A stretch of 64,000 nucleotides of DNA. Origin: an uncultured Nitrospira sp. (GTDB lineage: Bacteria > Nitrospirota > Nitrospiria > Nitrospirales > Nitrospiraceae). The notes beneath the pieces are model-generated. The model made no database searches and was not told where the DNA came from. It saw only the letters and a program-made list of their open reading frames with translations. This document shows positions 1-64,000 of this stretch, one piece after another. Every line of letters starts with the position of its first letter. Position 1 is the stretch's first letter. Where the stretch lies: positions 62,001 through 126,000 of the forward strand of contig CABVSR010000011.1 of NCBI GenBank assembly GCA_902500995.1. The letters are read 5' to 3'. Position numbers and translations under genes: made by a program.

Positions 1-250
1 CCTTCTGGAGAATCTGTTCAATGCCGGCCAGCATGGCTCCGGTCTGCTGTCCATGCGGTCCGGAACCAACCCCGAGATCATAATCGGGAGAGGCGAGACC
101 GAGTTCACGAAAAAACACGCCGCTCATGGCGTCATCGTAGTGCTGCCCGGTATGCACCAGCACTTCATCGGCAACCGCCCGTAGTTCACGGGAGACCGGC
201 GCGCACTTGATGAATTGTGGGCGCGCGCCGATGATCGAGACGACCTTCAT
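1..250 (-). CDS. wecB: UDP-N-acetylglucosamine 2-epimerase (non-hydrolysing), N-terminal part
   Basis: Only the first 83 codons are in the window; the gene runs off the left edge. The reading opens with MKVVSIIGARPQFIK and continues with HTGQHYDDAMSGVFF and a GVGSGPHGQQT segment, all typical of the WecB/WbpI family N-terminal Rossmann-like domain. Family members interconvert UDP-GlcNAc and UDP-ManNAc, or the 2,3-diacetamido uronate equivalents in the WbpI branch. Its ATG overlaps the stop of the upstream aminotransferase by four bases (ATGA), so the two are translationally coupled. With the neighbouring WbpE-like aminotransferase and the WbpB-WbpD fusion at 8.0-9.7 kb, a WbpI-type role is plausible but inferred. 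Confidence 0.9.
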   Translation of the reverse strand, partial: MKVVSIIGARPQFIKCAPVSRELRAVADEVLVHTGQHYDDAMSGVFFRELGLASPDYDLGVGSGPHGQQTGAMLAGIEQILQK

Positions 251-1386
251 AGGCCAAGTCCCTCGCAGACGGTCTGCGCGACAAAGTGCTGCTGATCCTC
301 ATTCAACTCGGGGTAGATCGGGAGCGCGACGAGATCGCGGCAGGCTCGCTCGGCTTGAGGATAATCTCCCTCCTTGTACCCGAGGCTCAGGAGGCATTCC
401 TGCAGATGCAGCGGGACCGGATAATAAATCTCCGTCCCGATACCGTTCGACTTGAGATGGTCGCGCAATCGCTCCCGCCGGGGCACGCCGATCACGAACT
501 GATTATAAATATGATAGTGGCGCACCCCGTTCTGCTTGTAGACGGCCTGCGGCAGCCGCACGCCGAACTTCGATTCCACTTCAAGCGATCGAAACAGCGA
601 TTCGTAGAGATCTGCATGCCGTTGCCGCAACGCCGTCCAGCGATCCAGATAGGGCAACTTCACGCCTAAGACGGCAGCCTGCAACGTGTCGAGCCGGAAA
701 TTTCCTCCGAGCACACGGTGGTAATATTTCGGCTTGCCTCCCTGCACGCGGAGCACCCGCAGGCGCTCGGCGAGTGCTTCGTCGTTGGTCACGACCATGC
801 CGCCGTCGCCCAGCCCGCCCAGGTTCTTGCTGGGAAAGAAGGAAAAACATCCCGCCGTTCCCATACTCCCCGCCCGCCGACCGTCGCCGTACTCCGCGCC
901 GATGGCTTGCGCCGCATCTTCCACCACCGCCAAGCCGTGGGCCTCCGCCACCTGGAGGATCGGGGCCATGTCGGCACATTGGCCGTACAAGTGGACCGGA
1001 ATGATGGCGCGGGTCCGGGGAGTCACCGCCGCCTCGAGGCGGTTGGGGTCGAGGTTGTAGCTCACCGGATCGATGTCGACGAATACGGGCCTGGCTCCGA
1101 GTCGGACAATCGCTCCCACGGTGGCAAAGAACGACAGCGGCGTGGTGATGACGTCATCTCCCGGCTTGATGTCCAATGCCATCAGTGCCGCCAGCAGCGC
1201 ATCGGTACCCGACGAGACGCCGACGGCGAATCGCGTGCCGGAATAGGCCGCCACCTGCGTCTCCAGCTCGCCCACTTCACGGCCCAGAATAAAATTGTTC
1301 TGATCGAGCACCCGTTCCATGGCGGCCAGCAAGTCTTTGCGGAGAGGGTCATGTTGGGCTTTGAGATCGAGCAGCGGCACGTTCAT
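247..1386 (-). CDS. DegT/DnrJ/EryC1 family sugar aminotransferase (WbpE-like)
   Basis: This is a PLP-dependent nucleotide-sugar aminotransferase of 379 residues, a normal family length. Visible family marks are SSGTDALLA at about 58-66 (phosphate binding), VVEDAAQAIGAEY at about 154-166 (PLP-contacting Asp and Gln) and FSFFPSKNLGGLGDGG, in which Lys187 is the predicted Schiff-base lysine. It overlaps wecB downstream by four bases. With the WbpB-WbpD fusion and the epimerase it would supply three of the steps from a UDP-3-keto-uronate to UDP-2,3-diacetamido-uronic acid. The family is certain; the substrate is inferred from context and other DegT enzymes (for example 3- or 4-amino-sugar forming) cannot be excluded. 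Confidence 0.88.
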   Translation of the reverse strand: MNVPLLDLKAQHDPLRKDLLAAMERVLDQNNFILGREVGELETQVAAYSGTRFAVGVSSGTDALLAALMALDIKPGDDVITTPLSFFATVGAIVRLGARPVFVDIDPVSYNLDPNRLEAAVTPRTRAIIPVHLYGQCADMAPILQVAEAHGLAVVEDAAQAIGAEYGDGRRAGSMGTAGCFSFFPSKNLGGLGDGGMVVTNDEALAERLRVLRVQGGKPKYYHRVLGGNFRLDTLQAAVLGVKLPYLDRWTALRQRHADLYESLFRSLEVESKFGVRLPQAVYKQNGVRHYHIYNQFVIGVPRRERLRDHLKSNGIGTEIYYPVPLHLQECLLSLGYKEGDYPQAERACRDLVALPIYPELNEDQQHFVAQTVCEGLGL

Positions 1387-1466
1387 ACAACAACTCCTTG
1401 GTTCAGCGTACTCGTCGTGAAGAGAGGCCTGTGCGATTGGCGATGCGAGGGACGGCGCGTGATCGA

Positions 1467-2450
1467 TCAGATCGCCCCGCTCAGCAGCGGCAGCGAGGTG
1501 GACTTCGCCACGTTCAAAGCGTGGTCGCGCATCGTGATGACCTGAAACATGGCGCCGAGCATGGCCACCAGCCGGTCGATCATTTCCAGCTTTTGATCGA
1601 GCGGCAACCGCATGCCGGGAAAGAATTCCACCCCTGCCGATTCGTGACTGCCCAGAAAATCCAAGGGATGCAGCAACAAGGACGGCGCGACCCCAGCGAG
1701 GCGGCAGAGCGTCAACGACATCTGAAAATACCGTTCAGCCAGCGCCTGGGAATACAACCCCAGATAGAGCACATAGCTGAAGTGAATCGGTACCCGGAGA
1801 AAAGGCATGGTGGTCACGGGAATTTCGATGAGGCCCTCGCCGCCGACATCCCAGCGGTACGGTTGAATCCGCCGGAGCCCGTCGCGCAGCCCCCCGAAAA
1901 TCGTGCTCCGGCAATCGGCTTCTTCGCGCGTGAAGGCGCTGGACATAAAGAAATAGGCACGCGCCAGCGGACCGATAAACGTCGGCAATGTGGACGCATC
2001 ATACAAATATCCCCGTCTGGCCAATTCGGCGACGGTGGTCTCCGACAGGCTGTAGCCCGGCCCGCGGAACCCGATGGGCCGGTGCCCCGTCGCCCGCTCG
2101 ATGTGCTCCTCGGCCATGGCAAGCTCCCGCGCCGTCTCATCTGCGGCATAGCGGTGCAGCCAGGGATCGTGGTGGAAGGAGTGGTTTCCGATTTCGTGAC
2201 CGGCGGCCGAGATCGCGCTGAATGGCTCACGATTCCTCGGAAGTGCGGCATCCTGCCCGACGAGAAAAAAGGTCGCCTTGAGATGATGCCGCCCGAGGCA
2301 GGAGAGGATGCGAGGCACCACGACATCGAGGTACGTCGGCAACGTCTGCCAGGCCGGATTGCCGTGCGTCTTCATATACGCCCACCTGTCGTCCAAGTCG
2401 CAGGAAAGACTCGCAATAGGCTTTTCCATCTGTTCCTTTCGGTCGCTCAT
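1467..2450 (-). CDS. Polysaccharide deacetylase (NodB-type)
   Basis: The 327-residue protein has the NodB catalytic signature: an Asp-rich first motif (CDLDD, residues 17-21), KATFFLVGQ at about 58-66, the metal-binding HSxxH motif in NHSFHHD (His90 and His94) and FRGPGYS as the third motif. Such enzymes remove N-acetyl (or O-acetyl) groups from GlcNAc-containing polymers using a divalent metal. There is no signal peptide, so it probably acts on a cytoplasmic lipid-linked precursor, or belongs to the cytosolic NodB-like proteins common in polysaccharide loci. It starts ten bases after the upstream methyltransferase stop, indicating one transcript. The precise acyl substrate is unknown. Confidence 0.85.
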   Translation of the reverse strand: MSDRKEQMEKPIASLSCDLDDRWAYMKTHGNPAWQTLPTYLDVVVPRILSCLGRHHLKATFFLVGQDAALPRNREPFSAISAAGHEIGNHSFHHDPWLHRYAADETARELAMAEEHIERATGHRPIGFRGPGYSLSETTVAELARRGYLYDASTLPTFIGPLARAYFFMSSAFTREEADCRSTIFGGLRDGLRRIQPYRWDVGGEGLIEIPVTTMPFLRVPIHFSYVLYLGLYSQALAERYFQMSLTLCRLAGVAPSLLLHPLDFLGSHESAGVEFFPGMRLPLDQKLEMIDRLVAMLGAMFQVITMRDHALNVAKSTSLPLLSGAI

Positions 2451-2460
2451 GAACGATCGC

Positions 2461-3153
2461 TTAGAGGCAGGAGACCCGGCGAGGAGACGGCGACAGGCGC
2501 GGGCTCACCCGCATCGCCCGGTACAGCGTGAGAAAGCGGTTCCCGATTGTCGGAATGCTCAACTCCTGCTCCACCAGCATGGTCTTCAGGAGAGTGGGCA
2601 CGAGCGTATCGCGCCGTTGCCCGTAATGGTCCTGCGCCCGGCAGCCGGTCAACAGATAGTGCGCCGTGTCGAGGAGCGGAGAGTTCCCCGGTGTCACGAA
2701 CACCAAGCTCCCGTCCGGCTTCAGGACCCGCGCAATCTCCGCCGCGGCTTGCTCGAAGGGATCCATATACTCCAGGCAGCTGACGGCAACGATACAATCG
2801 AACGATCCATCGCCGAAGGGCAAGGCCACGCCGCTGCCGGAAAAGAGTTTGGCGGCGACGTGATGGCGATCGAGCGCGCGCGACACCGACGCGGCCGCCT
2901 GGTGGGTATCGATCCCATAGAGTTCGTCGCAGCGCCCGGCCAAGGCAGGCAGGAACACCCCACTCCCATAACCGAGTTCAAGCAACCGGCCGATGCGCCG
3001 GTTCGGCAGCAGAGAGAGGATCAATTTGAACCGGAGGCGCTGAATCATCCCGAGCAGCGGGCGAAAATTCCATTCGGCCTTATCGACCTCGCTGGTCTTG
3101 ATCAGCGCCGTCTCCGGCAACAGTGTTTGTCTGAGACTAACGGGGGTATGCAT
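2461..3153 (-). CDS. Class I SAM-dependent methyltransferase
   Basis: At 230 residues this is a compact Rossmann-fold methyltransferase. Motif I reads LLELGYGSGVF at about 57-67, followed by an acidic end of strand 2 (LYGIDTH), a post-motif (DGSFDCIVAVSCLEYMDP) and VLKPDGSLVFVTPG, in the order expected for the Methyltransf_11 type. It lies directly upstream of the NodB-type deacetylase with a 10-bp gap. In a polysaccharide locus it may methylate a sugar hydroxyl or a chain end, but there is no sequence evidence for the substrate. Upstream is the 206-bp inverted-repeat element, which separates it from the flavoprotein gene. Confidence 0.82.
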   Translation of the reverse strand: MHTPVSLRQTLLPETALIKTSEVDKAEWNFRPLLGMIQRLRFKLILSLLPNRRIGRLLELGYGSGVFLPALAGRCDELYGIDTHQAAASVSRALDRHHVAAKLFSGSGVALPFGDGSFDCIVAVSCLEYMDPFEQAAAEIARVLKPDGSLVFVTPGNSPLLDTAHYLLTGCRAQDHYGQRRDTLVPTLLKTMLVEQELSIPTIGNRFLTLYRAMRVSPRLSPSPRRVSCL

Positions 3154-3169
3154 GCGTAGCGACTCCGGT

Positions 3170-3375
3170 CTAGCAGGATGCGGAAAAAGCCCGCCAGCGG
3201 CGTTCTCGCATCATTCAGAGGCTCACCGTACGGCACAAGTACGATTCGCCTCTTCGTTCGCTGCGGCCTTGCTGGCGGCCTCTTTACGCATCCTGCGGAA
3301 TATTCTGGCGCGAAACGGACCCTGTGTGAAACGCGACGTATGACGCAATAATCGAGTGTTTCCGCAGCCTGCTAG
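3170..3375. repeat. MITE/REP-like inverted-repeat element, 206 bp
   Basis: The ends form 17-bp terminal inverted repeats with one mismatch: 3170-3186 (CTAGCAGGATGCGGAAA) and 3359-3375 (TTTCCGCAGCCTGCTAG). A second inverted match nests inside: GCAGGATGCG at 3173-3182 pairs with CGCATCCTGC at 3287-3296. No ORF with coding character lies between the arms. The right arm supplies the stop codon of the flavoprotein gene (3372-3374). I recall similar repeats being frequent between genes in Nitrospira genomes; that is memory, not a search. No clear target-site duplication is visible. Confidence 0.7.
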
Positions 3376-4724
3376 GTCCGCGAACCGGTGAGGAGAGCGG
3401 GAGCAGCGTGATCCGTGTCTGACGTGAAGCTGCCGTGGTGTTCCCGGACAAACTCGTTCACGGCTCGAATGACGGCATTGTTATTCAAGGTCGAATTCAC
3501 GAACTGCGAGGTGTTGAGGACGAAGAAGTCCTGATGCCGCGTCGTGACCTGCGGCACCCGGGTAGAATAGTTGAGCACTTGCAGTGCCTGCACCTTCAGC
3601 GCCCGGTTGAGATGGAGGCCGACAACATCGGACGTCTGGAGATCGGGAAACAGCCTGCGCGCGCCCAGAAAGAACCGTTGCGTGATCGTCTCGTCCGCAA
3701 GCTGGAACTCCGGGTCGTCGGACGGCACATACTTCGGGAAATAGGTGAGATAATAGCCGGCCGTTTCTTCCGTCGACACAAGACTGCTCATGCCGATGAC
3801 GCCGGTGAAGGGCACTTCGGCATCGGCCAGATTCAACGTGTAGTACGGCAAGAGCGCCCGGCGCGTGACCAACACCGGACAGATCACGCCGAGATATTCA
3901 ATCGGCCCGCCCGACGCTGCGATCGACACCAGCCCCTGTTTTGCCAAGGGACTTCCAGCGTCAATCGGGCCGGTCCAAATGACCTTATCGAAATGCTCCT
4001 GCATGCCGTCGGTCTTGATCAGCATTCCCGCATGCGAAGCTGGTTCGATGGCCTGGACGGGGGTATTCAGCCTGATCGTCCCACCGGCCGCCTGCAGGAG
4101 GGATTCGAGCCGATCGATCACCGTGCGATAGCCGCCTGCGACATACCCCAATTGATTGCGTTGAGTGCTGCTGTCGCGGGTTGAAAACAAGCGTGTAATG
4201 TACGACCAGATAAACACCGCCGAGACGCGTTTGTACTGCGCCCCCAACTTGGCCAACAGTAGAGGTTTCCAAAAGGCTTCGTAGGTCGCGCGCCCGCACA
4301 TGCGAATCAACCACTCGTCCACGGGCACGGTTTCCAGCTCGCGCCAGTCCCGGATTCGATTGCAGGCCAGCACCGCGCGCGCCAATCGCAGCTTTTCCAT
4401 GCATCCGAGCAGCGGGAGGCGCAGTAAATCCATGGTCGTGGTGACGGAATAAAACTGCCCCTTCGCATACAGACCCGACCGGCCCGCGTTCCATCGAAGA
4501 CGATCCCCCAGGCCGATCTCATTCAAATACTCAATGAGGTACGTATCAGAAGAGAGAATGACATGGTAAAAACGATCCCAGCAAAAGGGTCCGTAATCGT
4601 GATAGGTCGCTAACCCGCCGGCCTGAGATTCCCGCTCGAAGACAGTCACCCGCAGACCTCTGGCCGACAGGCGCTGAGCCAACGAAAGCCCCATAATGCC
4701 GGCCCCGATAATTCCTACCCGCAC
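3372..4724 (-). CDS. FAD/NAD(P)-binding oxidoreductase (UDP-galactopyranose mutase / amine-oxidase-like)
   Basis: I start this gene at GTG 4724 because a good Shine-Dalgarno (AGAGGTG) precedes it. The longer ATG at 4799 would overlap the upstream epimerase and add an uncharged, non-homologous leader. The protein is then 450 residues. It opens with VRVGIIGAGIMGLSLAQRL, a dinucleotide-binding GxGxxG at 6-11, then an acidic end of strand 2 (VFERESQAGGL). The NAD_binding_8/amino-oxidase layout continues with a later WTGPID segment. Homologues in polysaccharide loci are UDP-galactopyranose mutase-like or protoporphyrinogen-oxidase-like flavoproteins of uncertain substrate. Its stop codon lies in the right arm of the 206-bp repeat, so insertion may have altered the last residues. 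Confidence 0.75.
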   Translation of the reverse strand: MRVGIIGAGIMGLSLAQRLSARGLRVTVFERESQAGGLATYHDYGPFCWDRFYHVILSSDTYLIEYLNEIGLGDRLRWNAGRSGLYAKGQFYSVTTTMDLLRLPLLGCMEKLRLARAVLACNRIRDWRELETVPVDEWLIRMCGRATYEAFWKPLLLAKLGAQYKRVSAVFIWSYITRLFSTRDSSTQRNQLGYVAGGYRTVIDRLESLLQAAGGTIRLNTPVQAIEPASHAGMLIKTDGMQEHFDKVIWTGPIDAGSPLAKQGLVSIAASGGPIEYLGVICPVLVTRRALLPYYTLNLADAEVPFTGVIGMSSLVSTEETAGYYLTYFPKYVPSDDPEFQLADETITQRFFLGARRLFPDLQTSDVVGLHLNRALKVQALQVLNYSTRVPQVTTRHQDFFVLNTSQFVNSTLNNNAVIRAVNEFVREHHGSFTSDTDHAAPALLTGSRT

Positions 4725-4758
4725 CGGCGCACCTCTGCCCGTCCTGGTGTGAAACTGC

Positions 4759-5808
4759 TCACAATCTGACCGCCTGCTCCTGCCAGCGAGCTGCCTCACC
4801 GGCCACGACAGCCGGACTCGCGAGCGATCGCTGCCAGTTGATCGTGTGCATCAACCCTTCTTCCAAACCGACCCGCGCTTTGGTCCCGAGGATCCGCTGG
4901 GAGCGCTCGATGTCGGGCACTCTCCTCCGGACGTCTTCATATTTTCCGCCGGTAAAGCTTTCGTAGGAGACGAAGGCGCATTTGAGATCCCATGGTGTCC
5001 CGGCCAGGCGGTGAATGGTGCGAGCCAGATCGAGAATGGTGATCTCGTGGGTGGACCCCACATTCAAAATCTCGCCATTGGCCTCAGGCTTCATCATGGC
5101 GGCATAGATGCCGTCCACGGTGTCGGCGACATAGGTGAAGCTGCGCGTCTGCAGGCCGTCACCGTGAATGGAGATTTCGCGATCGTTCAAAATGGCATCG
5201 ATAAAGACCGCCTGCGGCCCTCCCCACCAGCTGACGTGATTTCTGGGACCATACGATCCGAAAAATCTCAATATCGAGACCGGGAGGCCATAGGCTTCCT
5301 GGTACGCAAACGCCATGTGCTCGGTAAACAATTTGGAGACGGCATACCCCCAGCGGGCGACCTTCGACGAGCCGAACACCGAGTCATCGTCTTCGCCGAA
5401 CGGTAATTTGGGATTGCGTCCATACACGTCGGAGGTAGACGCCAGGACGGCTTTGCATCCGACTTTCCGAGCCAGCTCCAACACGTTTTCGCAGCTTCTC
5501 GTGTTGACGCGAAGGGTCGCCAGGGCATTGCCGTACCGGGGAATCTTGTGCGACGCCAAATGCACGAGACAATCCGCATCGTCACCCAGGTCGGTAAACG
5601 CCGCAGGATCGGTGGCATCCCGTTGCAGAAATCGGAAGGCGGGATTGCCGATGTGCGACGCGATGTTGCTCAGCGAACCTTTTGACAAGTCATCCATGCC
5701 GATGACCCGGTGGCCGAGCGCCAATAAATGGTCCAGCAAATGCGAACCGATAAATCCCGCCACCCCTGTCACCAGAATGTATTTGGAAGAAGCCAATGAT
5801 AATGACAT
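4759..5808 (-). CDS. NAD-dependent epimerase/dehydratase (extended SDR)
   Basis: From the ATG at 5808, preceded by GGAGCGG, the protein is 349 residues; an upstream ATG at 5874 lacks support. The N-terminus reads YILVTGVAGFIGSHLLD with the GxxGxxG of extended SDRs and an acidic strand-2 end (GMDDLSKGS). The catalytic Ser/Tyr/Lys are seen in LASTSDVYG and GYAVSKL. The family converts NDP-sugars (UDP-glucose 4-epimerase, dTDP-glucose 4,6-dehydratase, UDP-glucuronate epimerase or decarboxylase). The exact reaction cannot be told from sequence alone. A short gap separates it from the flavoprotein downstream, so the two are probably co-transcribed sugar-nucleotide enzymes. Confidence 0.85.
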   Translation of the reverse strand: MSLSLASSKYILVTGVAGFIGSHLLDHLLALGHRVIGMDDLSKGSLSNIASHIGNPAFRFLQRDATDPAAFTDLGDDADCLVHLASHKIPRYGNALATLRVNTRSCENVLELARKVGCKAVLASTSDVYGRNPKLPFGEDDDSVFGSSKVARWGYAVSKLFTEHMAFAYQEAYGLPVSILRFFGSYGPRNHVSWWGGPQAVFIDAILNDREISIHGDGLQTRSFTYVADTVDGIYAAMMKPEANGEILNVGSTHEITILDLARTIHRLAGTPWDLKCAFVSYESFTGGKYEDVRRRVPDIERSQRILGTKARVGLEEGLMHTINWQRSLASPAVVAGEAARWQEQAVRL

Positions 5809-5903
5809 ATGCCCCGCTCCTGTTGGTTGTACCCGATGTGGAATCGCCAGGAGGCCTCCTGCCTGCCGTGACACCCGACGCTGCCTCTATCTGCCTTCGC
5901 CCC

Positions 5904-7037
5904 TCACCCCTGTCCGTGGTCTCGTGAATGCCGGTACATGGAACTGACCAGATGAAATGTTTCCTCGAAGTAGCGCTTGCTCTGCATGGATAACACTCCC
6001 AGACTGATCAATTGCACGCTCAGCATCGATGACAGTCCTCCTATGACGAACGTATGGGGATAGGCTTGATAGGCGTGGGCAACGGCGAGGGACCCGCGCG
6101 TCATGATCCACTCGTGTTCAACCAGCGGCAGATAGGCATCGTAAAAATGAATCAACATCCACACATCGGCGTACACGGCAAGCGCCGCGAGCAACATGCC
6201 GGGGAACATGAAAAACATGAACGGGCGGAAGATGAATCCCGACATGATCGTGGACAGCACATGCGGCAGCATTTTCATGCTGGAGTTCCGGCCTTTGCCC
6301 GCTTCGTGCTGAAGTCCCCAATCGAGATGCGCAGGAATCTCCTCGATCTGCGCCCGGAGCAGCATCCCCTTGTAGATGATTTCCGGGCTGATCTCCTGCC
6401 CGCGAGCCCGCAAGCTGACGGCCCGGATGAACGGCCCGTCATACACGCGCACCATGCCGGTCAGTGTCGACAGGTTGCACCGCGCGAAGCCGGCGAGAAA
6501 CCGGTTGGCCCAGCGGCTCATCGTGCGCCGGAGCCAAGGCACGTCGCTGACCTGCCCGCCCGTCGCGTAGGGCGAAGCCACGACGATGGTGGCGTGGCTG
6601 TGTTGAATCCGGTCGAGGAGTTGCCCGATATGTTCCGGCGCATAACTGAGATCGCAATCGAGCACGATCACGTACCGGCCAAGGCTGTGCTGGAACCCGG
6701 TGCGAAGCGCGTGGCCCAGCCCGCGATTCCTCGGATGGTGCACCACGCGAATCCCCTGCCGGCCGGCGGCGAAGTCTTCGGCCACCTGGGCCGTACGGTC
6801 GGTGCTGCCGTCATTGACGACGACCACTTCCCATCGATACTGCGTTTCCAACTGGAGCATGTACCGGCACACCTTCGCCAGTGTGGAGGGCAACATTGCC
6901 GCCTCGTTGAAGGCCGGAATGATGATCGACACCAATGGCTGATCGCGACCGCCGCCGTTGTGGGAAGGGGGTTCGGCAGGCAAGGGCTTCGCATCTTCAA
7001 CGGGCGCGCTTGGCGGCGATGAGGGTGTCACGAGCAT
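5904..7037 (-). CDS. Family 2 glycosyltransferase (DPM1-like) with C-terminal membrane segments
   Basis: The GT-A domain begins at about residue 34 with LVSIIIPAFNEAAMLP, then VNDGSTDRTAQV and the metal/nucleotide-binding DCDLSYAPEHI segment. The C-terminal third contains hydrophobic stretches (for example FMFFMFPGMLLAALAVYA and VIGGLSSMLSVQLISLGVLS), as in polyprenyl-phosphate or lipid-acting GT2 enzymes. An acidic/proline-rich N-terminal extension of about 30 residues precedes the fold. The length of 377 residues is normal for this subtype. It probably transfers a sugar to a lipid-linked acceptor at the inner membrane. Donor and acceptor are not predictable. Confidence 0.85.
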   Translation of the reverse strand: MLVTPSSPPSAPVEDAKPLPAEPPSHNGGGRDQPLVSIIIPAFNEAAMLPSTLAKVCRYMLQLETQYRWEVVVVNDGSTDRTAQVAEDFAAGRQGIRVVHHPRNRGLGHALRTGFQHSLGRYVIVLDCDLSYAPEHIGQLLDRIQHSHATIVVASPYATGGQVSDVPWLRRTMSRWANRFLAGFARCNLSTLTGMVRVYDGPFIRAVSLRARGQEISPEIIYKGMLLRAQIEEIPAHLDWGLQHEAGKGRNSSMKMLPHVLSTIMSGFIFRPFMFFMFPGMLLAALAVYADVWMLIHFYDAYLPLVEHEWIMTRGSLAVAHAYQAYPHTFVIGGLSSMLSVQLISLGVLSMQSKRYFEETFHLVSSMYRHSRDHGQG

Positions 7038-7096
7038 GGCACGCTCCAGAGGTTAGAAGGCTCAATGCGGGAAGAACGGACGTTGCAGGCGCCTGA

Positions 7097-8020
7097 TCAA
7101 GGCTTTTGAGCCAGGCACACCACTTCATACCTGCGGTCGGCGAGAGCACTCACTTGTTCGATGGCCCAGATGCCCCACTTTAAAAAAGGACTCGGCAGCT
7201 GCGAATGTTCGAAGAAGGCTTCCTGCGAGTAACAGCGCACCGCCCGCATCCCGCATCTCTCGATGAGGCCGGCGAAGCCGTCTCTGGTGAAGAAATAGGT
7301 GTGATAGGTCGGATGTAACGCCAGCGCCGGGTAAAATACTTTCCCGCCCGAAATCCGGTACAGCAACAACCCGGCGCGGGCCAGCAGGCTGTCTTCATCG
7401 GGAGTGCAGAAGAGCGCGATCCCTCCCGGCTTCAGCAACCGCCTGACTTTTTCTATGCACAGCACCGGATCGATCACGTGCTCGATGATGTCCCACATGG
7501 TAATCACATCGTAGGATGCGGCCGGGAGGTCCACGGATTCGAAGGAGGCGGTCGTCACCTCAGCGTGAACGGCCCGGCGCGACATTTCGCTCAGCCCCGG
7601 TGAGAGCTCCACGCCGGAGATTTCCCATCCTCGCTGCCGGGCCACATTGAGAAATGCGCCGGAACCGCAGCCCACATCCAATAACTTGCCGAGACCCACC
7701 CTCGACTCGATATCGGCAAGCGCCTTCACATAGTTGGCATAGCGCCCTTTCGCACGCGTCTGGAATTCCTCCACGTCATAGGAGAAATAGGGATTCTGTG
7801 AGTAGGCCTCCCCGGTGTACATCGCGCTGATGTCGCCGGCCGAATACATATTGCTCCGCCAGGACCCTGAGCATCCCTCGCAGTGAAGCACTGAGAATCG
7901 GGCAAATCGATAGACAGTGCGCAGACGAGTGCACCCGCAGAGCGGACAGGCGAGGAAACTGTGCGCCTGTTCCGTGACGGAAGACTCAAGGATCGTCGAG
8001 TGAACCGTACCGTCGGCCAT
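7097..8020 (-). CDS. Class I SAM methyltransferase with N-terminal zinc ribbon
   Basis: A four-cysteine ribbon occupies the N-terminus (CPLCG with Cys25 and Cys28, then HCEGC with Cys47 and Cys50). It is followed by a Methyltransf_23-type domain with motif I LLDVGCGSGAFL near residue 120 and VLCIEKVRRLLKPGGIALFCTPDEDS. Proteins of this layout are frequent in surface-polysaccharide loci and are often annotated as sugar or C-methyltransferases. The zinc ribbon may help bind the nucleotide-sugar, as in the deoxysugar C-methyltransferases, but that is inference. The start lies four bases after the stop of the WbpB-WbpD fusion gene, so the pair is probably translationally linked. Confidence 0.83.
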   Translation of the reverse strand: MADGTVHSTILESSVTEQAHSFLACPLCGCTRLRTVYRFARFSVLHCEGCSGSWRSNMYSAGDISAMYTGEAYSQNPYFSYDVEEFQTRAKGRYANYVKALADIESRVGLGKLLDVGCGSGAFLNVARQRGWEISGVELSPGLSEMSRRAVHAEVTTASFESVDLPAASYDVITMWDIIEHVIDPVLCIEKVRRLLKPGGIALFCTPDEDSLLARAGLLLYRISGGKVFYPALALHPTYHTYFFTRDGFAGLIERCGMRAVRCYSQEAFFEHSQLPSPFLKWGIWAIEQVSALADRRYEVVCLAQKP

Positions 8021-8023
8021 GCC

Positions 8024-9670
8024 TTACCCTTCCAACGCCGACGCCAACGCGGCGGTCGGCTCCTCGACGGCGCCTGCGTGCGGCAGACGCGAGACGCCCG
8101 AGGCGGATTTGCCGTACGACGCGCCACAGGCGCAGCGCGAAGCGTCGGCCTGCCAAGTCAACTTGGCTCCGCATTCGCACATCCATCCGGAGATTCTGGC
8201 CGGGGAACCCATGACGCAGGCGTAGTCCGGAACGTCTTTCGTCACCACCGCGCCGGCTCCCACAAAGGCGTAACGTCCGATGGTCGTGCCGCAGACGATC
8301 GTGCAATTTGCGCCGAGAGTCGCCCCGCGCTTGACGAGCGTCGGTTTCAATTCCGACATGCGAGGAATCTCGCTGCGCGGGTTGAACACGTTGGTGAACA
8401 CCATGGAGGGGCCGCAAAAGACGTGGTCTTCGAGCGTGACTCCCTCGTAGATCGACACGTTGTTCTGCACCTTCACGCCGTTTCCCAGGACGGCATTCGG
8501 ACCGATGACAACGTTCTGCCCGATCTTGCACGAGCGGCCGATGGTCGTTCCTTTCAAGATATGCGAAACATGCCAGATGCTGGTTCCCTCCCCGATCTCC
8601 ACACCGTCATCGATGAAGGCCGATCCGTGAGCAAACCATGCGCGCGGCGCCACCGCAGCCGTTCGCGCCGGCTTGTGCTCCTTTTCCAGAGCCTCCTGGC
8701 AGCGCTGCAACACCGACAGCACTCGCACCCCTTCGTCCCCGTCCGTCCTCGGCCGCCGGCGGCTCGTCAGGCAATCCAGAAAATGCGCGCATTCGTCGCG
8801 CAACGGTTCGGACTTCTCCAGCTCGACCGGCTGGGCTTCCGCCCGGTTCGCTACGGGAACCTGCCCTTTCCATTGGATCGAATGGGGATATAACAGCAGC
8901 TTATCTTTTTTCTCCATGTCGTCGAAGACCGCCATCTTGCGATCGCCCACGACGATCAACTTCTGCTCCTTGAACGGGTGCAACCAGGACACGAAGATAT
9001 GAGACTTCACCCCGCTGGGAAACGACAGCATGGTCACGGTGGTATCGGCAATCTGCTGGTGCAGATAATTGCCGCCCTGCGCCGATACGGCATCGGGCAT
9101 TTCGCCCAGCAATCCGAGAATGACCGAGACATCGTGGGGAGCAAACGACCAGAGAATGTTTTCTTCACGGCGAATCTTTCCCAGATTCAACCGATTCGAG
9201 TACACGTACTGAATGCGCCCCAATTCGCCGCTGTCGATCAACTCCTTCAGCTTGAGAATCGCCGGGTGATACCAGAGCAAATGCCCGACCATGAGTATGC
9301 GGCCCAGCTGTTTGGCCAAGGCGACGAGCGACCGGGCTTCGTCCTCCACCAGGCAGAGCGGTTTTTCGACCAGCACGTCCTTGCCGGCCAGTAGCGCCTG
9401 CCGCACCAACACCCCGTGTGTTTCAGCAGGTGTGGCAATCGAGACGGAGGAAACACGCTCATCCTTCAGCACCTCCGCAAAGTCGCCCACCGCCCGGCAG
9501 CCTGGATACTGTGCGGCCAGCGCGTCCCGCGTCTCTTTGTTCGTGTCGCAAATCACCGCCAATGCGCCGAGTTCAGCAAAGTTGCGCACCAGGTTCTTGC
9601 CCCAATACCCGGACCCGATGACTGCGATACTCGGACGGATTTCAGATGTGTTGCCCAGCGTGGCCATCAT
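8024..9670 (-). CDS. Fused UDP-sugar 3-dehydrogenase (Gfo/Idh/MocA, WbpB-like) and N-acetyltransferase (WbpD-like)
   Basis: The 548-residue protein joins two enzymes normally made separately. Residues 14 to about 330 are a Gfo/Idh/MocA oxidoreductase: [16 protein letters not shown] (GxGxxG) and LVEKPLCL with the conserved Lys. About residues 355-500 form a left-handed beta-helix acetyltransferase with hexapeptide runs such as [27 protein letters not shown] and [18 protein letters not shown], closely resembling WbpD/WlbB. A C-terminal CEC...CAC cluster looks like a small zinc ribbon. In the WbpB-WbpE-WbpD pathway, oxidation at C3, transamination and 3-N-acetylation give UDP-2,3-diacetamido-glucuronic acid; the DegT enzyme at 0.2-1.4 kb could do the middle step. 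A partner 6-dehydrogenase (WbpA) is not in the window. Confidence 0.88.
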
Positions 9671-9817
9671 GGTACATAGCCTTTCCTGTAAGGCGGTTTG
9701 CCCTTGTCACCATAGATGACCGCATGGCAACCGCGTCGTGAATGAAAATGGGACGAATGGCGCGATCCTGCAACCGCAATGCTGCCGGCAAGGATTCGGT
9801 GCGAAGGTGATGAGGGA

Positions 9818-10534
9818 TTACTGCTTTCGAATCAGGCCCAGATAGTGGGTGTTCAATAGCCGGAGGCGATCAAGACCATAACAGAGCAGCCAAGACCAGG
9901 GGGCAAGCCGTTTGGCGACCGGCAGCGCCAACGAGACGCGATCAAGCGCAACCGCGCAGCCAGGAAACAGATCTCTGATTTCAGACTTCCGCACGCCGCG
10001 AACATTGGAATTCCACGGATTATCGACGTGAAAGTCGTACCAAATGATAAGCCCGTCTTTCTTGAGGACGCGCACCATCTCACGAGCCATCTCCGCTTTC
10101 ATGGTCCGATCGAGCACGGAGGTGAAGACCAGGGATTGCAGCACCAGATCGAAGCTTTCGTCTGGAAAATCCAAGGCACTGCCGTTCGAGCAGCGGAGCG
10201 TGACGCCCGGCGGGCAGAGTCCGGCCGCATGCGCCAAGACATCCGGCCGAAGATCGATGCCGGTGACATCTGCCGGCCTGATTCCCCAGGTGATAAATTC
10301 CCGCAGCCAGTGGCCGGAACCGCAGCCGATCTCGAGCAAGCGCTGTCCGACAAGAGGCTCGCGCCCGCCTTGCCTGAGCCGCTTGAGAAGCAGTTTTTCG
10401 CGTTCCTGCACAAGAAACAGATTGCCGGGGTCGAACCAAGAGTAGTAGCCGGCTGGTTTGTTCTTCTTGTACGCCTGCTTGATCCTGGCCTCTTCAGCCA
10501 ATGCGGAATCAGCTATGTGTTGGTCGGTAACCAA
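9818..10534 (-). CDS. Class I SAM-dependent methyltransferase
   Basis: This 238-residue protein has motif I LLEIGCGSGHWL near residues 65-76, an acidic strand-2 end (GIDLRPDVL), SALDFPDESFDLVLQ and RVLKKDGLIIWYDF, the standard Methyltransf_11 order. Near the N-terminus is a KNKPAGYYSWFDPGNLFLVQE region also seen in methyltransferases of O-antigen loci. It is separated from the WbpB-WbpD fusion by about 150 bp with no recognisable feature, and follows the GT2 gene by 17 bp. Probable role: methylation of a sugar or chain terminus. The substrate is unknown. Confidence 0.82.
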   Translation of the reverse strand: MVTDQHIADSALAEEARIKQAYKKNKPAGYYSWFDPGNLFLVQEREKLLLKRLRQGGREPLVGQRLLEIGCGSGHWLREFITWGIRPADVTGIDLRPDVLAHAAGLCPPGVTLRCSNGSALDFPDESFDLVLQSLVFTSVLDRTMKAEMAREMVRVLKKDGLIIWYDFHVDNPWNSNVRGVRKSEIRDLFPGCAVALDRVSLALPVAKRLAPWSWLLCYGLDRLRLLNTHYLGLIRKQ

Positions 10535-10551
10535 ATGACACTCCGTGGATC

Positions 10552-11763
10552 CTACGAAAGACCCGATGTTTCAGGAGACTCCGCGGGCCGAGTCAGTGTG
10601 CTGAAGGTCTTTCGGCCCTGCCGGCGAAGCAGGACGAAATCCATCACGCCATGAAGAAAGCCGATCCCGTACCCCAGGTGGTAACAGGCGAACACCAGAG
10701 GAAGAATGGGAAAATAGCGCCATCCATTCCGGAGAGCCACCACGAACGACATACCCAGCGCACAAAGGCCATAGGCAGCCATCTCGCCGAACCAGAGCCA
10801 CCAGACCGGCGACCAGAGGAAGGCCACCACCGGCAACGCGATCAGAGAAAAGACAAAGGCCCCAGGCACATACTGCCGGAGCGCGGCGGCGGCTTTACGT
10901 TTCTGCACGACGCGGACCCGCCAATATCCGTATTGGACATATTGCCTGAAGAGCGATCGAAGACTGCGCCGCGGCTTGTACCAACTCTTGATACGCGGCG
11001 AATGCCAGATGCGCCCCCCCTGCTGCACCAGGCGAAGGTTAAGCTCGTCGTCCTGATTACGAACCAATTCTTCGTCAAATGGCCCGATCCGATCGAAGAC
11101 CTCGCGCCGGTAGACGCCGCCGAACACTGTGTCGGCCGGGCCTTCGTAGAGCGGATCATGCCACCGCGCCCCGCCGGCGCTGAACCCGCTGTGGTGAGCC
11201 AGTGCGATCGCCTCTTGCACATACGATTCGCCTTCGCACACCATACTGCCACCCGCATTGTCCGCCTGGGTCTCCTCCAGCACTTGCACCGCCTGACGGA
11301 GATAATCCGGCGCATAACGATTGTGCGCGCCCATGATGGCGATGTAGCGTCCACGCGCGGCTGCGATTGCCAGGTTCACCCCGCTCGGCATGGTTCGCTT
11401 GGGGTTGGTCATGATGGTCAAAGACGGATACTGCCTGGCAAGCCGCAACAGGATCTCTTCCGTTCCGTCAGTAGACAACCCATCGACCACAATGAGTTCG
11501 ACATCCCCCTCCGGCTTCTCCTGTTCCAGAATTGATCGCACGCAGGATTCGATGGATGCTCGTTCATTCCGGCAGGGCACGATAGCCGTCACGGCGCACC
11601 GTGGCAAAGCTGTTCGCAATTCGGCGGTACTTCTGGAAGGTTCCTTGATCACTGGGACGTATGCATGCACGAGAAAGGCCCTCTTGAAAAAACTTGTATT
11701 TTTGGCTTTCTTTTTGCTTTCTAAAACTGGCACACTCAGGTTCTCAAGTGTGCTGTTCCTCAA
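10552..11763 (-). CDS. Family 2 glycosyltransferase with C-terminal membrane region (ExoA-like)
   Basis: The protein of 403 residues has a GT-A core starting at about residue 57 with CAVTAIVPCRNERASIESCVRS, then VVDGLSTDGTEEIL, and RNQDDELNLRLVQQGG as the acceptor-side acidic motif. The canonical DxD position reads GAHNRY, as in some ExoA-like enzymes, rather than Asp-x-Asp. After about residue 290 come hydrophobic stretches (FVFSLIALPVVAFLW, MAAYGLCALGMSFVV, ILPLVFACYHLGYGIGFL) that should anchor it in the inner membrane. It is the last gene before the divergent beta-helix gene, so its upstream 274-bp gap is shared by two promoters. Confidence 0.85.
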   Translation of the reverse strand: MRNSTLENLSVPVLESKKKAKNTSFFKRAFLVHAYVPVIKEPSRSTAELRTALPRCAVTAIVPCRNERASIESCVRSILEQEKPEGDVELIVVDGLSTDGTEEILLRLARQYPSLTIMTNPKRTMPSGVNLAIAAARGRYIAIMGAHNRYAPDYLRQAVQVLEETQADNAGGSMVCEGESYVQEAIALAHHSGFSAGGARWHDPLYEGPADTVFGGVYRREVFDRIGPFDEELVRNQDDELNLRLVQQGGRIWHSPRIKSWYKPRRSLRSLFRQYVQYGYWRVRVVQKRKAAAALRQYVPGAFVFSLIALPVVAFLWSPVWWLWFGEMAAYGLCALGMSFVVALRNGWRYFPILPLVFACYHLGYGIGFLHGVMDFVLLRRQGRKTFSTLTRPAESPETSGLS

Positions 11764-11811
11764 CGGTTCCCGTTAGCCTTCGCCGCTCCACAACCTGTCT
11801 CCATGGCCATT

Positions 11812-11837
11812 TGACCCTGGGGCAGGCACCAGGGTCA
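11812..11837. repeat. 9-bp inverted repeat in the divergent promoter region
   Basis: TGACCCTGG (11812-11820) and CCAGGGTCA (11829-11837) are perfect arms around an 8-base spacer. The repeat lies between the divergent GT2 gene and the beta-helix gene. No T-run follows on either strand, so it looks more like a protein-binding dyad than a terminator. This is inference. Confidence 0.4.
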
Positions 11838-11968
11838 GGGGCTACAATTCGACTTTCACAACAATTCCTGTAGCTCGCTGCAGGCATTTACCTACGCTTC
11901 CGGACCGAGCCTATTTGGGGCTCGCCGCTTAACGTATTGATAACGCGGGATATGAGGATCTATCTCAG

Positions 11969-11985
11969 GCGGCACGTATTCTGCT
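11969..11985 (+). promoter_or_regulatory. Sigma-54 (RpoN) type -24/-12 promoter
   Basis: The string GCGGCACGTATTCTGCT has GG at 11971-11972 and GC at 11983-11984 with exactly ten bases between them, as in the TGGCACG-N4-TTGC consensus. It departs from consensus at one base before GG and one base before TGC. A start point about 12 bases downstream would give a leader of roughly 40 bases to the ATG at 12038. It would make the beta-helix gene dependent on RpoN and an enhancer-binding activator. No activator gene is seen in the window. Confidence 0.55.
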
Positions 11986-12037
11986 CTAGCACCGAGCCAG
12001 AAGCATTGTGCCGCCGTCGGCATGAGGGGAGGCCAAG

Positions 12038-13333
12038 ATGGCAATGAAACGGCGTTTGAACACCAGCCCTATCCATTTGTATCTGTGGGGATTGAGCACT
12101 CTCTTTCTATTGACCGGAAGTGTCGTGGCTGAGGCTGCGACGTATTACGTTGCGACTACGGGGGATGACGCGAATTCAGGATCGGACTTAACTCCATTTA
12201 AGACAATCGCAAGAGGCATGCGCGCGATAGGGGCAGGAGATACCCTCTATATTCGTGGCGGCATTTATTCAGAAAGGATCAATAGCAACAGCCAAACCAT
12301 TCCCACCGGCAATTCCTGGAATGACGCGCCGGTTATCTCGGCCTTTTCAGGAGAAATGGTGATCTTGCGGCCAGCCGGGGGAGCTGAGATCGTCAACCTG
12401 GCGCATCCCTACATCAAATACGTGGTTTTTAAAGATTTAATTCTCGATGGGTCAGCGTTGCAACGCACCTGCTCAAATGGCTACGGGTGCAGTTACGGTG
12501 TAAGCGTTACGAACGGGGCCAATCGTGTTCGCTTCACGAATACAGAAGTGAAGAACGCCGCTGGCTCAGGAATATTGATGACTCGCGGCGCATCAACTAC
12601 TCCTACGTCCGTTGAATTCATTGGTTGCAACGTTCATCACAATGGCGTGGAGTCCCGGGACCATGGGTTTTATCTTGCGACCAGCGGTAATCTCGTTCGG
12701 AACTGCAAGGTTCACAACAACACTGGATTCGGAGTTCATATATATACAGGGAGCCCTTCCGTAACTGCGGACAACAATATCATCGACGGAAATGAGATCT
12801 TCAACAATGCACTGACCAGTGGCTCGGCCCCCGGCATTCTGGCCGATAACGGAACCGGGAACCTGATCATGAACAATATCGTTCGGGGCAATAAAAACGG
12901 GATTCATGTAGGCAATCAATGGACATCTGCAGCGACGGCGACACAGACTAAAGTTTATAACAATACGGTGTACAGCAACTTGCCTGGCTTGGGCATCGAC
13001 GTTTTCTCCAGCAGCTCACAGGCAGAGATCAAGAACAATATTGTCTATAAAAATGGGGGCGCGATCGGCAATAAAGGCTCTGGCACGGTCAATTCAAACA
13101 ACCTTCTAACCGACCCCAAATTCATCGATGAGCCTGGTGGAAATTTCAAATTGCAGGCCAGCAGCCCGGCCGTGAATCAGGGAGCGGTTCTTACCTTGGT
13201 TCCAACCGATCTCGCCGGGGTTTCACGACCTCAGCTTGGTGTCCATGACATGGGAGCCTATGAATACACGGCTTCTGGAGGTGATACGCTCCCCCCTATT
13301 CCACCGGTCATTCGATCAGTTATTTCTCCATAG
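12038..13333 (+). CDS. Secreted right-handed parallel beta-helix repeat protein (DUF1565-like)
   Basis: A strong Shine-Dalgarno (GGGGAGG) sits nine bases before the ATG. The 431-residue product has a signal peptide (hydrophobic LYLWGLSTLFLLTG, cleavage near AEA-ATYYV), then TYYVATTGDDANSGSDLTPF, the start of a DUF1565/pectate-lyase-like domain. Repeated coils rich in N, G and V follow (for example GILADNGTGNLIMNNIVRGNKNGIHVG). The C-terminus reads LGVHDMGAYEY, typical of this family's end, then a Pro-rich tail. Such proteins bind or cleave polysaccharides outside the cytoplasm, so trimming or shaping of the exported polymer is plausible. It is the only gene of the locus on the plus strand and looks more AT-rich than its neighbours. 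Catalytic residues cannot be assigned. Confidence 0.85.
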   Translation: MAMKRRLNTSPIHLYLWGLSTLFLLTGSVVAEAATYYVATTGDDANSGSDLTPFKTIARGMRAIGAGDTLYIRGGIYSERINSNSQTIPTGNSWNDAPVISAFSGEMVILRPAGGAEIVNLAHPYIKYVVFKDLILDGSALQRTCSNGYGCSYGVSVTNGANRVRFTNTEVKNAAGSGILMTRGASTTPTSVEFIGCNVHHNGVESRDHGFYLATSGNLVRNCKVHNNTGFGVHIYTGSPSVTADNNIIDGNEIFNNALTSGSAPGILADNGTGNLIMNNIVRGNKNGIHVGNQWTSAATATQTKVYNNTVYSNLPGLGIDVFSSSSQAEIKNNIVYKNGGAIGNKGSGTVNSNNLLTDPKFIDEPGGNFKLQASSPAVNQGAVLTLVPTDLAGVSRPQLGVHDMGAYEYTASGGDTLPPIPPVIRSVISP

Positions 13334-13387
13334 GTTCTGCCGTACAGTGAGGGTGAAGGAAGATCATGCTCACACTATCCGGTTCGT

Positions 13388-14410
13388 TCACACGGATGCG
13401 GATAGCGTGGACGCTGTGCGGGCTTTCAACAATTCTCCATAAAATCTGATCAGCTGGGAAGCACACTCCTCAGTTGAGAGCAGCCTCACCATCTCCTCGG
13501 CTTTGATCCTCTCGCGACTTAAATGCACACGCTTCAGTTTTTCAGCCAAGCTTGCAGCTATTGGTTCAGAGATGTAACAGCCCTCAATTCCGTTAAGTCT
13601 TTGAGGCACGTCCCCGACTGCCACGGATACGATCGGCAAATTGCAGGCCAAGGCCTCTTTCACAATGGTCGGCGAGCCCTCGTGGAAAGAGGTCACCAGT
13701 AACACATCGCTTGCGCTCAACCACACCGGTACTTGGTCATACCTCACACCGCGCAGTTCATGAATCTCCGCATCGATCTTCATCTTGTGCTTTAGCCAAT
13801 CTAATGCCGCATAGGCCAATTCCGGACGTTTCACCGGATCACCCGTATTCTGAAACAGAATGTGAAACCTTCCTCTCTTCCATCCAAGCTTCTCGCAGCA
13901 TTCATTTTGATCTAAGGGCTTAAATAAATTTAGATCGATACCGCAAGGTATGACTTGAACCGATGAATGACGGCGCGATGCTGGAAGCGCTTTTCGCAGA
14001 TGTTCTGCCACCAACACCACGCCGCTGCATCGCTTAGCGGCCTGCTTCGATGCGAGCACGCCACAAGCTGCGAACAGCTTTCGCGTTGGCCGCTCAAAAG
14101 ATTGGCCTAACAAATCAGACCCATGAAAACTCACGACCACCGGCCTGTCTTTCACCACGTGCACCACCACACGAGCCATAATCCCGCCATACATGGAATG
14201 CACAAGATCAGGGACAGACTTCATCACTGCTTTGGACAGCAATGTCGGGAGGTCCGCATAGGCCCGCATGCCATCTCGCAGGCGATCGATAAACAACACT
14301 TCGACATCTACCCCTGCCCGGCGCAGCCCGTCGATCTGCTCCTTAACGAATCGTCCCGCGTGCGGAGAGGCGGAGGCTGGGTACATATTCGTTACGGCTA
14401 GTACTCGCAC
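13388..14410 (-). CDS. Family 4 glycosyltransferase
   Basis: The 340-residue GT-B enzyme starts with MRVLAVTNMYPASASPHAG, the usual GT4 opening with a glycine-containing loop. Its C-terminal Rossmann half carries LLVTSFHEGSPTIVKEALACNLPIVS, with the EX7E retaining motif (Glu in HEG and in KEAL) and a VAVGDVPQRL nucleotide-binding turn. It is shorter than many GT4 proteins but complete. It overlaps nothing and converges with the beta-helix gene, whose stop is 54 bp away. Donor sugar unknown. Together with the next two genes upstream it is somewhat less GC-rich than the rest of the window. Confidence 0.85.
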   Translation of the reverse strand: MRVLAVTNMYPASASPHAGRFVKEQIDGLRRAGVDVEVLFIDRLRDGMRAYADLPTLLSKAVMKSVPDLVHSMYGGIMARVVVHVVKDRPVVVSFHGSDLLGQSFERPTRKLFAACGVLASKQAAKRCSGVVLVAEHLRKALPASRRHSSVQVIPCGIDLNLFKPLDQNECCEKLGWKRGRFHILFQNTGDPVKRPELAYAALDWLKHKMKIDAEIHELRGVRYDQVPVWLSASDVLLVTSFHEGSPTIVKEALACNLPIVSVAVGDVPQRLNGIEGCYISEPIAASLAEKLKRVHLSRERIKAEEMVRLLSTEECASQLIRFYGELLKARTASTLSASV

Positions 14411-14434
14411 ACTCTGGCCTTTTCTTGGCTCATG

Positions 14435-15655
14435 TTATTTGGGCTCTGACGTATAGGGTTCAGGATGTTCCTGTAAATCGTTCCAACCGGCCGCACGATA
14501 GGCATCAAAGGTGTGTTTCACCAGTCGATCCAAGCCAAACTCCTGCTCTGCTTTTGTACGGGCCGCATGTCCCATGCGCAGACACAACTCATCGTCGTCG
14601 AGCAACAATCTCATCCGGTTGACGAGAGAGTCTTCATCATCTTGACGCACCACGAATCCAGTGCGCCCGTCGTCCACTAGGTATGGGACGTCTCCGGCAT
14701 CCGTGGCAATAACGGGCCTGCCGCAAGCCATGGCTTCCATCACAACATTAGGGCACCCTTCTTCTGCCGCTGTATGGACCAAAAACTTCGACTCGGCGAG
14801 TAGTTTTGTAATATCCCTGCGAGAACCAAGAAACTCTATTAAGTGACCTATTCGCAGACGCATCGAATGGGCTTGGAGAGTGTGCAGCAACGGACCATCT
14901 CCCGCCACTCGCAGATGCACAGAAACTCCTTTAGCCGCGAGCAGTCCGACTGCCGTAATCAGTCTGTCCCATCGCTTTTCAGGATAGAGACGTCCGATGG
15001 CCAACAACGGTTGCTTTGCCGTGGGTGAGAGGCTGGGTAGAAACTCATTGATATCTATTCCATTTCTGACCAACTGCAATCGCTGAGGCTTGAACGGCCA
15101 AGAAGCCGCAGCCGCCGCTCGTTTGGCTGCCACGCTGTTGCAAATTTGTCTGTCTGGCCATCCGGCACTCAGCAGGCCGAACAGTCTGCCGGCCAAACGG
15201 CGGTCGTTCACAAAATTGTTGCGGATAGATCCTATTGAGATGATTGACGTCCCGACTGTGGCCCACCAGGTTGGAAAGTTTGTGAAAAAGCTGTAGGAAT
15301 GAATCACTTCGGGCGAAAGATGTTTGACCAATTTACGAAGCCGCCACAATTTCTCTTGTCGAGACATTCCTTCTGAAAAGGTATGTACGGGAATTCCTAG
15401 CTTCGAAAGCTCATGCGCATACACATCCGCCGCTGAAGAATTCCATACGACTACGGCCGGCTTATAGTAGGCACGGTCAATGGTGCGTAGCACATAAGAC
15501 AGCTGACGTTCTTGGCCACCAAGACCAAGCTGACCTACCACATAAAGCAAACGGCAGTACCGCCTCTCCTTCAAAGACGTGCCGTTCGCTTCTGAAGCGG
15601 ACAGAGAGTCACCTCGGACCGGAAGATGACTTTGCAAGCAAGACAATAGATTCAC
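14435..15655 (-). CDS. Family 4 glycosyltransferase
   Basis: A 406-residue GT-B protein. The N-terminal half begins the fold at LLYVVGQLGLGGQERQLSYVL (a Gly-rich acceptor/donor loop). The C-terminal half has LLAIGRLYPEKRWDRLI, the family's conserved hinge, and FLVHTAAEEGCPNVVMEAMACGRPVI with the EX7E motif, then GDVPYLVDDGRTGFVV. This is the WaaG/PglH/ExoL type that transfers from NDP-sugars with retention. Its start overlaps the stop of the upstream GT39-like gene by four bases, so the two are coupled. Donor and linkage unknown. Confidence 0.87.
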   Translation of the reverse strand: MNLLSCLQSHLPVRGDSLSASEANGTSLKERRYCRLLYVVGQLGLGGQERQLSYVLRTIDRAYYKPAVVVWNSSAADVYAHELSKLGIPVHTFSEGMSRQEKLWRLRKLVKHLSPEVIHSYSFFTNFPTWWATVGTSIISIGSIRNNFVNDRRLAGRLFGLLSAGWPDRQICNSVAAKRAAAAASWPFKPQRLQLVRNGIDINEFLPSLSPTAKQPLLAIGRLYPEKRWDRLITAVGLLAAKGVSVHLRVAGDGPLLHTLQAHSMRLRIGHLIEFLGSRRDITKLLAESKFLVHTAAEEGCPNVVMEAMACGRPVIATDAGDVPYLVDDGRTGFVVRQDDEDSLVNRMRLLLDDDELCLRMGHAARTKAEQEFGLDRLVKHTFDAYRAAGWNDLQEHPEPYTSEPK

Positions 15656-17043
15656 TCAATGTCCGTGCGGATCTGAAAAGGACTCATGCCAGCCGCTATC
15701 GTTCGACGTTTGAGATGTACAATTGTCGCGACCCGCACAAAACCCACCCCTGCCAGCAGCGGCACGATCAATTCCAACGGCACTCGATAACGAGCTCCGG
15801 CCCCGAATGACACCCCTGCAGTCAAGGTCAGCAGGATGCTGATCATCAGCATGGCCATCAACCAGCCCCGATCGATGGCTGGATCCACAAAGCCACTATT
15901 CCACACATGCCCCAGTCCGATGGCGGCGCAGAGCGCAAGTGCCAGCCACAGTCCCCCCAGGACAATGGTGTCGCCATAGAATCGCAAGCGCGCCGGAAGC
16001 AGGATATCCGGCTCAGGGTGGATAAGGGCTTCTATTGCGTTCAGAGCGAACACATAGCCTGTCAAGAATGGGTGAGCTGTGAACACGTCTTTTGCCAAGC
16101 GCCACCGTTTGTCATCGGCTTCTTGCAGCGACAGGGTCCAATGCGTTTCGTCCTGCTCGGCGTCTTTGAGCATGGCCCAGCGATCTCCAGATGCCCCGGG
16201 TATTTTGGCTTTCACGCTGGAGGCCAACCATTGCCAGGCCGCCTTGCCCGACACATCGCTGAAGCCGTTGAACTGCGCCTCATTCATATTTCGCATCTTC
16301 CACAGCTGCAGCGGCAGCAATGTACACACCAGCATGACCGCCACCATCAACCAAGCGAGCCTTCGCTTAAAGGGGTAGAGCGCAACCATCGTCAGCGCGA
16401 CCAGAGCGATTAACGGAAAAACCGGCCTGACCAAGACCACCCCGCTTGTCAGCGTGCCCACGAGACAGCCTCCGACCACCACCATCGCAGGAGTTCGTGC
16501 ATGGCGAACGACGACATACATGACAAGGAACAGCAGCGAGAGCATGAAAAGAAACAGGCCATCGGTGAGCAGGAACCCGGCCCGGACAGCTCCCCAAGGC
16601 GAGACGGCAGCCAGCATGGCCCCCATAAATGCCATCACCGGAGGAAGAATCTGCCTTGCTAACCAATAGAGAATGACCACGCTGAATGACACGATGACCG
16701 TTTGAGCAATCAATAGGGCGCGCAACTCGGTGCCAAAAACCGTCATGAGACCGGCGAGAAAGAACGGGTATCCTGGCGTCCGCGTAATTTCAGGGGTGTG
16801 ATACTTATTGAGATACGATCCCGTCTCATGGAGGCTCACCGCGGGATCGAAATAGGTTCCGGAGTCAGGAAATGTTAACTCAACGGGTTCTGCGCGCCAG
16901 GTTAAGAAAAGTCGGATTGAAAGGGCACAGATCAAGATGATCAACGATGTAAGAGCAGGGTGCTCCTGCAACCACGAGATCCATCCTGCCGACCACTCAT
17001 GTCGACGGTGACCAGTCCCTCCAGTGATTTGCATGCCCTTCAC
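15652..17043 (-). CDS. GT39/ArnT-like polyprenyl-phosphate-sugar-dependent membrane glycosyltransferase
   Basis: The 463-residue protein is an integral membrane protein with about ten hydrophobic segments. After the first membrane span, the first extracytoplasmic loop carries PDSGTYFDPA and ITRTPGYPFFLAGL, the acidic and RxPGYP features of the PMT_2/ArnT family. These enzymes use undecaprenyl-phosphate-linked sugars on the periplasmic side to decorate glycans or lipids. It overlaps the genes on both sides by four bases, indicating tight coupling with the GT4 downstream and the O-antigen ligase-like gene upstream. It probably adds a side sugar after export. The acceptor is unknown. Confidence 0.8.
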   Translation of the reverse strand: MKGMQITGGTGHRRHEWSAGWISWLQEHPALTSLIILICALSIRLFLTWRAEPVELTFPDSGTYFDPAVSLHETGSYLNKYHTPEITRTPGYPFFLAGLMTVFGTELRALLIAQTVIVSFSVVILYWLARQILPPVMAFMGAMLAAVSPWGAVRAGFLLTDGLFLFMLSLLFLVMYVVVRHARTPAMVVVGGCLVGTLTSGVVLVRPVFPLIALVALTMVALYPFKRRLAWLMVAVMLVCTLLPLQLWKMRNMNEAQFNGFSDVSGKAAWQWLASSVKAKIPGASGDRWAMLKDAEQDETHWTLSLQEADDKRWRLAKDVFTAHPFLTGYVFALNAIEALIHPEPDILLPARLRFYGDTIVLGGLWLALALCAAIGLGHVWNSGFVDPAIDRGWLMAMLMISILLTLTAGVSFGAGARYRVPLELIVPLLAGVGFVRVATIVHLKRRTIAAGMSPFQIRTDIE

Positions 17044-18326
17044 ACCCTCTTTTCACCGGAAGATCTCAGGGGACCGTGGAGCACATCGAGGGTCGTGCAC
17101 GACCTGCGCAGATGAAGTTGATCGCCTAGCATCGCCGCGTCGGATGATGTTCCATGCATGGATACCGCATCGACAGCAACCGGAAGCGAGAGAGCAACTA
17201 TGGCCCAGGGGGACATGAAGTCCGTGTTCCCGGCACAGGTGATCAACACCGCATAGACAACGAGAGGAAGGTGAAAGGCACTTTCGACTTCTCCCGACCT
17301 TCCTGTGCGAAGAGCGGCAAGACCACTCCGGACAAGGTAGGCGCAGAACAGCATGAGGGGAAGAATCCCTGATGCCACCGCAAACAGGAGAAAACTATTG
17401 TGCGGAGTCACATACTTGCCTGTGCTGGTGATGGCTCCCGGATGTGCAGCGCCGACTCCGATCAAGGGAGAGCCGAGGAATCGTTCGATGAGCAGCGGCC
17501 AAACTCGAAATCTGCCTGTCTCTTCACCCGCGCGCATCGAATAGGACCGGACCGCCTGGTCGAACAGGCCGAGTTCCACCAGTCCTAGGATACAACCGCC
17601 TAGGAGCAGGAGCGGAAGAAAACCTCCCTTCAACAGGCGTCTGCTCGCCACCAGCAGGGAGACGCTGATGGCGAGAAGGGCACCCCTGCTTACGGTCAAT
17701 GTCACCACATACATGGCGACGAGCGCCAGAGCCCATGCCACAAACCGTGAGATCGTTCGCTGCTCCAGGTATCCCTTAATGACCAGACAGACCACGCAGA
17801 ACCCGAACCAGCCCGCCATGGCATTGGCGTTGGCGTACCCTAGCTCTTTATTCAAGGCCACACGCTCATAACCTCCCCCCTGGCTCGGGGTCATGTACGG
17901 CAACATGGAGAGACCCATGAACAGCGTGAACCAGAGGAACCGGTTCAAGAAGTTGGGACGATGCGCCGCAAGAGCCTGCACAATCACCAACGAAAGAATC
18001 CACTGGCCGAAGGGATAGACGTACGGTTCGTACAGAGATTCCCCATGCACAGCCAGTTGAATAAAGAGATAGGTTATGCCGCAGGCCAGGGGAACCCAGG
18101 CTGACTGCATGGTATTGAGAATGCCGGGACCGAGCGCGAGGAAACACAAGGCCAGCACCGGGATTAAGAGAAACCCGGAGCCGATGCTTCCCATCAGGAT
18201 GATTCCCAGGGGCGCTCCCAGGACCGTGTAGAAAATGACGAAATAGTATCCATACTCCGCCGGAGCCAGAGCGGCGGACGCCGTGCTCTGCGGATATTGC
18301 ATGGGAATCGCATCTACGACGCGCAT
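17040..18326 (-). CDS. O-antigen ligase / Wzy-type polymerase family membrane protein
   Basis: The protein of 428 residues has about eleven membrane segments and a large periplasmic loop. The Wzy_C/O-antigen ligase region is visible in VTLSRGALLAISVSLLVASRR and in the stretch ending PLIGVGAAHPGAITSTG, with TPHNSFLLFAVASG (conserved His in PHNSFL). This family joins or polymerises lipid-linked glycans in the periplasm. An AAAGG Shine-Dalgarno supports the chosen start, which overlaps the upstream GT4 stop by 13 bases. Finding it in a locus that also has a Wzm/Wzt exporter suggests a ligase or capping role rather than a Wzy polymerase, but this is inference. Confidence 0.82.
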   Translation of the reverse strand: MRVVDAIPMQYPQSTASAALAPAEYGYYFVIFYTVLGAPLGIILMGSIGSGFLLIPVLALCFLALGPGILNTMQSAWVPLACGITYLFIQLAVHGESLYEPYVYPFGQWILSLVIVQALAAHRPNFLNRFLWFTLFMGLSMLPYMTPSQGGGYERVALNKELGYANANAMAGWFGFCVVCLVIKGYLEQRTISRFVAWALALVAMYVVTLTVSRGALLAISVSLLVASRRLLKGGFLPLLLLGGCILGLVELGLFDQAVRSYSMRAGEETGRFRVWPLLIERFLGSPLIGVGAAHPGAITSTGKYVTPHNSFLLFAVASGILPLMLFCAYLVRSGLAALRTGRSGEVESAFHLPLVVYAVLITCAGNTDFMSPWAIVALSLPVAVDAVSMHGTSSDAAMLGDQLHLRRSCTTLDVLHGPLRSSGEKRV

Positions 18327-19522
18327 GCGGCCTTTCTGGCGACGATTGCGCAGGCTTGCTCCAGCATGGCCTCTAATCGTTTCGCGCTCGCAGACCAGCT
18401 GTATTGATCGCGGACTTCTGCCCCACCCACCAGGCCGCGCTGTCGGACTTCATCTCGGCTGCCGGCGAGAGATTCCAATGCCTGAGTCAACGCGTCCTCC
18501 GACCCTGCCTCAAAGAGCTGCCCGCCGCGAGCCTCGGCCAGAGTTCGATTTCCGCCTATTCCGGATGCCAGGAACGGCACCCCGCAAGCCAACGCTTCGA
18601 GGACGGCATTGGAATAATTCTCGTATCGGCTGGGCATCACAAACAGATCCATGGCCCGATACCAATCCGGCAATGCCGCATGCGGCACATCCGCTTCAAA
18701 ACGTGCGATCCCTTGTGCGATCTCCTGCTTCAGGCACGTGCGCAGTTTTCCTTCCTCTTCTCCCGAGCCGATGACCAGAAGCCGCGCCTCCGGCAATACT
18801 CGGCGGAGCTTTAGGAACGCGCCGGCAAGCAAGTCGATGCCCTTGATGTGGGCCAACCGTCCCACGTATCCGATGACCCACTCCTTGTCCGCCCATCCCA
18901 GCTGTTGCCGAATTTGGGTCGTCCCCGGCTTAAACAATGCACCATCCAGCCCGATCGGAAGCTCCCGCGCATGATCGCCCACAAATTCGCGAATCTTGTT
19001 CAAAGCATCCCCATTGGCACAGACGACCGGAATGGACTTCAGCACCGATCCGAAGTCCGAGGATACCGGGCCTGGCAGCCGCAACATCGTGGGACAGTGG
19101 GCAGCAATACGAGATGCCAACACCGCGCTTGCGTGCACGTAGACCGCATCGAACTCTTTCCACCGACCTCTGAATTCCAGTTCGACCCGGCGAGTAAACC
19201 GCCGGTCGTGCCACCGAACTGTTCGCCAACAAATGGCCGTCTGCACACGATCCCACTGGGCTCTGAGCGGCGTGTGTTTCGGCATCCAGGCCGCCATGGT
19301 GGAGAGTACGTCCTGCCCGAGTTTTCTTGACCAGCATCCGGCCAATGGAAGCGCGCGGAAGGACGGCGGGAGGGCGATGGGATATTGGCCCCGAGGGTCG
19401 GCAATGAACGTCGCCCATACATTATGTCCTCGGGCAGCGAAGGCCTCAAAAAGATTACGAGTGAAGTTCTCTCCTCCCCCTCGAAGCACGCCCAGCTCTG
19501 ATTGTATGACTAAGACTTTCAT
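18314..19522 (-). CDS. Family 4 glycosyltransferase
   Basis: I start at ATG 19522 (MKVLVIQSELGVLRGGGENF), where the GT4 fold begins; a longer reading to 19627 adds 35 residues without homology. The product has 402 residues. Family marks are the Gly-rich loop GVLRGGGENFTRNLF near the N-terminus, VIGYVGRLAHIKGIDLL at the interdomain hinge and LFVMPSRYENYSNAVLEAL with the EX7E motif, then SGIGGNRTLAEA. The 148-bp gap upstream contains no feature I recognise. It is probably one of the retaining chain-assembly enzymes on the cytoplasmic face. Donor unknown. Confidence 0.85.
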   Translation of the reverse strand: MKVLVIQSELGVLRGGGENFTRNLFEAFAARGHNVWATFIADPRGQYPIALPPSFRALPLAGCWSRKLGQDVLSTMAAWMPKHTPLRAQWDRVQTAICWRTVRWHDRRFTRRVELEFRGRWKEFDAVYVHASAVLASRIAAHCPTMLRLPGPVSSDFGSVLKSIPVVCANGDALNKIREFVGDHARELPIGLDGALFKPGTTQIRQQLGWADKEWVIGYVGRLAHIKGIDLLAGAFLKLRRVLPEARLLVIGSGEEEGKLRTCLKQEIAQGIARFEADVPHAALPDWYRAMDLFVMPSRYENYSNAVLEALACGVPFLASGIGGNRTLAEARGGQLFEAGSEDALTQALESLAGSRDEVRQRGLVGGAEVRDQYSWSASAKRLEAMLEQACAIVARKAACAS

Positions 19523-19670
19523 AACGTCGCGCGTGTCACCGGAACCCCGGAAATCAACGGGTCGGACTCGGAGCGCCAGGTCGGCAGGGAAGCTACATAC
19601 CGGTTCTCGAATACCGGCCGTGACCACTCATCCACAGAGAAACGCAACTGCGAGATTGTCACTACGAAAA

Positions 19671-20756
19671 TCAATGAATCGCATGGCGTGTCCAGGCGTC
19701 GAACTTCTTGACGACGATTTCCGTACTATGTTGCTCGAGGATGTATTCACGTGCTCTGATGCCCATGGCCTGACGCTCTTCTCTCTCGGCCACTAGTTTA
19801 CGCAGCTGTTGGACCGTGGCATCCACGGTACCAGTGACATAACCCAGGTTGCGCTGTTTGATAATGTCATCGGGATCCACCTGCAGTGTGACGACGGGCG
19901 TTCCGTGACTCCATGCTTGCACAAACGTGTTGGGGAACCCTTCTTGATCGGAAGTGCAGAGCAGCAACGCGGCATGCGCGATGACATCAGCGGCCTCTTC
20001 AGAATCCACACGTCCACGATACTCAACGTTCGGCAAGTGCTCGAGAGCCTCAGCCGCCTGCGCAGTGGAGTCACCCTGTGAGCGATGAGTCGTCAGACCA
20101 CCGCATACGACAAACTTCAAATCAGGGGCCTTGCGGGCAATCTCAACCAGCAGATCAGGTCGTTTGGGTGTGCGTAACATTGCAACCCAAGCAATGTAAG
20201 GCGATTGCTCAGCGTGAGGATTGCCAGCGGAAGGAAGCGTGCACACCTTCGACAGGATCTCGGATTTTGATTTCCATCTTGGAGGAAGCATGTCGAGCTG
20301 CCCTTTGTGCTGAACAAAGATCCTGTCGGTGCGCTCGAGCCCCCACGCATATAGCGGCCACCAGCGGCTCCTCCTCACTAGCCCCTGTCGTGGCGTCACA
20401 TCAGTATCGAACGCGGTATGGAAAACGGTGCGGGCTCCCTGTCTTTTCGCTAATTCTACGAGAACTCCCCACCAGTGGGACGCGCCTTCCCAAAACACCC
20501 AATGAGGCCGCTCAGAGGCAAGAAATCTATTCCACGCAGCGATGGGATTTCCTGTGTTGATGCCTACATACTCCACACCTTCGATAACCTTGCGCTGTCC
20601 AATAGGGATCGCTCCGCACACTCCAACGACAGCTTCCCACCCCGCTGCAGCCAAGGCACGTGACAGAATCCAAATATCGCGTTCTGTCCCCCCTACCGCC
20701 TTCGGAGATCCTATAGCGTATTCGTACGCGACATCGTTCAAAAATACGATTTTCAT
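19671..20756 (-). CDS. Family 4 glycosyltransferase
   Basis: ATG 20756 is chosen because it overlaps the stop of the asparagine synthase gene as ATGA and begins MKIVFLNDVAYEYAIG. An in-frame extension to 20930 lies wholly inside the upstream gene. The 361-residue protein has the GT4 acceptor loop KAVGGTERDIWIL, IAWVAMLRTPKRPDLLVEI at the hinge and LLLCTSDQEGFPNTFVQAWSHGTPVV with the EX7E-type segment (second acidic residue replaced, QAWS instead of EAM). The missing second Glu is unusual for a retaining GT4. The enzyme may use a variant catalytic arrangement. Donor unknown. Confidence 0.82.
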   Translation of the reverse strand: MKIVFLNDVAYEYAIGSPKAVGGTERDIWILSRALAAAGWEAVVGVCGAIPIGQRKVIEGVEYVGINTGNPIAAWNRFLASERPHWVFWEGASHWWGVLVELAKRQGARTVFHTAFDTDVTPRQGLVRRSRWWPLYAWGLERTDRIFVQHKGQLDMLPPRWKSKSEILSKVCTLPSAGNPHAEQSPYIAWVAMLRTPKRPDLLVEIARKAPDLKFVVCGGLTTHRSQGDSTAQAAEALEHLPNVEYRGRVDSEEAADVIAHAALLLCTSDQEGFPNTFVQAWSHGTPVVTLQVDPDDIIKQRNLGYVTGTVDATVQQLRKLVAEREERQAMGIRAREYILEQHSTEIVVKKFDAWTRHAIH

Positions 20757-22606
20757 ATGGTCATCTTTCGGCTCATCGCCCAGGCGAGAAAGACCAAGGG
20801 ATTCCAAAGCTCTCGTCCGATCCCACTTTCCGATCTGCCGATGGCCTGAAGTCGCCGGAGGTAAGGATAATTGAAGAGGCCGATATGCTGCTCTCCCCAC
20901 TCTATCGCCGCATCGAATGCCGGTTTCCAAAAACCCGATAGAAATCTGTCGAGCGGGACGTTAAAGCCGTGCTTAGGGCGATCCCACACCTGTCTGGGTA
21001 GGAGTCGTCGTGCAATCGGGATCAGCATCGCCTTCAGGGTGCCATCCACGATTTTCCGGTCTGCAGGCAGCGGAAGAATACGATCCAGGATCAGCTCATC
21101 GAGAAAGGGCACGCGGACTTCCAGCGAGGCGAGCATGCTGGCTCGATCGGTCTTCACCAGGCAGTTCTCGCTCAGATAGGTTTCCAAATCGGTTCGCATC
21201 AGCCGATCGACCGAGTTCGGTTCGCCATATCGTCCGGCCCGCCGCTCCCAGGGTTCAAAGTATGCGGCCACCTGGGCGCTCTCGTGGTAGCGCTCGGCCA
21301 GCACCTGGCGAAGATCCTTGCGGAAGATCGGAAAGTCTCCATATCTGACCCAGGACCAGCGAAGGCGCGCTTCGGAGTCCAGCGTTCGCCAATACAGATG
21401 CGACATGCCGCGGGGCCGCCAGTTCGAAATGCGGAGCGCCCGATCCAGCATGCGGCCGCCTGGAATCGGCGATGACTGTTCCTTGCCGAGCAGGTATTTC
21501 GGATAGCCTCCGAAGACTTCATCGCCTCCGTCTCCTGACAGCGCGACTTTCACATGACCCGCCGTCATTTTCGAAAGCGCATAGGTCGGCACCACCGCGG
21601 GGTCGGCAAAGGGCTCGTCCAACCTACCGAGCAACTCCAACAGCATGTCCGGACCGAATTCCTCGGCCGGAAGCACCGTATGATCGGTTCCGAACTGCCG
21701 CGCGACAAGCCCTGCGATCGAGGATTCATCGGCGGAGCGATCCTGGAAGGCGATGGAGAAGGATCGCACCGGCTTCTCACTCTCGCGCGACATCAATGCC
21801 ACCAGCAGTGAAGAATCGATGCCGCCGGAGAGGAAAACGCCCACCGGCACATCGCTGACCATCTGGCGCCTCACGACTCGCTGGAGCAACTGCTCGAGCT
21901 CATGCTCGCTGGGAGCTTCAGCCTCCGGGTCCGGCAGCGGAGGGGCCCAATACCGTTGGATCCGGGGAGCCTGATCACCCAATTGCCAATGAAACGTGCA
22001 TCCCGGCTCGAGCTTCTGCACCTGCTGCAGAATCGATCGAGGGGACGGGATATAGTCGAACGCCAGCAAATCCCGCACGGCGACCGGATCGACCTGGCCG
22101 AAACCCGGAAGCGCGGCGAACGGCTCAAGGGTGGAAGACGCGATGAGGGTTCCGGCGGAGACGGCCCAACAGAGCGGCTTGATGCCTAACCGGTCACGCG
22201 CTCCGAAGGCGACCTTGTTTCGACGGTCCCACACGACAAAGGCGAAGATGCCGTTGATCTGATCCACGATCGCCGCACCCCGGCGAGCAAATCCCTCCAA
22301 CAACACTTCGGTATCGGATTGCGTCCGGAAGCGCACCCCTTCGCAGCTCAGCTCGTCCCGAATCTCGGCATAGTTGTAGATTTCGCCGTTGAACACCAGG
22401 ACATACCGCTGATCCCGGCTCACCATCGGCTGCTGCCCCGTCGCCAGGTCGATGATCGACAGGCGACGGTGAAACAACATCGCCTGCCCGTCCGTAGACG
22501 CTCCCGACGCATCCGGCCCTCGATGGGTCAGACGATCGGCAGCCGCTTGCGCAGTCTGCAGCTCGATGCGAGGCACGTCCTGAAAGATGGCCAGAAAACC
22601 GCACAT
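20753..22606 (-). CDS. asnB: Asparagine synthase (glutamine-hydrolysing) family amidotransferase
   Basis: The 617-residue protein begins MCGFLAIF, so Cys2 becomes the N-terminal nucleophile of a class II glutaminase domain (RLTHRGPDASG, FNGEIYNY). The ATP-pyrophosphatase half has SGGIDSSLL at 260-268 and SGDGGDEVFGGYPKYL. It would make an amide from a carboxylate using glutamine and ATP. In polysaccharide loci, AsnB-like proteins often amidate uronic acids, as WbpS does for O-antigen sugars. That fits the diacetamido-uronate genes at the left of this locus. It lies between a GT4 gene, which it overlaps by four bases, and a deacetylase-like gene. Free-asparagine synthesis is the alternative. 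Confidence 0.88.
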   Translation of the reverse strand: MCGFLAIFQDVPRIELQTAQAAADRLTHRGPDASGASTDGQAMLFHRRLSIIDLATGQQPMVSRDQRYVLVFNGEIYNYAEIRDELSCEGVRFRTQSDTEVLLEGFARRGAAIVDQINGIFAFVVWDRRNKVAFGARDRLGIKPLCWAVSAGTLIASSTLEPFAALPGFGQVDPVAVRDLLAFDYIPSPRSILQQVQKLEPGCTFHWQLGDQAPRIQRYWAPPLPDPEAEAPSEHELEQLLQRVVRRQMVSDVPVGVFLSGGIDSSLLVALMSRESEKPVRSFSIAFQDRSADESSIAGLVARQFGTDHTVLPAEEFGPDMLLELLGRLDEPFADPAVVPTYALSKMTAGHVKVALSGDGGDEVFGGYPKYLLGKEQSSPIPGGRMLDRALRISNWRPRGMSHLYWRTLDSEARLRWSWVRYGDFPIFRKDLRQVLAERYHESAQVAAYFEPWERRAGRYGEPNSVDRLMRTDLETYLSENCLVKTDRASMLASLEVRVPFLDELILDRILPLPADRKIVDGTLKAMLIPIARRLLPRQVWDRPKHGFNVPLDRFLSGFWKPAFDAAIEWGEQHIGLFNYPYLRRLQAIGRSESGIGRELWNPLVFLAWAMSRKMTI

Positions 22607-22656
22607 AGAGAGATTACCTATCGATCCGATTCAGCGAAGGCCAGGCCTGTGGTTTC

Positions 22657-23601
22657 TTATGGCCGTTGGCCGAAGGATGGGCTTGCCGCTAATACGCTGC
22701 CGACCGACTGCCAGCGGACTCGGGAATCGGCTCTGGCCCGCTGGACCAATTTATAGAGGTGATCGCCGACCGTTCGGGCATCGGCGTCGGTGACGGGCTG
22801 ATCGAATTCCCAGTAATGGGTGGCTGCGCAAAAGACGCCGTCGAGCCCCATAGCTTCGTCGAACCGTTTCAGGCTTCCCTGGAGCACGGAGGCAGGAGTA
22901 ATCGCAGTACCCGCGAGCTCCCGGTGCCCCGCGACTTCAAGGACATAGGGCAACCCGTCAAGCCCGTTCTTACGCCGCTTTCTCAAATACCACCAGATTT
23001 CCAGACTGGTCGGAGACAACCAGGGCCAGCCGTGACGCATGCCTGCCACGCCGCCAAGATGCAATCCCGCTGCGGTGATCGCCTGCAATCCTTCTTTGCC
23101 GATGGCGTTGTGTGGAGGGACGAATACGCGGATGGTGGTCTCCAGCAGCTGTTCCAAATACTGTTTGCCTTCCCGCACCTTGCGAGCCAAGTCGGATCCG
23201 TGCAAAAACTCCCGGCGCTGGTCTCGCTCGTCATGGTGGTAGCCGTGCAGCATGGCTTCGTAGCGTCCCTCTGAAATCCCGCGGCGCAGATAGTCCACCA
23301 GCGCGCGATTGCCTTCGAGCGCATGGATCGACCAGCGGTTGCGGTAGGCTGCCGGCAGGCCCTTGCTGCTCCCAGCCCGGCAGAACGGAATAATCGCCAG
23401 CGAGACGGGACCATGTTTGGTCACGTCGCCATAGGTTTTCTCCAGGTCATCCGGTGACGTGAAGAAGCTGGTATCGTCGTCACGAATACAAAAATACACG
23501 TTCGGCTTTCTGCTGAATGTCGTCGCTGAGGAAAGACGGGCCGGGACAATGCCCCAGAAGGCGGACCTATATGCCGCCGTCCATCCACCGTGAATCTTCA
23601 A
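22657..23601 (-). CDS. Polysaccharide deacetylase-like protein (NodB/DUF2334-type fold)
   Basis: The 314-residue protein has the TIM-barrel deacetylase pattern: YFCIRDDDTSFF (paired acidic residues near residue 40), PVSLAIIPFC, then MLHGYHHDER (H-x3-H-type metal site near 118-125) and VFVPPHNAIGKEG near 160. This is closer to the DUF2334-like branch than to the classic NodB protein at 1.5-2.4 kb, and has no signal peptide. It may remove acetyl groups from a nucleotide- or lipid-linked sugar. Its start region overlaps the upstream GT4 gene's end by 35 bases. No in-frame later start has better support. Confidence 0.72.
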   Translation of the reverse strand: MKIHGGWTAAYRSAFWGIVPARLSSATTFSRKPNVYFCIRDDDTSFFTSPDDLEKTYGDVTKHGPVSLAIIPFCRAGSSKGLPAAYRNRWSIHALEGNRALVDYLRRGISEGRYEAMLHGYHHDERDQRREFLHGSDLARKVREGKQYLEQLLETTIRVFVPPHNAIGKEGLQAITAAGLHLGGVAGMRHGWPWLSPTSLEIWWYLRKRRKNGLDGLPYVLEVAGHRELAGTAITPASVLQGSLKRFDEAMGLDGVFCAATHYWEFDQPVTDADARTVGDHLYKLVQRARADSRVRWQSVGSVLAASPSFGQRP

Positions 23602-24997
23602 TGTGCCGCAAACTCGGCGGGATGGCCTGCGCCCCGGGAATGAACGGCTTCTCTGCGGGCACTCCTTCCAGCGCGCGAACCAAAATGGCTGTCTGCCGCT
23701 CGGACGAATAGGCTTCGCAGGCTTTCCGGTCCGGCGCCAGGGAAGCCAAATCGCCTGTGGACCATTTTTCGATTAGGGTCTGGAGCACGGCCACGATCTC
23801 CGCTACCGAATCGACATCGGCAAGGGTTCGCACCCCGACGCGAATGAGGACCTGTTTCGTTTCATCCGGCGGCAGTACGCCCACAATCGGCCGTCCGCCT
23901 TTCAAGTACCCGAACAACTTGGCGCCGGCAAACAATTCATATCCCTTCATCGTCGCCGGCCTCCCGAGGACCAAGAGCGCATGCGCCTCCCGTTGGAGAC
24001 CGGACACCGCCTGGAAGGAGACCGGGCCGCTGGTTTCGACCACATCCTCTAAGCCACGGGCTCGAACCTCATCGGCCAGCGGCTCCATGCCTTCTCCGAC
24101 GAATCGCATGCGCAAATGTGTGGCCGCGTCGGGACCGGAATCTCGCAACACCTCGAGGGCCTGCAGCAGCGTGTCGTAGCGGTAATCGGGCAAGGTGCCG
24201 GTATAGAGCAGAGTACACTTGTCTCCGGCAGGCGCATGGAAGGGTTCGACGGGAGACTCGAATCCATTCGGGATGATATAGATCCGTGACGCCTGCAACG
24301 CGCCCGGATAGGCGCGCCAGAAACATTCGGCCTCGGTATCGTACCGGAACACGACCGCCTGGGCTCCTTTGAGGAGGTCGTACATGCCGCGGCGAATGCG
24401 GGCAGTGGCCGATCGTGGCCGGCGACCATCGTGGTCGTTCGATGTCACCGTCCACGCATCGTCAAAATCCAGCACATAGGGCACACCGGCGCGGGCCGAG
24501 ACTTCTCTGGCAATCTCGAATGCGGAGAGTCGTCCCGCGTTCGCCCAGATCACATGCGGAAGGTGCGCCGTGCAGACTTCGAGGGCGGCCCGAACGCCAG
24601 GGCGGATCCAAGGCATGTCCACATCCGGTTGATACCACCAGGCCTCAATGCGCCGCACCAGCTCACGCGCCCAAGCCCGAGGCTGGCCGCCTTTCAAAGC
24701 GGTGCCTTTGCAGCCGGTTGAATCGGAGCGCAAGGCCGCCTGCCGCTCGATCTTTCGGAATCGCCACGACTGGAAGCGCTGCCACCAGTCGTACGCCTGG
24801 GCTCGAACCACACGAACTTGCTCGGGCACCGCCCCGACCAGCTTGGCGTCGTAGCGTTCGTACTGGCTGGGGTCGGCCGTGACTACCGTGACCTGCCAAT
24901 TCAATGTCGCGAGCTGTCGCACGAACCGCAATGTCCGAAAGGAGGTGGCTGATCCTTCGGGCGGAAAAAAGCGGGCGAGCATCAGGATGGTTTTCAT
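23567..24997 (-). CDS. Family 4 glycosyltransferase
   Basis: The 476-residue GT-B enzyme opens MKTILMLARFFPPEGSATS, with the Pro-Glu-rich GT4 acceptor loop, and contains IPNGFESPVEPF, LLYTGTLPDYRYDTLLQAL at the hinge and LFAGAKLFGYLKGGRPIVGV in place of a textbook EX7E. It is longer than the other GT4 proteins here because of a basic insert at about residues 70-130 (RKIERQAALRSDSTG region). It is probably the wbuB/ExoL-like branch that lacks the second acidic motif. Upstream is a 113-bp gap without recognisable signals. Donor unknown. Confidence 0.82.
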   Translation of the reverse strand: MKTILMLARFFPPEGSATSFRTLRFVRQLATLNWQVTVVTADPSQYERYDAKLVGAVPEQVRVVRAQAYDWWQRFQSWRFRKIERQAALRSDSTGCKGTALKGGQPRAWARELVRRIEAWWYQPDVDMPWIRPGVRAALEVCTAHLPHVIWANAGRLSAFEIAREVSARAGVPYVLDFDDAWTVTSNDHDGRRPRSATARIRRGMYDLLKGAQAVVFRYDTEAECFWRAYPGALQASRIYIIPNGFESPVEPFHAPAGDKCTLLYTGTLPDYRYDTLLQALEVLRDSGPDAATHLRMRFVGEGMEPLADEVRARGLEDVVETSGPVSFQAVSGLQREAHALLVLGRPATMKGYELFAGAKLFGYLKGGRPIVGVLPPDETKQVLIRVGVRTLADVDSVAEIVAVLQTLIEKWSTGDLASLAPDRKACEAYSSERQTAILVRALEGVPAEKPFIPGAQAIPPSLRHIEDSRWMDGGI

Positions 24998-25110
24998 CGT
25001 GTACGCCTATGGTTCTAAAATGAACTGCCGGCCCGCGGATGATGGTTCATCGACAAGACATAACGACGGACGCGCGAGACCATGCGCGCGCGTTGCCGGA
25101 AGCCGAGCAC

Positions 25111-26103
25111 TCAGAAACTTCCCAGCTTTCTGGTGATGCGGAGCGAGGTATTGAGGGGGTTTAGCGCGATGTCGAACCCTTTGGCGACCACGGCTTTGGC
25201 GATTCGTCCGATCTTCAAGGAATGGCCGATGCGCCGCAGATTGGTCCGGTGATACTGCCAGAACCCTTTGGCCCGGTTGCGAAAGACTCGCGATCCCAGT
25301 GACGTGTAATAACGATCCCAGAGCCGCTTGGTTTCACGGGCAAACTCTTCCGGCGTGAGGTAGTCCCGGCCATACTTGAGCAGCGTTTCGATTTCAGGGA
25401 AGAGCAAACAAATCTCATCGAACCGGCTGGCATTCTCCGGAAAGACGCGCGAGTAGGTCAGCACCTGGTGGACAAACCCGAAGTCTCGATCGCGCAGGAC
25501 ATCGAAACAGGCTTCCGAATCCGCGTGAAAACTCGCCTCATTGTAAAACTGCGGCCGGCACCTCACCACGTCGGCAGCAAAGAGCACCGTCGTCGGAGTG
25601 CCGAACACGCTGGACCCGCCCAAGAAGGTGGTTCGGCCCAACTCTTTTCCATTGGTCACCGGGCTCGGATACGGCAACCCGTTGCAGATCACCGTATGGT
25701 CTCTCAGACTGTACGCTCCGACGATGCCCACACTGGGATGGGCCTCCGCCAAGTTCACCATTTTTTCCACACAATCAGGGAACAACCAGTCGGGCGCATG
25801 CACCATCTTGCAATACTTGCTTTCCTTCGGCATGAGCCGAAACGCCGTATTGTGGTTTTCCATGATCGGGAGGAACCGGTCGGTCGTTACGACGCGAACG
25901 CGGGCGTCCTTGGCCGCATACGATTGGGCAATCTCCAGGGTCCCGTCGGTGCTGCGATTATTGAGGATGTAGTATTCCCAATGGCTATACGTCTGCGCCA
26001 AGACGCTCTCAATACATTCCGCCAGGTACTTCGCACCGTTGTACACGGGCGTCAACACCGTGACCAAGGGTTGCGGATTCGTTTGCATCGATGACACCCT
26101 CAT
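25111..26103 (-). CDS. Family 2 glycosyltransferase
   Basis: The 330-residue protein has a soluble GT-A domain. The fold begins at LVTVLTPVYNGAKYLAECIES, followed by NNRSTDGTLEIA and VHAPDWLFPDCVEKM; the usual DxD reads HAPD. The C-terminal 80 residues are basic and may sit on the membrane surface. The start overlaps the stop of the acyltransferase gene as ATGA, which supports the first ATG over the one six codons later. Such enzymes add the proximal or internal sugars of O-antigen or capsule repeats. Donor unknown. Confidence 0.85.
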   Translation of the reverse strand: MRVSSMQTNPQPLVTVLTPVYNGAKYLAECIESVLAQTYSHWEYYILNNRSTDGTLEIAQSYAAKDARVRVVTTDRFLPIMENHNTAFRLMPKESKYCKMVHAPDWLFPDCVEKMVNLAEAHPSVGIVGAYSLRDHTVICNGLPYPSPVTNGKELGRTTFLGGSSVFGTPTTVLFAADVVRCRPQFYNEASFHADSEACFDVLRDRDFGFVHQVLTYSRVFPENASRFDEICLLFPEIETLLKYGRDYLTPEEFARETKRLWDRYYTSLGSRVFRNRAKGFWQYHRTNLRRIGHSLKIGRIAKAVVAKGFDIALNPLNTSLRITRKLGSF

Positions 26104-26825
26104 GAGTTCGTAGCCGAGGAAGCACTTGCCACCAAAGAAACCGCGCCGGCTGATTCCCCTCGCATCTTGATGACACGGGCCGGAGCCCCGACCGCGATCG
26201 CCCCATCCGGGACATCATGCGTCACGACCGAACCGGCGCCGACGACCGCGCCCGCTCCGATGCGTACTCCCGACAGCACGATGACACCGAATCCCAGCCA
26301 CGCGTCGTCCCCGACCCGGATACCGCCCTTCGTTTGTAAGGGCTGCTTGCCGATGAGTTCGTTCGGTTCTACACCGTGATCATACGAATAAAAGGCACAA
26401 CCCACCGCAATGTGCACGCCGGCGCCGATTTCGATCGGCGCCAAGGCAGCCGTGAACTGGCAGCGGGGCTGGATATGCGTATGCGCGCCGATGCTGATCC
26501 GTCCGCCTTGCGCCGTTTGGAGATGCGTATCGCCGAAGATGTGCGCCCCATTCCCCACTTGGATGCTGCCTCCATCGCGATCCTGAAACAGTACCACCCG
26601 GTCCCCGATGAAGACGTTGTTCCCCAGGCGGATGTCTGGGCCGTGCATCGTCGCCTTGAACGACAAGTAGCCTTTGCGGTTGAACCAGGCCAGGCAGGAA
26701 CGCCCACGGTCGGGCGGCACAAACCAGGTCGCGCACCAGGTCGCTATTCTCCCGATCGGCCAGGTCCAGGCGCAGAGCATGCAGACGTGCGCGCAATGAA
26801 GGGCGACAGTGTTCAGACGGGCCAT
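26100..26825 (-). CDS. Left-handed beta-helix (hexapeptide) acyltransferase
   Basis: The 241-residue protein has a hydrophobic N-terminal part (about residues 5-35) and then hexapeptide repeats: PDIRLGNNVFIGDRVV, ISIGAHTHIQPRC, IEIGAGVHIAVGC, IRVGDDAWLGFGVIV and the terminal VVGAGSVVTHDVPDGAIAVG, the usual end of a WcaF/NodL/serine-acetyltransferase-like fold. It would transfer an acetyl (or other acyl) group from CoA to a sugar hydroxyl or amine as a trimer. It is in the same run as the Wzm/Wzt genes and is coupled to the GT2 downstream. O-acetylation of the polymer is the most likely role. Confidence 0.83.
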   Translation of the reverse strand: MARLNTVALHCAHVCMLCAWTWPIGRIATWCATWFVPPDRGRSCLAWFNRKGYLSFKATMHGPDIRLGNNVFIGDRVVLFQDRDGGSIQVGNGAHIFGDTHLQTAQGGRISIGAHTHIQPRCQFTAALAPIEIGAGVHIAVGCAFYSYDHGVEPNELIGKQPLQTKGGIRVGDDAWLGFGVIVLSGVRIGAGAVVGAGSVVTHDVPDGAIAVGAPARVIKMRGESAGAVSLVASASSATNS

Positions 26826-26868
26826 AAAGATTGGTCTTCGTCAACGCAGATGAGCAGCGCGCGGACAG

Positions 26869-28212
26869 CTACCTGTTACAGGGCGCCTGCCGCACCTCTT
26901 CCCGGCTGATGCTCACTCCGCTCTCAGACTGCGTCTCCCATTTGCAGAACGGTCTGATGGCCCCGGGCACCGAAAACGGCCAACCGCCTCGCGCAGATTC
27001 CTCATCGTAGGAATCCACCACATGAAATGCGACCGCATCCCGCTCGTAAAAGTGACAATGCTCCGGGTTCAGCGTCCACATGGCGACTCCGACGAACATC
27101 GCGCCTTCGTTCAGCAGATCGCCGGGTATCCATCCGGTGCTGACATACCGCCCCGGCGGTCGATGGCGACGCCTCCACGTGCCATCGGTATCCTGCGCTG
27201 AAAACAGATGCACGCCTTCGCTGTTGTGCACACTGAAGCAAGGATGAAAGACGTGTCCCGGTTTGAGCACTTCGTATTCGATCTCGACTCCCAGGGGCTT
27301 CCGAATATCCACCAGGTCTGTGGTGTGGCCGTCTTCTGCGCGCGTCCGCACCGCGCAGAGCCGCACCACATCGCTTCCCGGTGCCCGTACCGGATCGTCC
27401 CACTCCCGCATCTTGGTATTCCCGTCACTGGAGGATAGATAGCGGGTGACTAACTGACCCGCTGGTCCGTCGCCGGCGACCCCTCCGGCATCCAGCAGAA
27501 TGACGCGTTCACAGAGACGCGTCACCGCCTGCATATTGTGACTGACGAACAGCACCGTGCGGCCTTCCTTCGCGACACCCTCCATTTTGCCAAGGCATTT
27601 TTTCTGAAACGCGGCGTCGCCGACTGCCAGCACCTCATCCACAATGAGAATTTCCGGTTCCAGATGAGCGGCCACCGCAAAGGCCAGGCGCAGGTACATG
27701 CCGCTGGAATAGTGCTTGACCGGGGTATCGATGAATTTTTCGACTTCCGCGAAGGCCACGATTTCGTCGAACTTCTCCGCGACCTCCTCGCGCTTCATGC
27801 CGAGAATGGCGGCATTGAGCTGAATATTCTCCCGCCCGGTGAGTTCGGGATGGAATCCTGTCCCCACCTCGAGCAGTGAACCGACGCGCCCGTAGAGCGA
27901 GACTTGCCCGCGAGTCGGCTCGGTGATCCGGGAGAGGATTTTCAACAGCGTGCTCTTTCCCGCGCCGTTGCGCCCGATAATGCCCACAACCTCGCCGCGC
28001 CGGATATCAAACGACACGTCCTTCACAGCCCAAAATTGGTCGTCCGAGGCAGAACTGACAGTTCCCTGCCCTGCCATCAGGCCCTGCATGCGCCGCAACG
28101 GGGCTCGGAACATACCGGCCATGGTATCCCGCAACGTGGAATACCGTTCTGGCTGCCGGCCGACTCGATATTGCTTCCAGAGATTCTCGACACGCACCGC
28201 AAGATTGGCCAT
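26869..28212 (-). CDS. Wzt-type ABC transporter ATPase with C-terminal glycan-recognition domain
   Basis: I start at ATG 28212, where MANLAVRVENLWKQY begins the ABC fold; a longer reading to 28350 runs into the permease gene. The 447-residue protein has Walker A GRNGAGKST (80-88), signature YSSGMYLRLAFAVA and Walker B ILIVDEVLAVGD. About residues 250-447 form an extra domain, with VEIEYEVLKPGHVFHPCFSV and an ending rich in aromatic residues, like the Wzt C-terminal domain that reads the terminal modification of the chain. It pairs with the permease immediately upstream (5-bp gap). It should export lipid-linked polysaccharide across the inner membrane once the chain end is capped, perhaps by a methyltransferase of this locus. 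Confidence 0.9.
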   Translation of the reverse strand: MANLAVRVENLWKQYRVGRQPERYSTLRDTMAGMFRAPLRRMQGLMAGQGTVSSASDDQFWAVKDVSFDIRRGEVVGIIGRNGAGKSTLLKILSRITEPTRGQVSLYGRVGSLLEVGTGFHPELTGRENIQLNAAILGMKREEVAEKFDEIVAFAEVEKFIDTPVKHYSSGMYLRLAFAVAAHLEPEILIVDEVLAVGDAAFQKKCLGKMEGVAKEGRTVLFVSHNMQAVTRLCERVILLDAGGVAGDGPAGQLVTRYLSSSDGNTKMREWDDPVRAPGSDVVRLCAVRTRAEDGHTTDLVDIRKPLGVEIEYEVLKPGHVFHPCFSVHNSEGVHLFSAQDTDGTWRRRHRPPGRYVSTGWIPGDLLNEGAMFVGVAMWTLNPEHCHFYERDAVAFHVVDSYDEESARGGWPFSVPGAIRPFCKWETQSESGVSISREEVRQAPCNR

Positions 28213-28217
28213 ATGCC

Positions 28218-29147
28218 TCACATCCGGTCGGAAAACGTGACTTCCATCCGACGAAAATAGAATGCGCCGGTGATCAGAACGACGAGGCTCGCCGCGGCCG
28301 ACACCCAGACCATCGGACCCGGCGAGGTCGCGGTTCCCAGCAACACCCACCGGAATCCCTCAACCACGCCTACCATGGGATTGAGGCCATACACCGTTCG
28401 CAATGGTTCGGAGAGCAAACTGCTGGGATAGGCGATCGGCGTCGCGAACATCCACAATTGCATGAGAAACGGGATCACATACCGAACATCGCGGAACTGC
28501 ACATTGAGAGCGGATAGCCAAAGCCCCACACCCAATGATGCGATACAGGCCAAGGCCAGAAAGAACGGTAACCAGACCACCGCCGCCGAAGGGACGATTC
28601 CGTAGAACAGCATCATGATGATCAACAGCGCAAAGGAGCAGACAAAATCGACGCAGCCGGCGATGATGCTGGCCATCGGGACAGCCAGGCGCGGGAAATA
28701 AACCTTTTTCAACAGGCTGGCATTCTCCACCAAGCTTCCGGCCGATTGCGTGACGCCATTGGCGAAAAACATCCAGGGCACCAGGGCGGTGAGCACAAAC
28801 AGCGGATAGGGAATGCCGTCGGAGGGCATCTTCGCCAGTTTTCCAAAAAACAGGCTGAACAGGATCATGGTCATCAGCGGCTGAAGAATGGCCCAGGCTA
28901 TTCCCAGCGCCGTCTGCTTGTATCGCACCTTGATATCGCGCCAACAGAGAAAATACAGCAGCTCCCGGTACTGCCACAGATCCTTCAGACCAAGTTGCTG
29001 CCATCCGCGGCTGGGGCGGAGAACAAGCAGGGGAATCTGCTCCGCAGTCGCCCCTGCGACCGCCTCCAGTTTCACTGTCTGCTCCACGTCGTCTCCTCTC
29101 TCTTGCGCTTCATCCCAAGACGTCCAGGCGGGCCGGCGCTGAGCCAT
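28218..29147 (-). CDS. Wzm-type ABC-2 polysaccharide exporter permease
   Basis: The 309-residue protein has a 60-residue cytoplasmic N-terminus and six hydrophobic spans from about residue 85, including ALGIAWAILQPLMTMILFSLFF and VPWMFFANGVTQSAGSLVENASLLKKVYFPRL, the last being the ABC2_membrane motif of Wzm/TagG permeases. The C-terminus is short (RRMEVTFSDRM). It forms the membrane half of the exporter with the downstream ATPase. Position near the front of the locus, just after the outer-membrane proteins, fits an export module transcribed first. Confidence 0.9.
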   Translation of the reverse strand: MAQRRPAWTSWDEAQERGDDVEQTVKLEAVAGATAEQIPLLVLRPSRGWQQLGLKDLWQYRELLYFLCWRDIKVRYKQTALGIAWAILQPLMTMILFSLFFGKLAKMPSDGIPYPLFVLTALVPWMFFANGVTQSAGSLVENASLLKKVYFPRLAVPMASIIAGCVDFVCSFALLIIMMLFYGIVPSAAVVWLPFFLALACIASLGVGLWLSALNVQFRDVRYVIPFLMQLWMFATPIAYPSSLLSEPLRTVYGLNPMVGVVEGFRWVLLGTATSPGPMVWVSAAASLVVLITGAFYFRRMEVTFSDRM

Positions 29148-29181
29148 TCAATCCAGATCCCGCCCTGTCGCGCGCCACCGG

Positions 29182-30429
29182 CTATTTCCACTGGGTGGTC
29201 AACGACAGCATCACGACGTCTCGCACCACGTCGAACGGCACACCGGGCTGGGTCAATTTGAAATCGTTATAGCTGTAGAACAGATCGATCGAGGTGGTTC
29301 GGGAAAGACTATAATTCAACCCCGCCACGGCATTCAGATTCTCAAACTTCACGGTTTTCATCGGGACGACTTCGTTGTAGCCGTAGCTGAAACTGCCCCT
29401 GAGGCTGAATCGTTTGGACAGTCGCTGCGTGACTTCCACCTGCCCGACGTTGCTGATCGTCGCTCCGCCCACGATAAAGAACGAGGGAGCCGCTCGCCGT
29501 GACAAGTCCAATCGAATCGAGGTCGAGCGCTCCGGGTTACTCGTGATACTCAAGACGGCGGTGGGGAACGCTTGGCTCGCCGGCTCGATCAAGGTGACCC
29601 CGCCACGGACGGTCGCCGTCCACTCAGGCATGATCCGTGTGTAGTTCGCCCAGAGTTCCTGCGTATTGTATTCGATGTTCTGGCTACCGTCCGTCACCGT
29701 CTGCGTGACCAGGCTCTGCTGATAGGTCACCGACAGATGATCGACCGGGGAGATCCGGTAACTTGGACCGACCGACCAGCTGTGAAGGTTGGTATCGAAA
29801 AAGGTTGCGCCGGTCGTGTTCAAGACCAAAATGGACCCGACCCGATAGAGTGAGAAGGAGTAACTGCCTTGCACGCCCAATCCCCGAAATACCGGGTACT
29901 CGGCATTGACGGCGGTCGTGTTGGAGAAGGTGTTGGCGCGAAACCCTTGAATACCACGGAGAAACGGATCGTCGATCGCCTGGCCCTTGGCGCCCGTCAA
30001 GAAACTCGGTTGTTCAGGGGTATACCGAAATCGCTCGCTGATCAGCAGATGCGCCCCTTCCGCAAACTGCCCGACTAACCCGTCCAGCTTGGCGTAGGCG
30101 TCGGCTGTGGTCGAGAAATAATTCAAGCTGCTGTTATAGGCGTAGGCATTGGCATCGGCTCCACCGGTGAGACTGGCTTCGATACTTCTCGACTTGTGCA
30201 GCACTTGCAGACCGCCGGCAACGGTCGACACGAAGTCGCTCCGCCGTTGTCCGGGAGGGAGAAATTCGGGAGGAGCGAAAAAGACATTGGAGTCGTACCG
30301 TTCGGACAATGTCACAGACGGGATGACCTTTGTGTCGGCATGCGCATGAGGAGGACCGACGGCATCGATCTGAAACAGCACCTGAAAGACCAGGAGCCAG
30401 AGTGCCGCCCACCGCGATCCGCATGGCAT
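29182..30429 (-). CDS. Outer-membrane beta-barrel protein of the polysaccharide export module
   Basis: ATG 30429 gives a signal peptide (SRWAALWLLVFQVLFQIDAV, cleavage near AHA-DT); the reading can extend to 30564 but that part has no signal features. The mature protein is rich in alternating hydrophobic/polar strands with Tyr/Phe/Arg girdles, such as IPSVTLSERYDSNVFF and RFSLRGSFSYGYNEVVP. It ends SLTTQWK, as expected for an outer-membrane barrel closing strand region. Similar barrels (BBP2_2, or PEP-CTERM-locus barrels) occur beside Wza-like genes. It could form the outer-membrane exit or anchor the polymer. The start is uncertain. Confidence 0.72.
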   Translation of the reverse strand: MPCGSRWAALWLLVFQVLFQIDAVGPPHAHADTKVIPSVTLSERYDSNVFFAPPEFLPPGQRRSDFVSTVAGGLQVLHKSRSIEASLTGGADANAYAYNSSLNYFSTTADAYAKLDGLVGQFAEGAHLLISERFRYTPEQPSFLTGAKGQAIDDPFLRGIQGFRANTFSNTTAVNAEYPVFRGLGVQGSYSFSLYRVGSILVLNTTGATFFDTNLHSWSVGPSYRISPVDHLSVTYQQSLVTQTVTDGSQNIEYNTQELWANYTRIMPEWTATVRGGVTLIEPASQAFPTAVLSITSNPERSTSIRLDLSRRAAPSFFIVGGATISNVGQVEVTQRLSKRFSLRGSFSYGYNEVVPMKTVKFENLNAVAGLNYSLSRTTSIDLFYSYNDFKLTQPGVPFDVVRDVVMLSLTTQWK

Positions 30430-30626
30430 CTGTTCGGCCCTGGTATGACCACACAATTCAATCACCGGAACACGTGTTGGGTGCGACCGCCCTGTCGCCG
30501 TCGAGCGACGGCAATCTCGAGCACCTGACGGTCGCACAGATCTCCGGAGATCGGATCGTGTCAAACATGCGCCAGTCCGGAATTACCTGGGCATAGAGTT
30601 GGTTGGAAACGGATAAGGGGGCGATG

Positions 30627-31241
30627 TTAAGGGACGATGACGGTGTCACCCGACAGCAGAATCATGTTGCCTGGCTCTCCTCGGCCGGCCAGGAGGTCGT
30701 CATACCGGATGGGAATCCTGGTTTCGTGAATCTTGTTGTCGCCGTTGAGTCTCGCGCGAACCACCTGTAACTTGTTCTTCTTGGCATATTCCGTAAATCC
30801 GCCGCCCATTGAGATGGCCTGGAGCAGCGTGACATACGACTTGGCTTGATACTTTCCCGGCCTTGTCACTTCTCCCAACACAAAGATGGAGTAGCTATTG
30901 AGTTCCTTGACACTGACCGAGACAGCCGGGCTGCCTGCGACAAATTGCTTCAGACGCTCGGCAATCCGGTGCGCCAAGCCGTCCGCTGTCAGCCCTGAGG
31001 CCTGCACATCCCCGATGATCGGCATGGAAATGAGGCCATCCGGACGGATGGGGGTAATGCGCGACAAATCGGCATTTTTCCAGACCGTGATCTCAAGGAG
31101 ATCCTCGGGACCAAGGAGGAATCCTCCGGGAGCCTCATATTCTCGCTCTTGGACGGTGGCGGCGCAGCCTGCCATCGCCACGCCCATGAAACCGGCCATG
31201 CAGATCCGCCCGATGAAATGTATAACGCGTTGTAGTTGCAT
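30627..31241 (-). CDS. Wza-like polysaccharide export lipoprotein
   Basis: The 204-residue protein has a lipoprotein signal: a hydrophobic stretch ending MGVAMAGC, with Cys26 for lipidation. A Poly_export domain follows (LGPEDLLEITVWKNADL, RPDGLISMPIIGDVQASGL), then one SLBB domain beginning YSIFVLGEVTRPGKYQ and ending at LLSGDTVIVP. It is shorter than E. coli Wza because it has a single SLBB unit and no C-terminal helix. It should form a periplasmic/outer-membrane ring for polymer exit. It is a close paralogue of the gene just upstream; the pair looks like a tandem duplication. Confidence 0.88.
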   Translation of the reverse strand: MQLQRVIHFIGRICMAGFMGVAMAGCAATVQEREYEAPGGFLLGPEDLLEITVWKNADLSRITPIRPDGLISMPIIGDVQASGLTADGLAHRIAERLKQFVAGSPAVSVSVKELNSYSIFVLGEVTRPGKYQAKSYVTLLQAISMGGGFTEYAKKNKLQVVRARLNGDNKIHETRIPIRYDDLLAGRGEPGNMILLSGDTVIVP

Positions 31242-31268
31242 GTGAGTTCAGCCTGCTTGATGGGGTGC

Positions 31269-31991
31269 CTATTGTTGTTGCTGCCCTGGGAACACCACCA
31301 TGGATTCGCTCGGCACGACGATGGTGTCTCCGGCTCGCAGTTCCAGATTGCCCGTGATCCCGCCGCGTAACACGATGTCATCGTAGCTCGACGTCACCGT
31401 CTGCATCGTCGACCCGTTTTCGCCGAATCGGAAAATGACCACCTGATTTCTGGCGGCGACGGGCGTGAAACCGCCGGCGATGGTAATTCCCTGCAACAGC
31501 GTCGTCTTGCTCTTGAGTGGGTATTTGCCCGGCCTCACGACCTCGCCGAGCACAAAGATATTGTAACTATTCACTTCCCGTACACTGATCGCCACAACGG
31601 GATTTTGGACGTATTCCTTCAGCTTGCGCGTGATTTCATCTGCCAATTGAGACGGAGTTTTTCCGACTGCGACCACATCCCGGATGACCGGCAAGGAGAA
31701 TTTGCCGTCCGGCCGCACCTGCACGGTCTTCGACAAATCCGTATTTCTCCAGACCGTGATCTCCAGCACGTCTTCTGCACCGATCGTGTAGGCTTCAGTC
31801 ACGATATTCGATAACCGCTCCCCGATGTGCCCCCCCGTGGGCGCCGGAGCGGTCGTAAACGCGGCCGCGCCGTCTTTTCCTGCCATGTCGGCAGCATTCA
31901 CCTGCGCGAATGCCCCGGATGGCAACAGGAACAGGGCTACCCCGCCCCCTACAAGTAGTAATCTGATTGCCGCGGCGATTAACCCACGCAT
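31269..31991 (-). CDS. Wza-like polysaccharide export protein (second copy)
   Basis: ATG 31991, seven bases after GGAGGG, begins a signal peptide (IRLLLVGGGVALFLLPSGAFA); no lipobox Cys is present, unlike its paralogue. The 240-residue protein has the Poly_export domain (IGAEDVLEITVWRNTDLSK, RPDGKFSLPVIRDVV) and an SLBB unit from NIFVLGEVVRPGKYP to ELRAGDTIVVPSESMVVF. Residue patterns match the downstream copy nearly throughout. A periplasmic soluble form beside a lipidated form suggests a two-part ring or a specialised partner. It is the first export gene after the antiterminator and the IS3 remnant. Confidence 0.87.
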   Translation of the reverse strand: MRGLIAAAIRLLLVGGGVALFLLPSGAFAQVNAADMAGKDGAAAFTTAPAPTGGHIGERLSNIVTEAYTIGAEDVLEITVWRNTDLSKTVQVRPDGKFSLPVIRDVVAVGKTPSQLADEITRKLKEYVQNPVVAISVREVNSYNIFVLGEVVRPGKYPLKSKTTLLQGITIAGGFTPVAARNQVVIFRFGENGSTMQTVTSSYDDIVLRGGITGNLELRAGDTIVVPSESMVVFPGQQQQ

Positions 31992-32050
31992 GGTGCGCCC
32001 TCCAGACGAGTAAAAATTTTCAGTCAAACGAAGTCCGAACCACTGAGCAG

Positions 32051-32329
32051 CTAGCACTCTTTATTCACGTCATCGACCAACGCGGCCCGGAGCGACAGAT
32101 AGTCCAACGATAGCTCCGCAAACTTGCTCTTCAACCGCCGATGTTCAACTTCCAAGCAACGAAGGCGTTCTCGAGCCGGTATCTGCTTATCGGCCACCTG
32201 CAATTTCCACCGATGCAAGGTCGCCGTCGAGACTCCATGCTTTCTCGCCAGGGTCTTCAGAGGACGAACCTGTTCCATTTCACGCACGATGGCCATGATC
32301 TGACTCTGGGAAAATCGAGACTTTGGCAT
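32051..32329 (-). CDS. IS3-family transposase OrfA-like protein (solitary)
   Basis: The 92-residue protein reads RFSQSQIMAIVREMEQ, then an HTH (LKTLARKHGVSTATLHRWK) and a leucine-zipper-like tail (LRCLEVEHRRLKSKFAELSL), the OrfA/InsE layout. No orfB follows; the next gene is wza-like. About 32338-32375 upstream holds a GTCTACAG...TTTTTCCGCACC-type stretch that could be the left IS end. Either this is a decayed insertion sequence or a retained DNA-binding protein. It sits between the antiterminator and the first export gene, so it may be co-transcribed with the locus. Confidence 0.7.
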   Translation of the reverse strand: MPKSRFSQSQIMAIVREMEQVRPLKTLARKHGVSTATLHRWKLQVADKQIPARERLRCLEVEHRRLKSKFAELSLDYLSLRAALVDDVNKEC

Positions 32330-32393
32330 GGCAGTCAGGTGCGGAAAAATGGTCCCAACTGTAGACGCTGGATCGGAGAAGGCCTGAAGGAGA

Positions 32394-32945
32394 TTACTGC
32401 ACTGAGATGACTTCGTTGATGTCGATGTGAACCGTGACCGCCTGCTGGATCAAATGCACGCGAATGACGATGCAGTCCTGCCCCGACCGTCTGATGAGTT
32501 GCCCGCGCAACCCGGTGAGCGGGCCGCGGACAACCTCGACCCATGCCCCTTCAGTCAAATAGTCGTGCGAGTCAACCGGACGTCGGCTCGCGGCGAGGGT
32601 TTTGATGGCGGCGACTTCCTCGTCGGGAATGGGCTCGGGCATGACTGAACCTACGATCCTAACGATACCGGGAGTTTGGAGCACCGGATGGCACTGCATC
32701 AGTGAGAACCGTGCGAAACAGTATCCGGAAAACAGAGGCGTCTCAGTCCAGACCTTGCGATCGGACCATTGGCTGAGTGTCCGAGCCAACGGCAGAAAAG
32801 GTTCTATCCCGATACCCTCCAGGCGATCCCGCACCTGTTTTTCATGCCGAGAACGCGTGCTCAGCGCATACCATCGAAGATCAACCGCCGCCTCGTGCTG
32901 TTCGGGGATCTGAACTGCCGGACCGCTTTCTACGCTCTTTAACAT
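32394..32945 (-). CDS. NusG/RfaH/UpxY-family transcription antiterminator
   Basis: ATG 32945, preceded by AGAGGG, gives 183 residues; an upstream ATG at 33164 has no RBS and adds unrelated sequence. The NGN domain covers about residues 22-120: DLRWYALSTRSRHEKQVRDRL, GIEPFLPL and PLFSGYCFARF. A KOW unit follows, around EGAWVEVVRGPLTGLRGQLIRR. This is the specialised NusG branch (RfaH, UpxY, LoaP) found at the head of long polysaccharide operons, where it lets RNA polymerase read through. It is the first gene of the leftward cluster of about 33 kb. No E. coli-type ops sequence was found, so its recruitment signal is unknown. Confidence 0.87.
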   Translation of the reverse strand: MLKSVESGPAVQIPEQHEAAVDLRWYALSTRSRHEKQVRDRLEGIGIEPFLPLARTLSQWSDRKVWTETPLFSGYCFARFSLMQCHPVLQTPGIVRIVGSVMPEPIPDEEVAAIKTLAASRRPVDSHDYLTEGAWVEVVRGPLTGLRGQLIRRSGQDCIVIRVHLIQQAVTVHIDINEVISVQ

Positions 32946-33012
32946 AGCTTCGCCCTCTGAGTCCCATGAACGTGCAGGGTCTTTTAAAGACTTTTTCGTT
33001 GGTTTACATCGG

Positions 33013-33069
33013 ACATTCGTGCCGCGCGGTTGACGCTTGTCGAGAATTACCCCTGGTACATTTGTGCCG
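33013..33069. repeat. 12-bp direct repeat pair in the control region
   Basis: ACATTCGTGCCG (33013-33024) and ACATTTGTGCCG (33058-33069) match at 11 of 12 positions and start 45 bases apart. On the minus strand they read CGGCACrAATGT. They resemble half of a -24 element but lack GC ten bases after GG, so I call them possible protein-binding sites, not sigma-54 promoters. Confidence 0.4.
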
Positions 33070-33179
33070 GATGTTCTGCGGGAGAGGGCGGGAAATTTCC
33101 GGGCCAAAAATAAGCAAGTATTCTTATTCCAAAGATTCAGCAAGAAAGTTGGGCCGTGTAACATACCCCTGATTGAAAC

Positions 33180-33197
33180 ACGAGGTACGAACCTCGT
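33180..33197. repeat. 7-bp inverted repeat upstream of the antiterminator
   Basis: ACGAGGT (33180-33186) and ACCTCGT (33191-33197) are perfect arms around the tetraloop-like ACGA. It may be a regulator dyad or an RNA hairpin in the leader of either divergent gene. Confidence 0.35.
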
Positions 33198-33474
33198 ACA
33201 TCAACTAGTGTACAATTATGAACAACTCCACTTTCGGTATAAGTAAAACTGTCCGTCTTTATAAATCCAATACCAGCAAGGCTTTGAGCGGCATGCCTCC
33301 AGATATTTACCGATTGCCGGAATATCCCTGCCTGTGAGATTATGCGCATCGCAGGTGTATGGAATCACCCATTTAACCTAGCTTTCATTGCGTAGTCGTT
33401 TCAGCAACTACGTAGGTATATATCCATCGCGGCCGGACAGGCGCTCGGCGGGCGGTGCGTTTCCAGGAGGATCG

Positions 33475-34182
33475 ATGAACGGAACCCAAGAGACGACAGC
33501 GGCGACAGTCGTAATCATCGTCAGCAGCAATTATCTGCTCTGCCTGGGTTTGCAGAGAATTGTCGAAGCTGAAAAATGGATGCGTCTGGTCGGCCAATCC
33601 GTTCACACCCCGAACCTCGAAGACATTTTGGCGACGGAGCGACCGGACGTCGCCATCATCGACACGGAAAATGGAGCTGCCGTACCGCACGTACTCCAAC
33701 GACTGAAAGCTGCGCGACCCGGCCTGAAGACGATCCTGCTCAGCGGCTTCGACGAGGTGGAGTGCACCCGGCAAGCCTTATTATCCGGCGTCGACAGCAT
33801 TGTCCTGAAAGTTCAGCCGTCGGCGGTGCTCATTGCGACAATCGCCCATCTGACACGATCCAGCAAGGACGCCATGCTGACGCTCGGACTACATCCGGCA
33901 CACACCATGCCGAGTATTCAGAAAGAGTTCCCCGCCTTAAGCCCGGCCACTCCCACCCAGCTCAAACAATTAGACGGCCTTACCGAACGGGAATGTGAAG
34001 TGGTTCGTTTGATCAGCGAAGGGCTGTCCAATAAAGACATCGCCAACCGTCTCTGTATTTCCAGCATTACGGTCCGGCATCATCTCACCAGCATTTTCGA
34101 CAAGCTGGGGGTCTCAAACCGGCAAAAACTCCTGATCCGCGCGCATCAGAACGGATTGACCAGACCGCCTGCCTTGGCTTAA
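33475..34182 (+). CDS. LuxR/NarL-type response regulator with degenerate receiver
   Basis: ATG 33475 follows AGGAGG by five bases; an upstream in-frame ATG at 33388 is not supported. The 235-residue protein has a receiver-like domain (about 10-125) and a LuxR HTH (about 168-225: LTERECEVVRLISEGLSNKDIANRL, split here by family convention as LTERECEVVRL and SNKDIANRL). The phospho-acceptor Asp63 (AIIDTEN), Ser90 and Lys112 are present, but the acidic pair at the end of strand 1 is replaced by SSN (17-19). It is divergent from the polysaccharide locus and may control it. No histidine kinase is adjacent. Confidence 0.85.
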   Translation: MNGTQETTAATVVIIVSSNYLLCLGLQRIVEAEKWMRLVGQSVHTPNLEDILATERPDVAIIDTENGAAVPHVLQRLKAARPGLKTILLSGFDEVECTRQALLSGVDSIVLKVQPSAVLIATIAHLTRSSKDAMLTLGLHPAHTMPSIQKEFPALSPATPTQLKQLDGLTERECEVVRLISEGLSNKDIANRLCISSITVRHHLTSIFDKLGVSNRQKLLIRAHQNGLTRPPALA

Positions 34183-34502
34183 CGCAACACTCGCGCCACC
34201 TCATCAAATCACACCGCCGTACCTTGTGGGCACCAACAGGGCAGGCAGACTCGCATCAGTAGGTACTGGCCTTCCGGAGCATGAAACCGTTCGATTCATC
34301 CAAGCATAGGGCCCTGATTGAGGCGCGACAGTATCTGGCACCGTTCGCTATCGTTGCCGGCGGCTTGTGATTCCGAGGCAGTCGAGCGGGTTCCAGGCGG
34401 GACAAGGAATCGGTGGATCCACCGCCAGGGAGCGGCGCAAAGGGTATGTTCCCTTCGAAACCCTCTGTCGTGGATTCAAATCTGCTGAATGTGCAGGGAA
34501 AT
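34183..34502. other. Gene-free stretch before the tRNA remnant
   Basis: I see no convincing gene or terminator here. The right part carries one arm (34467-34483) of a 17-bp inverted repeat whose other arm lies inside the tRNA-Gly remnant. The stretch marks the outer edge of the decayed islet. Confidence 0.5.
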
Positions 34503-34536
34503 TTGGAGCGGGCGATGGGATTTGAATCCACGACAA
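34467..34536. repeat. 17-bp perfect inverted repeat overlapping the tRNA remnant
   Basis: TGTCGTGGATTCAAATC (34467-34483) and GATTTGAATCCACGACA (34520-34536) are exact reverse complements separated by 36 bases. The right arm is the T-arm part of the tRNA-Gly remnant, so the left arm is a second, inverted copy of the same tRNA segment. It could come from an inversion at the integration site or serve as an integrase arm/core site. Confidence 0.6.
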
Positions 34537-34551
34537 CATACTAGGGAAGCG
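34503..34551 (-). repeat. Degenerate 3' part of tRNA-Gly (candidate distal att site)
   Basis: Over 49 bases this matches 36786-36834, which contains the 3' part of the intact tRNA-Gly gene, at 45 positions without a gap and in the same orientation. Mismatches are at 34528, 34539, 34541 and 34544; the first 36 bases differ only once. The pair of direct repeats lies 2283 bp apart, as expected for integration at the 3' end of a tRNA gene. Confidence 0.75.
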
Positions 34552-34881
34552 GGTTATGGGTTGGAGCAATGGAATCCGCCAGGACAAGCGGTGGAACAGG
34601 AAGCTCGCAATCTCATGCGGTTACAGTGACGGAGGGACACAGGGAGGCACATGCCAAACTCGTGGTCTTAGCGCTGCTTTGTACCGTCTGTCTTCCCCTT
34701 GCGGCTCAGATTTCTCAAGATATACTTCAGCCGCTGCTTATCCCGCCGTTTGTGCTTACTCACAATCTCTCCTGTAGTCCTAGGAAACAGTACATTCCTG
34801 AAGATCGAAACTGTTCCGTATCATGGTCGGGGCTACCGTCTTGAGTCTCATCATCGGAAGGTGTGTCCCTGGGATTCGAAA
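34552..34881. other. Islet interior without a convincing gene
   Basis: A 91-codon plus-strand reading at 34569-34844 has a hydrophobic LVVLALLCTVCLPLAAQI stretch like a signal peptide, but no good ribosome site and an unconvincing C-terminus. I leave it as a weak candidate only. Nothing else is recognised. Confidence 0.35.
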
Positions 34882-35346
34882 TCAGTCCCGGAATTCACGT
34901 GAACAAGCGCCTGCCCATAACGAAGCGGCGAGGCCAGCATAAAGCGAGGGATACCAATTGCGAGGGAAAAGCAATTCAAAACCCGGCGTGCAACGCTTTG
35001 GAATGACATGGTAATCCACGATGTAAGCGATCAGAGCGATAAATATGGCACGAGGAACACCTTGGCGAGATTGGCGCATCCGCCGGGCGGGCCAAAGCGC
35101 TTCCATACAGCCGGACCAGAAGAGGCAGGCCAGCTGGTTCAAGAGGATTCCACTGACAGTGTAGCGAACCGACCAATTATTCTGCCGCGCAGCCCGCCTG
35201 CCCCACAGAATATGGCTAACAGCATTCAGGCCAGGCGCCGACCGCCCGGTTTGCATGCGGCTAGCTTGGACAATGACCATGTCCATGAGAAGTCCGCTGA
35301 CAGTCCCCGCTACGATGGTCTGATGAAGGAAGGATTTCTTTGCCAT
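34882..35346 (-). CDS. Small integral membrane protein of unknown function
   Basis: ATG 35346 follows CAGGAG by five bases. The 154-residue product has about four hydrophobic segments: VAGTVSGLLMDMVIV, TVSGILLNQLACLFWSG, AIFIALIAYIVDYHVIP and SLYAGLAASLWAGAC. The segment AYIVDYHVIPKRCTPGFEL resembles a conserved DY-x-PKR-x-TPG motif I recall from unannotated proteobacterial membrane proteins, but I cannot name the family. It lies alone inside the tRNA-bounded islet, so it may be cargo of the integrated element. Opposite-strand readings across it lack membrane or motif features. Confidence 0.6.
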   Translation of the reverse strand: MAKKSFLHQTIVAGTVSGLLMDMVIVQASRMQTGRSAPGLNAVSHILWGRRAARQNNWSVRYTVSGILLNQLACLFWSGCMEALWPARRMRQSRQGVPRAIFIALIAYIVDYHVIPKRCTPGFELLFPRNWYPSLYAGLAASLWAGACSREFRD

Positions 35347-35613
35347 GGAGCTCCTGCAATTGCGTTGCAGCCCCTTATCCCGTGAGTGCAGTCAGCAAAG
35401 GGGCCACTCACAGACGCCATCTTTCGTGTTCTCGAAATCGTGATGGTCCGCAGAAATTTCATGAGTCGGATCCGACTTCAGTGTTCATCGTTACAAGGTA
35501 CGGGAACTGGTTGATACTGGGGGCTTCCCTGGGGGCGGTTCCCTCGCATGGATCTTTTGGAGGCCGAGTGAGTGACCGACTTGGAGTCGGCCTCTGCGCT
35601 ATGAGCAGGGGGT
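35347..35613. other. Non-coding islet stretch with a hairpin
   Basis: No gene is seen. A compact hairpin (CCGACT at 35576-35581, AGTCGG at 35585-35590) is nested in a wider AGGCCGA...TCGGCCT dyad. The right part borders the probable right end of the IS3 remnant. Confidence 0.4.
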
Positions 35614-36120
35614 GGCCTGCTGCCGGTTTAATTGACACTACCCTCGGCTCATTCCGCCTGCCGTTCGAACTCCATCGGACTGAGATAGCCTAACGTAGGG
35701 TGCCGCCGGCGAGGATTATAAAAGCGCTCGACGTAATCGAACACATCGGCTTTCGCCTGGTCGCGGGTGCGGTAGGTGGTCCGTGCCCTGCGCTCAGTTT
35801 TTAGCGAGGAGAAGAACCTTTCCATCGCGGCGCTGTCCCAGCAATTGCCGGAGCGGCTCATGCTACAGGTCAGCCTGAGCCCGCCAAAAGCCGTGGGAAC
35901 GGCGCACTGGGTATTGGCTACCCCGACCCCAGCCCACAATCTTGTCGTAAGGCGGCGCCCGCTTCTTGGCCGCCTCAAGGTCATCCTCAGAGGCGTGAGC
36001 AGCCGCACTACCGAGAAGGGCGCGGTGAAGGTCCAACCCATAGCCGGACTGTAATTGAAGCACAGTGAGTCGGCGAGACGCCGATGTCTGCCTTGGTCCG
36101 TGCGAGGATAAGCGATACAA
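35614..36120 (-). pseudogene. Broken IS3-family transposase OrfB (C-terminal part)
   Basis: The last 75 codons (to a stop at 35649) are a clean OrfB end: LTCSMSRSGNCWDSAAMERFFSSLKTE and FDYVERFYNPRRRHPTLGYLSPMEF, read here in pieces. The upstream part continues in another frame (AAKKRAPPYDKIVGWGRGSQY, the degenerate counterpart of the HSDRGSQY motif), so there is a frameshift between GSQY and LTCSMS, and the N-terminal DDE half is missing. TGTCAATTAAACCGG on the minus strand ending at 35637 is a likely IS right end. It is a remnant and cannot be active alone. Confidence 0.8.
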
Positions 36121-36234
36121 AAACGATGATACGGCTAGCCTAGCCTGCTAGGTTGGAAGATACTTGGGAAGTCAGCGGAGAACGCTGCCCTATCTCATTT
36201 TGTGGGAGTGGTGCAGAGAAGCGGGAGGTCACAC

Positions 36235-36447
36235 GTGAAACCTTCATTAGTCGATATCGGATGTAAGCTGACGGCGGCAAGAGGCATGGCCGAACTGTTC
36301 GGTGAATCCCACCCGGAGCAGCAGCCGGCGCTGCTGGAGTTTGTTACCACGGTGAATCATCTGTGGAAAGAGCTGTTCGATACCGTTTATCCCCGACAGA
36401 CACCTACTGAGGAGCGACACGATGGCCGCGACCACCTACACCCTTGA
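36235..36447 (+). CDS. Small protein of unknown function
   Basis: GTG 36235 follows GGGAGG by about eight bases and gives 70 residues beginning VKPSLVDIGCKLTAARGMAELFG. It is soluble, with a helical centre (EQQPALLEFVTTVNHLWKEL). It overlaps the next small ORF by 26 bases in another frame, the usual sign of a two-gene unit. I do not recognise the family. Context is the tRNA-bounded islet, so it may be accessory cargo. A toxin-antitoxin pair is possible but nothing specific supports it. Confidence 0.5.
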   Translation: MKPSLVDIGCKLTAARGMAELFGESHPEQQPALLEFVTTVNHLWKELFDTVYPRQTPTEERHDGRDHLHP

Positions 36448-36601
36448 GGATGTCCTTAAGGCCTCAGCTGCGTCAGCGGGTGAAGCGCGACGACTGGCAG
36501 ACATTTGCCCCGAGTATTCCAGCGCTCTTACTCGCTATGCTCAGGGGATCGAAGAGGCGCGGGAAACCTTGATTCGTAGGACCCGCCTTGATGCAGGCTA
36601 A
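36422..36601 (+). CDS. Small protein of unknown function, overlapping the previous gene
   Basis: ATG 36422 to TAA 36601 encodes 59 residues. The sequence starts MAATTYTLEDVLKASAASAG and continues with a charged helix (EARRLADICPEYSSALTRYA), ending RRTRLDAG. It is predicted soluble and helical. The start lies inside the end of the preceding small gene, which argues for translational coupling. I cannot assign a function. Confidence 0.45.
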   Translation: MAATTYTLEDVLKASAASAGEARRLADICPEYSSALTRYAQGIEEARETLIRRTRLDAG

Positions 36602-36787
36602 CTCATTCTGCTGTCCGTGACCGTGGTCTGGCTATCGCGGATAAAAGTTGTTCCTCATCCCACCCTTCCCACCACTCATCCCTGCACCGAATGCGCTATC
36701 CCTGCGGCTCCCGAGTGACACCGTATCAGAAACCGGAAGCTAGAAGTGGTATTAGGCGGAAGTCATACGGAAGCGATTGGAAATATT

Positions 36788-36862
36788 TGGAGCGGGCGAT
36801 GGGATTTGAACCCACGACAACTTGCTTGGGAAGCAAGGACTCTACCACTGAGCTACGCCCGC
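36788..36862 (-). tRNA. tRNA-Gly (CCC anticodon)
   Basis: The minus strand reads GCGGGCG (acceptor), TA, D-arm GCTC AGTGGTA GAGT, anticodon stem CTTGC with loop TTCCCAA and GCAAG, T-arm GTGGG TTCAAAT CCCAT, then CGCCCGC, T and an encoded CCA. All stems pair (one G-U in the D-stem) and the total is 75 bases. The loop gives anticodon CCC, glycine. Its 3' half is duplicated 2283 bp away, marking it as an integration site. The tyrS gene lies just to the right. Confidence 0.95.
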
Positions 36863-36923
36863 CCCTGGCTGAAGAGAATCAATCCTACGCTGGAGACGGC
36901 GCTAAGTCAAGGCAACGGCCCGC

Positions 36924-38141
36924 TCAATCCTTGTACTCGGCCACGGCAAACTTCCGCCGACCGACACGCAAACGCAGGAGCTGGCCGGCGGCCAACGGAA
37001 CCGCGGCATTCGCATCGGTCATCTTCTGCTCATTGAGCTCCACTCCGCCCTGCACGATCAGGCGTCGAGCTTCGCTCTTGCTGGGCACCAGTCCGGTTTT
37101 TGCGATCAAATCGACCAGACCGATCGTGGGCATGGCCGCATCTTTGACATCGGAGGGCGTGAGCACCACATGCGCGTCCGGCTGTTCGGGGAACTCCCGC
37201 GCCTGGAATTTCTGTTGAAAGGCGCTTCTGGCTTCGCGGCCGGCATCAGCCCCGTGATAGCGGGCCACGATCTGCTCCGCGAGGCTCTGCTTCGCGTCCA
37301 TCGGGTGCGCGGCCTTCACCGCTGCCAAATTTTCGGTGGTCAATAACTCATAGTATCGATGCATGAGCGTATCGCTGATCGACATGAGCTTGCCGAACAT
37401 ATCGGCCGGATGGTCTTCCAGCGCGATATAGTTGCCGAAGCTTTTGCTCATCTTGCGGACGCCGTCGGTCCCCTCGAGCAGGGGCATGGTGATGACCGCC
37501 TGCGCCTCCTGCCCGTAGTCCCTCTGCAGATCCCGCCCCATCAAGAGGTTGAACTTTTGATCCGTACCGCCCAACTCGATATCGGCCTTCAGCGCCACGG
37601 AATCATACCCCTGGATCAAGGGATACATGAACTCATGGATGCTGATCGGCGTGCCCTCGGTGTACCGCTTGTGAAAATCTTCCCGTTCCAGCATGCGCGC
37701 CACCGTATAGTGGGCGCTCAATTCGATCAGCCCGTCGGATGACATCGTGCTCATCCAGCGGCTATTGAATTCCACCTGCGTCTTTGCCGGATCGAGGATC
37801 TTAAAGATCTGGCGTTCGTAGGTCTTGGCGTTTTCCAGCACCTTTTCCTTCGACAGTGCCACGCGGGTTTCGGATCGCCCGGTCGGATCGCCGATCATGC
37901 CGGTGAAATCGCCGATGAGAAAGATGATCTGATGCCCGAGGTCTTCGAAATGCTTGAGCTTGTGAATCAACACCGTATGGCCCAGATGAAGATCGGGCGC
38001 CGTGGGGTCGAACCCGGCTTTGACACGAAGGGGACGGTTCTCCTTGATGGAGCGGGCCAGCTTGGCCTCCAGCTCGCTTTGCTGAATAACCTCAACAATC
38101 CCTCGAAGTATAAGATCGAGCTGCTGCCCTAACGGTGTCAC
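36924..38141 (-). CDS. tyrS: Tyrosine--tRNA ligase
   Basis: The 405-residue class Ic synthetase charges tRNA-Tyr. The HIGH-type motif is HLGH at 52-55 ([15 protein letters not shown]), the KMSKS loop is [11 protein letters not shown] near residue 235, and the C-terminal S4 RNA-binding domain reads [20 protein letters not shown]. The length and HLGH form are those of the TyrS subgroup with the longer catalytic domain. It is the last gene of an apparent operon lpd, HHH gene, tyrS: its ATG overlaps the HHH stop by four bases. The tRNA-Gly gene follows in the same direction. Confidence 0.96.
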
Positions 38142-38680
38142 AGGGCTCCTTTGTGCCGTGCCGGGGATTTGGTATTGGTGACGAGTACGTGCGGGCGGAG
38201 CCGGTCGAACTTCTTTCTGCCGATGCCTCTCACCTGCCGCAGGTCATCAACGCTACGGAACGGACCCTTCTCATCCCGATGCTCGATCACCCGCTGCGCC
38301 AGCTTGGGACCAACGCCGGGCAACGCCTCGAGATCAGAGAGGGTCGCTTGATTCAGGTCGACCTGCCGCGGCCCCGCTTGAGGAGCGGGGGCCGGATCGG
38401 GAGCAGCCTTCTCCGATGGACGCGCAGGTTCCGACGCCTCAATCGGCACCGCCACCGGTTGATGCGGGATCGACGTTGCGTGATTCATTCCGGCCAAGGA
38501 TGGTCTCGCCGGAGAGGCCTCTACCGGTTGGGGCGAGGACACCGTTGCGATGGGATGTTTCGCGAGCAGTTGCGGTTGACCCGGTATCACCTTCGTCACC
38601 GGAGTCACGGAGGCAATCCAGATCAGCGATCCGAGCGTCACGGCCAGCATGGCGGCTTTGATCAACAAAGATTGCATCAT
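38138..38680 (-). CDS. ComEA-like helix-hairpin-helix protein with N-terminal membrane anchor
   Basis: The 180-residue protein has an N-terminal membrane segment ([21 protein letters not shown]), a Pro/Ala-rich linker (about residues 40-115) and a C-terminal ComEA-type double HhH domain: [20 protein letters not shown], then [18 protein letters not shown]. ComEA-like proteins bind DNA outside the inner membrane during uptake. A full ComEC homologue is present at 46.6-49.1 kb. Both ends overlap neighbouring genes by four bases (lpd upstream, tyrS downstream), so expression is tied to housekeeping genes rather than a competence regulon. Confidence 0.85.
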
Positions 38681-40104
38681 GACGTCACCGGCTTTCGCGC
38701 GAGATGGATCGCATGGCCGTGCACATCTTCCATGGCTTCCATGAGTCCCTCCGCCAGGGTCGGGTGCGCATGGATCATCTCCGCCGCGCGCGAGACGGTC
38801 GCGCCGAGATGCATCGCCAACGCTGCCTCATGAATGAGATCGGTCGCATGCGCGCCGAGGATATGCACGCCGAGAATCCGGTCGGTCTCCTCATCCACGA
38901 CCACTTTCACCAATCCCTGAATATCCCCCGTTGCCTGAGCTTTGCCGATGCCCCCATAACGAAAGCGTCCGACCTTTACGGCCTGCTGGGCATCTTTCCC
39001 GGCTCCGGCACAACGGTCGCGGGCCTGCTGCTCCGTCAGCCCAACTCGTCCTATCTCGGGTAACGTAAAGATGCCCGTCGGGATGACGTCGTAATCGATG
39101 GCGCGCGGGTGACCCAGGAAATTTTCTACGGCCACCTTGCCTTGTTGCGAGGCCACATGCGCCAACATCGCCTTGCCGACCACATCGCCGATCGCGTAGA
39201 CCCCGGGGATATTCGTTTCCATCCGTTCATTGACGACAATCTCACCGCGAGCGCCGACCTGCACCCCCGCTTTTTCCAACCCGATCCCGCGCGAATTGAA
39301 TCCTCGCCCGACCGAGACCAACACCTGCTCGACATTCAGCGACAACCCATCGCGAAAATGGGCCGTGACCACGTCGGGCTGCCGGACGATTTGATCGACG
39401 GTGACGCCGGTCCGAATCTCCACTCCCCGCTTCTTCAATTCGCGCTCCATCATCTGGCTGATCTCTTCATCCTCCAGCGGCAGAATGCGCGGGACCAGTT
39501 CGACAAGCGTGACTTGCGTTCCCAGGCCACTATACAGAGAGGCAAACTCGCAGCCTTCCACGCCGCCTCCGATGATCAGGAGGCTGGCAGGGATGCGGGC
39601 CAGCTCCAGCGCCTGTTTACTCGTGATGATCTGAGTGCCGTCTATGGGAAACAGCGGCAGGTTCGGCCAGGATGAGCCGGTGGCGATGATGAGGCCGTCG
39701 GCCGCCACCTGCTGGGTGGCTCCATCCGGCTTGGTCACGCGAATGGTCCGGGCATCGATCAACTCACCCCTACCCTCCACATGCTCAATGTTCCAGGTCT
39801 TGAACAACGTGGCGATGCCCTTGACCAATGTCGAGACGACCTTATTTTTCCTGGCCACCATGACCGCTGGGTCATAAGCGACCGGGCCGGTGAGCAGGAG
39901 ACCGAAGTCTTTCGCCTTCTTCGCCTTATCGCCCAGTTCGACGACCGACAACAGGGCTTTGCTCGGGATGCAGCCCCAGTTGAGGCAGACTCCACCCAGC
40001 GCCTGGTTCTCGATCACCGTCACGCGCGCGCCCAGCTGCGCGGCGCGAATCGCGGCCACATACCCGCCGGGACCGGCGCCAAGAATTGCGAGATGCTTCG
40101 ACAT
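38677..40104 (-). CDS. lpd: Dihydrolipoyl dehydrogenase (E3)
   Basis: The 475-residue flavoprotein reoxidises dihydrolipoyl groups of 2-oxoacid dehydrogenase or glycine cleavage complexes, passing electrons to NAD. The FAD motif is AILGAGPGGYVAA (6-18), the redox disulfide GGVCLNWGCIPSK (Cys40 and Cys45), the NAD motif LIIGGGVEGCEFASLYS, and the catalytic dyad region HAHPTLAEGLMEA near the C-terminus. gcvH lies 81 bp upstream, which suggests a link to lipoyl-protein chemistry such as the glycine cleavage system, although gcvT and gcvP are not in the window. Confidence 0.96.
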   Translation of the reverse strand: MSKHLAILGAGPGGYVAAIRAAQLGARVTVIENQALGGVCLNWGCIPSKALLSVVELGDKAKKAKDFGLLLTGPVAYDPAVMVARKNKVVSTLVKGIATLFKTWNIEHVEGRGELIDARTIRVTKPDGATQQVAADGLIIATGSSWPNLPLFPIDGTQIITSKQALELARIPASLLIIGGGVEGCEFASLYSGLGTQVTLVELVPRILPLEDEEISQMMERELKKRGVEIRTGVTVDQIVRQPDVVTAHFRDGLSLNVEQVLVSVGRGFNSRGIGLEKAGVQVGARGEIVVNERMETNIPGVYAIGDVVGKAMLAHVASQQGKVAVENFLGHPRAIDYDVIPTGIFTLPEIGRVGLTEQQARDRCAGAGKDAQQAVKVGRFRYGGIGKAQATGDIQGLVKVVVDEETDRILGVHILGAHATDLIHEAALAMHLGATVSRAAEMIHAHPTLAEGLMEAMEDVHGHAIHLARKPVTS

Positions 40105-40185
40105 ACGAATGACTCACTGGACCGGCAATGATTGCAACCTTCCGGAAGAACCTGCGCCGCCGATTCATTGACGCAGGGTACCGTC

Positions 40186-40572
40186 TCAGTGCTTCTGCTT
40201 GCTCAAAAACTCCTCGTACTGCGTGGCCGTCATGAGCTGCTCCACTTCAGCTGGCGCCGTGAGCTCGATTACGGCCATCCATCCCTTGCCGTAGGGATCG
40301 GAGTTCACGGCTTCGGGATGATCTTTCAGGTCGGTATTGATCTTCGTAATAGTCCCGCTGACCGGCGTATAGATGGTCGAGGTGGTCTTCGTCGACTCGA
40401 CTTCGCCGATCTGCTGGCCGGCCGTAACCTTGGCGCCCGCCTTGGGAAGATCAATGAACACGATATCGCCCAGCGCATCCTGCGCAAAATGGCTGATGCC
40501 GATCGTCGCCTCCCGGCCTTCGGCGCGGACCCATTCGTGTTCCTGATGGTAACGGAGATTGGACGGTATCAT
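40186..40572 (-). CDS. gcvH: Glycine cleavage system H protein
   Basis: The 128-residue protein has the standard H-protein fold: LRYHQEHEWVRAEG at the start, GDIVFIDLPKAGAKVTAGQ, and the lipoyl site GEVESTKTTSTIYTPVSG with Lys62. The lipoyl arm shuttles the aminomethyl group and electrons between P-, T- and L-proteins. The residues around the lysine (STKTTSTIY) differ from the common SVKAASDLY but keep the ES-K spacing. It lies directly upstream of lpd (the L-protein). Other glycine-cleavage genes are absent here, so a lipoate-scaffold role is the alternative. Confidence 0.93.
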   Translation of the reverse strand: MIPSNLRYHQEHEWVRAEGREATIGISHFAQDALGDIVFIDLPKAGAKVTAGQQIGEVESTKTTSTIYTPVSGTITKINTDLKDHPEAVNSDPYGKGWMAVIELTAPAEVEQLMTATQYEEFLSKQKH

Positions 40573-40668
40573 GGCACTCCTCTTGGCGGCCGCTTTCCTG
40601 GCGACCTACGTGAATAAAGCGCGCCCCGAACATGCGTGGCGCGATCGTAAAAGCCGGGTATGGCTTTG

Positions 40669-42213
40669 TCAAGGAATCGCCGGCAACGCATCCGGCACGA
40701 ACACCAGATGGCGGATGTCCGGCGTCCGCAATTCATCTGCCTGCTGCGCCAGTCCCGTGAACATGCCGCCGCCGTGCTCGGCCGGCGTCCGCAGCAACAC
40801 CCACCCTTGCGGGAGCGTTTGTGGCTCACCTTTTTCCGATTGAATCACATCGCGGCTCCAGCCCTTGAACGATCCGCCGAAGTTCCGCACCTCCGACGCC
40901 TCGCGAGACGGCCCTCCCAGCAACAGATCAAATCCCCTGCGTCTCGCCTCGGCGGCGTCTTCGCCGTAATTCACCAGGGCGGACGTGGGATTCGACAGAG
41001 CCTCGGGATGAATCTCCAGCACCATGCGCAAGCGTGGCACCGCCTTCTGCAGATACTTCTTCAATCGGGCGAGCACATCCAGTTCCTGGCGAGACTTCCA
41101 GCCGACCCACCGCCACAGCGTTTTATCGGAGGCCAGCGCCCCCGCGTCCTGGCGCACAGACATGCGCTCGCGGAGCGCCTGCGCCACTTCGGACGCCGGC
41201 TGGCGCACCTGCGCTTCAAACTGGCGCAACGCCGCGTCACTCACCTCGTAGGCAAAACTGTTCTCCGCCCGCGCGCGAAACACCATGCCATCGACTCCGC
41301 TCTTGAGCAGATCGGCCAACAGCTGAGCCACTTGCTGCTGAACCGGCGGAGCAAGGAGATCGAACTGGCTCCAGGGATGAACCTTGCGCCTGGTCGGATC
41401 GTACAGGAGCATCCGGGACTCCTGGCGGTGATCGGAAAGCGGCGCATGGAACAGATCGATCACGGCAAACACGGAAATGCCGAGTTCATGCGCTTGCGGG
41501 ACCATCACGCTGAACCAATCGGTCATCACAGGACCTTGAGAAGTCGAAAACAACGCGCCCCCGGGCAGCTTCGGCAAGGGGCTGCCGGGAGGAGGACCGG
41601 TCGGAGCAGGCGGCCTGGTGAACGACGACTCCAAGCTGGCATCCATGAGAATGGCGCTGACTCCCTGGGCACTCAGCTGCCGGACCCAGGTTTCGACTTG
41701 CGCCATCGGCGGCAAATTACTGAAGGACACATAGAGCGCGGTATGACCGGACCTGGCACCGGCCTGCGCTCCCGATTGGTTCCGCAAGGCCTCCATGCGA
41801 TGCAGCGCCCGCTCGGCATAGGCGCTTTGTGCCGAAGCCGGAGCACCCTCCGGACCGGCCAATATCCGGTACTCCTTCAACGCCCCCGCCACTTCCCCCA
41901 TTTGTTCGTACGACTGGCCCAATTCCCAATGGGCTTCTTTCGCGCGGCGGGATTTGGGATAGGTCGTCAGATAGCGTTCGTAGAGATGGATCGCGGCGGA
42001 GTAGCGGCCGTCGGAAAAGGCGGTGGACGCCTGGTACCAGAGGCGCGTCTCCGCCTCGATTCCCGGATTTTCGACGGGCTGGGCAGCCGGAACAGGAGGC
42101 GACCCGGCGCACCCGGCACCGAACGCCATCAGCAGCATCAGGAAGGGAAGGAAGGCTCGACGGCCGGGAAACGACCGTCGAGCCGGGATGACGTGGGAGA
42201 AGTCTGCGCTCAA
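40669..42213 (-). CDS. Lipoprotein with TPR-like region and glycosidase-like (PgaB/GHL-type) domain
   Basis: I start at TTG 42213, just after the ndk stop; the open frame continues into ndk but that part is only frame shadow. The N-terminus then has Arg residues, a hydrophobic core (FLPFLMLLMAFG) and the lipobox GAGC, so an outer-membrane or periplasmic lipoprotein. About residues 45-130 look like TPR repeats (YSAAIHLYERYLTTYPKSRRAKEAHWELG). The rest has alternating beta/alpha segments (WVRQLSAQGVSAILMDASLE, GISVFAVIDLFHAPL, GVDGMVFRA), similar in character to PgaB C-terminal hydrolase domains. A polysaccharide-hydrolase role is a guess; the start is uncertain. Confidence 0.65.
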   Translation of the reverse strand: MSADFSHVIPARRSFPGRRAFLPFLMLLMAFGAGCAGSPPVPAAQPVENPGIEAETRLWYQASTAFSDGRYSAAIHLYERYLTTYPKSRRAKEAHWELGQSYEQMGEVAGALKEYRILAGPEGAPASAQSAYAERALHRMEALRNQSGAQAGARSGHTALYVSFSNLPPMAQVETWVRQLSAQGVSAILMDASLESSFTRPPAPTGPPPGSPLPKLPGGALFSTSQGPVMTDWFSVMVPQAHELGISVFAVIDLFHAPLSDHRQESRMLLYDPTRRKVHPWSQFDLLAPPVQQQVAQLLADLLKSGVDGMVFRARAENSFAYEVSDAALRQFEAQVRQPASEVAQALRERMSVRQDAGALASDKTLWRWVGWKSRQELDVLARLKKYLQKAVPRLRMVLEIHPEALSNPTSALVNYGEDAAEARRRGFDLLLGGPSREASEVRNFGGSFKGWSRDVIQSEKGEPQTLPQGWVLLRTPAEHGGGMFTGLAQQADELRTPDIRHLVFVPDALPAIP

Positions 42214-42220
42214 TGTGCGC

Positions 42221-42640
42221 CTACCCGACCAACTCCATTTCAGGAAAGAAATACCCGATCTCGAACTTCGCCGTCTCGGGCGCATCGGACCCGTGGACCG
42301 CATTAAACTCGATATTCGCGCCATGGGCCGCGCGAATGGTGCCATTCTCCGCCTTCGCGGGATCGGTGGCGCCCATCAGTTCGCGATTCTTTTTCACCGC
42401 ATTGTCGCCTTGGAGCACCAGCACCACGCATGGCCCCGACGACATGAAGGTACACAGGCTGTCGAAGAACGGGCGCGCCTTATGGACGGCATAGAACCCT
42501 TGCGCCGTGGCTTTGGACAGGTGCATGAGACGCATGGCGACCGGCTTCAACCCCGCCTTTTCGTATCGATTGATAATGTCGCCGATGGCATCTTTCTTCA
42601 CGGCGTCCGGCTTGATGATGGCAAGGGTTCGTTCACTCAT
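42221..42640 (-). CDS. ndk: Nucleoside diphosphate kinase
   Basis: The 139-residue protein begins [13 protein letters not shown] and ends in the usual core: [17 protein letters not shown] and [16 protein letters not shown] with the phospho-histidine His116. It equilibrates nucleoside triphosphates by a ping-pong mechanism, normally as a tetramer or hexamer. The length and all core motifs are standard. It is followed within ten bases by the TPR/glycosidase-like lipoprotein gene, so the two may share a transcript. Confidence 0.97.
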
Positions 42641-42741
42641 GGATCGTCAGGCTCCTTCAGCTAAAAAATATCGTCATGGCCCAGTCTCGCGGCATTATAA
42701 AGAAGGGGCCGAAGTGCTGGCAAGATAAAGGACTCTGAGAA

Positions 42742-43806
42742 TCAGGAGACTAGACCGGACTTGCCGGCTGCGCCTTCCCGGCTGAACGCATCGGCCAAAG
42801 CCTGCGGCGTGAAGATGCCCCGTTCCGTGATGATGCCGGTAATGAAATCGGCCGGGGTCACGTCGAACGCTGGATTGTACACGGCCACGCCGGTCGGCGC
42901 GACAGGGTGGCTGCCGTGGATGGTCGTCACCTCGGCCGGATTACGCTCCTCGATGGGAATGTCGGCGCCGGTCTCAGTCGCCAGATCGATCGTGCTGTAC
43001 GGCGCCGCCACATAAAACGGGATCCCGTGCGCCCGCGCCAGAACGGCGACGGAATAGGTGCCGATCTTGTTGGCCACATCGCCGTTGGCCGCGATACGAT
43101 CCGCGCCGACAATACACACCTGGATTTTTCCCTGACGCATGAGGCTGCCGGCCATATTGTCGGTAATCAAGGTCACCGGGATCTGGTCCTGCATCAGTTC
43201 CCAGGCCGTCAATCGCGCGCCCTGCAGCACCGGCCTGGTTTCGTCGGCTACGACCCGAATCTGCTTTCCCTGCTCCCACGCAGCGCGGATGACCCCCAGC
43301 GCCGTTCCGTATCCGGCAGTGGCCAATGCGCCGGCGTTGCAGTGGGTCAACACCGTCTGTCCGCTGTGGAGCAGGGCCGCCCCATGCCGGCCCATCGCCT
43401 TGCAGAGCGCGATGTCTTCGTCGAGGATGGCTTGCGATTCCCGGATCAGATCGCGCTTGATCTCTGCCACCGGCCTGTCGGCGAGTGCGGCGACTGTCCG
43501 CCTCATGCGCGCGATGGCCCAGAATAAATTCACCGCGGTCGGTCGCGAGGCGGCCAGGTGATCGCAGATTTCATCGACCTGTTTCACGAAGACCCCGTAG
43601 TCGTCGGCGGGTAAACTCTGCGCGCCCAAGGCCACGCCCATCGCAGCGGTCACACCGATCGCCGGAGCGCCGCGCACCTTCAACTCTCGAATCGCCTGCG
43701 CGACGGCACGATAGTCGCGGCAATCGAGAAATTCGACCTGGGACGGAAGGCGACTTTGATCCAACAGCCGGACCGCGCCATTTTTCCACTCAACCGTGGG
43801 CACCAT
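42742..43806 (-). CDS. mtnA: S-methyl-5-thioribose-1-phosphate isomerase
   Basis: The 354-residue enzyme of the methionine salvage pathway converts MTR-1-P to methylthioribulose-1-phosphate. Family motifs are [13 protein letters not shown] (45-57), [19 protein letters not shown] with the catalytic Cys156, and [20 protein letters not shown] with the catalytic Asp236. It belongs to the aIF-2B-like family; the Cys/Asp pair separates it from ribose-1,5-bisphosphate isomerases. No other salvage gene is adjacent. Confidence 0.95.
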
Positions 43807-43933
43807 ACCGATGATCTCCGGGTTTTTGCGGTCATAAACATGTGTGCGTCACCCGCGTCGGGCGATGCGCCGCCATCATGCCGATCGGTCAGACGAGGGT
43901 CAAGGAGGAACCTCCGGGCGTGACCGGCCCGGG

Positions 43934-45001
43934 TCAACGAAGCTCTTCTTGGAGAATCTGCGCAGCCTGCCGGATCGCGTCTTCCGTCAGCGAGGGATGA
44001 AGCGGCAGCGAGATGGCGGACTCGTCTACCTCGTCACTGCAAGGAAAGTCCGGCAGCTCGAGATAGCGATGCAGGGGCCGGAACACCGGTTTGCGGCATT
44101 GCAGGCCGCGATGAGCCAGGCGCGACAGGTAGTCGGTGAATTCATCGGGCGATTGCAACCCTTTCATCAATCGCACGACGAAGCGATAATACACGTGCGT
44201 CCGGCCGGCAGGAACAGCGGGCAGGGTAAACATCTCCGCCGGCAACGTGTCGCGGTACAAGCCGGCCAGCGTCGATCGCTTGTCGAGAAATTCCCCCAGC
44301 TGGTTGAGTTGCGCGACACCGATCGCCGCTTGCAGATCCGTCAATTTTGAATTGCCCGCCCCCGCATTCAGGGATGGAGCCTTATCATATTCCCGGAGCG
44401 CCCGTATCCGTTCGAGCAACGCTTCATCATTCGACAACACCATACCGCCTTCGCCGGTGCAGAGCAGCTTGGTGGCATAAAATGAGCAGACTGTCAGGGT
44501 CCCGACGCTGCCGACCGCCCGCCCCTGTTCCGTGGCGCCCAGCGTGTGCGCGCAATCTTCGATCAAGGGAATCTCCAGCGCTTGCAGGCTGGTCAAATCA
44601 GCCGGCAGGCCGAACATGTGCGGAACGATCACCGCTCGTGTGCGGCTGGTGCGCGCTTTGCGGACTTTGTGGGGGTCGAGATTGTAGGTGATCGGATTGA
44701 TATCGACGAGTCTGGCTTGGGCGCCGACACGTTGCACCGCGAGCCAGGGTGCCGAGCAGACGTAGCTCGGAAGAATCACATTGTCGCCATGGCCGACGCC
44801 CAACGCGCGCAGGGCCAGTTCCAACGCGACCGTGCCCGAACTGACCGCCACACCGCCGTGCAGCCCGATATAGGCAGCCATCCCTCGCTCGAACTGCGCC
44901 ACCACCGGCCCCCCGGTGATCTGCCCCGACTGAATGACTTCAGTGACGGCGCGCAGTTCTTCTGGTCCAAGAGAAGGCCTGGAATGCGGGATCAACGTCA
45001 T
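43934..45001 (-). CDS. DegT/DnrJ/EryC1 family sugar aminotransferase
   Basis: The 355-residue PLP enzyme has SSGTVALELAL near 54-64, IEDCAHTLGA at 147-156 (PLP Asp149) and VCSFYATKLLCTGEGGMV with Schiff-base Lys178. It starts TLIPHSRPSLGPEE, as in aminotransferases for 4-amino-4-deoxysugars. It is only moderately like the WbpE-type protein at 0.2-1.4 kb, so it probably acts on another sugar. Here it stands among housekeeping genes beside a GT4, well away from the main locus. The substrate is unknown. Confidence 0.87.
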   Translation of the reverse strand: MTLIPHSRPSLGPEELRAVTEVIQSGQITGGPVVAQFERGMAAYIGLHGGVAVSSGTVALELALRALGVGHGDNVILPSYVCSAPWLAVQRVGAQARLVDINPITYNLDPHKVRKARTSRTRAVIVPHMFGLPADLTSLQALEIPLIEDCAHTLGATEQGRAVGSVGTLTVCSFYATKLLCTGEGGMVLSNDEALLERIRALREYDKAPSLNAGAGNSKLTDLQAAIGVAQLNQLGEFLDKRSTLAGLYRDTLPAEMFTLPAVPAGRTHVYYRFVVRLMKGLQSPDEFTDYLSRLAHRGLQCRKPVFRPLHRYLELPDFPCSDEVDESAISLPLHPSLTEDAIRQAAQILQEELR

Positions 45002-45172
45002 CGTGTCAGCGTCGGCCTCGTTTACTCGTCATACGATTGACGACTACCGGCGCAAAATTCTACGTGGAAGGGCTGTTGGAACACAACATGTTCTTCAGAA
45101 GCGATGGAGGAGGAAGCTCAGTTCGATGGCGGGTGCGATGACCATGAGCCCACGCGATGGTGATGGCAGGCT

Positions 45173-46354
45173 TTAGCAAGCCACGGCTTTGGGCGCGAGG
45201 AGATCGCGATACAGAGGCTCCAGCGGCCAGAGACAACGGCTCCAGTCGTACCAGACCTCGGCCATATGGCGAGCGGCCTGCGCAAATCGCTCGCGATCGG
45301 GCTGGCTGGCGAGCAAGGTCTGTATCGATTCAATCATATCGGCAGGCTGATCGGCCACGAGCAGATCGCGGCCGGGCTGCACTTTTATGCCCTCAATCGC
45401 AAGGGAGGTCGTGATGATCGGCAATCCTGCCGCCATCGCTTCCAACAATTTCGTGCGCGTACCGGAGTTGGTGAAATGTGGCGCGACATAGATCGTCGCG
45501 GCCCGCAGATGGACCTGCATGTCGGGAACAGCCCCGGTGACCGTGATCCCCGGACCGGCCAATCGCGTCACGCACGGATCCGGATTCCTTCCCACGAGCC
45601 GCAGTTCCGCCTTGGGGAATTCCCGGCGAATCGAAGGAAACACCTCCGTGGCAAGCACCATCGCCGCATCCACATTTGACTCAGCGCTCAGGTCGCCCGT
45701 AAACAGCAACACTGGAGAGGTTATGGCTTGATCGGGCTTTGGCCGGATGGCCTGACAATCGACGCCATTGGGCACGACCAGCACATGCTGACCGGGATGC
45801 GCGGTCTCGCAACGCATCCGGTCTTCTTCGGAGACAACCGTGACACAAGCGGTCGCGGGCCAATACCAACGGTCATAAAATCCCAGCTTCAGCCGACGCG
45901 CCAATTGCTTCGGCCGTCCGGCGGGTCCCCCACCGCTCCTGAGTATTCGCAGAGGGCTCGGCAGACCGTAGGACCATAGGTCCAACACCACCGGGACCGC
46001 CGTGTAGGCCTGCAAAAAAGGCATCATTGAAAGTGTTTCGACATGAACCGCGCCATAGACGCGGCTTTTCAATCGCTCGCGCAGCGCCGCAGCCAACGCT
46101 CGATCCTTCGCGTAGGGACCGACGAGACCGATTCTATCCAGCAGGGAGGGCCCTCGCGGCGGGACAAAGGTCGTCTCCGCACACAGGCCTTGCAGCAGGC
46201 GTTGTGATTCCTCCCACCCGTCGACGGCGGGGGCAATCAGGTCTACGGGGAACCGCCTGCCCAGGAACCGGAGCAGGTGGAGCATCCGCGAGCGCCCTCC
46301 CCCCTGATGATCGCAGGGCGGGGCCGGAGCGACAAACAACAATCGATTGGACAT
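45173..46354 (-). CDS. Family 4 glycosyltransferase
   Basis: ATG 46354 starts MSNRLLFVAPAPPCDHQGGG, the GT4 N-terminal loop; the frame remains open upstream without homology. The 393-residue protein has VVPNGVDCQAI, LLFTGDLSAESNVDAAMVL at the hinge, ATIYVAPHFTNSGTRTKLLEAMAAGLPII (EX7E-like region with Asn/Ser at the first acidic position) and LAIEGIKVQPGRDLLVAD. The layout matches the glycosyl transferase/CATB-type GT4 group, in which THFTNSGTRTKLLEA is typical. It probably works with the aminotransferase next door. Confidence 0.83.
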   Translation of the reverse strand: MSNRLLFVAPAPPCDHQGGGRSRMLHLLRFLGRRFPVDLIAPAVDGWEESQRLLQGLCAETTFVPPRGPSLLDRIGLVGPYAKDRALAAALRERLKSRVYGAVHVETLSMMPFLQAYTAVPVVLDLWSYGLPSPLRILRSGGGPAGRPKQLARRLKLGFYDRWYWPATACVTVVSEEDRMRCETAHPGQHVLVVPNGVDCQAIRPKPDQAITSPVLLFTGDLSAESNVDAAMVLATEVFPSIRREFPKAELRLVGRNPDPCVTRLAGPGITVTGAVPDMQVHLRAATIYVAPHFTNSGTRTKLLEAMAAGLPIITTSLAIEGIKVQPGRDLLVADQPADMIESIQTLLASQPDRERFAQAARHMAEVWYDWSRCLWPLEPLYRDLLAPKAVAC

Positions 46355-46591
46355 TACCTCGTCGCCTTCTTGCCGATCATCGTGCAATACCCTCCCTGAC
46401 CAATTCCAGTCCGGGTGGTCCACGACAACCCTCGAGTAAACAGATGCGGAGGTATGTGCATGTGCCATGCCTTGGCGGCAGACAACAGGACCCGCGAGAT
46501 ATTGCCGACTTAGGCCGGCATCTGACTCACACATCGGCAAAATTGACAGGGGCATGCGTGCAAAACAGGGCATCCGGCACATTCGACCAAC

Positions 46592-49123
46592 CTAGTTCCA
46601 ATTCCACCGACGCCACAGGCGACGAAAATTATCCTGTTCGATCGTCCATAGGGGTTCAGTCACCAGCGCCGGTTGAAGCTGCCATTCTCTTGTGCTGTGC
46701 ATGGTCAGATGCGGCTGCGCCAGGTCGAGATCGGCCCACACGGCGCCATCCTGATCCGTTCTCCATAACTGCGTCTCAATGGACTGGTACGCGGCAATGA
46801 CCTCACCTCCGGGGTGACCGTAGGAATTGCGACGCCCGGCCGACACCACGGCGATGTCGGGCTGGACCGTATTCAGCCATTCACGATGGAGCGAACTCAG
46901 TGCCCCATGATGTGGAACCTTCAACAGATTGATGTGGTGGAGTTGACCGGATTGCATCATCCTCGCCAAGCCTTCTCGCTCGATGTCCCCGGTAAACAAC
47001 ATCCGTTGGGGACCGCACTGGAGTTCAGTCACAACCGATACATTGTTCAAGGACTGCTGTTTCCCCATAGACAATAGGTCACGGCCGGGCGGCGGATTCA
47101 GCACGGTCATGGCGCACTCTCCGCTTTCCACCATCCGTCTTCCCTGCTCCGCCACCTTCGCCTGGAGATTCCGTTGCGCCACGGCTCGTTCGATCTTTCG
47201 CCAAAACTCCTCGCTCCTGGTCACACCATTGGTCCAGAAATTCTCCACCCGAAAATGGGCCAGTATCCAGGCCAGTCCTCCTGCATGATCCAGTTGAGGA
47301 TGCGTCGCGATCACGTGGTCGACGGCGCGAATCCCGCGATTCCACAGGAAAGGCGCCACGACGCTGCGCCCCATGTCGAACCGCTCATAGGTGGCGCCGC
47401 CGTCGATGAGCACAACCTCGCCCTCCGGCAATTCAATCACCGCGCTGTCTCCCTGGCCCACATCGAGAAATGTCACCCGGACCTGCCCCTCGCGGGTGAA
47501 GGGACGCGGAGACCATAACCACCAGATGATCAAGACGGCCATGCTCGCCGCCATCGCATATTGCGCCGACGGAGCGGCAGAAGCCGGCCGACGAGTCAGC
47601 AGCGCCCACCCCACCACATAAAACAGGGCCATCATAGGGACGGTCGGCGCGGCCACAAACCATTCCGCCCCGGGCAAACCTGCCAGCCATTGGGTCGAGG
47701 CCATCATGCCCTGCGCGAGGATCTCGATCACTCCGGCGGCGGGAAGCGTACTGCTGTGCGACACGATGACCCAGACCGCGGACAGCAAACTGATCGGCAA
47801 CAGAATGAACCCCACGAACGGCACCATGAGCAAATTGGCGAGCAACCCCATCCAGGCGACTTGATTGAAGTAGCAGGCCACCAGCGGCAAGGTCGCTAGC
47901 GTCACCCAAGCCGTCAGCCGCACCGACTCCCTGATCCAATACCACGTTCGCCCGGCCATGCCTGTGGCGGGCGGCGGCAGTTCGTCCGCGCGAGAATCTC
48001 GTTGCAGGGCCAGCGCCAACACCCAGACGGACAGATAGGAGAGTTGAAAGGAAATATCGTACAGGGCGGCAGGATGTGCCAAGAGCGTCAGCCAGGCTGC
48101 CGCCGCCAAGGCATGCAATAGGTACTGCGGCGAGCCCAACCATACGGTCCAGAGACCCACGACGATCATGATCGCCGACCGGATCGTCGCCGTTTCCGCC
48201 CCCGCCAGCAACGTGTAACCCATGACCGGCATGAGCGTGAACAAGGCCGCTACCCTGGTCGGGATCAGCCACCGCGAGAGACTCAAGAGCAGAGGGGAAG
48301 GAAGCAGCAAGCAAGCTTTCCTGATCAGCGCAAAGGAGAGCAACGCGATGAGGCCAAGATGGGACCCGGAGATCGACAGAATGTGCACGGTCCCGGTCGT
48401 CATGAACCACTCGCGGACCTCCGGCGTGAGGAATCCCTGTTCGCCGATGGTCAAGCTAAGGAACAGGCCGCGAACCGGCTGGGACAACGTATCGGCTGCA
48501 TTCCGCACCCGGCTGCGCCAGGCATCGATACGGGACGAGATCCAATAAGACAGCACGCCGGCATCCGTACCAAGCACGTCGACCGCGCCCGCGCCGGAGA
48601 CCGAACCCACGGCATCGACACCCTGCGCCTCCAGATAGGCGGCGTAGTCGAATCCTCGTGGATTGACCGTCCCTGAGGGCGCATGTACGCGGGTTCGCAT
48701 GCGGATCTGCAGACCGCGTTGAAGGTCGCGATCGGGGTCGCGCCAGGTCAGCCGGAGCACAAACGGCGTGGCGAGTTCGGGATCATCGCTGGCCGTCACC
48801 CGCACGAGGGCGGTCAGCCGGCCCGGTGCGTGTCGAACGGACTCCACGATGGTTCCGGTAAGACCGGCCGGAAGAGCAGCAGGATGGTCCGGCACCGCAG
48901 TATGCGGCGTCAGCCACGCGAACAGGGTCCAGTACAGGCAGCCGCCAAAAAGGCAGACGAGCAGAAGATGACCCTGCCCTGCTCTGAGCGCCCCTCGCCG
49001 CTCAGCCAGCACCGTCGCCACGGTCGCCGCGCCGAGAAGCACCGCAATGCTGAAAGGGAAAAAGTGGAGGTACGAGCCGAGAGCGAGTCCGAGGATGAAG
49101 ATGATCGTCAGGAACGGCAGCAT
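46592..49123 (-). CDS. comEC: ComEC/Rec2 DNA-uptake channel protein
   Basis: The 843-residue protein has the three-part ComEC layout: an N-terminal membrane/OB-like region (DUF4131-type, about residues 1-200), the Competence domain with many membrane spans (about 220-520, including GTVHILSISGSHLGLIALLS), and a C-terminal metallo-beta-lactamase-like domain starting VTFLDVGQGDSAVIELPEGEV, with VIATHPQLDHAGGLAWIL as the metal-ligand motif. It forms the inner-membrane channel and perhaps the nuclease that makes single-stranded DNA. With the ComEA-like protein at 38.1 kb, it suggests at least part of a natural-transformation apparatus. Confidence 0.93.
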   Translation of the reverse strand: MLPFLTIIFILGLALGSYLHFFPFSIAVLLGAATVATVLAERRGALRAGQGHLLLVCLFGGCLYWTLFAWLTPHTAVPDHPAALPAGLTGTIVESVRHAPGRLTALVRVTASDDPELATPFVLRLTWRDPDRDLQRGLQIRMRTRVHAPSGTVNPRGFDYAAYLEAQGVDAVGSVSGAGAVDVLGTDAGVLSYWISSRIDAWRSRVRNAADTLSQPVRGLFLSLTIGEQGFLTPEVREWFMTTGTVHILSISGSHLGLIALLSFALIRKACLLLPSPLLLSLSRWLIPTRVAALFTLMPVMGYTLLAGAETATIRSAIMIVVGLWTVWLGSPQYLLHALAAAAWLTLLAHPAALYDISFQLSYLSVWVLALALQRDSRADELPPPATGMAGRTWYWIRESVRLTAWVTLATLPLVACYFNQVAWMGLLANLLMVPFVGFILLPISLLSAVWVIVSHSSTLPAAGVIEILAQGMMASTQWLAGLPGAEWFVAAPTVPMMALFYVVGWALLTRRPASAAPSAQYAMAASMAVLIIWWLWSPRPFTREGQVRVTFLDVGQGDSAVIELPEGEVVLIDGGATYERFDMGRSVVAPFLWNRGIRAVDHVIATHPQLDHAGGLAWILAHFRVENFWTNGVTRSEEFWRKIERAVAQRNLQAKVAEQGRRMVESGECAMTVLNPPPGRDLLSMGKQQSLNNVSVVTELQCGPQRMLFTGDIEREGLARMMQSGQLHHINLLKVPHHGALSSLHREWLNTVQPDIAVVSAGRRNSYGHPGGEVIAAYQSIETQLWRTDQDGAVWADLDLAQPHLTMHSTREWQLQPALVTEPLWTIEQDNFRRLWRRWNWN

Positions 49124-49149
49124 CCGGCGACTCGGACCAGAGGCCGGTG

Positions 49150-50499
49150 CTACCCGATACGAGCGCGCACGATATCCGCCAGGTGATCCGCGACCTCGCG
49201 AATGGTGGAGTCGCGCTCACCTTCCACCATGATCCGCAACAGCGCTTCGGTGCCGGAATACCGTACCAAGACTCGCCCACTGCCGTTCAAGGTGGCTTCC
49301 GCAGTTTTGATGGCCTGCTGAATGTCCGGAATCTGATTCAAATCCGGCTTATGTTTCACTTTGACGTTCAGCAGAACCTGCGGCACAGCGGTCATGGCCT
49401 TCGCCAGTTCGGACAGCGGCTTCCCCGTGCGTTTCATCAAAGAAAGGATCTGCAAGGCCGAAATCAACCCGTCGCCGGTCGTGTTATGGTCCAGGAAAAT
49501 AAAGTGACCGGATTGCTCGCCGCCGAAGTTATACCCGTCCGCCAGCATGCGCTCCATCAGATACCGGTCCCCCACCGGCGTTCGCATCAGATTGATGCCG
49601 GCCTTCTTCATCGCGAGTTCCAACCCGAAATTGCTCATCACGGTTCCGACGACGGTCTGCGAGGCGAGCCGTCCCTGCCCATGCAAGTCGAGCCCCAGCG
49701 CGGCCATGACGTGGTCGCCATCCACGATCTTGCCTTGCTCGCAGACAAAAATCGCCCGATCGGCATCGCCGTCCAGCGCGATGCCGATGTGCGCGCCATG
49801 CCGACGCACGGCCTCCTGCAATCGCTCCGGATGCACGGCGCCGCAGTGATCATTGATGTTCATCCCGTCAGGCGTATTGGCGATGACCTCGATGTCGGCA
49901 CCCAACTCGCGCAACACGGCGGGGGCCACTTTGTAGGCGGCGCCATTGGCGCAATCCACGACCAATTTGACCCCTTGAAAATCGAGATCCCGCGGCAGCG
50001 ACCGTTTGACAAATTCGATATACCGCCCCTCGGCATCACCGATCCGGTAAGCCTTGCCGATCGCATCCGCCGTGGGCCGCAGATGTTTGATCTCGTCGGA
50101 AACGATCAACTGTTCGATGCGTGCCTCCAGCTCATCCGGCAGTTTGAAGCCTTCGTTGGAGAAGAACTTGATGCCGTTGTCCTGGTAGGGATTGTGCGAG
50201 GCAGAAATCACCACACCCGCATCCGCGCGCAAACTTCGGGTCAGAAACGCGATCGCCGGGGTCGGCATCGGACCGACGAGCAGGACATCGACTCCCATCG
50301 AACAAATGCCCGACGTCAAGGCCGATTCCAGCATATATCCGGATAAGCGCGTGTCTTTCCCAATCACCACCTGGTGCCTGCCGGCCCGCCGCATGAAAAT
50401 ATGCGCGGCGGCACGGCCGAGCTGCATGGCGATTTCGCTGGTCATGGGTTCGAGGTTCGCAACCCCGCGAACGCCGTCTGTGCCGAACAATTTACGCAT
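49150..50499 (-). CDS. glmM: Phosphoglucosamine mutase
   Basis: The 449-residue alpha-D-phosphohexomutase makes GlcN-1-P for UDP-GlcNAc, the precursor of peptidoglycan, LPS and the nucleotide-sugars used in this locus. It begins [16 protein letters not shown]; the phosphoserine loop is [17 protein letters not shown] with Ser101, the metal loop is DGDADRAIF near 243, and the sugar-binding loop is [10 protein letters not shown]. All are standard for GlmM. Its start overlaps the folP stop by eight bases, the usual folP-glmM arrangement behind ftsH. Confidence 0.97.
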
Positions 50500-51388
50500 T
50501 GGATACCTCTACAGAAGAACGCGCGTGACGGGAAATGGCTGACACGACGGCGGCCGTATCTTTCATGGCACGCACGTCATGCACACGAATAATCTTGGCG
50601 CCTTTCAACACTGCTACTGCGATGGCTCCGGCGGTACCGTATCCCCGTTCGTGAACCGGTTGCCGGGTCAGATTCCCGATGAATTGTTTACGGGATACCC
50701 CGGCGAGAACCGGATACCCCAATTTCGTGAACGCCTCGAACTCCGCGAGCAGGTGCAGGTTATGCTCTTGGAGCTTACCAAAACCGAAGCCCGGGTCAAG
50801 GATGATTTGACTTGGGCGGATGCCTCGGGCGATCGCCTCCTGCGCCCGCTGCTGCAGGAACAGCGCGACTTCTTCCACCACGTTTTCATACCGCGGCGAT
50901 TTCTGCATCGTCTGCGGCGTTCCCTGCATATGCATCAACACCACGGCAACGCCGGTCTCGGCCACCAGCGCGGCCATCGACGGATCAGCCTGCAACGCGC
51001 TGATATCGTTTACGATGACGGCTCCCGCCTGGATGGCCGCTCGGGCTACGGCAGCCTTCGTGGTATCGACCGAAATAGGAAGGGAAACGGCCTGATACAC
51101 CGCTTCCACGACCGGGATCAAGCGGCGCAATTCCTCGCTCTGCTCAATCGGTTGTGACCCGGGTCGCGAAGATTCAGCGCCGATGTCGATGAGATCGGCC
51201 CCCTGGGCCTGCATCTCCCTGGCATGATTCACCGCCTGCTCGATCGTGACGTAGGCACCCCCATCTGAAAATGAGTCAGGAGTGACATTGAGGACCCCCA
51301 TGACGAGCGGAGTGGATTCAATCGTGATCGTGCGGGGCCCCGCAGTGATCTCGACGCGGCGGGGTGCTGATTGGTTTCCAAAGGTCAC
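50492..51388 (-). CDS. folP: Dihydropteroate synthase
   Basis: The 298-residue TIM-barrel enzyme condenses p-aminobenzoate with the pterin pyrophosphate in folate synthesis. Motifs are [19 protein letters not shown] (pterin site), [14 protein letters not shown] (pAB loop) and [33 protein letters not shown]. It overlaps glmM by eight bases and follows ftsH after a 185-bp gap with a strong hairpin. The N-terminal 25 residues before the barrel are somewhat longer than in E. coli FolP. Confidence 0.96.
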
Positions 51389-51522
51389 GGCAAGTCCTTA
51401 GGGGCAAACAGGAACAGAGTATGGGGTCATGTGAGCCGACGAGGACGGGACATGGGGAACGAACCACCAAAAGGTAGCAGGCTTTCCAAATCCTTGGCCC
51501 GGAGCTCACCAGAGGGAATATG

Positions 51523-51558
51523 CTTCGCAGGAGCCACCCTATGGTGCCTCCTGCGAAG
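51523..51558 (-). terminator. Strong 16-bp stem-loop after ftsH
   Basis: CTTCGCAGGAGCCACC (51523-51538) and GGTGCCTCCTGCGAAG (51543-51558) pair over 16 positions with a single mismatch and a four-base CTAT loop. It lies 15 bases downstream of the ftsH stop on the minus strand, ahead of folP. No uridine run follows, so it may slow or partly terminate transcription, or protect the ftsH mRNA 3' end, rather than be a classical intrinsic terminator. Confidence 0.55.
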
Positions 51559-51573
51559 CCGGCAGTCTACATG

Positions 51574-53388
51574 TTAGGCGGGAACCGTCTGTGATGAGGA
51601 TCCCTGAATGAGGATCTGATCGATCTCCAATGCGTCCAACACTTCTTTTTCAAGCAAGGCTTCGGCCAGCGCCTTGAGACTGGTCATGTTGTCGGTCAGG
51701 ATCCGCTTGGCGCGTTCGTAATTTTCCGTCACCAAACGCCTGACTTCATGATCGATTTCCAGTGCCACCTGTTCGCTGAAATCACGCTTCGACCCGATCT
51801 CCCGGCCCAGGAAGATTTCTTCCTCTTTACGGCCGAAGGTGAGGGGCCCCAACTTTTCACTCATACCCCACTCGCAAACCATTTTCCTGGCGAGATCCGT
51901 CGCGCGCTCCAAATCATTGCCCGCACCGGTCGTCACATCGTGCAAGACCAACTCCTCGGCGACCCGCCCGCCCATGAGGATTGCGAGGTTGTTGTAGAGG
52001 AAGTCTTTGGAATAATTGTGACGGTCATCGGTCGGCAGTTGCATCGTCACACCGAGCGCCCGCCCGCGAGGAATGATCGTGACCTTGTGCACCGGATCCG
52101 TGCCGGGAAGCAGTTTGGCCATCAGCGCGTGGCCGGCCTCATGGTAGGCCGTGGTGCGTTTTTCTTCGTCGGTAAGCACCATGCTTTTCCGTTCCGCACC
52201 CATCAGCACTTTATCCTTCGCCATTTCGAAGTCGATCAGCTCGACCTCTTTCTTATTCAGACGAGCAGCCCACAATGCCGCTTCGTTGACGAGATTTTCG
52301 AGGTCGGCCCCGGAGAATCCCGGGGTGCCGCGCGCGATCTTCTCCAATTCAACGTCTGTGGCGAGAGGAACTTTCTTCGTGTGCACTTTCAGGATTTCAG
52401 ACCGGCCACGCAAGTCCGGACGGTTGACGACGACCTGCCGGTCGAAACGACCAGGGCGCAGCAAAGCCGGATCCAACACGTCGGGACGATTGGTGGCGGC
52501 AATCAGAATGACGCCTTCGGTCGTGTCGAACCCGTCCATCTCCACGAGCAATTGGTTCAGGGTTTGTTCGCGCTCATCGTGGCCTCCACCAAGGCCCGCG
52601 CCTCGCAAGCGGCCGACTGCATCAATTTCATCGATGAAGATGATACAGGGGGCGTGTTTCTTTCCCTGCTCGAACAGATCCCGCACCCGGGAAGCTCCGA
52701 CACCGACAAACATTTCGACGAAATCGGACCCGCTGATGCTGAAGAACGGCACACCCGCCTCGCCGGCAATCGCCTTGGCCAGGAGGGTTTTACCCGTGCC
52801 CGGAGGACCGACGATGAGCACGCCCTTCGGAATGCGCCCGCCCAGTTTCTGGAACTTTCTGGGATCTTTCAGGAATTCAATAATCTCAAGCACTTCCTCC
52901 TTGGCTTCCTCAATACCGGCCACATCCGAGAACGTCACTTTCTTGCGCTCTTCCGTCAACATGCGAGCACGGCTTTTCCCGAAGGACAAGGCTTTGTTCC
53001 CGCCGATTTGCATTTGGCGCATGAGGAAGAACCAGAGCCCGAGGAACAGGATAAAGGGTCCCCAGGTCACCAGGAAGGTGATATACCAGGGGCTCTCGTC
53101 AGGAGGCCGGGCTTCGATCTGCACATCTTTTTCGCGTAAATGCTTCACCAACTCCGGATACTCGGCGGTGTAGGTCCGGATCCGGCTTTGGTCTTTCAAG
53201 ATGGCGCTGATGTGATTGGCTTTGATGGTGACCTTCATGACCTCGCCCTTATCGAGTTTGGCCATGAAATCGCTGAATATGACTTCATCTTCCGGTGCAT
53301 GGGTCGGCACGCTGAACAAATTGAACAGCAGAATCATGAACAGGCCGACCACGACCCAGAACAATAAATTCTTTACGCGTGAATTCAT
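51574..53388 (-). CDS. ftsH: ATP-dependent zinc metalloprotease FtsH
   Basis: The 604-residue membrane AAA+ protease degrades unassembled membrane and some regulatory proteins. It has two N-terminal membrane segments ([18 protein letters not shown] at 8-25; [19 protein letters not shown] at 103-121), Walker A GPPGTGKT (194-201), Walker [13 protein letters not shown], the SRH region with RPGRFDRQV and the zinc site HEAGH (416-420). A strong AAAGGAGAGGTG Shine-Dalgarno precedes the ATG. It sits in the conserved order tilS, hpt, ftsH, folP. Confidence 0.97.
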
Positions 53389-53475
53389 CCACCTCTCCTT
53401 TGAGGATATTAGGCAGAACGAAAATTAGCTAAGCCTGCAGAATGTTACCATAGGTTTCGCAGGGGGAACAACCTT

Positions 53476-54027
53476 TCATGCTGACTCCTGCTCCCCTTCC
53501 TCACCTTGATCGAGCGCGGCCAGGTAGGGAAGATTGCGATACTCCTGCCGGTAATCGAGCCCATATCCGACCACAAACTTGTTGGGGATCTTGAATCCCA
53601 CATACTCCAGATCGACCTCGACTTGCCGCCGTTCCGGCTTGCTGAGCAGCGTACAGACCTTCAACGATCGGGGCTTCCGTCTCGACAACGTCTTCATGAG
53701 ATACTGCACGGTGAGGCCCGAATCGACAATGTCCTCAACCAAGAGGACATCCTTCCCCGCAATCGGTTCAGTCAAGTCGGAAATCAGCTTCACCTTGCCG
53801 GAACTTTTTTTGCCGGCCCCGTAACTGGTCACCACGATGAATTCCACGCGCATTGGAATACGGATCGCCCTCGCCAGGTCGGCATAAAAGGCATACGCAC
53901 CCTTGAGCACCCCCACCAATACCAACTCCTTGCCGGCGTAGTCAGACGCGATCTGTCGTCCGAGTTCACGGATTCGAGTTCGCATCTGTTCCTGCGTCAC
54001 GATGGGGCGGCCAAAAATGCGTTCCAT
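53476..54027 (-). CDS. hpt: Hypoxanthine phosphoribosyltransferase
   Basis: ATG 54027 starts MERIFGRPIVTQEQM and gives 183 residues; a longer reading into tilS is only frame overlap. The purine-salvage enzyme shows LVLVGVLKGAYAFYADL, the PRPP loop VLLVEDIVDSGLTVQYLM, and PNKFVVGYGLDYRQEYRNLPYLA near the C-terminus, as in the HPRT family. It starts two bases before the tilS stop region ends, so it is coupled to tilS. The hpt-ftsH neighbourhood is widely conserved. Confidence 0.95.
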   Translation of the reverse strand: MERIFGRPIVTQEQMRTRIRELGRQIASDYAGKELVLVGVLKGAYAFYADLARAIRIPMRVEFIVVTSYGAGKKSSGKVKLISDLTEPIAGKDVLLVEDIVDSGLTVQYLMKTLSRRKPRSLKVCTLLSKPERRQVEVDLEYVGFKIPNKFVVGYGLDYRQEYRNLPYLAALDQGEEGEQESA

Positions 54028-54029
54028 TC

Positions 54030-55511
54030 CTACACGACTCCTTTCCGGCGCACGGGATGCGTCACACGAGCCACGATAAATCGGGCGGTCGAAGCGGTGG
54101 CCGCGAATCGGGCATCGATCCGTTGCCCGACGATCCAGGCGATGTGTTGTTGACAGAGCAGCAGCGGTACGTGTTCTCGCATAGACCGACTCAGTTTTGC
54201 ATCTGTGAAGTAATCTTGCAATTTCTTTCGTCGACCGGCCATCCCGGCGGGGAAAAAATAATCTCCCGGGCGCCATGATCGGATCGTCAACGGCCACGAC
54301 AGACGTTCCGCATCAAAGATAGCCATGGTCGAAGCAGGCTTTTTCAGTAGCGCCAACCCCCGTGCACGAGTCACAGCCAGGAGGCGGATAGATGCGTGAG
54401 TGGGCGGCCAGGAGACCGTGCAAGGCAAGGTAGACCCAATGACAACCTGCGTGGCAGCCTGTAAGGGTGTCCTGGCTGACGGCCGAGGACCCGGAGCGGT
54501 AACGTCCGTCGTGATTCGCACCAGGGCCTGCTCGGAGGTCACCACTAGGGATCCCCTCTGCCACGAACCGCCTGAGCGCCCGGAGGCCAGGGAAGCTGTT
54601 ATCGAACGCACCAGATCGCCGCGCGGTCCAGCGAACGACGGCGAGAGGACTTCCATCGCCAGTCGCAGCATGCGGCGCTGCAAGGCCGCCGGCTGCTCGA
54701 GCAATGTGGCTCGATGCAGGGCAATCATGCCGGACTCTCTATTCAGAATGGCCCGCTCCAGGCGCCGCGCAGCCAGCCGATCCAACAGGCGGTCGTCCTC
54801 GCGCAACAGATCGGCCTGGCGCGCGAGCAGCCGGACCGCGGCGGGAGACAGGGACTCCAACAGTGGAACCAGTTCATGCCGGACGCGGTTCCGCAGATAG
54901 ATCGATGTGGCATTGCTCGAATCGGTCCGATAGGACAAGCCCATTGCCTGCAGATAGGCCAGAATCTCCCGGCGAGTCACCGTCAGCAGCGGGCGCACAA
55001 AGAGCCTTCCGCGGCGGTGCGGCATGCCGGACAACCCGCGCAAACCGGCCCCCCGTAACATCCGCAGGAGCACGGTTTCAGCCTGATCATCCGCCGTATG
55101 CCCAAGGGCCACACGATCGACGCCGAGTTCGGCACTCAGGTCCTGAAACAGCCGATAGCGCAGCTCCCGGGCTCGCGCCTGCAGTGAGCTCGAGAGACCA
55201 GCCTGTGGTGAAGGAATCGTGAGAGAGCGGATCAGACAAGGAAGAGTGAGCCGGCGGCAAAGCGCGGCGACAAACGAGGCGTCCTCGTCGGCCTCGGCAC
55301 CCCGGAGTCCATAGTTGCAATGGACGACCTTGAGAGAAAGATTCCAGGACGGCGCAAGCTGGTGGAGGACGGACAACAAGGCCACCGAATCCGGCCCCCC
55401 GGAAACGGCCACCAGGACAGACTGGCCCGGGTGGAGTAGCGCGCGCGCACGAAGGGCGCGCACCGCCTGATTATGAAGCGGGTGAGGCACTGCTGCGGGA
55501 GAGCCTGCCAT
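54030..55511 (-). CDS. tilS: tRNA(Ile)-lysidine synthase
   Basis: The 493-residue enzyme makes lysidine at the wobble C of tRNA-Ile(CAU). The N-type ATP-pyrophosphatase loop is VAVSGGPDSVALLSVL (SGGPDS at 37-42), followed by VVHCNYGLRGAEADED and ALGHTADDQAETVLLRMLRG. A C-terminal TilS domain ends in GRRKKLQDYFTDAKLSR and VAWIVGQR-type residues (IAWIVGQRIDARF). The length fits the two-domain form. It is coupled to hpt and follows ribF by three bases. Confidence 0.95.
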   Translation of the reverse strand: MAGSPAAVPHPLHNQAVRALRARALLHPGQSVLVAVSGGPDSVALLSVLHQLAPSWNLSLKVVHCNYGLRGAEADEDASFVAALCRRLTLPCLIRSLTIPSPQAGLSSSLQARARELRYRLFQDLSAELGVDRVALGHTADDQAETVLLRMLRGAGLRGLSGMPHRRGRLFVRPLLTVTRREILAYLQAMGLSYRTDSSNATSIYLRNRVRHELVPLLESLSPAAVRLLARQADLLREDDRLLDRLAARRLERAILNRESGMIALHRATLLEQPAALQRRMLRLAMEVLSPSFAGPRGDLVRSITASLASGRSGGSWQRGSLVVTSEQALVRITTDVTAPGPRPSARTPLQAATQVVIGSTLPCTVSWPPTHASIRLLAVTRARGLALLKKPASTMAIFDAERLSWPLTIRSWRPGDYFFPAGMAGRRKKLQDYFTDAKLSRSMREHVPLLLCQQHIAWIVGQRIDARFAATASTARFIVARVTHPVRRKGVV

Positions 55512-55514
55512 CGA

Positions 55515-56477
55515 TCATGACTGGGACTGAAGGGGCGAGACCGTCTCTACTGCCGCCTCACGCAACTGGGCGCGGGCCGCCCGCACGTCCAGCTCAATCT
55601 GCTTGGTCAGGGCCTCAGCGGAAGCGAACAGGCGGTCTTCGCGAACAAACCCCAGCAGATCCACGCGAATCGTTTCGCCATACAGTTCGAGGCGTTCATC
55701 CAAAATCGACACCTCGAGTAATCGTTCTCCTGCCCCGAAGGTCGGCCTGGTGCCGATGTAGACGACCGAATCCAAACTGCGCCTGTTCCAGCGCACCTTT
55801 GCCGCATACACTCCGTCCGGCGGAATGACGCGCCCTTCAGGAAGCCGAAGATTCGCCGTGGGCCATCCCAGCTCCGTCCCGCGCTGCGCGCCAGGAATGA
55901 CCGTTCCCTCGATGCCGTAGGGCCTCCCGAGGAAACGAACGGCCTTGTGCAGGTCGCCCGCTTGAATCATCTGGCGAATCCGCGTCGAGCTCACCACTTC
56001 CCCGTCGATGACCACGGGGGACATCGGATGCACGTGAAATCCGAGCTGGCCGCCAAGCGAGATCAAATCTGCAATGCGACCGGCCCGGCCTTTGCCGAAA
56101 GCAAAATGCTCTCCGATAAACAGCTCCCGCGTACCGATGCCGTCGCACAGGACCTGTTTCGCAAACTGCGCCGGACTCAATCCGGCAAACGCGAGGGTGA
56201 ATTCCAGATACACCACTTCATCGATGCCGGCGGCCTCGAAGCGGGCCAGCTTTTCTTCCGGCGTGGTGAGAAACATCAGATTGACCTGAGGCGCGAGAAT
56301 CTTGACCGGATGCGGATCGAACGTCAGCACCAGCGCTGTGCCGGCCTCCCGTCGAGCCGTCGATACCACCCGATCCAGGAGCGCCCGATGGCCGTGATGA
56401 TGGCCATCAAAATTCCCGATGGTCACCACCGAATAGGGCCGGGTAATGGACGGAGTAAGACCGCGTGAAATTTTCAT
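55515..56477 (-). CDS. ribF: Bifunctional riboflavin kinase / FAD synthetase
   Basis: The 320-residue protein has an N-terminal FMN adenylyltransferase domain ([19 protein letters not shown] at 17-35, [10 protein letters not shown]) and a C-terminal flavokinase domain ([27 protein letters not shown], ending with [18 protein letters not shown]). It converts riboflavin to FMN and FAD. Its start overlaps the hemB stop by four bases, and tilS follows within three bases. All motifs are standard; the second position of the HxGH motif region (GHHHGH) is a common variant. Confidence 0.96.
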
Positions 56478-57457
56478 GCGTGCCGTGACTGAAGCAGGGT
56501 AGCGGCTTCTTTGGCAAAATAGGTCAAAATGATCTCGGCGCCGGCGCGCTTGATCGAGAGCAGCGACTCCATCATGGCTCGACGCTCATCCAGCCATCCC
56601 GCCTGCGCGGCCGCTTTGATCATGCTGTATTCGCCGCTCACCTGATAGGCGGCGATGGGCAGGAGCGTCCGCTCGCGCGCCGCCCTGATGACATCCAAAT
56701 AGGGCATGGCGGGTTTCACCATGATGATATCCGCGCCCTCTTCCACATCCAGATCGATCTCCCGTAAGGCTTCGCGCTTGTTGGCCGGGTCCATCTGGTA
56801 CGACTGGCGGTCGCCGAACTGCGGACTGGAATTGGCGGCATCGCGAAACGGCGCATAGAAGCAGGACGCAAATTTCGCGGCATAGGCCATGATCGGGATG
56901 TCGACGAAGCCGGCCCGATCCAATTCGTCGCGGATGGCGGCCACTCGTCCATCCATCATGTCGGACGGCGCGACCATGTCGGCGCCCGCCTCGGCATGCG
57001 TCTTTGCCATGGCCCTCAGACAATCCAGCGTCTCATCGTTTAAGATCTTGCCGTCTCGAACGATGCCGCAATGTCCATGACTGGTGTACTCGTCGATGCA
57101 GACATCGGTCACCACCACCAGGTCAGGAACCTGTTGTTTCAAAACGCGAGTGGCGCGTTGCACGATGCCGTCCGGATCGAATCCCGAGCTGCCCCGCTCA
57201 TCCTTCCGATCCGGAATGCCGAACAGGATCACGGCCGGAATACCCAATGCCTTGACCTCTACGGCTTCCTTCACCAGGAGATCAATGGAAAGACGAAACT
57301 GTCCCGGCATCGAGTTGATCGGCTCGCGACGTCCCTGCCCTTCGGTGACAAACACCGGATAGATGAAATCATTCGGGGTCAAGTGCGTTTCGCGAACCAT
57401 TCGCCGAAGCGGCTCTGTCTCCCGCGTTCGACGCATGCGGTGCATCGGAAAGGCCAT
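56474..57457 (-). CDS. hemB: Delta-aminolevulinic acid dehydratase (porphobilinogen synthase)
   Basis: The 327-residue enzyme joins two ALA molecules to porphobilinogen in heme synthesis. Catalytic lysines are Lys195 ([14 protein letters not shown]) and Lys248 ([13 protein letters not shown]). The metal loop reads [14 protein letters not shown]: Cys120 and Cys130 are kept but the middle ligand position is Asp122, between the Cys3 zinc type and the Asp-rich magnesium type. It belongs to the heme run hemA, hemC, cobA-hemD, CBS gene, hemB, all co-directional with tiny gaps. Confidence 0.97.
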
Positions 57458-57461
57458 GCGC

Positions 57462-57854
57462 TTATTTCCTCGGCAAGTTGGTCAGGAAGACCACCAAATC
57501 ACGGACTGAAATCATGCCGACCAGTTGCCCGTCCTTCGTCACCCCCAGATGGCGCAGATGCGTCTGGGCCATCAGGTCGTTCGCGTCCAGCAACGTCTTA
57601 TGCTCTTCGATCGTCACCAGCGGCGCCGACATGATCTGCTCCACGGTCGTCTTCGTCATATCGGCGCCGGTCGCCACGACTCTCCGGACCATATCCGTGT
57701 CCGTGATGATGCCGATGACTTCCTTGCCGTTGGTGACGAACAAACTGCCGATGTTGCGATCACGCATGACGCGGCCAGCCGTGCGCACATCGACATCGCG
57801 CTCCACGGTGATGAACTTGTCTTTCGGAACCATGAATGACTTGACTGGAACCAT
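57462..57854 (-). CDS. CBS-domain pair protein
   Basis: The 130-residue protein is essentially two CBS domains: [20 protein letters not shown] with [20 protein letters not shown], then [19 protein letters not shown] with [23 protein letters not shown] pairs bind adenine nucleotides or SAM and usually regulate a partner. Its place inside the heme operon, 5 bp from hemB and about 45 bp from cobA-hemD, suggests a regulatory role there. The ligand and partner are unknown. Confidence 0.9.
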
Positions 57855-57900
57855 GCGGCATCCTCCCTGTTAAGTGACGAACATTCTGCCGATCGCACAA

Positions 57901-59472
57901 TCATCGATTCGCTGCCGGCGCGGGCCGACGATCAGGTTGACGGTCAACATGCCTGACGATGGCTTCCGCCAGGGCCGGAACCGTGTTCTCCGCCGCCATG
58001 ACATGCACCGTCAGGCCGGCGTCTTTCGCGGTCGCCGCCGTGATGGGGCCGATGCAGGCGACGGTGGCCTCTCCGACTCGCCGCAACATCTCCTCTTTCG
58101 AGGGAAACAAGCCGACAAAGTTTCGCACCGTCGACGAACTGGTAAACGAAATGACGTCGAGTTCACCGGCCTCGAGCTGCCCGACGAGTCGATCGGTCGC
58201 GACGGCGGGCAGAATCGTGCGGTACACGGGTACCACATCGACGGCCGCGCCTTGCGCGCGCAACTGCTCCGGCAGCAGTTCGCGGGCCACCAGCGCACGG
58301 GGAATCAATACCTTCGTTCCGCGAAGGCGCCGCCCGGCCAATGAGTCCAGTATTCCCTCGGCCTGATATTGTTCCGGGATCACATCGGCGCGCAAGCCAT
58401 ACGTTGACAGCGCTTCCGCGGTACGCGGTCCGATACAGCAAATCGTCAGGCCGGCCAACGCACGGACATCGCGCTGCCTGTCCAGCAAGCGAGTCATGAA
58501 GGGTCCTACGCCGTTCACACTCGTGAAGATCAGCCAGTTATACGTGTCCAAGCGAGCCAAGGCCGCATCGAGCAGCGACCAATCTTCGGGGGGCACGATG
58601 GCAATGGTCGGGCATTCCACGGCCTCCCCGCCATACGCCTGGATGACATCGGAAAATTCGGCCGCTTGGGATGTGGGTCGCGTGACGAGAATCCGTTTTC
58701 CGAATAACGGCCGCTGCTCAAACCAGTTCAGCTGCGTTCGCAGGCGCACCACCTCTCCGACCACGATCACCGTCGGGGGTTCCATATGGGCCGCTGCCGC
58801 CTTTCCCACGATATCGTCCAGAGTGCCTACAACCGTCCGCTGCGACACACGCGTTCCCCATCGGATGACGGCCGCGGGCGTCGTGCCCTCTTTGCCTTCA
58901 GCCCGAAGGCACTGGACAATCTTCGGCAAATTGGTCATCCCCATGAGAAAGACCAAGGTCCCGTGTGCGGTCGCCAGGCGAGTCCATTCGATGCTGCTCC
59001 GCTCTTTCGCCGGATCTTCATGGCCCGTGATGAAGGTCACGGTGGAGGCCAGCGTCCGGTGCGTGACGGGAATGCCCGCATATGCCGGTGCCGCCACCGC
59101 TGCGGTCACACCCGGTACCACTTCGTATTGCAAACCGGCGGCGGCGACTGCCTCGGCCTCTTCCCCGCCTCTCCCGAAGACAAACGGATCGCCGCCTTTC
59201 AGCCGGACCACCCGTTTTCCAGCCCGTGCATGGTCGATCAACAGACGATTGATTTCCGATTGATCCCGATAGTGGCCGCGACCACGCCGACCGACATACA
59301 GCCGTTCCGCCGCCGCAGGCACGTATTGCAACAGCGCTTCGTTGGCGAGGTAATCGTACAAGACGACATCGGCCTGCTCCAGACATTCCTTGCCGCGCAA
59401 CGTCAGCAGCTTCGGATCACCGGGACCGGCGCCGACCAGATAGACCGTTCCTTTGCGCGTCGTCATGATCAT
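57901..59472 (-). CDS. Fused uroporphyrinogen-III C-methyltransferase / uroporphyrinogen-III synthase
   Basis: The 523-residue protein joins CobA (SUMT) and HemD. About residues 8-250 are the methylase: VYLVGAGPGDPKLLTLRG, VVRLKGGDPFVFGRGGEEAEA and GTLVFLMGM. Residues from about 265 on (GKRILVTRPTSQAAEFSDVI and later DVISFTSSSTVRNFVGLF) are uroporphyrinogen-III synthase. It makes uro'gen III and takes it toward siroheme, heme d1 or cobalamin precorrin-2. Such CobA-HemD fusions are known in several phyla. Its start overlaps hemC's stop by four bases. Confidence 0.95.
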   Translation of the reverse strand: MIMTTRKGTVYLVGAGPGDPKLLTLRGKECLEQADVVLYDYLANEALLQYVPAAAERLYVGRRGRGHYRDQSEINRLLIDHARAGKRVVRLKGGDPFVFGRGGEEAEAVAAAGLQYEVVPGVTAAVAAPAYAGIPVTHRTLASTVTFITGHEDPAKERSSIEWTRLATAHGTLVFLMGMTNLPKIVQCLRAEGKEGTTPAAVIRWGTRVSQRTVVGTLDDIVGKAAAAHMEPPTVIVVGEVVRLRTQLNWFEQRPLFGKRILVTRPTSQAAEFSDVIQAYGGEAVECPTIAIVPPEDWSLLDAALARLDTYNWLIFTSVNGVGPFMTRLLDRQRDVRALAGLTICCIGPRTAEALSTYGLRADVIPEQYQAEGILDSLAGRRLRGTKVLIPRALVARELLPEQLRAQGAAVDVVPVYRTILPAVATDRLVGQLEAGELDVISFTSSSTVRNFVGLFPSKEEMLRRVGEATVACIGPITAATAKDAGLTVHVMAAENTVPALAEAIVRHVDRQPDRRPAPAANR

Positions 59473-60401
59473 GACGCTTGTCCGTAAATCTCCTTGAGAA
59501 TCACGTCTCCGCCGGCCGCCAACAGCCGTTCACCTAGCGTGGTTCCCAGCTGATGCGCATCTGCGGCCTGGCCTCGAATCTGCTGGCGGATCATCCGCCG
59601 GCCGTCGACGCTGGCCACGAGGCCATCGATCGTCAGGGTGTCGCCATCCAGCAAGGCATGGGCGGCGATGGGAACCTGGCAGCCTCCTTCTAGCCGATGC
59701 AGCAACGCCCGTTCGGCTGTCACGGTCATACGGGTCGGGCGATGTTCGAAACGGGCTAAGAGATCGCGCACATCGTGGTCGTCACTGCGCGCCTCGATGC
59801 CCAGCGCGCCTTGAGCGATGGCGGGCAGGCTGAGCTCAACCGGCAGGTATTCCGTAATCTCCGCGTCCCACCCCAGTCGCCGCAACCCCGCGGCGGCCAA
59901 TACGATGGCATCAAATTGTCCTTCGCGTAACTTTCTGAGGCGAGTGTCCAAATTGCCGCGGAGCATCTCGATGGCCAAATCGGGACGATGATGCAGCAGT
60001 TGGGCTTGCCGGCGCAGGCTGCTGGTGCCGATGCGGGCACCGGGCTTCAGCTCACCCAGCCGGCACCCGTCACGCGTGATCAGCGCATCGCGCGCATCTT
60101 CACGGGGAGGCACACAGAGAATCTCCAGGCCGTCGGGTAAAGCCGTCGGGACATCCTTCATGCTGTGAACGGCGAGGTCGATCTCCCCGCTCAAGAGCGC
60201 ATCCTCGATTTCCTTCACGAACAGTCCCTTGCCGCCGATATTCGCCAGCGGCACATCGAGGATTTTATCGCCCGACGTTTGGATGCGCTTCAATGAAATG
60301 GTGAGGCCCGGGGCCAGTTCCTGGAGACGCGCTTGCACCCACTCACTCTGATGCACGGCCAGCTTGCTGCCGCGAGTCCCGAGAATAAGCGCGCGACTCA
60401 T
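59469..60401 (-). CDS. hemC: Hydroxymethylbilane synthase (porphobilinogen deaminase)
   Basis: The 310-residue enzyme polymerises four porphobilinogen units. Motifs are LILGTRGSKLAVHQSEWV at the start, FVKEIEDALLSGEIDLAVHSMKD, GTSSLRRQAQLL, RGNLDTRLRKL and the dipyrromethane cofactor Cys241 in RLEGGCQVPIAAHA. Length and motifs are standard. It is followed by cobA-hemD (ATGA overlap) and preceded by hemA after an 88-bp gap with no recognised signal. Confidence 0.97.
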   Translation of the reverse strand: MSRALILGTRGSKLAVHQSEWVQARLQELAPGLTISLKRIQTSGDKILDVPLANIGGKGLFVKEIEDALLSGEIDLAVHSMKDVPTALPDGLEILCVPPREDARDALITRDGCRLGELKPGARIGTSSLRRQAQLLHHRPDLAIEMLRGNLDTRLRKLREGQFDAIVLAAAGLRRLGWDAEITEYLPVELSLPAIAQGALGIEARSDDHDVRDLLARFEHRPTRMTVTAERALLHRLEGGCQVPIAAHALLDGDTLTIDGLVASVDGRRMIRQQIRGQAADAHQLGTTLGERLLAAGGDVILKEIYGQAS

Positions 60402-60489
60402 CGAGGCTCACAATCGGATCGGCCGGCCAAGCAGGATCGGGCGTCTGTGATGATGACTTTGCTCATAGGGGGATCTCCGGCGCTCCATC

Positions 60490-61896
60490 TCAACTCACTC
60501 GCCGGCTTTGCTCCTTCGTTGTATGCTGCACCAAAGACTCTTCGGAAAACCGATTGGCGCCGTTACCGGTTCCGCTGGACTCCGATCCGTCTTGCACCTC
60601 TGTCTGCGCCGGCGGGTAGGCAGGCGGGGTGTCCTCCAGACTAAAAAACCGGCGAGCCGCATCCACATAGGCCGCGCCGCTTGAAGACGTGGCCTCCGCT
60701 TTTAACGTCACCATCGCGCCATGCACCATTTTATTGACGATGGCCGAGGCCAATGCCTCGACGGCAGCTCGATCTTCCGACGAGAGGTGCGCCAACCGCG
60801 CGAGCACCTTCTCGACCTCGCGCCGCTTGATTTCTTCGGTCCGGCCGCGCAGGGCGACAATGGTCGGCGTCACTTCCAGCGATTGCAGCCACTGGCCCAA
60901 CACGGCCACCTCTTCCACCACCATCTGCTCGGCTTTCGCCGCTTCCCGCAACCGATCTTCCCGGTTTTGCTCGACCCGCATGTGCAGGTCATCGATGTCG
61001 AAGAGGAAGGCATCGTCGATCGGCCTCACCGCAGGATCAATATTGCGCGGCACGGAGATATCGATCAGAAACATCGGGCGGTTCATCCGTTGTCGCATCG
61101 CCCGCTGCACATCGTCGGCCGTGACCAGGTAATGGGACGCTCCGGTGGACACAAGCACGATATCCGCCGTGGCCAGTTCTGTTTTGTAGTCCTCGAAGGG
61201 GACGGCGGTCCCGTTAAATTTCTGAGCCAACTCCAACCCATGTTGGAGATTCCGGGTGGTAATCCTGACCTGGCGAACGCCGTTGGCAATCAGGTGGCGA
61301 GCCGCCAGCTTGGCCATCTCTCCTGCCCCGATCAACAACACGGTCTTCTCGGTGAGGTTCGAAAAAATCTTCTTGGCCAGTTCGACCGCCGCGTAACTCA
61401 CAGACACGGCCGTCTCGGCAATTTTGGTTTCGGTCCGCACGCGTTTGGCGACCGAAATGGCTTTTTTGACGATCTTATTCAACAGCAACCCGGAAGCCTT
61501 GTGGGTCAGGGCCACTTCGTACGCATCTTTGATCTGCCCGAGAATTTGCGATTCCCCGACGATCATAGAATCAAGACTTGAGGCGACGCGGAAGAGATGG
61601 CTGATGGCCCGGTCACCGGCGTGCCAATACAGATGCGGCGTCAGATGTTCGGAGGAGAGAGACAGGTGAGTGTCGGCAAGGAATTCCTGCACACGCCCGT
61701 AGCCGCCTTCCAGGTCCTCCACGACGGCGTACACTTCGACGCGGTTACAGGTCGAGAGCAGCAATCCCTCGCGCACGCCTGGATACGTACAAAGCCGGCT
61801 GAGCGCTTCGCGCAGGCGACTTTCAGGAACGGCCAGCTTTTCACGGATCTCGACGGGAGCGGTCTTATGACTCAACCCGACAACAATGACATGCAT
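60490..61896 (-). CDS. hemA: Glutamyl-tRNA reductase
   Basis: ATG 61896 (MHVIVVGLSHKTAPVEIREKL, read in parts) overlaps the ccsA stop by four bases and is the true start; the frame stays open into ccsA. The 468-residue enzyme reduces glutamyl-tRNA to glutamate-1-semialdehyde, the first step of C5 heme synthesis. The catalytic Cys50 lies in LLLSTCNRVEVYAV. The NADPH domain reads LLIGAGEMAKLAARHL, and a C-terminal dimerisation domain follows with a low-complexity tail after residue 420. The coupling with ccsA is frequent. Confidence 0.97.
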   Translation of the reverse strand: MHVIVVGLSHKTAPVEIREKLAVPESRLREALSRLCTYPGVREGLLLSTCNRVEVYAVVEDLEGGYGRVQEFLADTHLSLSSEHLTPHLYWHAGDRAISHLFRVASSLDSMIVGESQILGQIKDAYEVALTHKASGLLLNKIVKKAISVAKRVRTETKIAETAVSVSYAAVELAKKIFSNLTEKTVLLIGAGEMAKLAARHLIANGVRQVRITTRNLQHGLELAQKFNGTAVPFEDYKTELATADIVLVSTGASHYLVTADDVQRAMRQRMNRPMFLIDISVPRNIDPAVRPIDDAFLFDIDDLHMRVEQNREDRLREAAKAEQMVVEEVAVLGQWLQSLEVTPTIVALRGRTEEIKRREVEKVLARLAHLSSEDRAAVEALASAIVNKMVHGAMVTLKAEATSSSGAAYVDAARRFFSLEDTPPAYPPAQTEVQDGSESSGTGNGANRFSEESLVQHTTKEQSRRVS

Positions 61897-62702
61897 CAGG
61901 ACACCGAACCATGACTTTTCAGCACGACGCCGATCAGGGTCAGAATGACGCCGGCAAACCCGATGATCGTGAGATAGGCCGCGCGTTTGGCCCGCCATCC
62001 GATCGTCAAGCGCCCGACCAGCACGGCGAAGTAAAAGCCCCACGTCACCATGGCCCAAGTTTGTTCAGGGTTCCAGTTCACATAGGATCCCCGGACAATC
62101 TCCGCCGAAAAGGCGCCGCTGATAATGCCGAGGGTCAAGAGGGGGAATCCCATCACGATCGATTGCTGATTGAGATGATCGAGATAATCCAGGGCGGGCA
62201 ATTTCGCGTAGAGCACATTGAACCGCTTGGACTTGAGAAGACCATCCTGAATGAGATACATCACCCCTGCCACAAATGCGACGGCAAACCCGACGGTGCC
62301 CAGCATACTCAGCGTCACATGCACCCACAGTGTCTTGAACACCGGCTGGAGGCTGGACGCCCCGTCCGAACGAAACGCCGCAGCGGTCACAAGGGACACC
62401 AGCGCCAGTGGGACGATGAAGGAGCCGAGGACATGGAGCTGCCGTCGATACTCGACGGCCAGGAAGACCAGAATCAGCATCCACGAAAAAAAGGAGAGCG
62501 CCTCGTGAAACGTCGGCAACTGAGCTTGGCTCGAATCAGCCATCCTGGCGACCAGCGCAACGGTATGCGTGGCGAAGCCGGCAGCCGTGATGCCCAGCGA
62601 GACCTTTGAGAGGGTTTCGGCCCGCCGGAGCAAATAGGCCAGGTAGCACACCGTGCTCACGAAATACAGTCCCATCGTGAGCATGAAAAACACCGACGAC
62701 AT
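61896..62702 (-). CDS. CcsA/HemX-type cytochrome c assembly protein
   Basis: The 268-residue protein has about eight membrane spans and the tryptophan-rich heme-handling segment: VNWNPEQTWAMVTWGFYF corresponds to the WxWDPxExW loop of CcsA/ResC/HemX. Conserved His residues occur at HEALSFFSW and TLWVHVTLSM. It is short, as HemX-type members are. Upstream of and coupled to hemA, it may pass or guard heme during cytochrome c maturation, or affect HemA levels as HemX does in Bacillus. Confidence 0.88.
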   Translation of the reverse strand: MSSVFFMLTMGLYFVSTVCYLAYLLRRAETLSKVSLGITAAGFATHTVALVARMADSSQAQLPTFHEALSFFSWMLILVFLAVEYRRQLHVLGSFIVPLALVSLVTAAAFRSDGASSLQPVFKTLWVHVTLSMLGTVGFAVAFVAGVMYLIQDGLLKSKRFNVLYAKLPALDYLDHLNQQSIVMGFPLLTLGIISGAFSAEIVRGSYVNWNPEQTWAMVTWGFYFAVLVGRLTIGWRAKRAAYLTIIGFAGVILTLIGVVLKSHGSVS

Positions 62703-62766
62703 ACCGCCCTATCCTCGCAACATTTCAGCGCAAAGCCACTTTTTTCGGGAACTGGAAATTATATCG

Positions 62767-63489
62767 ATGCGACGAGAACGGAGTCAAGAAAAGTGCGTGG
62801 AATCCGGCATCGGATCAGGCAGGTTGTCGATCGTGGGAGTGCCGATCGGGCATCCGGATGATCTCACGCTTCGAGCGCTCTCGACGCTTCGGCAGGTGGA
62901 TGTGATTGCGGCCAAACATCCTCGATCGACTCAAGCGCTGCTGTCACACCACGGCATCCATGCCGTCGTCACTACCTATGACCGGAAGAATGCCGCGGAA
63001 AAAACGCCCGTCCTCCTCGATCGCCTCAGGAAAGGACTCCACATTGCCCTGGTCTCAGACTGCGGAATGCCTGCCGTCTACGATCCCGGGAGGATCTTGA
63101 TCTCAGCGGCATTCAATGCCCAGATCCCTGTCGACGTGATCCCAGGACCGTCTGCCGTCATCGCCGGTGCCGCATTATGTGGGATGGACGGAAATGCGTT
63201 TCTCTTCGAGGGACGTTGGTCCGGCGGGCTTCGCAAAATGACACATCGGCTTCAATCAATGCGCTCCGAACCCCGAACCATGATCTTTCTCCCGCCCGCG
63301 CAAACACTCCACCATCTTCTCCCTCTCATCCTGACGACATTCGGTAACCGGCGCATTGTGGTGGCGCTGGACCTCACCAAAGGCACGCAAAAAGTCATTA
63401 GCGGACGAGTTCGCACGGTGCTCGCCAAACACTCGTTTCACGATGTTGCGGCGCAGCTCACATTGATTGTGGAAGGCGTGAAAGGCTGA
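62767..63489 (+). CDS. Tetrapyrrole-methylase family protein (RsmI-like)
   Basis: ATG 62767 gives 240 residues; a longer frame from 62653 overlaps the ccsA start and is not favoured. The fold begins RLSIVGVPIGHPDDLTLRALSTL, parallel to RsmI's VATPIGNLxDITLRAL, with VDVIAAKHPRSTQALL, ALVSDCGMPAVYDPGRIL and VIPGPSAVIAGAALCGMDGNAFLFEG. RsmI 2'-O-methylates C1402 of 16S rRNA. The motif SDCGMPAVYDPG differs from SDAGTPGISDPG, and the protein lacks RsmI's C-terminal region, so the substrate is uncertain. It is divergent from ccsA with a 64-bp gap. Confidence 0.8.
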   Translation: MRRERSQEKCVESGIGSGRLSIVGVPIGHPDDLTLRALSTLRQVDVIAAKHPRSTQALLSHHGIHAVVTTYDRKNAAEKTPVLLDRLRKGLHIALVSDCGMPAVYDPGRILISAAFNAQIPVDVIPGPSAVIAGAALCGMDGNAFLFEGRWSGGLRKMTHRLQSMRSEPRTMIFLPPAQTLHHLLPLILTTFGNRRIVVALDLTKGTQKVISGRVRTVLAKHSFHDVAAQLTLIVEGVKG

Positions 63490-63519
63490 GGGATTCAGTA
63501 CTGGGCTGGAATTGAGGAC

Positions 63520-63795
63520 TTATTCGTCGAGGCGTTTACGGATCACGACACGAAAAGACTGTTCCGCACGTTCCTGCGACAGGACATCATGCCCGTCATC
63601 ACTGACACTGCGAGGCACGTTGCGAATCGGATCTCCATCATCCAGATGAACAAGGAGCAATTGCCCTGGAGCCATACTTTCAAGCTTGAGCTTCGTCTTC
63701 ACGAAATTGTAAGGACAAATCACCCCGCGAAGATCCAATTCTTCGTCCGGCTTGTGAACCTGTGTGAATGAGTCGGACATCATTTCCGCTTTCAA
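63520..63795 (-). CDS. TusA/YedF-like sulfurtransferase family protein
   Basis: The 91-residue protein has ELDLRGVICPYNFVKTKLKLE, with the CP-x-P/Y-x3-K signature of TusA-like proteins (Cys in CPYNFVK). It continues PGQLLLVHLDDGDPIRNVPRSV and ends with a short acidic/basic tail. TusA relays sulfur for thio-tRNA or molybdopterin synthesis, and related proteins act in sulfur oxidation. The usual CPxP is CPYN here. Convergent with the RsmI-like gene. An 18-bp palindrome 33 bp upstream may control it. Confidence 0.87.
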   Translation of the reverse strand: MKAEMMSDSFTQVHKPDEELDLRGVICPYNFVKTKLKLESMAPGQLLLVHLDDGDPIRNVPRSVSDDGHDVLSQERAEQSFRVVIRKRLDE

Positions 63796-63828
63796 TAAAA
63801 GTGATGTGGTGATGGTATCAAGGGTTCC

Positions 63829-63846
63829 TCACCGTTGCAACGGTGA
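63829..63846. promoter_or_regulatory. 18-bp perfect palindrome upstream of the TusA-like gene
   Basis: TCACCGTTGCAACGGTGA reads identically on both strands. It lies 33 bases before the TusA-like ATG (63795), where an operator overlapping the promoter would be expected. No matching regulator gene is in the window. Confidence 0.5.
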
Positions 63847-63874
63847 CCGGGAATCAGACATGGCAGAAAAGCAA

Positions 63875-63904
63875 AGCGGGGTGCCTCTTACGAAGCACCC
63901 CGCT
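63875..63904 (-). terminator. Intrinsic terminator of the gene at the right edge
   Basis: AGCGGGGTGC (63875-63884) and GCACCCCGCT (63895-63904) form a perfect 10-bp GC-rich stem with a 10-base loop. On the minus strand it is followed by TTTGCTTTTC. It lies 32 bases after the stop codon of the partial minus-strand gene. Confidence 0.8.
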
Positions 63905-63936
63905 CAACAAGCGGCCATCAGGCATGGCCGTATTTC

Positions 63937-64000
63937 TTAGTTGGTCCAGCCCTTTTGCAGATTGGGCTTGGCACCATCAGTCCCGTAGTCAGACTTGTTC
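63937..64000 (-). CDS. C-terminal end of an unidentified protein (partial)
   Basis: The minus strand reads NKSDYGTDGAKPNLQKGWTN and then TAA (63937-63939), just before the terminator hairpin at 63875-63904. Only about 21 codons are visible, too few to name the family. The terminator position supports it as a genuine gene end. Confidence 0.55.
   Translation of the reverse strand, partial: NKSDYGTDGAKPNLQKGWTN

Follow-up and report, generated by a model that had tools for sequence, protein, structure and literature searches.

Analysis of a 64-kb stretch of DNA from an uncultured Nitrospira sp. (64,000 nucleotides; hereafter the window) revealed a 2.3-kb islet behind tRNA-Gly(CCC) which is very probably an eroded tRNA island, left by an element with a tyrosine integrase that inserted at this tRNA gene and later decayed. 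An earlier note on this DNA had offered two readings of the islet, and our analysis favours the one in which integration at the tRNA 3' end was followed by loss of the integrase. The evidence comes from empty sites in relatives, matching islands at the same tRNA and the 3' end of an integrase gene abutting the tRNA. Analysis of the outer flank also revealed a family of structured repeats that follow tRNA genes across Nitrospiraceae and beyond.

Direct repeat of the tRNA-Gly 3' part

The two ends of the islet are marked by the following features.

36788..36862, minus strand, intact tRNA-Gly(CCC) (ARAGORN; Rfam tRNA 69 bits; CCA encoded)
36786..36834, minus strand, 3' part of tRNA-Gly, the repeat copy within the intact tRNA (anticodon loop to CCA plus 2 nt)
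34502..34550, minus strand, displaced 3' fragment, probably of the original tRNA-Gly, at the distal end of the islet (45/49 with the intact copy)

Comparison of the two ends revealed an ungapped 49-mer direct repeat with 45 of 49 positions identical, the copies lying 2,284 bp apart; one base longer, 34501-34550 and 36785-36834 are identical at 46 of 50 positions. The repeat extends from the final anticodon-stem base pair (GCTTCCC) to the CCA plus 2-3 nt. Since the runner-up match to the tRNA-Gly 49-mer in the whole window, on both strands, scores only 28/49, the direct repeat cannot be ascribed to chance. A same-orientation, ungapped repeat of the tRNA-Gly 3' part with 45 of 49 identities had been claimed in the earlier note and is borne out here, the coordinates being correct within one base. 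The locus has the two parts by which genomic islands in tRNA genes are recognized, an intact tRNA and a same-orientation 3' fragment displaced downstream, and the intact tRNA-Gly(CCC) is the regenerated attachment site at the tRNA-proximal end of the islet.

Empty sites in relatives and the outer flank

Comparison with relatives made use of the genes on either side of the islet and of a repeat that lies just outside it.

33388..34182, plus strand, LuxR-type response regulator, outer neighbour conserved in relatives with an empty site (Pfam GerE 7e-18; synteny)
36924..38141, minus strand, tyrS, conserved inner neighbour upstream of the tRNA
34349..34491, minus strand, degenerate tRNA-tail repeat adjoining the islet on its outer side, an ancestral neighbour of the tRNA (covariance model R1: E=0.0032, 17.7 bits)
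34466..34482, plus strand, 17-nt inverted T-arm copy at the front of the tail repeat (perfectly complementary to 34519-34535 in the remnant)

The order tyrS then tRNA-Gly is conserved in the genus, and relatives (L036, L039, L044, L046, L048 and others) carry tyrS, a single tRNA-Gly and luxR without the islet. These are the empty sites for which the earlier note had proposed to look, and an arrangement of 2.3 kb with its tRNA remnant fixed in all relatives, named there as an argument against an integrated element, was not found. In S2bin.16 (L036; TyrRS identity 95%), luxR lies ~300 nt after the tRNA. The window flanks joined at the repeat align continuously with L046, the identities being 45/49 within the repeat, 123/167 on its upstream side and 48/55 on its far side, whereas the inner flank of the islet, used as a control, reaches 30/55 against L046. 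Because the joined flanks align in this way, synteny suggests that 34502-34550 is the original tRNA 3' half and that the 3' half of the intact gene arrived with the insert. The closest relative, L036, is without a tail repeat after the tRNA, and its outer flank is partly alignable (34/55).

The tail-repeat copy at 34349-34491 is the best hit of covariance model R1 in the window. Its first 34 nt are 100% identical to the N. defluvii copy; the front part is intact and the terminal tRNA-end copy is decayed. In N. defluvii (L100), L046 and others the repeat follows the intact tRNA, and its ~172-bp unit ends in a second copy of the last 25 nt of the tRNA. The inverted T-arm region has a DNA fold z of -4.15; it was considered as a part of the islet and rejected, as in relatives it belongs to the older neighbouring repeat. 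Neither this inverted T-arm nor the integrase stump described below is mentioned in the earlier note. A better copy of the tail repeat than that of the window is found in the same genome behind tRNA-Ser(GGA) (contig C1; L285:384-509), and a tail repeat also stands behind tRNA-Ser(GGA) in G001, G018 and G088.

Intact integrase islands at tRNA genes

Genes of one family of tyrosine integrases (two members share 61% identity; Pfam PF00589 1.9e-21) lie directly behind tRNA-Gly(CCC) at L166, L169, L172, L174, L178 and L181, and the same family occurs behind tRNA-Pro, -Arg, -Thr and -Met at other loci. Islands for which the distal copy was found are 6.7-13.6 kb long, with repeats starting at the anticodon loop. 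At tRNA-Gly(CCC) of other Nitrospiraceae, islands with an intact integrase measure 7.6 kb (L172), 13.6 kb (L174) and 9.4 kb (L169); the repeat starts at the same base as in the window in L172 and L174, and one to two bases later in L169. Larger integrase islands at the same tRNA, which the earlier note had suggested as a check, are therefore present with a matching repeat boundary. The 25-nt copies of tail repeats were considered as distal ends of integrase islands and rejected for L172, where the distal copy starts at the anticodon loop with no repeat core before it.

The 9.4-kb island of L169 (L169:3000-12600) encodes, besides the integrase, a primase-helicase, a terminase small subunit (Terminase_4) and an HK97-type capsid protein (Phage_capsid), and represents a candidate capsid-forming phage satellite in the family of Nitrospira. 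The island of L172 encodes an excisionase-like HTH protein and a primase. Because of these genes, at least some tRNA-Gly(CCC) islands look like phage satellites. By analogy with the islands at this tRNA that carry capsid, terminase and primase genes, the original element behind the islet was likely a phage satellite, now decayed. A fuller version of the same islet, from which the parent element could be named, was not found in relatives.

Integrase stump next to the tRNA

Analysis of the sequence next to the intact tRNA revealed one further feature.

36720..36785, plus strand, remains of the 3' end of a tyrosine-integrase gene, oriented towards the tRNA (nhmmer profile)

The nhmmer profile combines 12 sequences from relatives, each an integrase 3' end, or a remnant, adjacent to tRNA-Gly. 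Its top hit in the 64-kb window is 36720-36785 (model positions 63-129 of 130, E=0.01), and the next hit has E=6. The hit lies on the expected strand and abuts the tRNA; pairwise comparisons with integrase ends gave z values of 4-5.5, in agreement with the profile. Judged from 66 bp of decayed sequence at E=0.01, this segment is the remnant of a tyrosine-integrase 3' end, the rest of the gene being gone. The islet holds no tyrosine integrase gene beyond this ~66-bp 3' stump, and for this reason it was filed as an eroded remnant and not as a functional island. It is probably unable to move by itself.

Gene content of the islet

Between its two ends the islet carries four open reading frames.

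34882..35346, minus strand, 154-aa ORF, probably a membrane protein (membrane-like stretches; homologues in other genomes)
35649..36041, minus strand, C-terminal fragment of an IS3-type transposase (Pfam rve_2 2.3e-13, rve_3 3.5e-10)
36202..36447, plus strand, ORF81, first gene of an overlapping small cargo pair (homologues in G136, G081, G087 and G104)
36422..36601, plus strand, ORF59, second gene of the pair (shortened form of the 185-198-aa protein encoded after the ORF81 homologues in L157 and L158)

The small membrane protein, broken IS3 transposase and two overlapping small ORFs described in the earlier note were all recovered, the word membrane referring to membrane-like stretches in the protein. 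Nothing significant was found in Pfam or PHROGs for ORF81, ORF59 or the 154-aa protein, the last of which matches no Pfam family above cut-off. Phage-satellite genes for replication, packaging or helper response were found neither in the ORF list of the islet nor in its Pfam search. The G+C content of the islet is 56% compared with 59% for the window, which is the 14th percentile of same-sized stretches and uninformative on origin. Outside the islet, at 32051-32329, a 92-aa ORF reads like an IS3-type OrfA (the helix-turn-helix part of the transposase) and adjoins a polysaccharide export gene.

A search for the small genes in other tRNA-bounded islets, also proposed earlier, was successful for the ORF81/ORF59 pair and unsuccessful for the membrane protein. 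ORF81 and ORF59 resemble an adjacent gene pair of L157 and L158, with Smith-Waterman scores of 113 and 68, respectively; shuffled sequences averaged 23 and 25, and 1000 shuffles gave no score as high. The pair of L158 sits inside a 10.1-kb interval between tRNA-Arg(CCT) and its fragment, and that of L157 lies ~2.1-2.9 kb behind a tRNA-Met. At both loci (L157:9423-10219 and L158:9062-9842) the pair is conserved as adjacent genes for small proteins of 66-73 aa and 185-198 aa; the larger partner has an internal repeat, and its short form is kept in the islet of the window. Homologues of the 154-aa protein occur in 5 other genomes of 147, in surroundings like those of ordinary chromosomal genes and outside evident islands. 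As these contexts look chromosomal, the protein was not used as evidence for the element, and its gene may have arrived separately from the rest of the islet.

Origin of the islet

We propose that an element encoding a tyrosine integrase entered tRNA-Gly(CCC) by recombination, the crossover falling at the anticodon end. With its own tRNA 3' half the element would have rebuilt the gene, and the original 3' half would have been displaced, now by 2.3 kb, while staying beside its old neighbours, the tRNA-tail repeat and then luxR. During the subsequent decay the integrase gene would have been lost except for ~70 bp of its 3' end; an IS3 element would have arrived and then been truncated itself, and a few small cargo genes would have been left. 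The order of these losses is one that we infer. On its own, the islet is an ordinary example of the known decay of tRNA islands.

The other reading in the earlier note was a small non-autonomous satellite, that is, an element with matching attachment sites, an integrase supplied in trans and a natural size of 2.3 kb. Both attachment copies are recognizable (45/49) and a small conserved gene pair is retained, as such a satellite would have it. However, the decayed integrase 3' end still abuts the tRNA, and because of this, loss of the integrase is favoured over a satellite. A broken IS3 element lies in the middle of the islet, no second copy of the islet was found in its own genome, and among the genomes searched no other member of the genus has ORF81. 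Nor does the genome hold a close integrase, its best match to the island integrase being only 27% identical. A satellite is consequently improbable, and the minimal size, singled out earlier as unusual, reflects erosion.

Two explanations that dispense with an integrase-bearing island are less probable still. The remnant could be the terminal tRNA-like copy of a tail repeat, of the 25-nt kind, with DNA inserted later, and short tRNA-end copies behind tRNA-Gly do arise from tail repeats in relatives; but at 49 nt the remnant is longer than the mostly 25-nt copies of tail repeats and, like the repeats of integrase islands, begins in the anticodon loop; it is also followed by the front of a tail repeat just as the intact tRNA is in relatives. 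This origin is considered highly unlikely. A purely local event, in which slipped replication or ectopic recombination duplicated part of the tRNA gene with no mobile element involved, would suit a duplicated length of only ~50 nt, yet it has to contend with a repeat boundary identical to that of integrase islands at the same gene, with the empty sites in relatives and with the integrase stump; we give it very little credence. An eroded island thus remains the preferred reading.

Comparison with known tRNA-associated elements

Genomic islands in tRNA genes with a 3' fragment and an anticodon-type site A form the Islander class (PMC4383910). The islet shares with this class the regenerated tRNA at one end, the same-orientation displaced 3' fragment at the other end and the anticodon-end crossover, and its intact relatives share the tyrosine integrase beside the tRNA. 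It differs in its size of 2.3 kb and in having no integrase gene, so that the Islander integrase filter would reject it; the islet represents a type of decayed tRNA island that is missed by finders requiring an integrase. Islands of relatives at the same tRNA resemble PICI, capsid-forming PICI and P4-like satellites in having an integrase, an excisionase-like HTH protein and a primase, and in L169 a terminase small subunit and a capsid protein, whereas the islet keeps none of those genes except the integrase stump.

The tRNA-tail repeat family

Analysis of tail repeats in other genomes revealed a common anatomy, consisting of an inverted T-arm of the host tRNA, three covarying hairpins and a terminal copy of the last 25 bases of the host tRNA. 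The flanks beyond the unit match the tRNA flank of unit-free relatives (L061 against L055, L072 and others, 83-92%), and on these alignments the tail repeat appears to behave as a precise insertion or, in the unit-free relatives, a precise loss. We examined 65 copies with a tRNA within 500 nt upstream; as they were gathered by similarity to one tRNA-Gly copy, the proportions do not amount to a census. Of these copies, 58 finish with at least 22 of the 25 last bases of their upstream tRNA, 48 of them with all 25. In all 58 the terminal copy is closer to its own tRNA than to any other isotype in the sample, and 42 of the 58 have an extra base in the T-stem copy. The host isotypes in the examined set are Gly, Thr, Asp, Met, Ala and Ser, and Leu and Arg neighbours were found in other families of the phylum. 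Ten further hits are without a detected upstream tRNA, and several of these follow a tRNA fragment. The core tree, built from few columns and with weak support, clusters imperfectly by tRNA type (18 changes against a shuffled mean of 34) and is compatible with per-tRNA lineages plus some retargeting.

Repeats behind E. coli tyrT, known as rtT (rttR, Rfam RtT), were reported by Bosl and Kersten 1991, as cited in PMC4986893 and PMC2965389; according to these papers, tRNA transcripts release the rtT RNA, which has a link to the stringent response. At E. coli tyrT we counted three perfect 19-nt repeats of the tRNA 3' end at a spacing of 178 nt, with a partial inverted copy and hairpins between them. 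The tail repeat resembles these ~178-bp units, which stand behind a tRNA and each end in its 3' end. The rtT-type arrangement, in which a unit of ~150-190 nt stands behind a tRNA and closes with a repeat of that tRNA's 3' end, was found in the same 58 of 65 copies in relatives, and G217 has three tandem units of ~183 nt behind tRNA-Gly(GCC). In contrast to rtT, the tail repeat occurs behind at least six tRNA isotypes with ends matched to each host, its inverted T-arm match is better, and it gives no RtT hit in Rfam. The likeness described here is one of layout. In Rfam, the repeat and the window region matched no family above cut-off, RtT included, and weak matches to whalefall-1, HgcF and a tmRNA fragment were treated as chance. 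A literature search for such repeats in Nitrospira found no paper.

Predicted structure and role of the tail repeat

The consensus of 33 aligned units consists of a closing helix, in which the inverted T-arm pairs with the terminal copy, and three hairpins. In this alignment 96.8% of cells pair (shuffled 89.3%), two-sided changes occur at 21 of 35 pairs and in 102 cells against 24.6 in shuffled controls, and pairing falls to 32-55% in slid controls; these controls flatter the structure, which was derived from the same alignment of related rows. G-U pairs (33) far exceed A-C pairs (5) in the pairing table, which suggests that the repeat is transcribed from the strand of the tRNA. Of 51 minimum-energy folds of tRNA plus unit, 49 have the 5' acceptor strand paired with the distal copy, and 33 of those 49 have the T-arm paired with the inverted copy as well.

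Our tentative model, which we regard as possible rather than probable, is that these undescribed, widespread structured RNA repeats of Nitrospirota may control tRNA maturation and move by precise insertion behind tRNAs with occasional retargeting. The tRNA precursor would switch between the cloverleaf and an alternative fold, with the T-arm sequestered by the anti-T-arm and the 5' acceptor strand paired to the distal copy. The folds are energy predictions that ignore modified bases, tertiary contacts and co-transcriptional folding, and for this reason the switch is offered as a hypothesis; the route of movement is likewise hypothetical. A structured RNA with host-matched ends throughout a phylum would repeat the E. 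coli rtT puzzle on a much larger scale. By comparison between hosts one could then ask whether tRNA tails act in the regulation of tRNA maturation, serve as marks of integration sites or are mobile on their own.

Several individual loci deviate from the simple arrangement of one unit behind one tRNA. The tandem units of G217 (L274:445-1007) each end in the tRNA 3' end, with matches of 169-175 nt and a spacing of ~183-190. At L196:1475-1680 the tail repeat is joined directly to the 5' half of a tRNA-Gly whose normal 3' half is missing; only the terminal copy of the repeat remains as a 3' end, and no tRNA is predicted. In G105 (L233 and L234; G105:C1:143600-165700), tRNA-Thr(TGT) is followed by a tail repeat and, 2.3 kb on, by a second one; ~20 kb further a tRNA-Thr 3' fragment is followed by another repeat, and the locus is possibly a 20-kb island with repeat-tagged ends.
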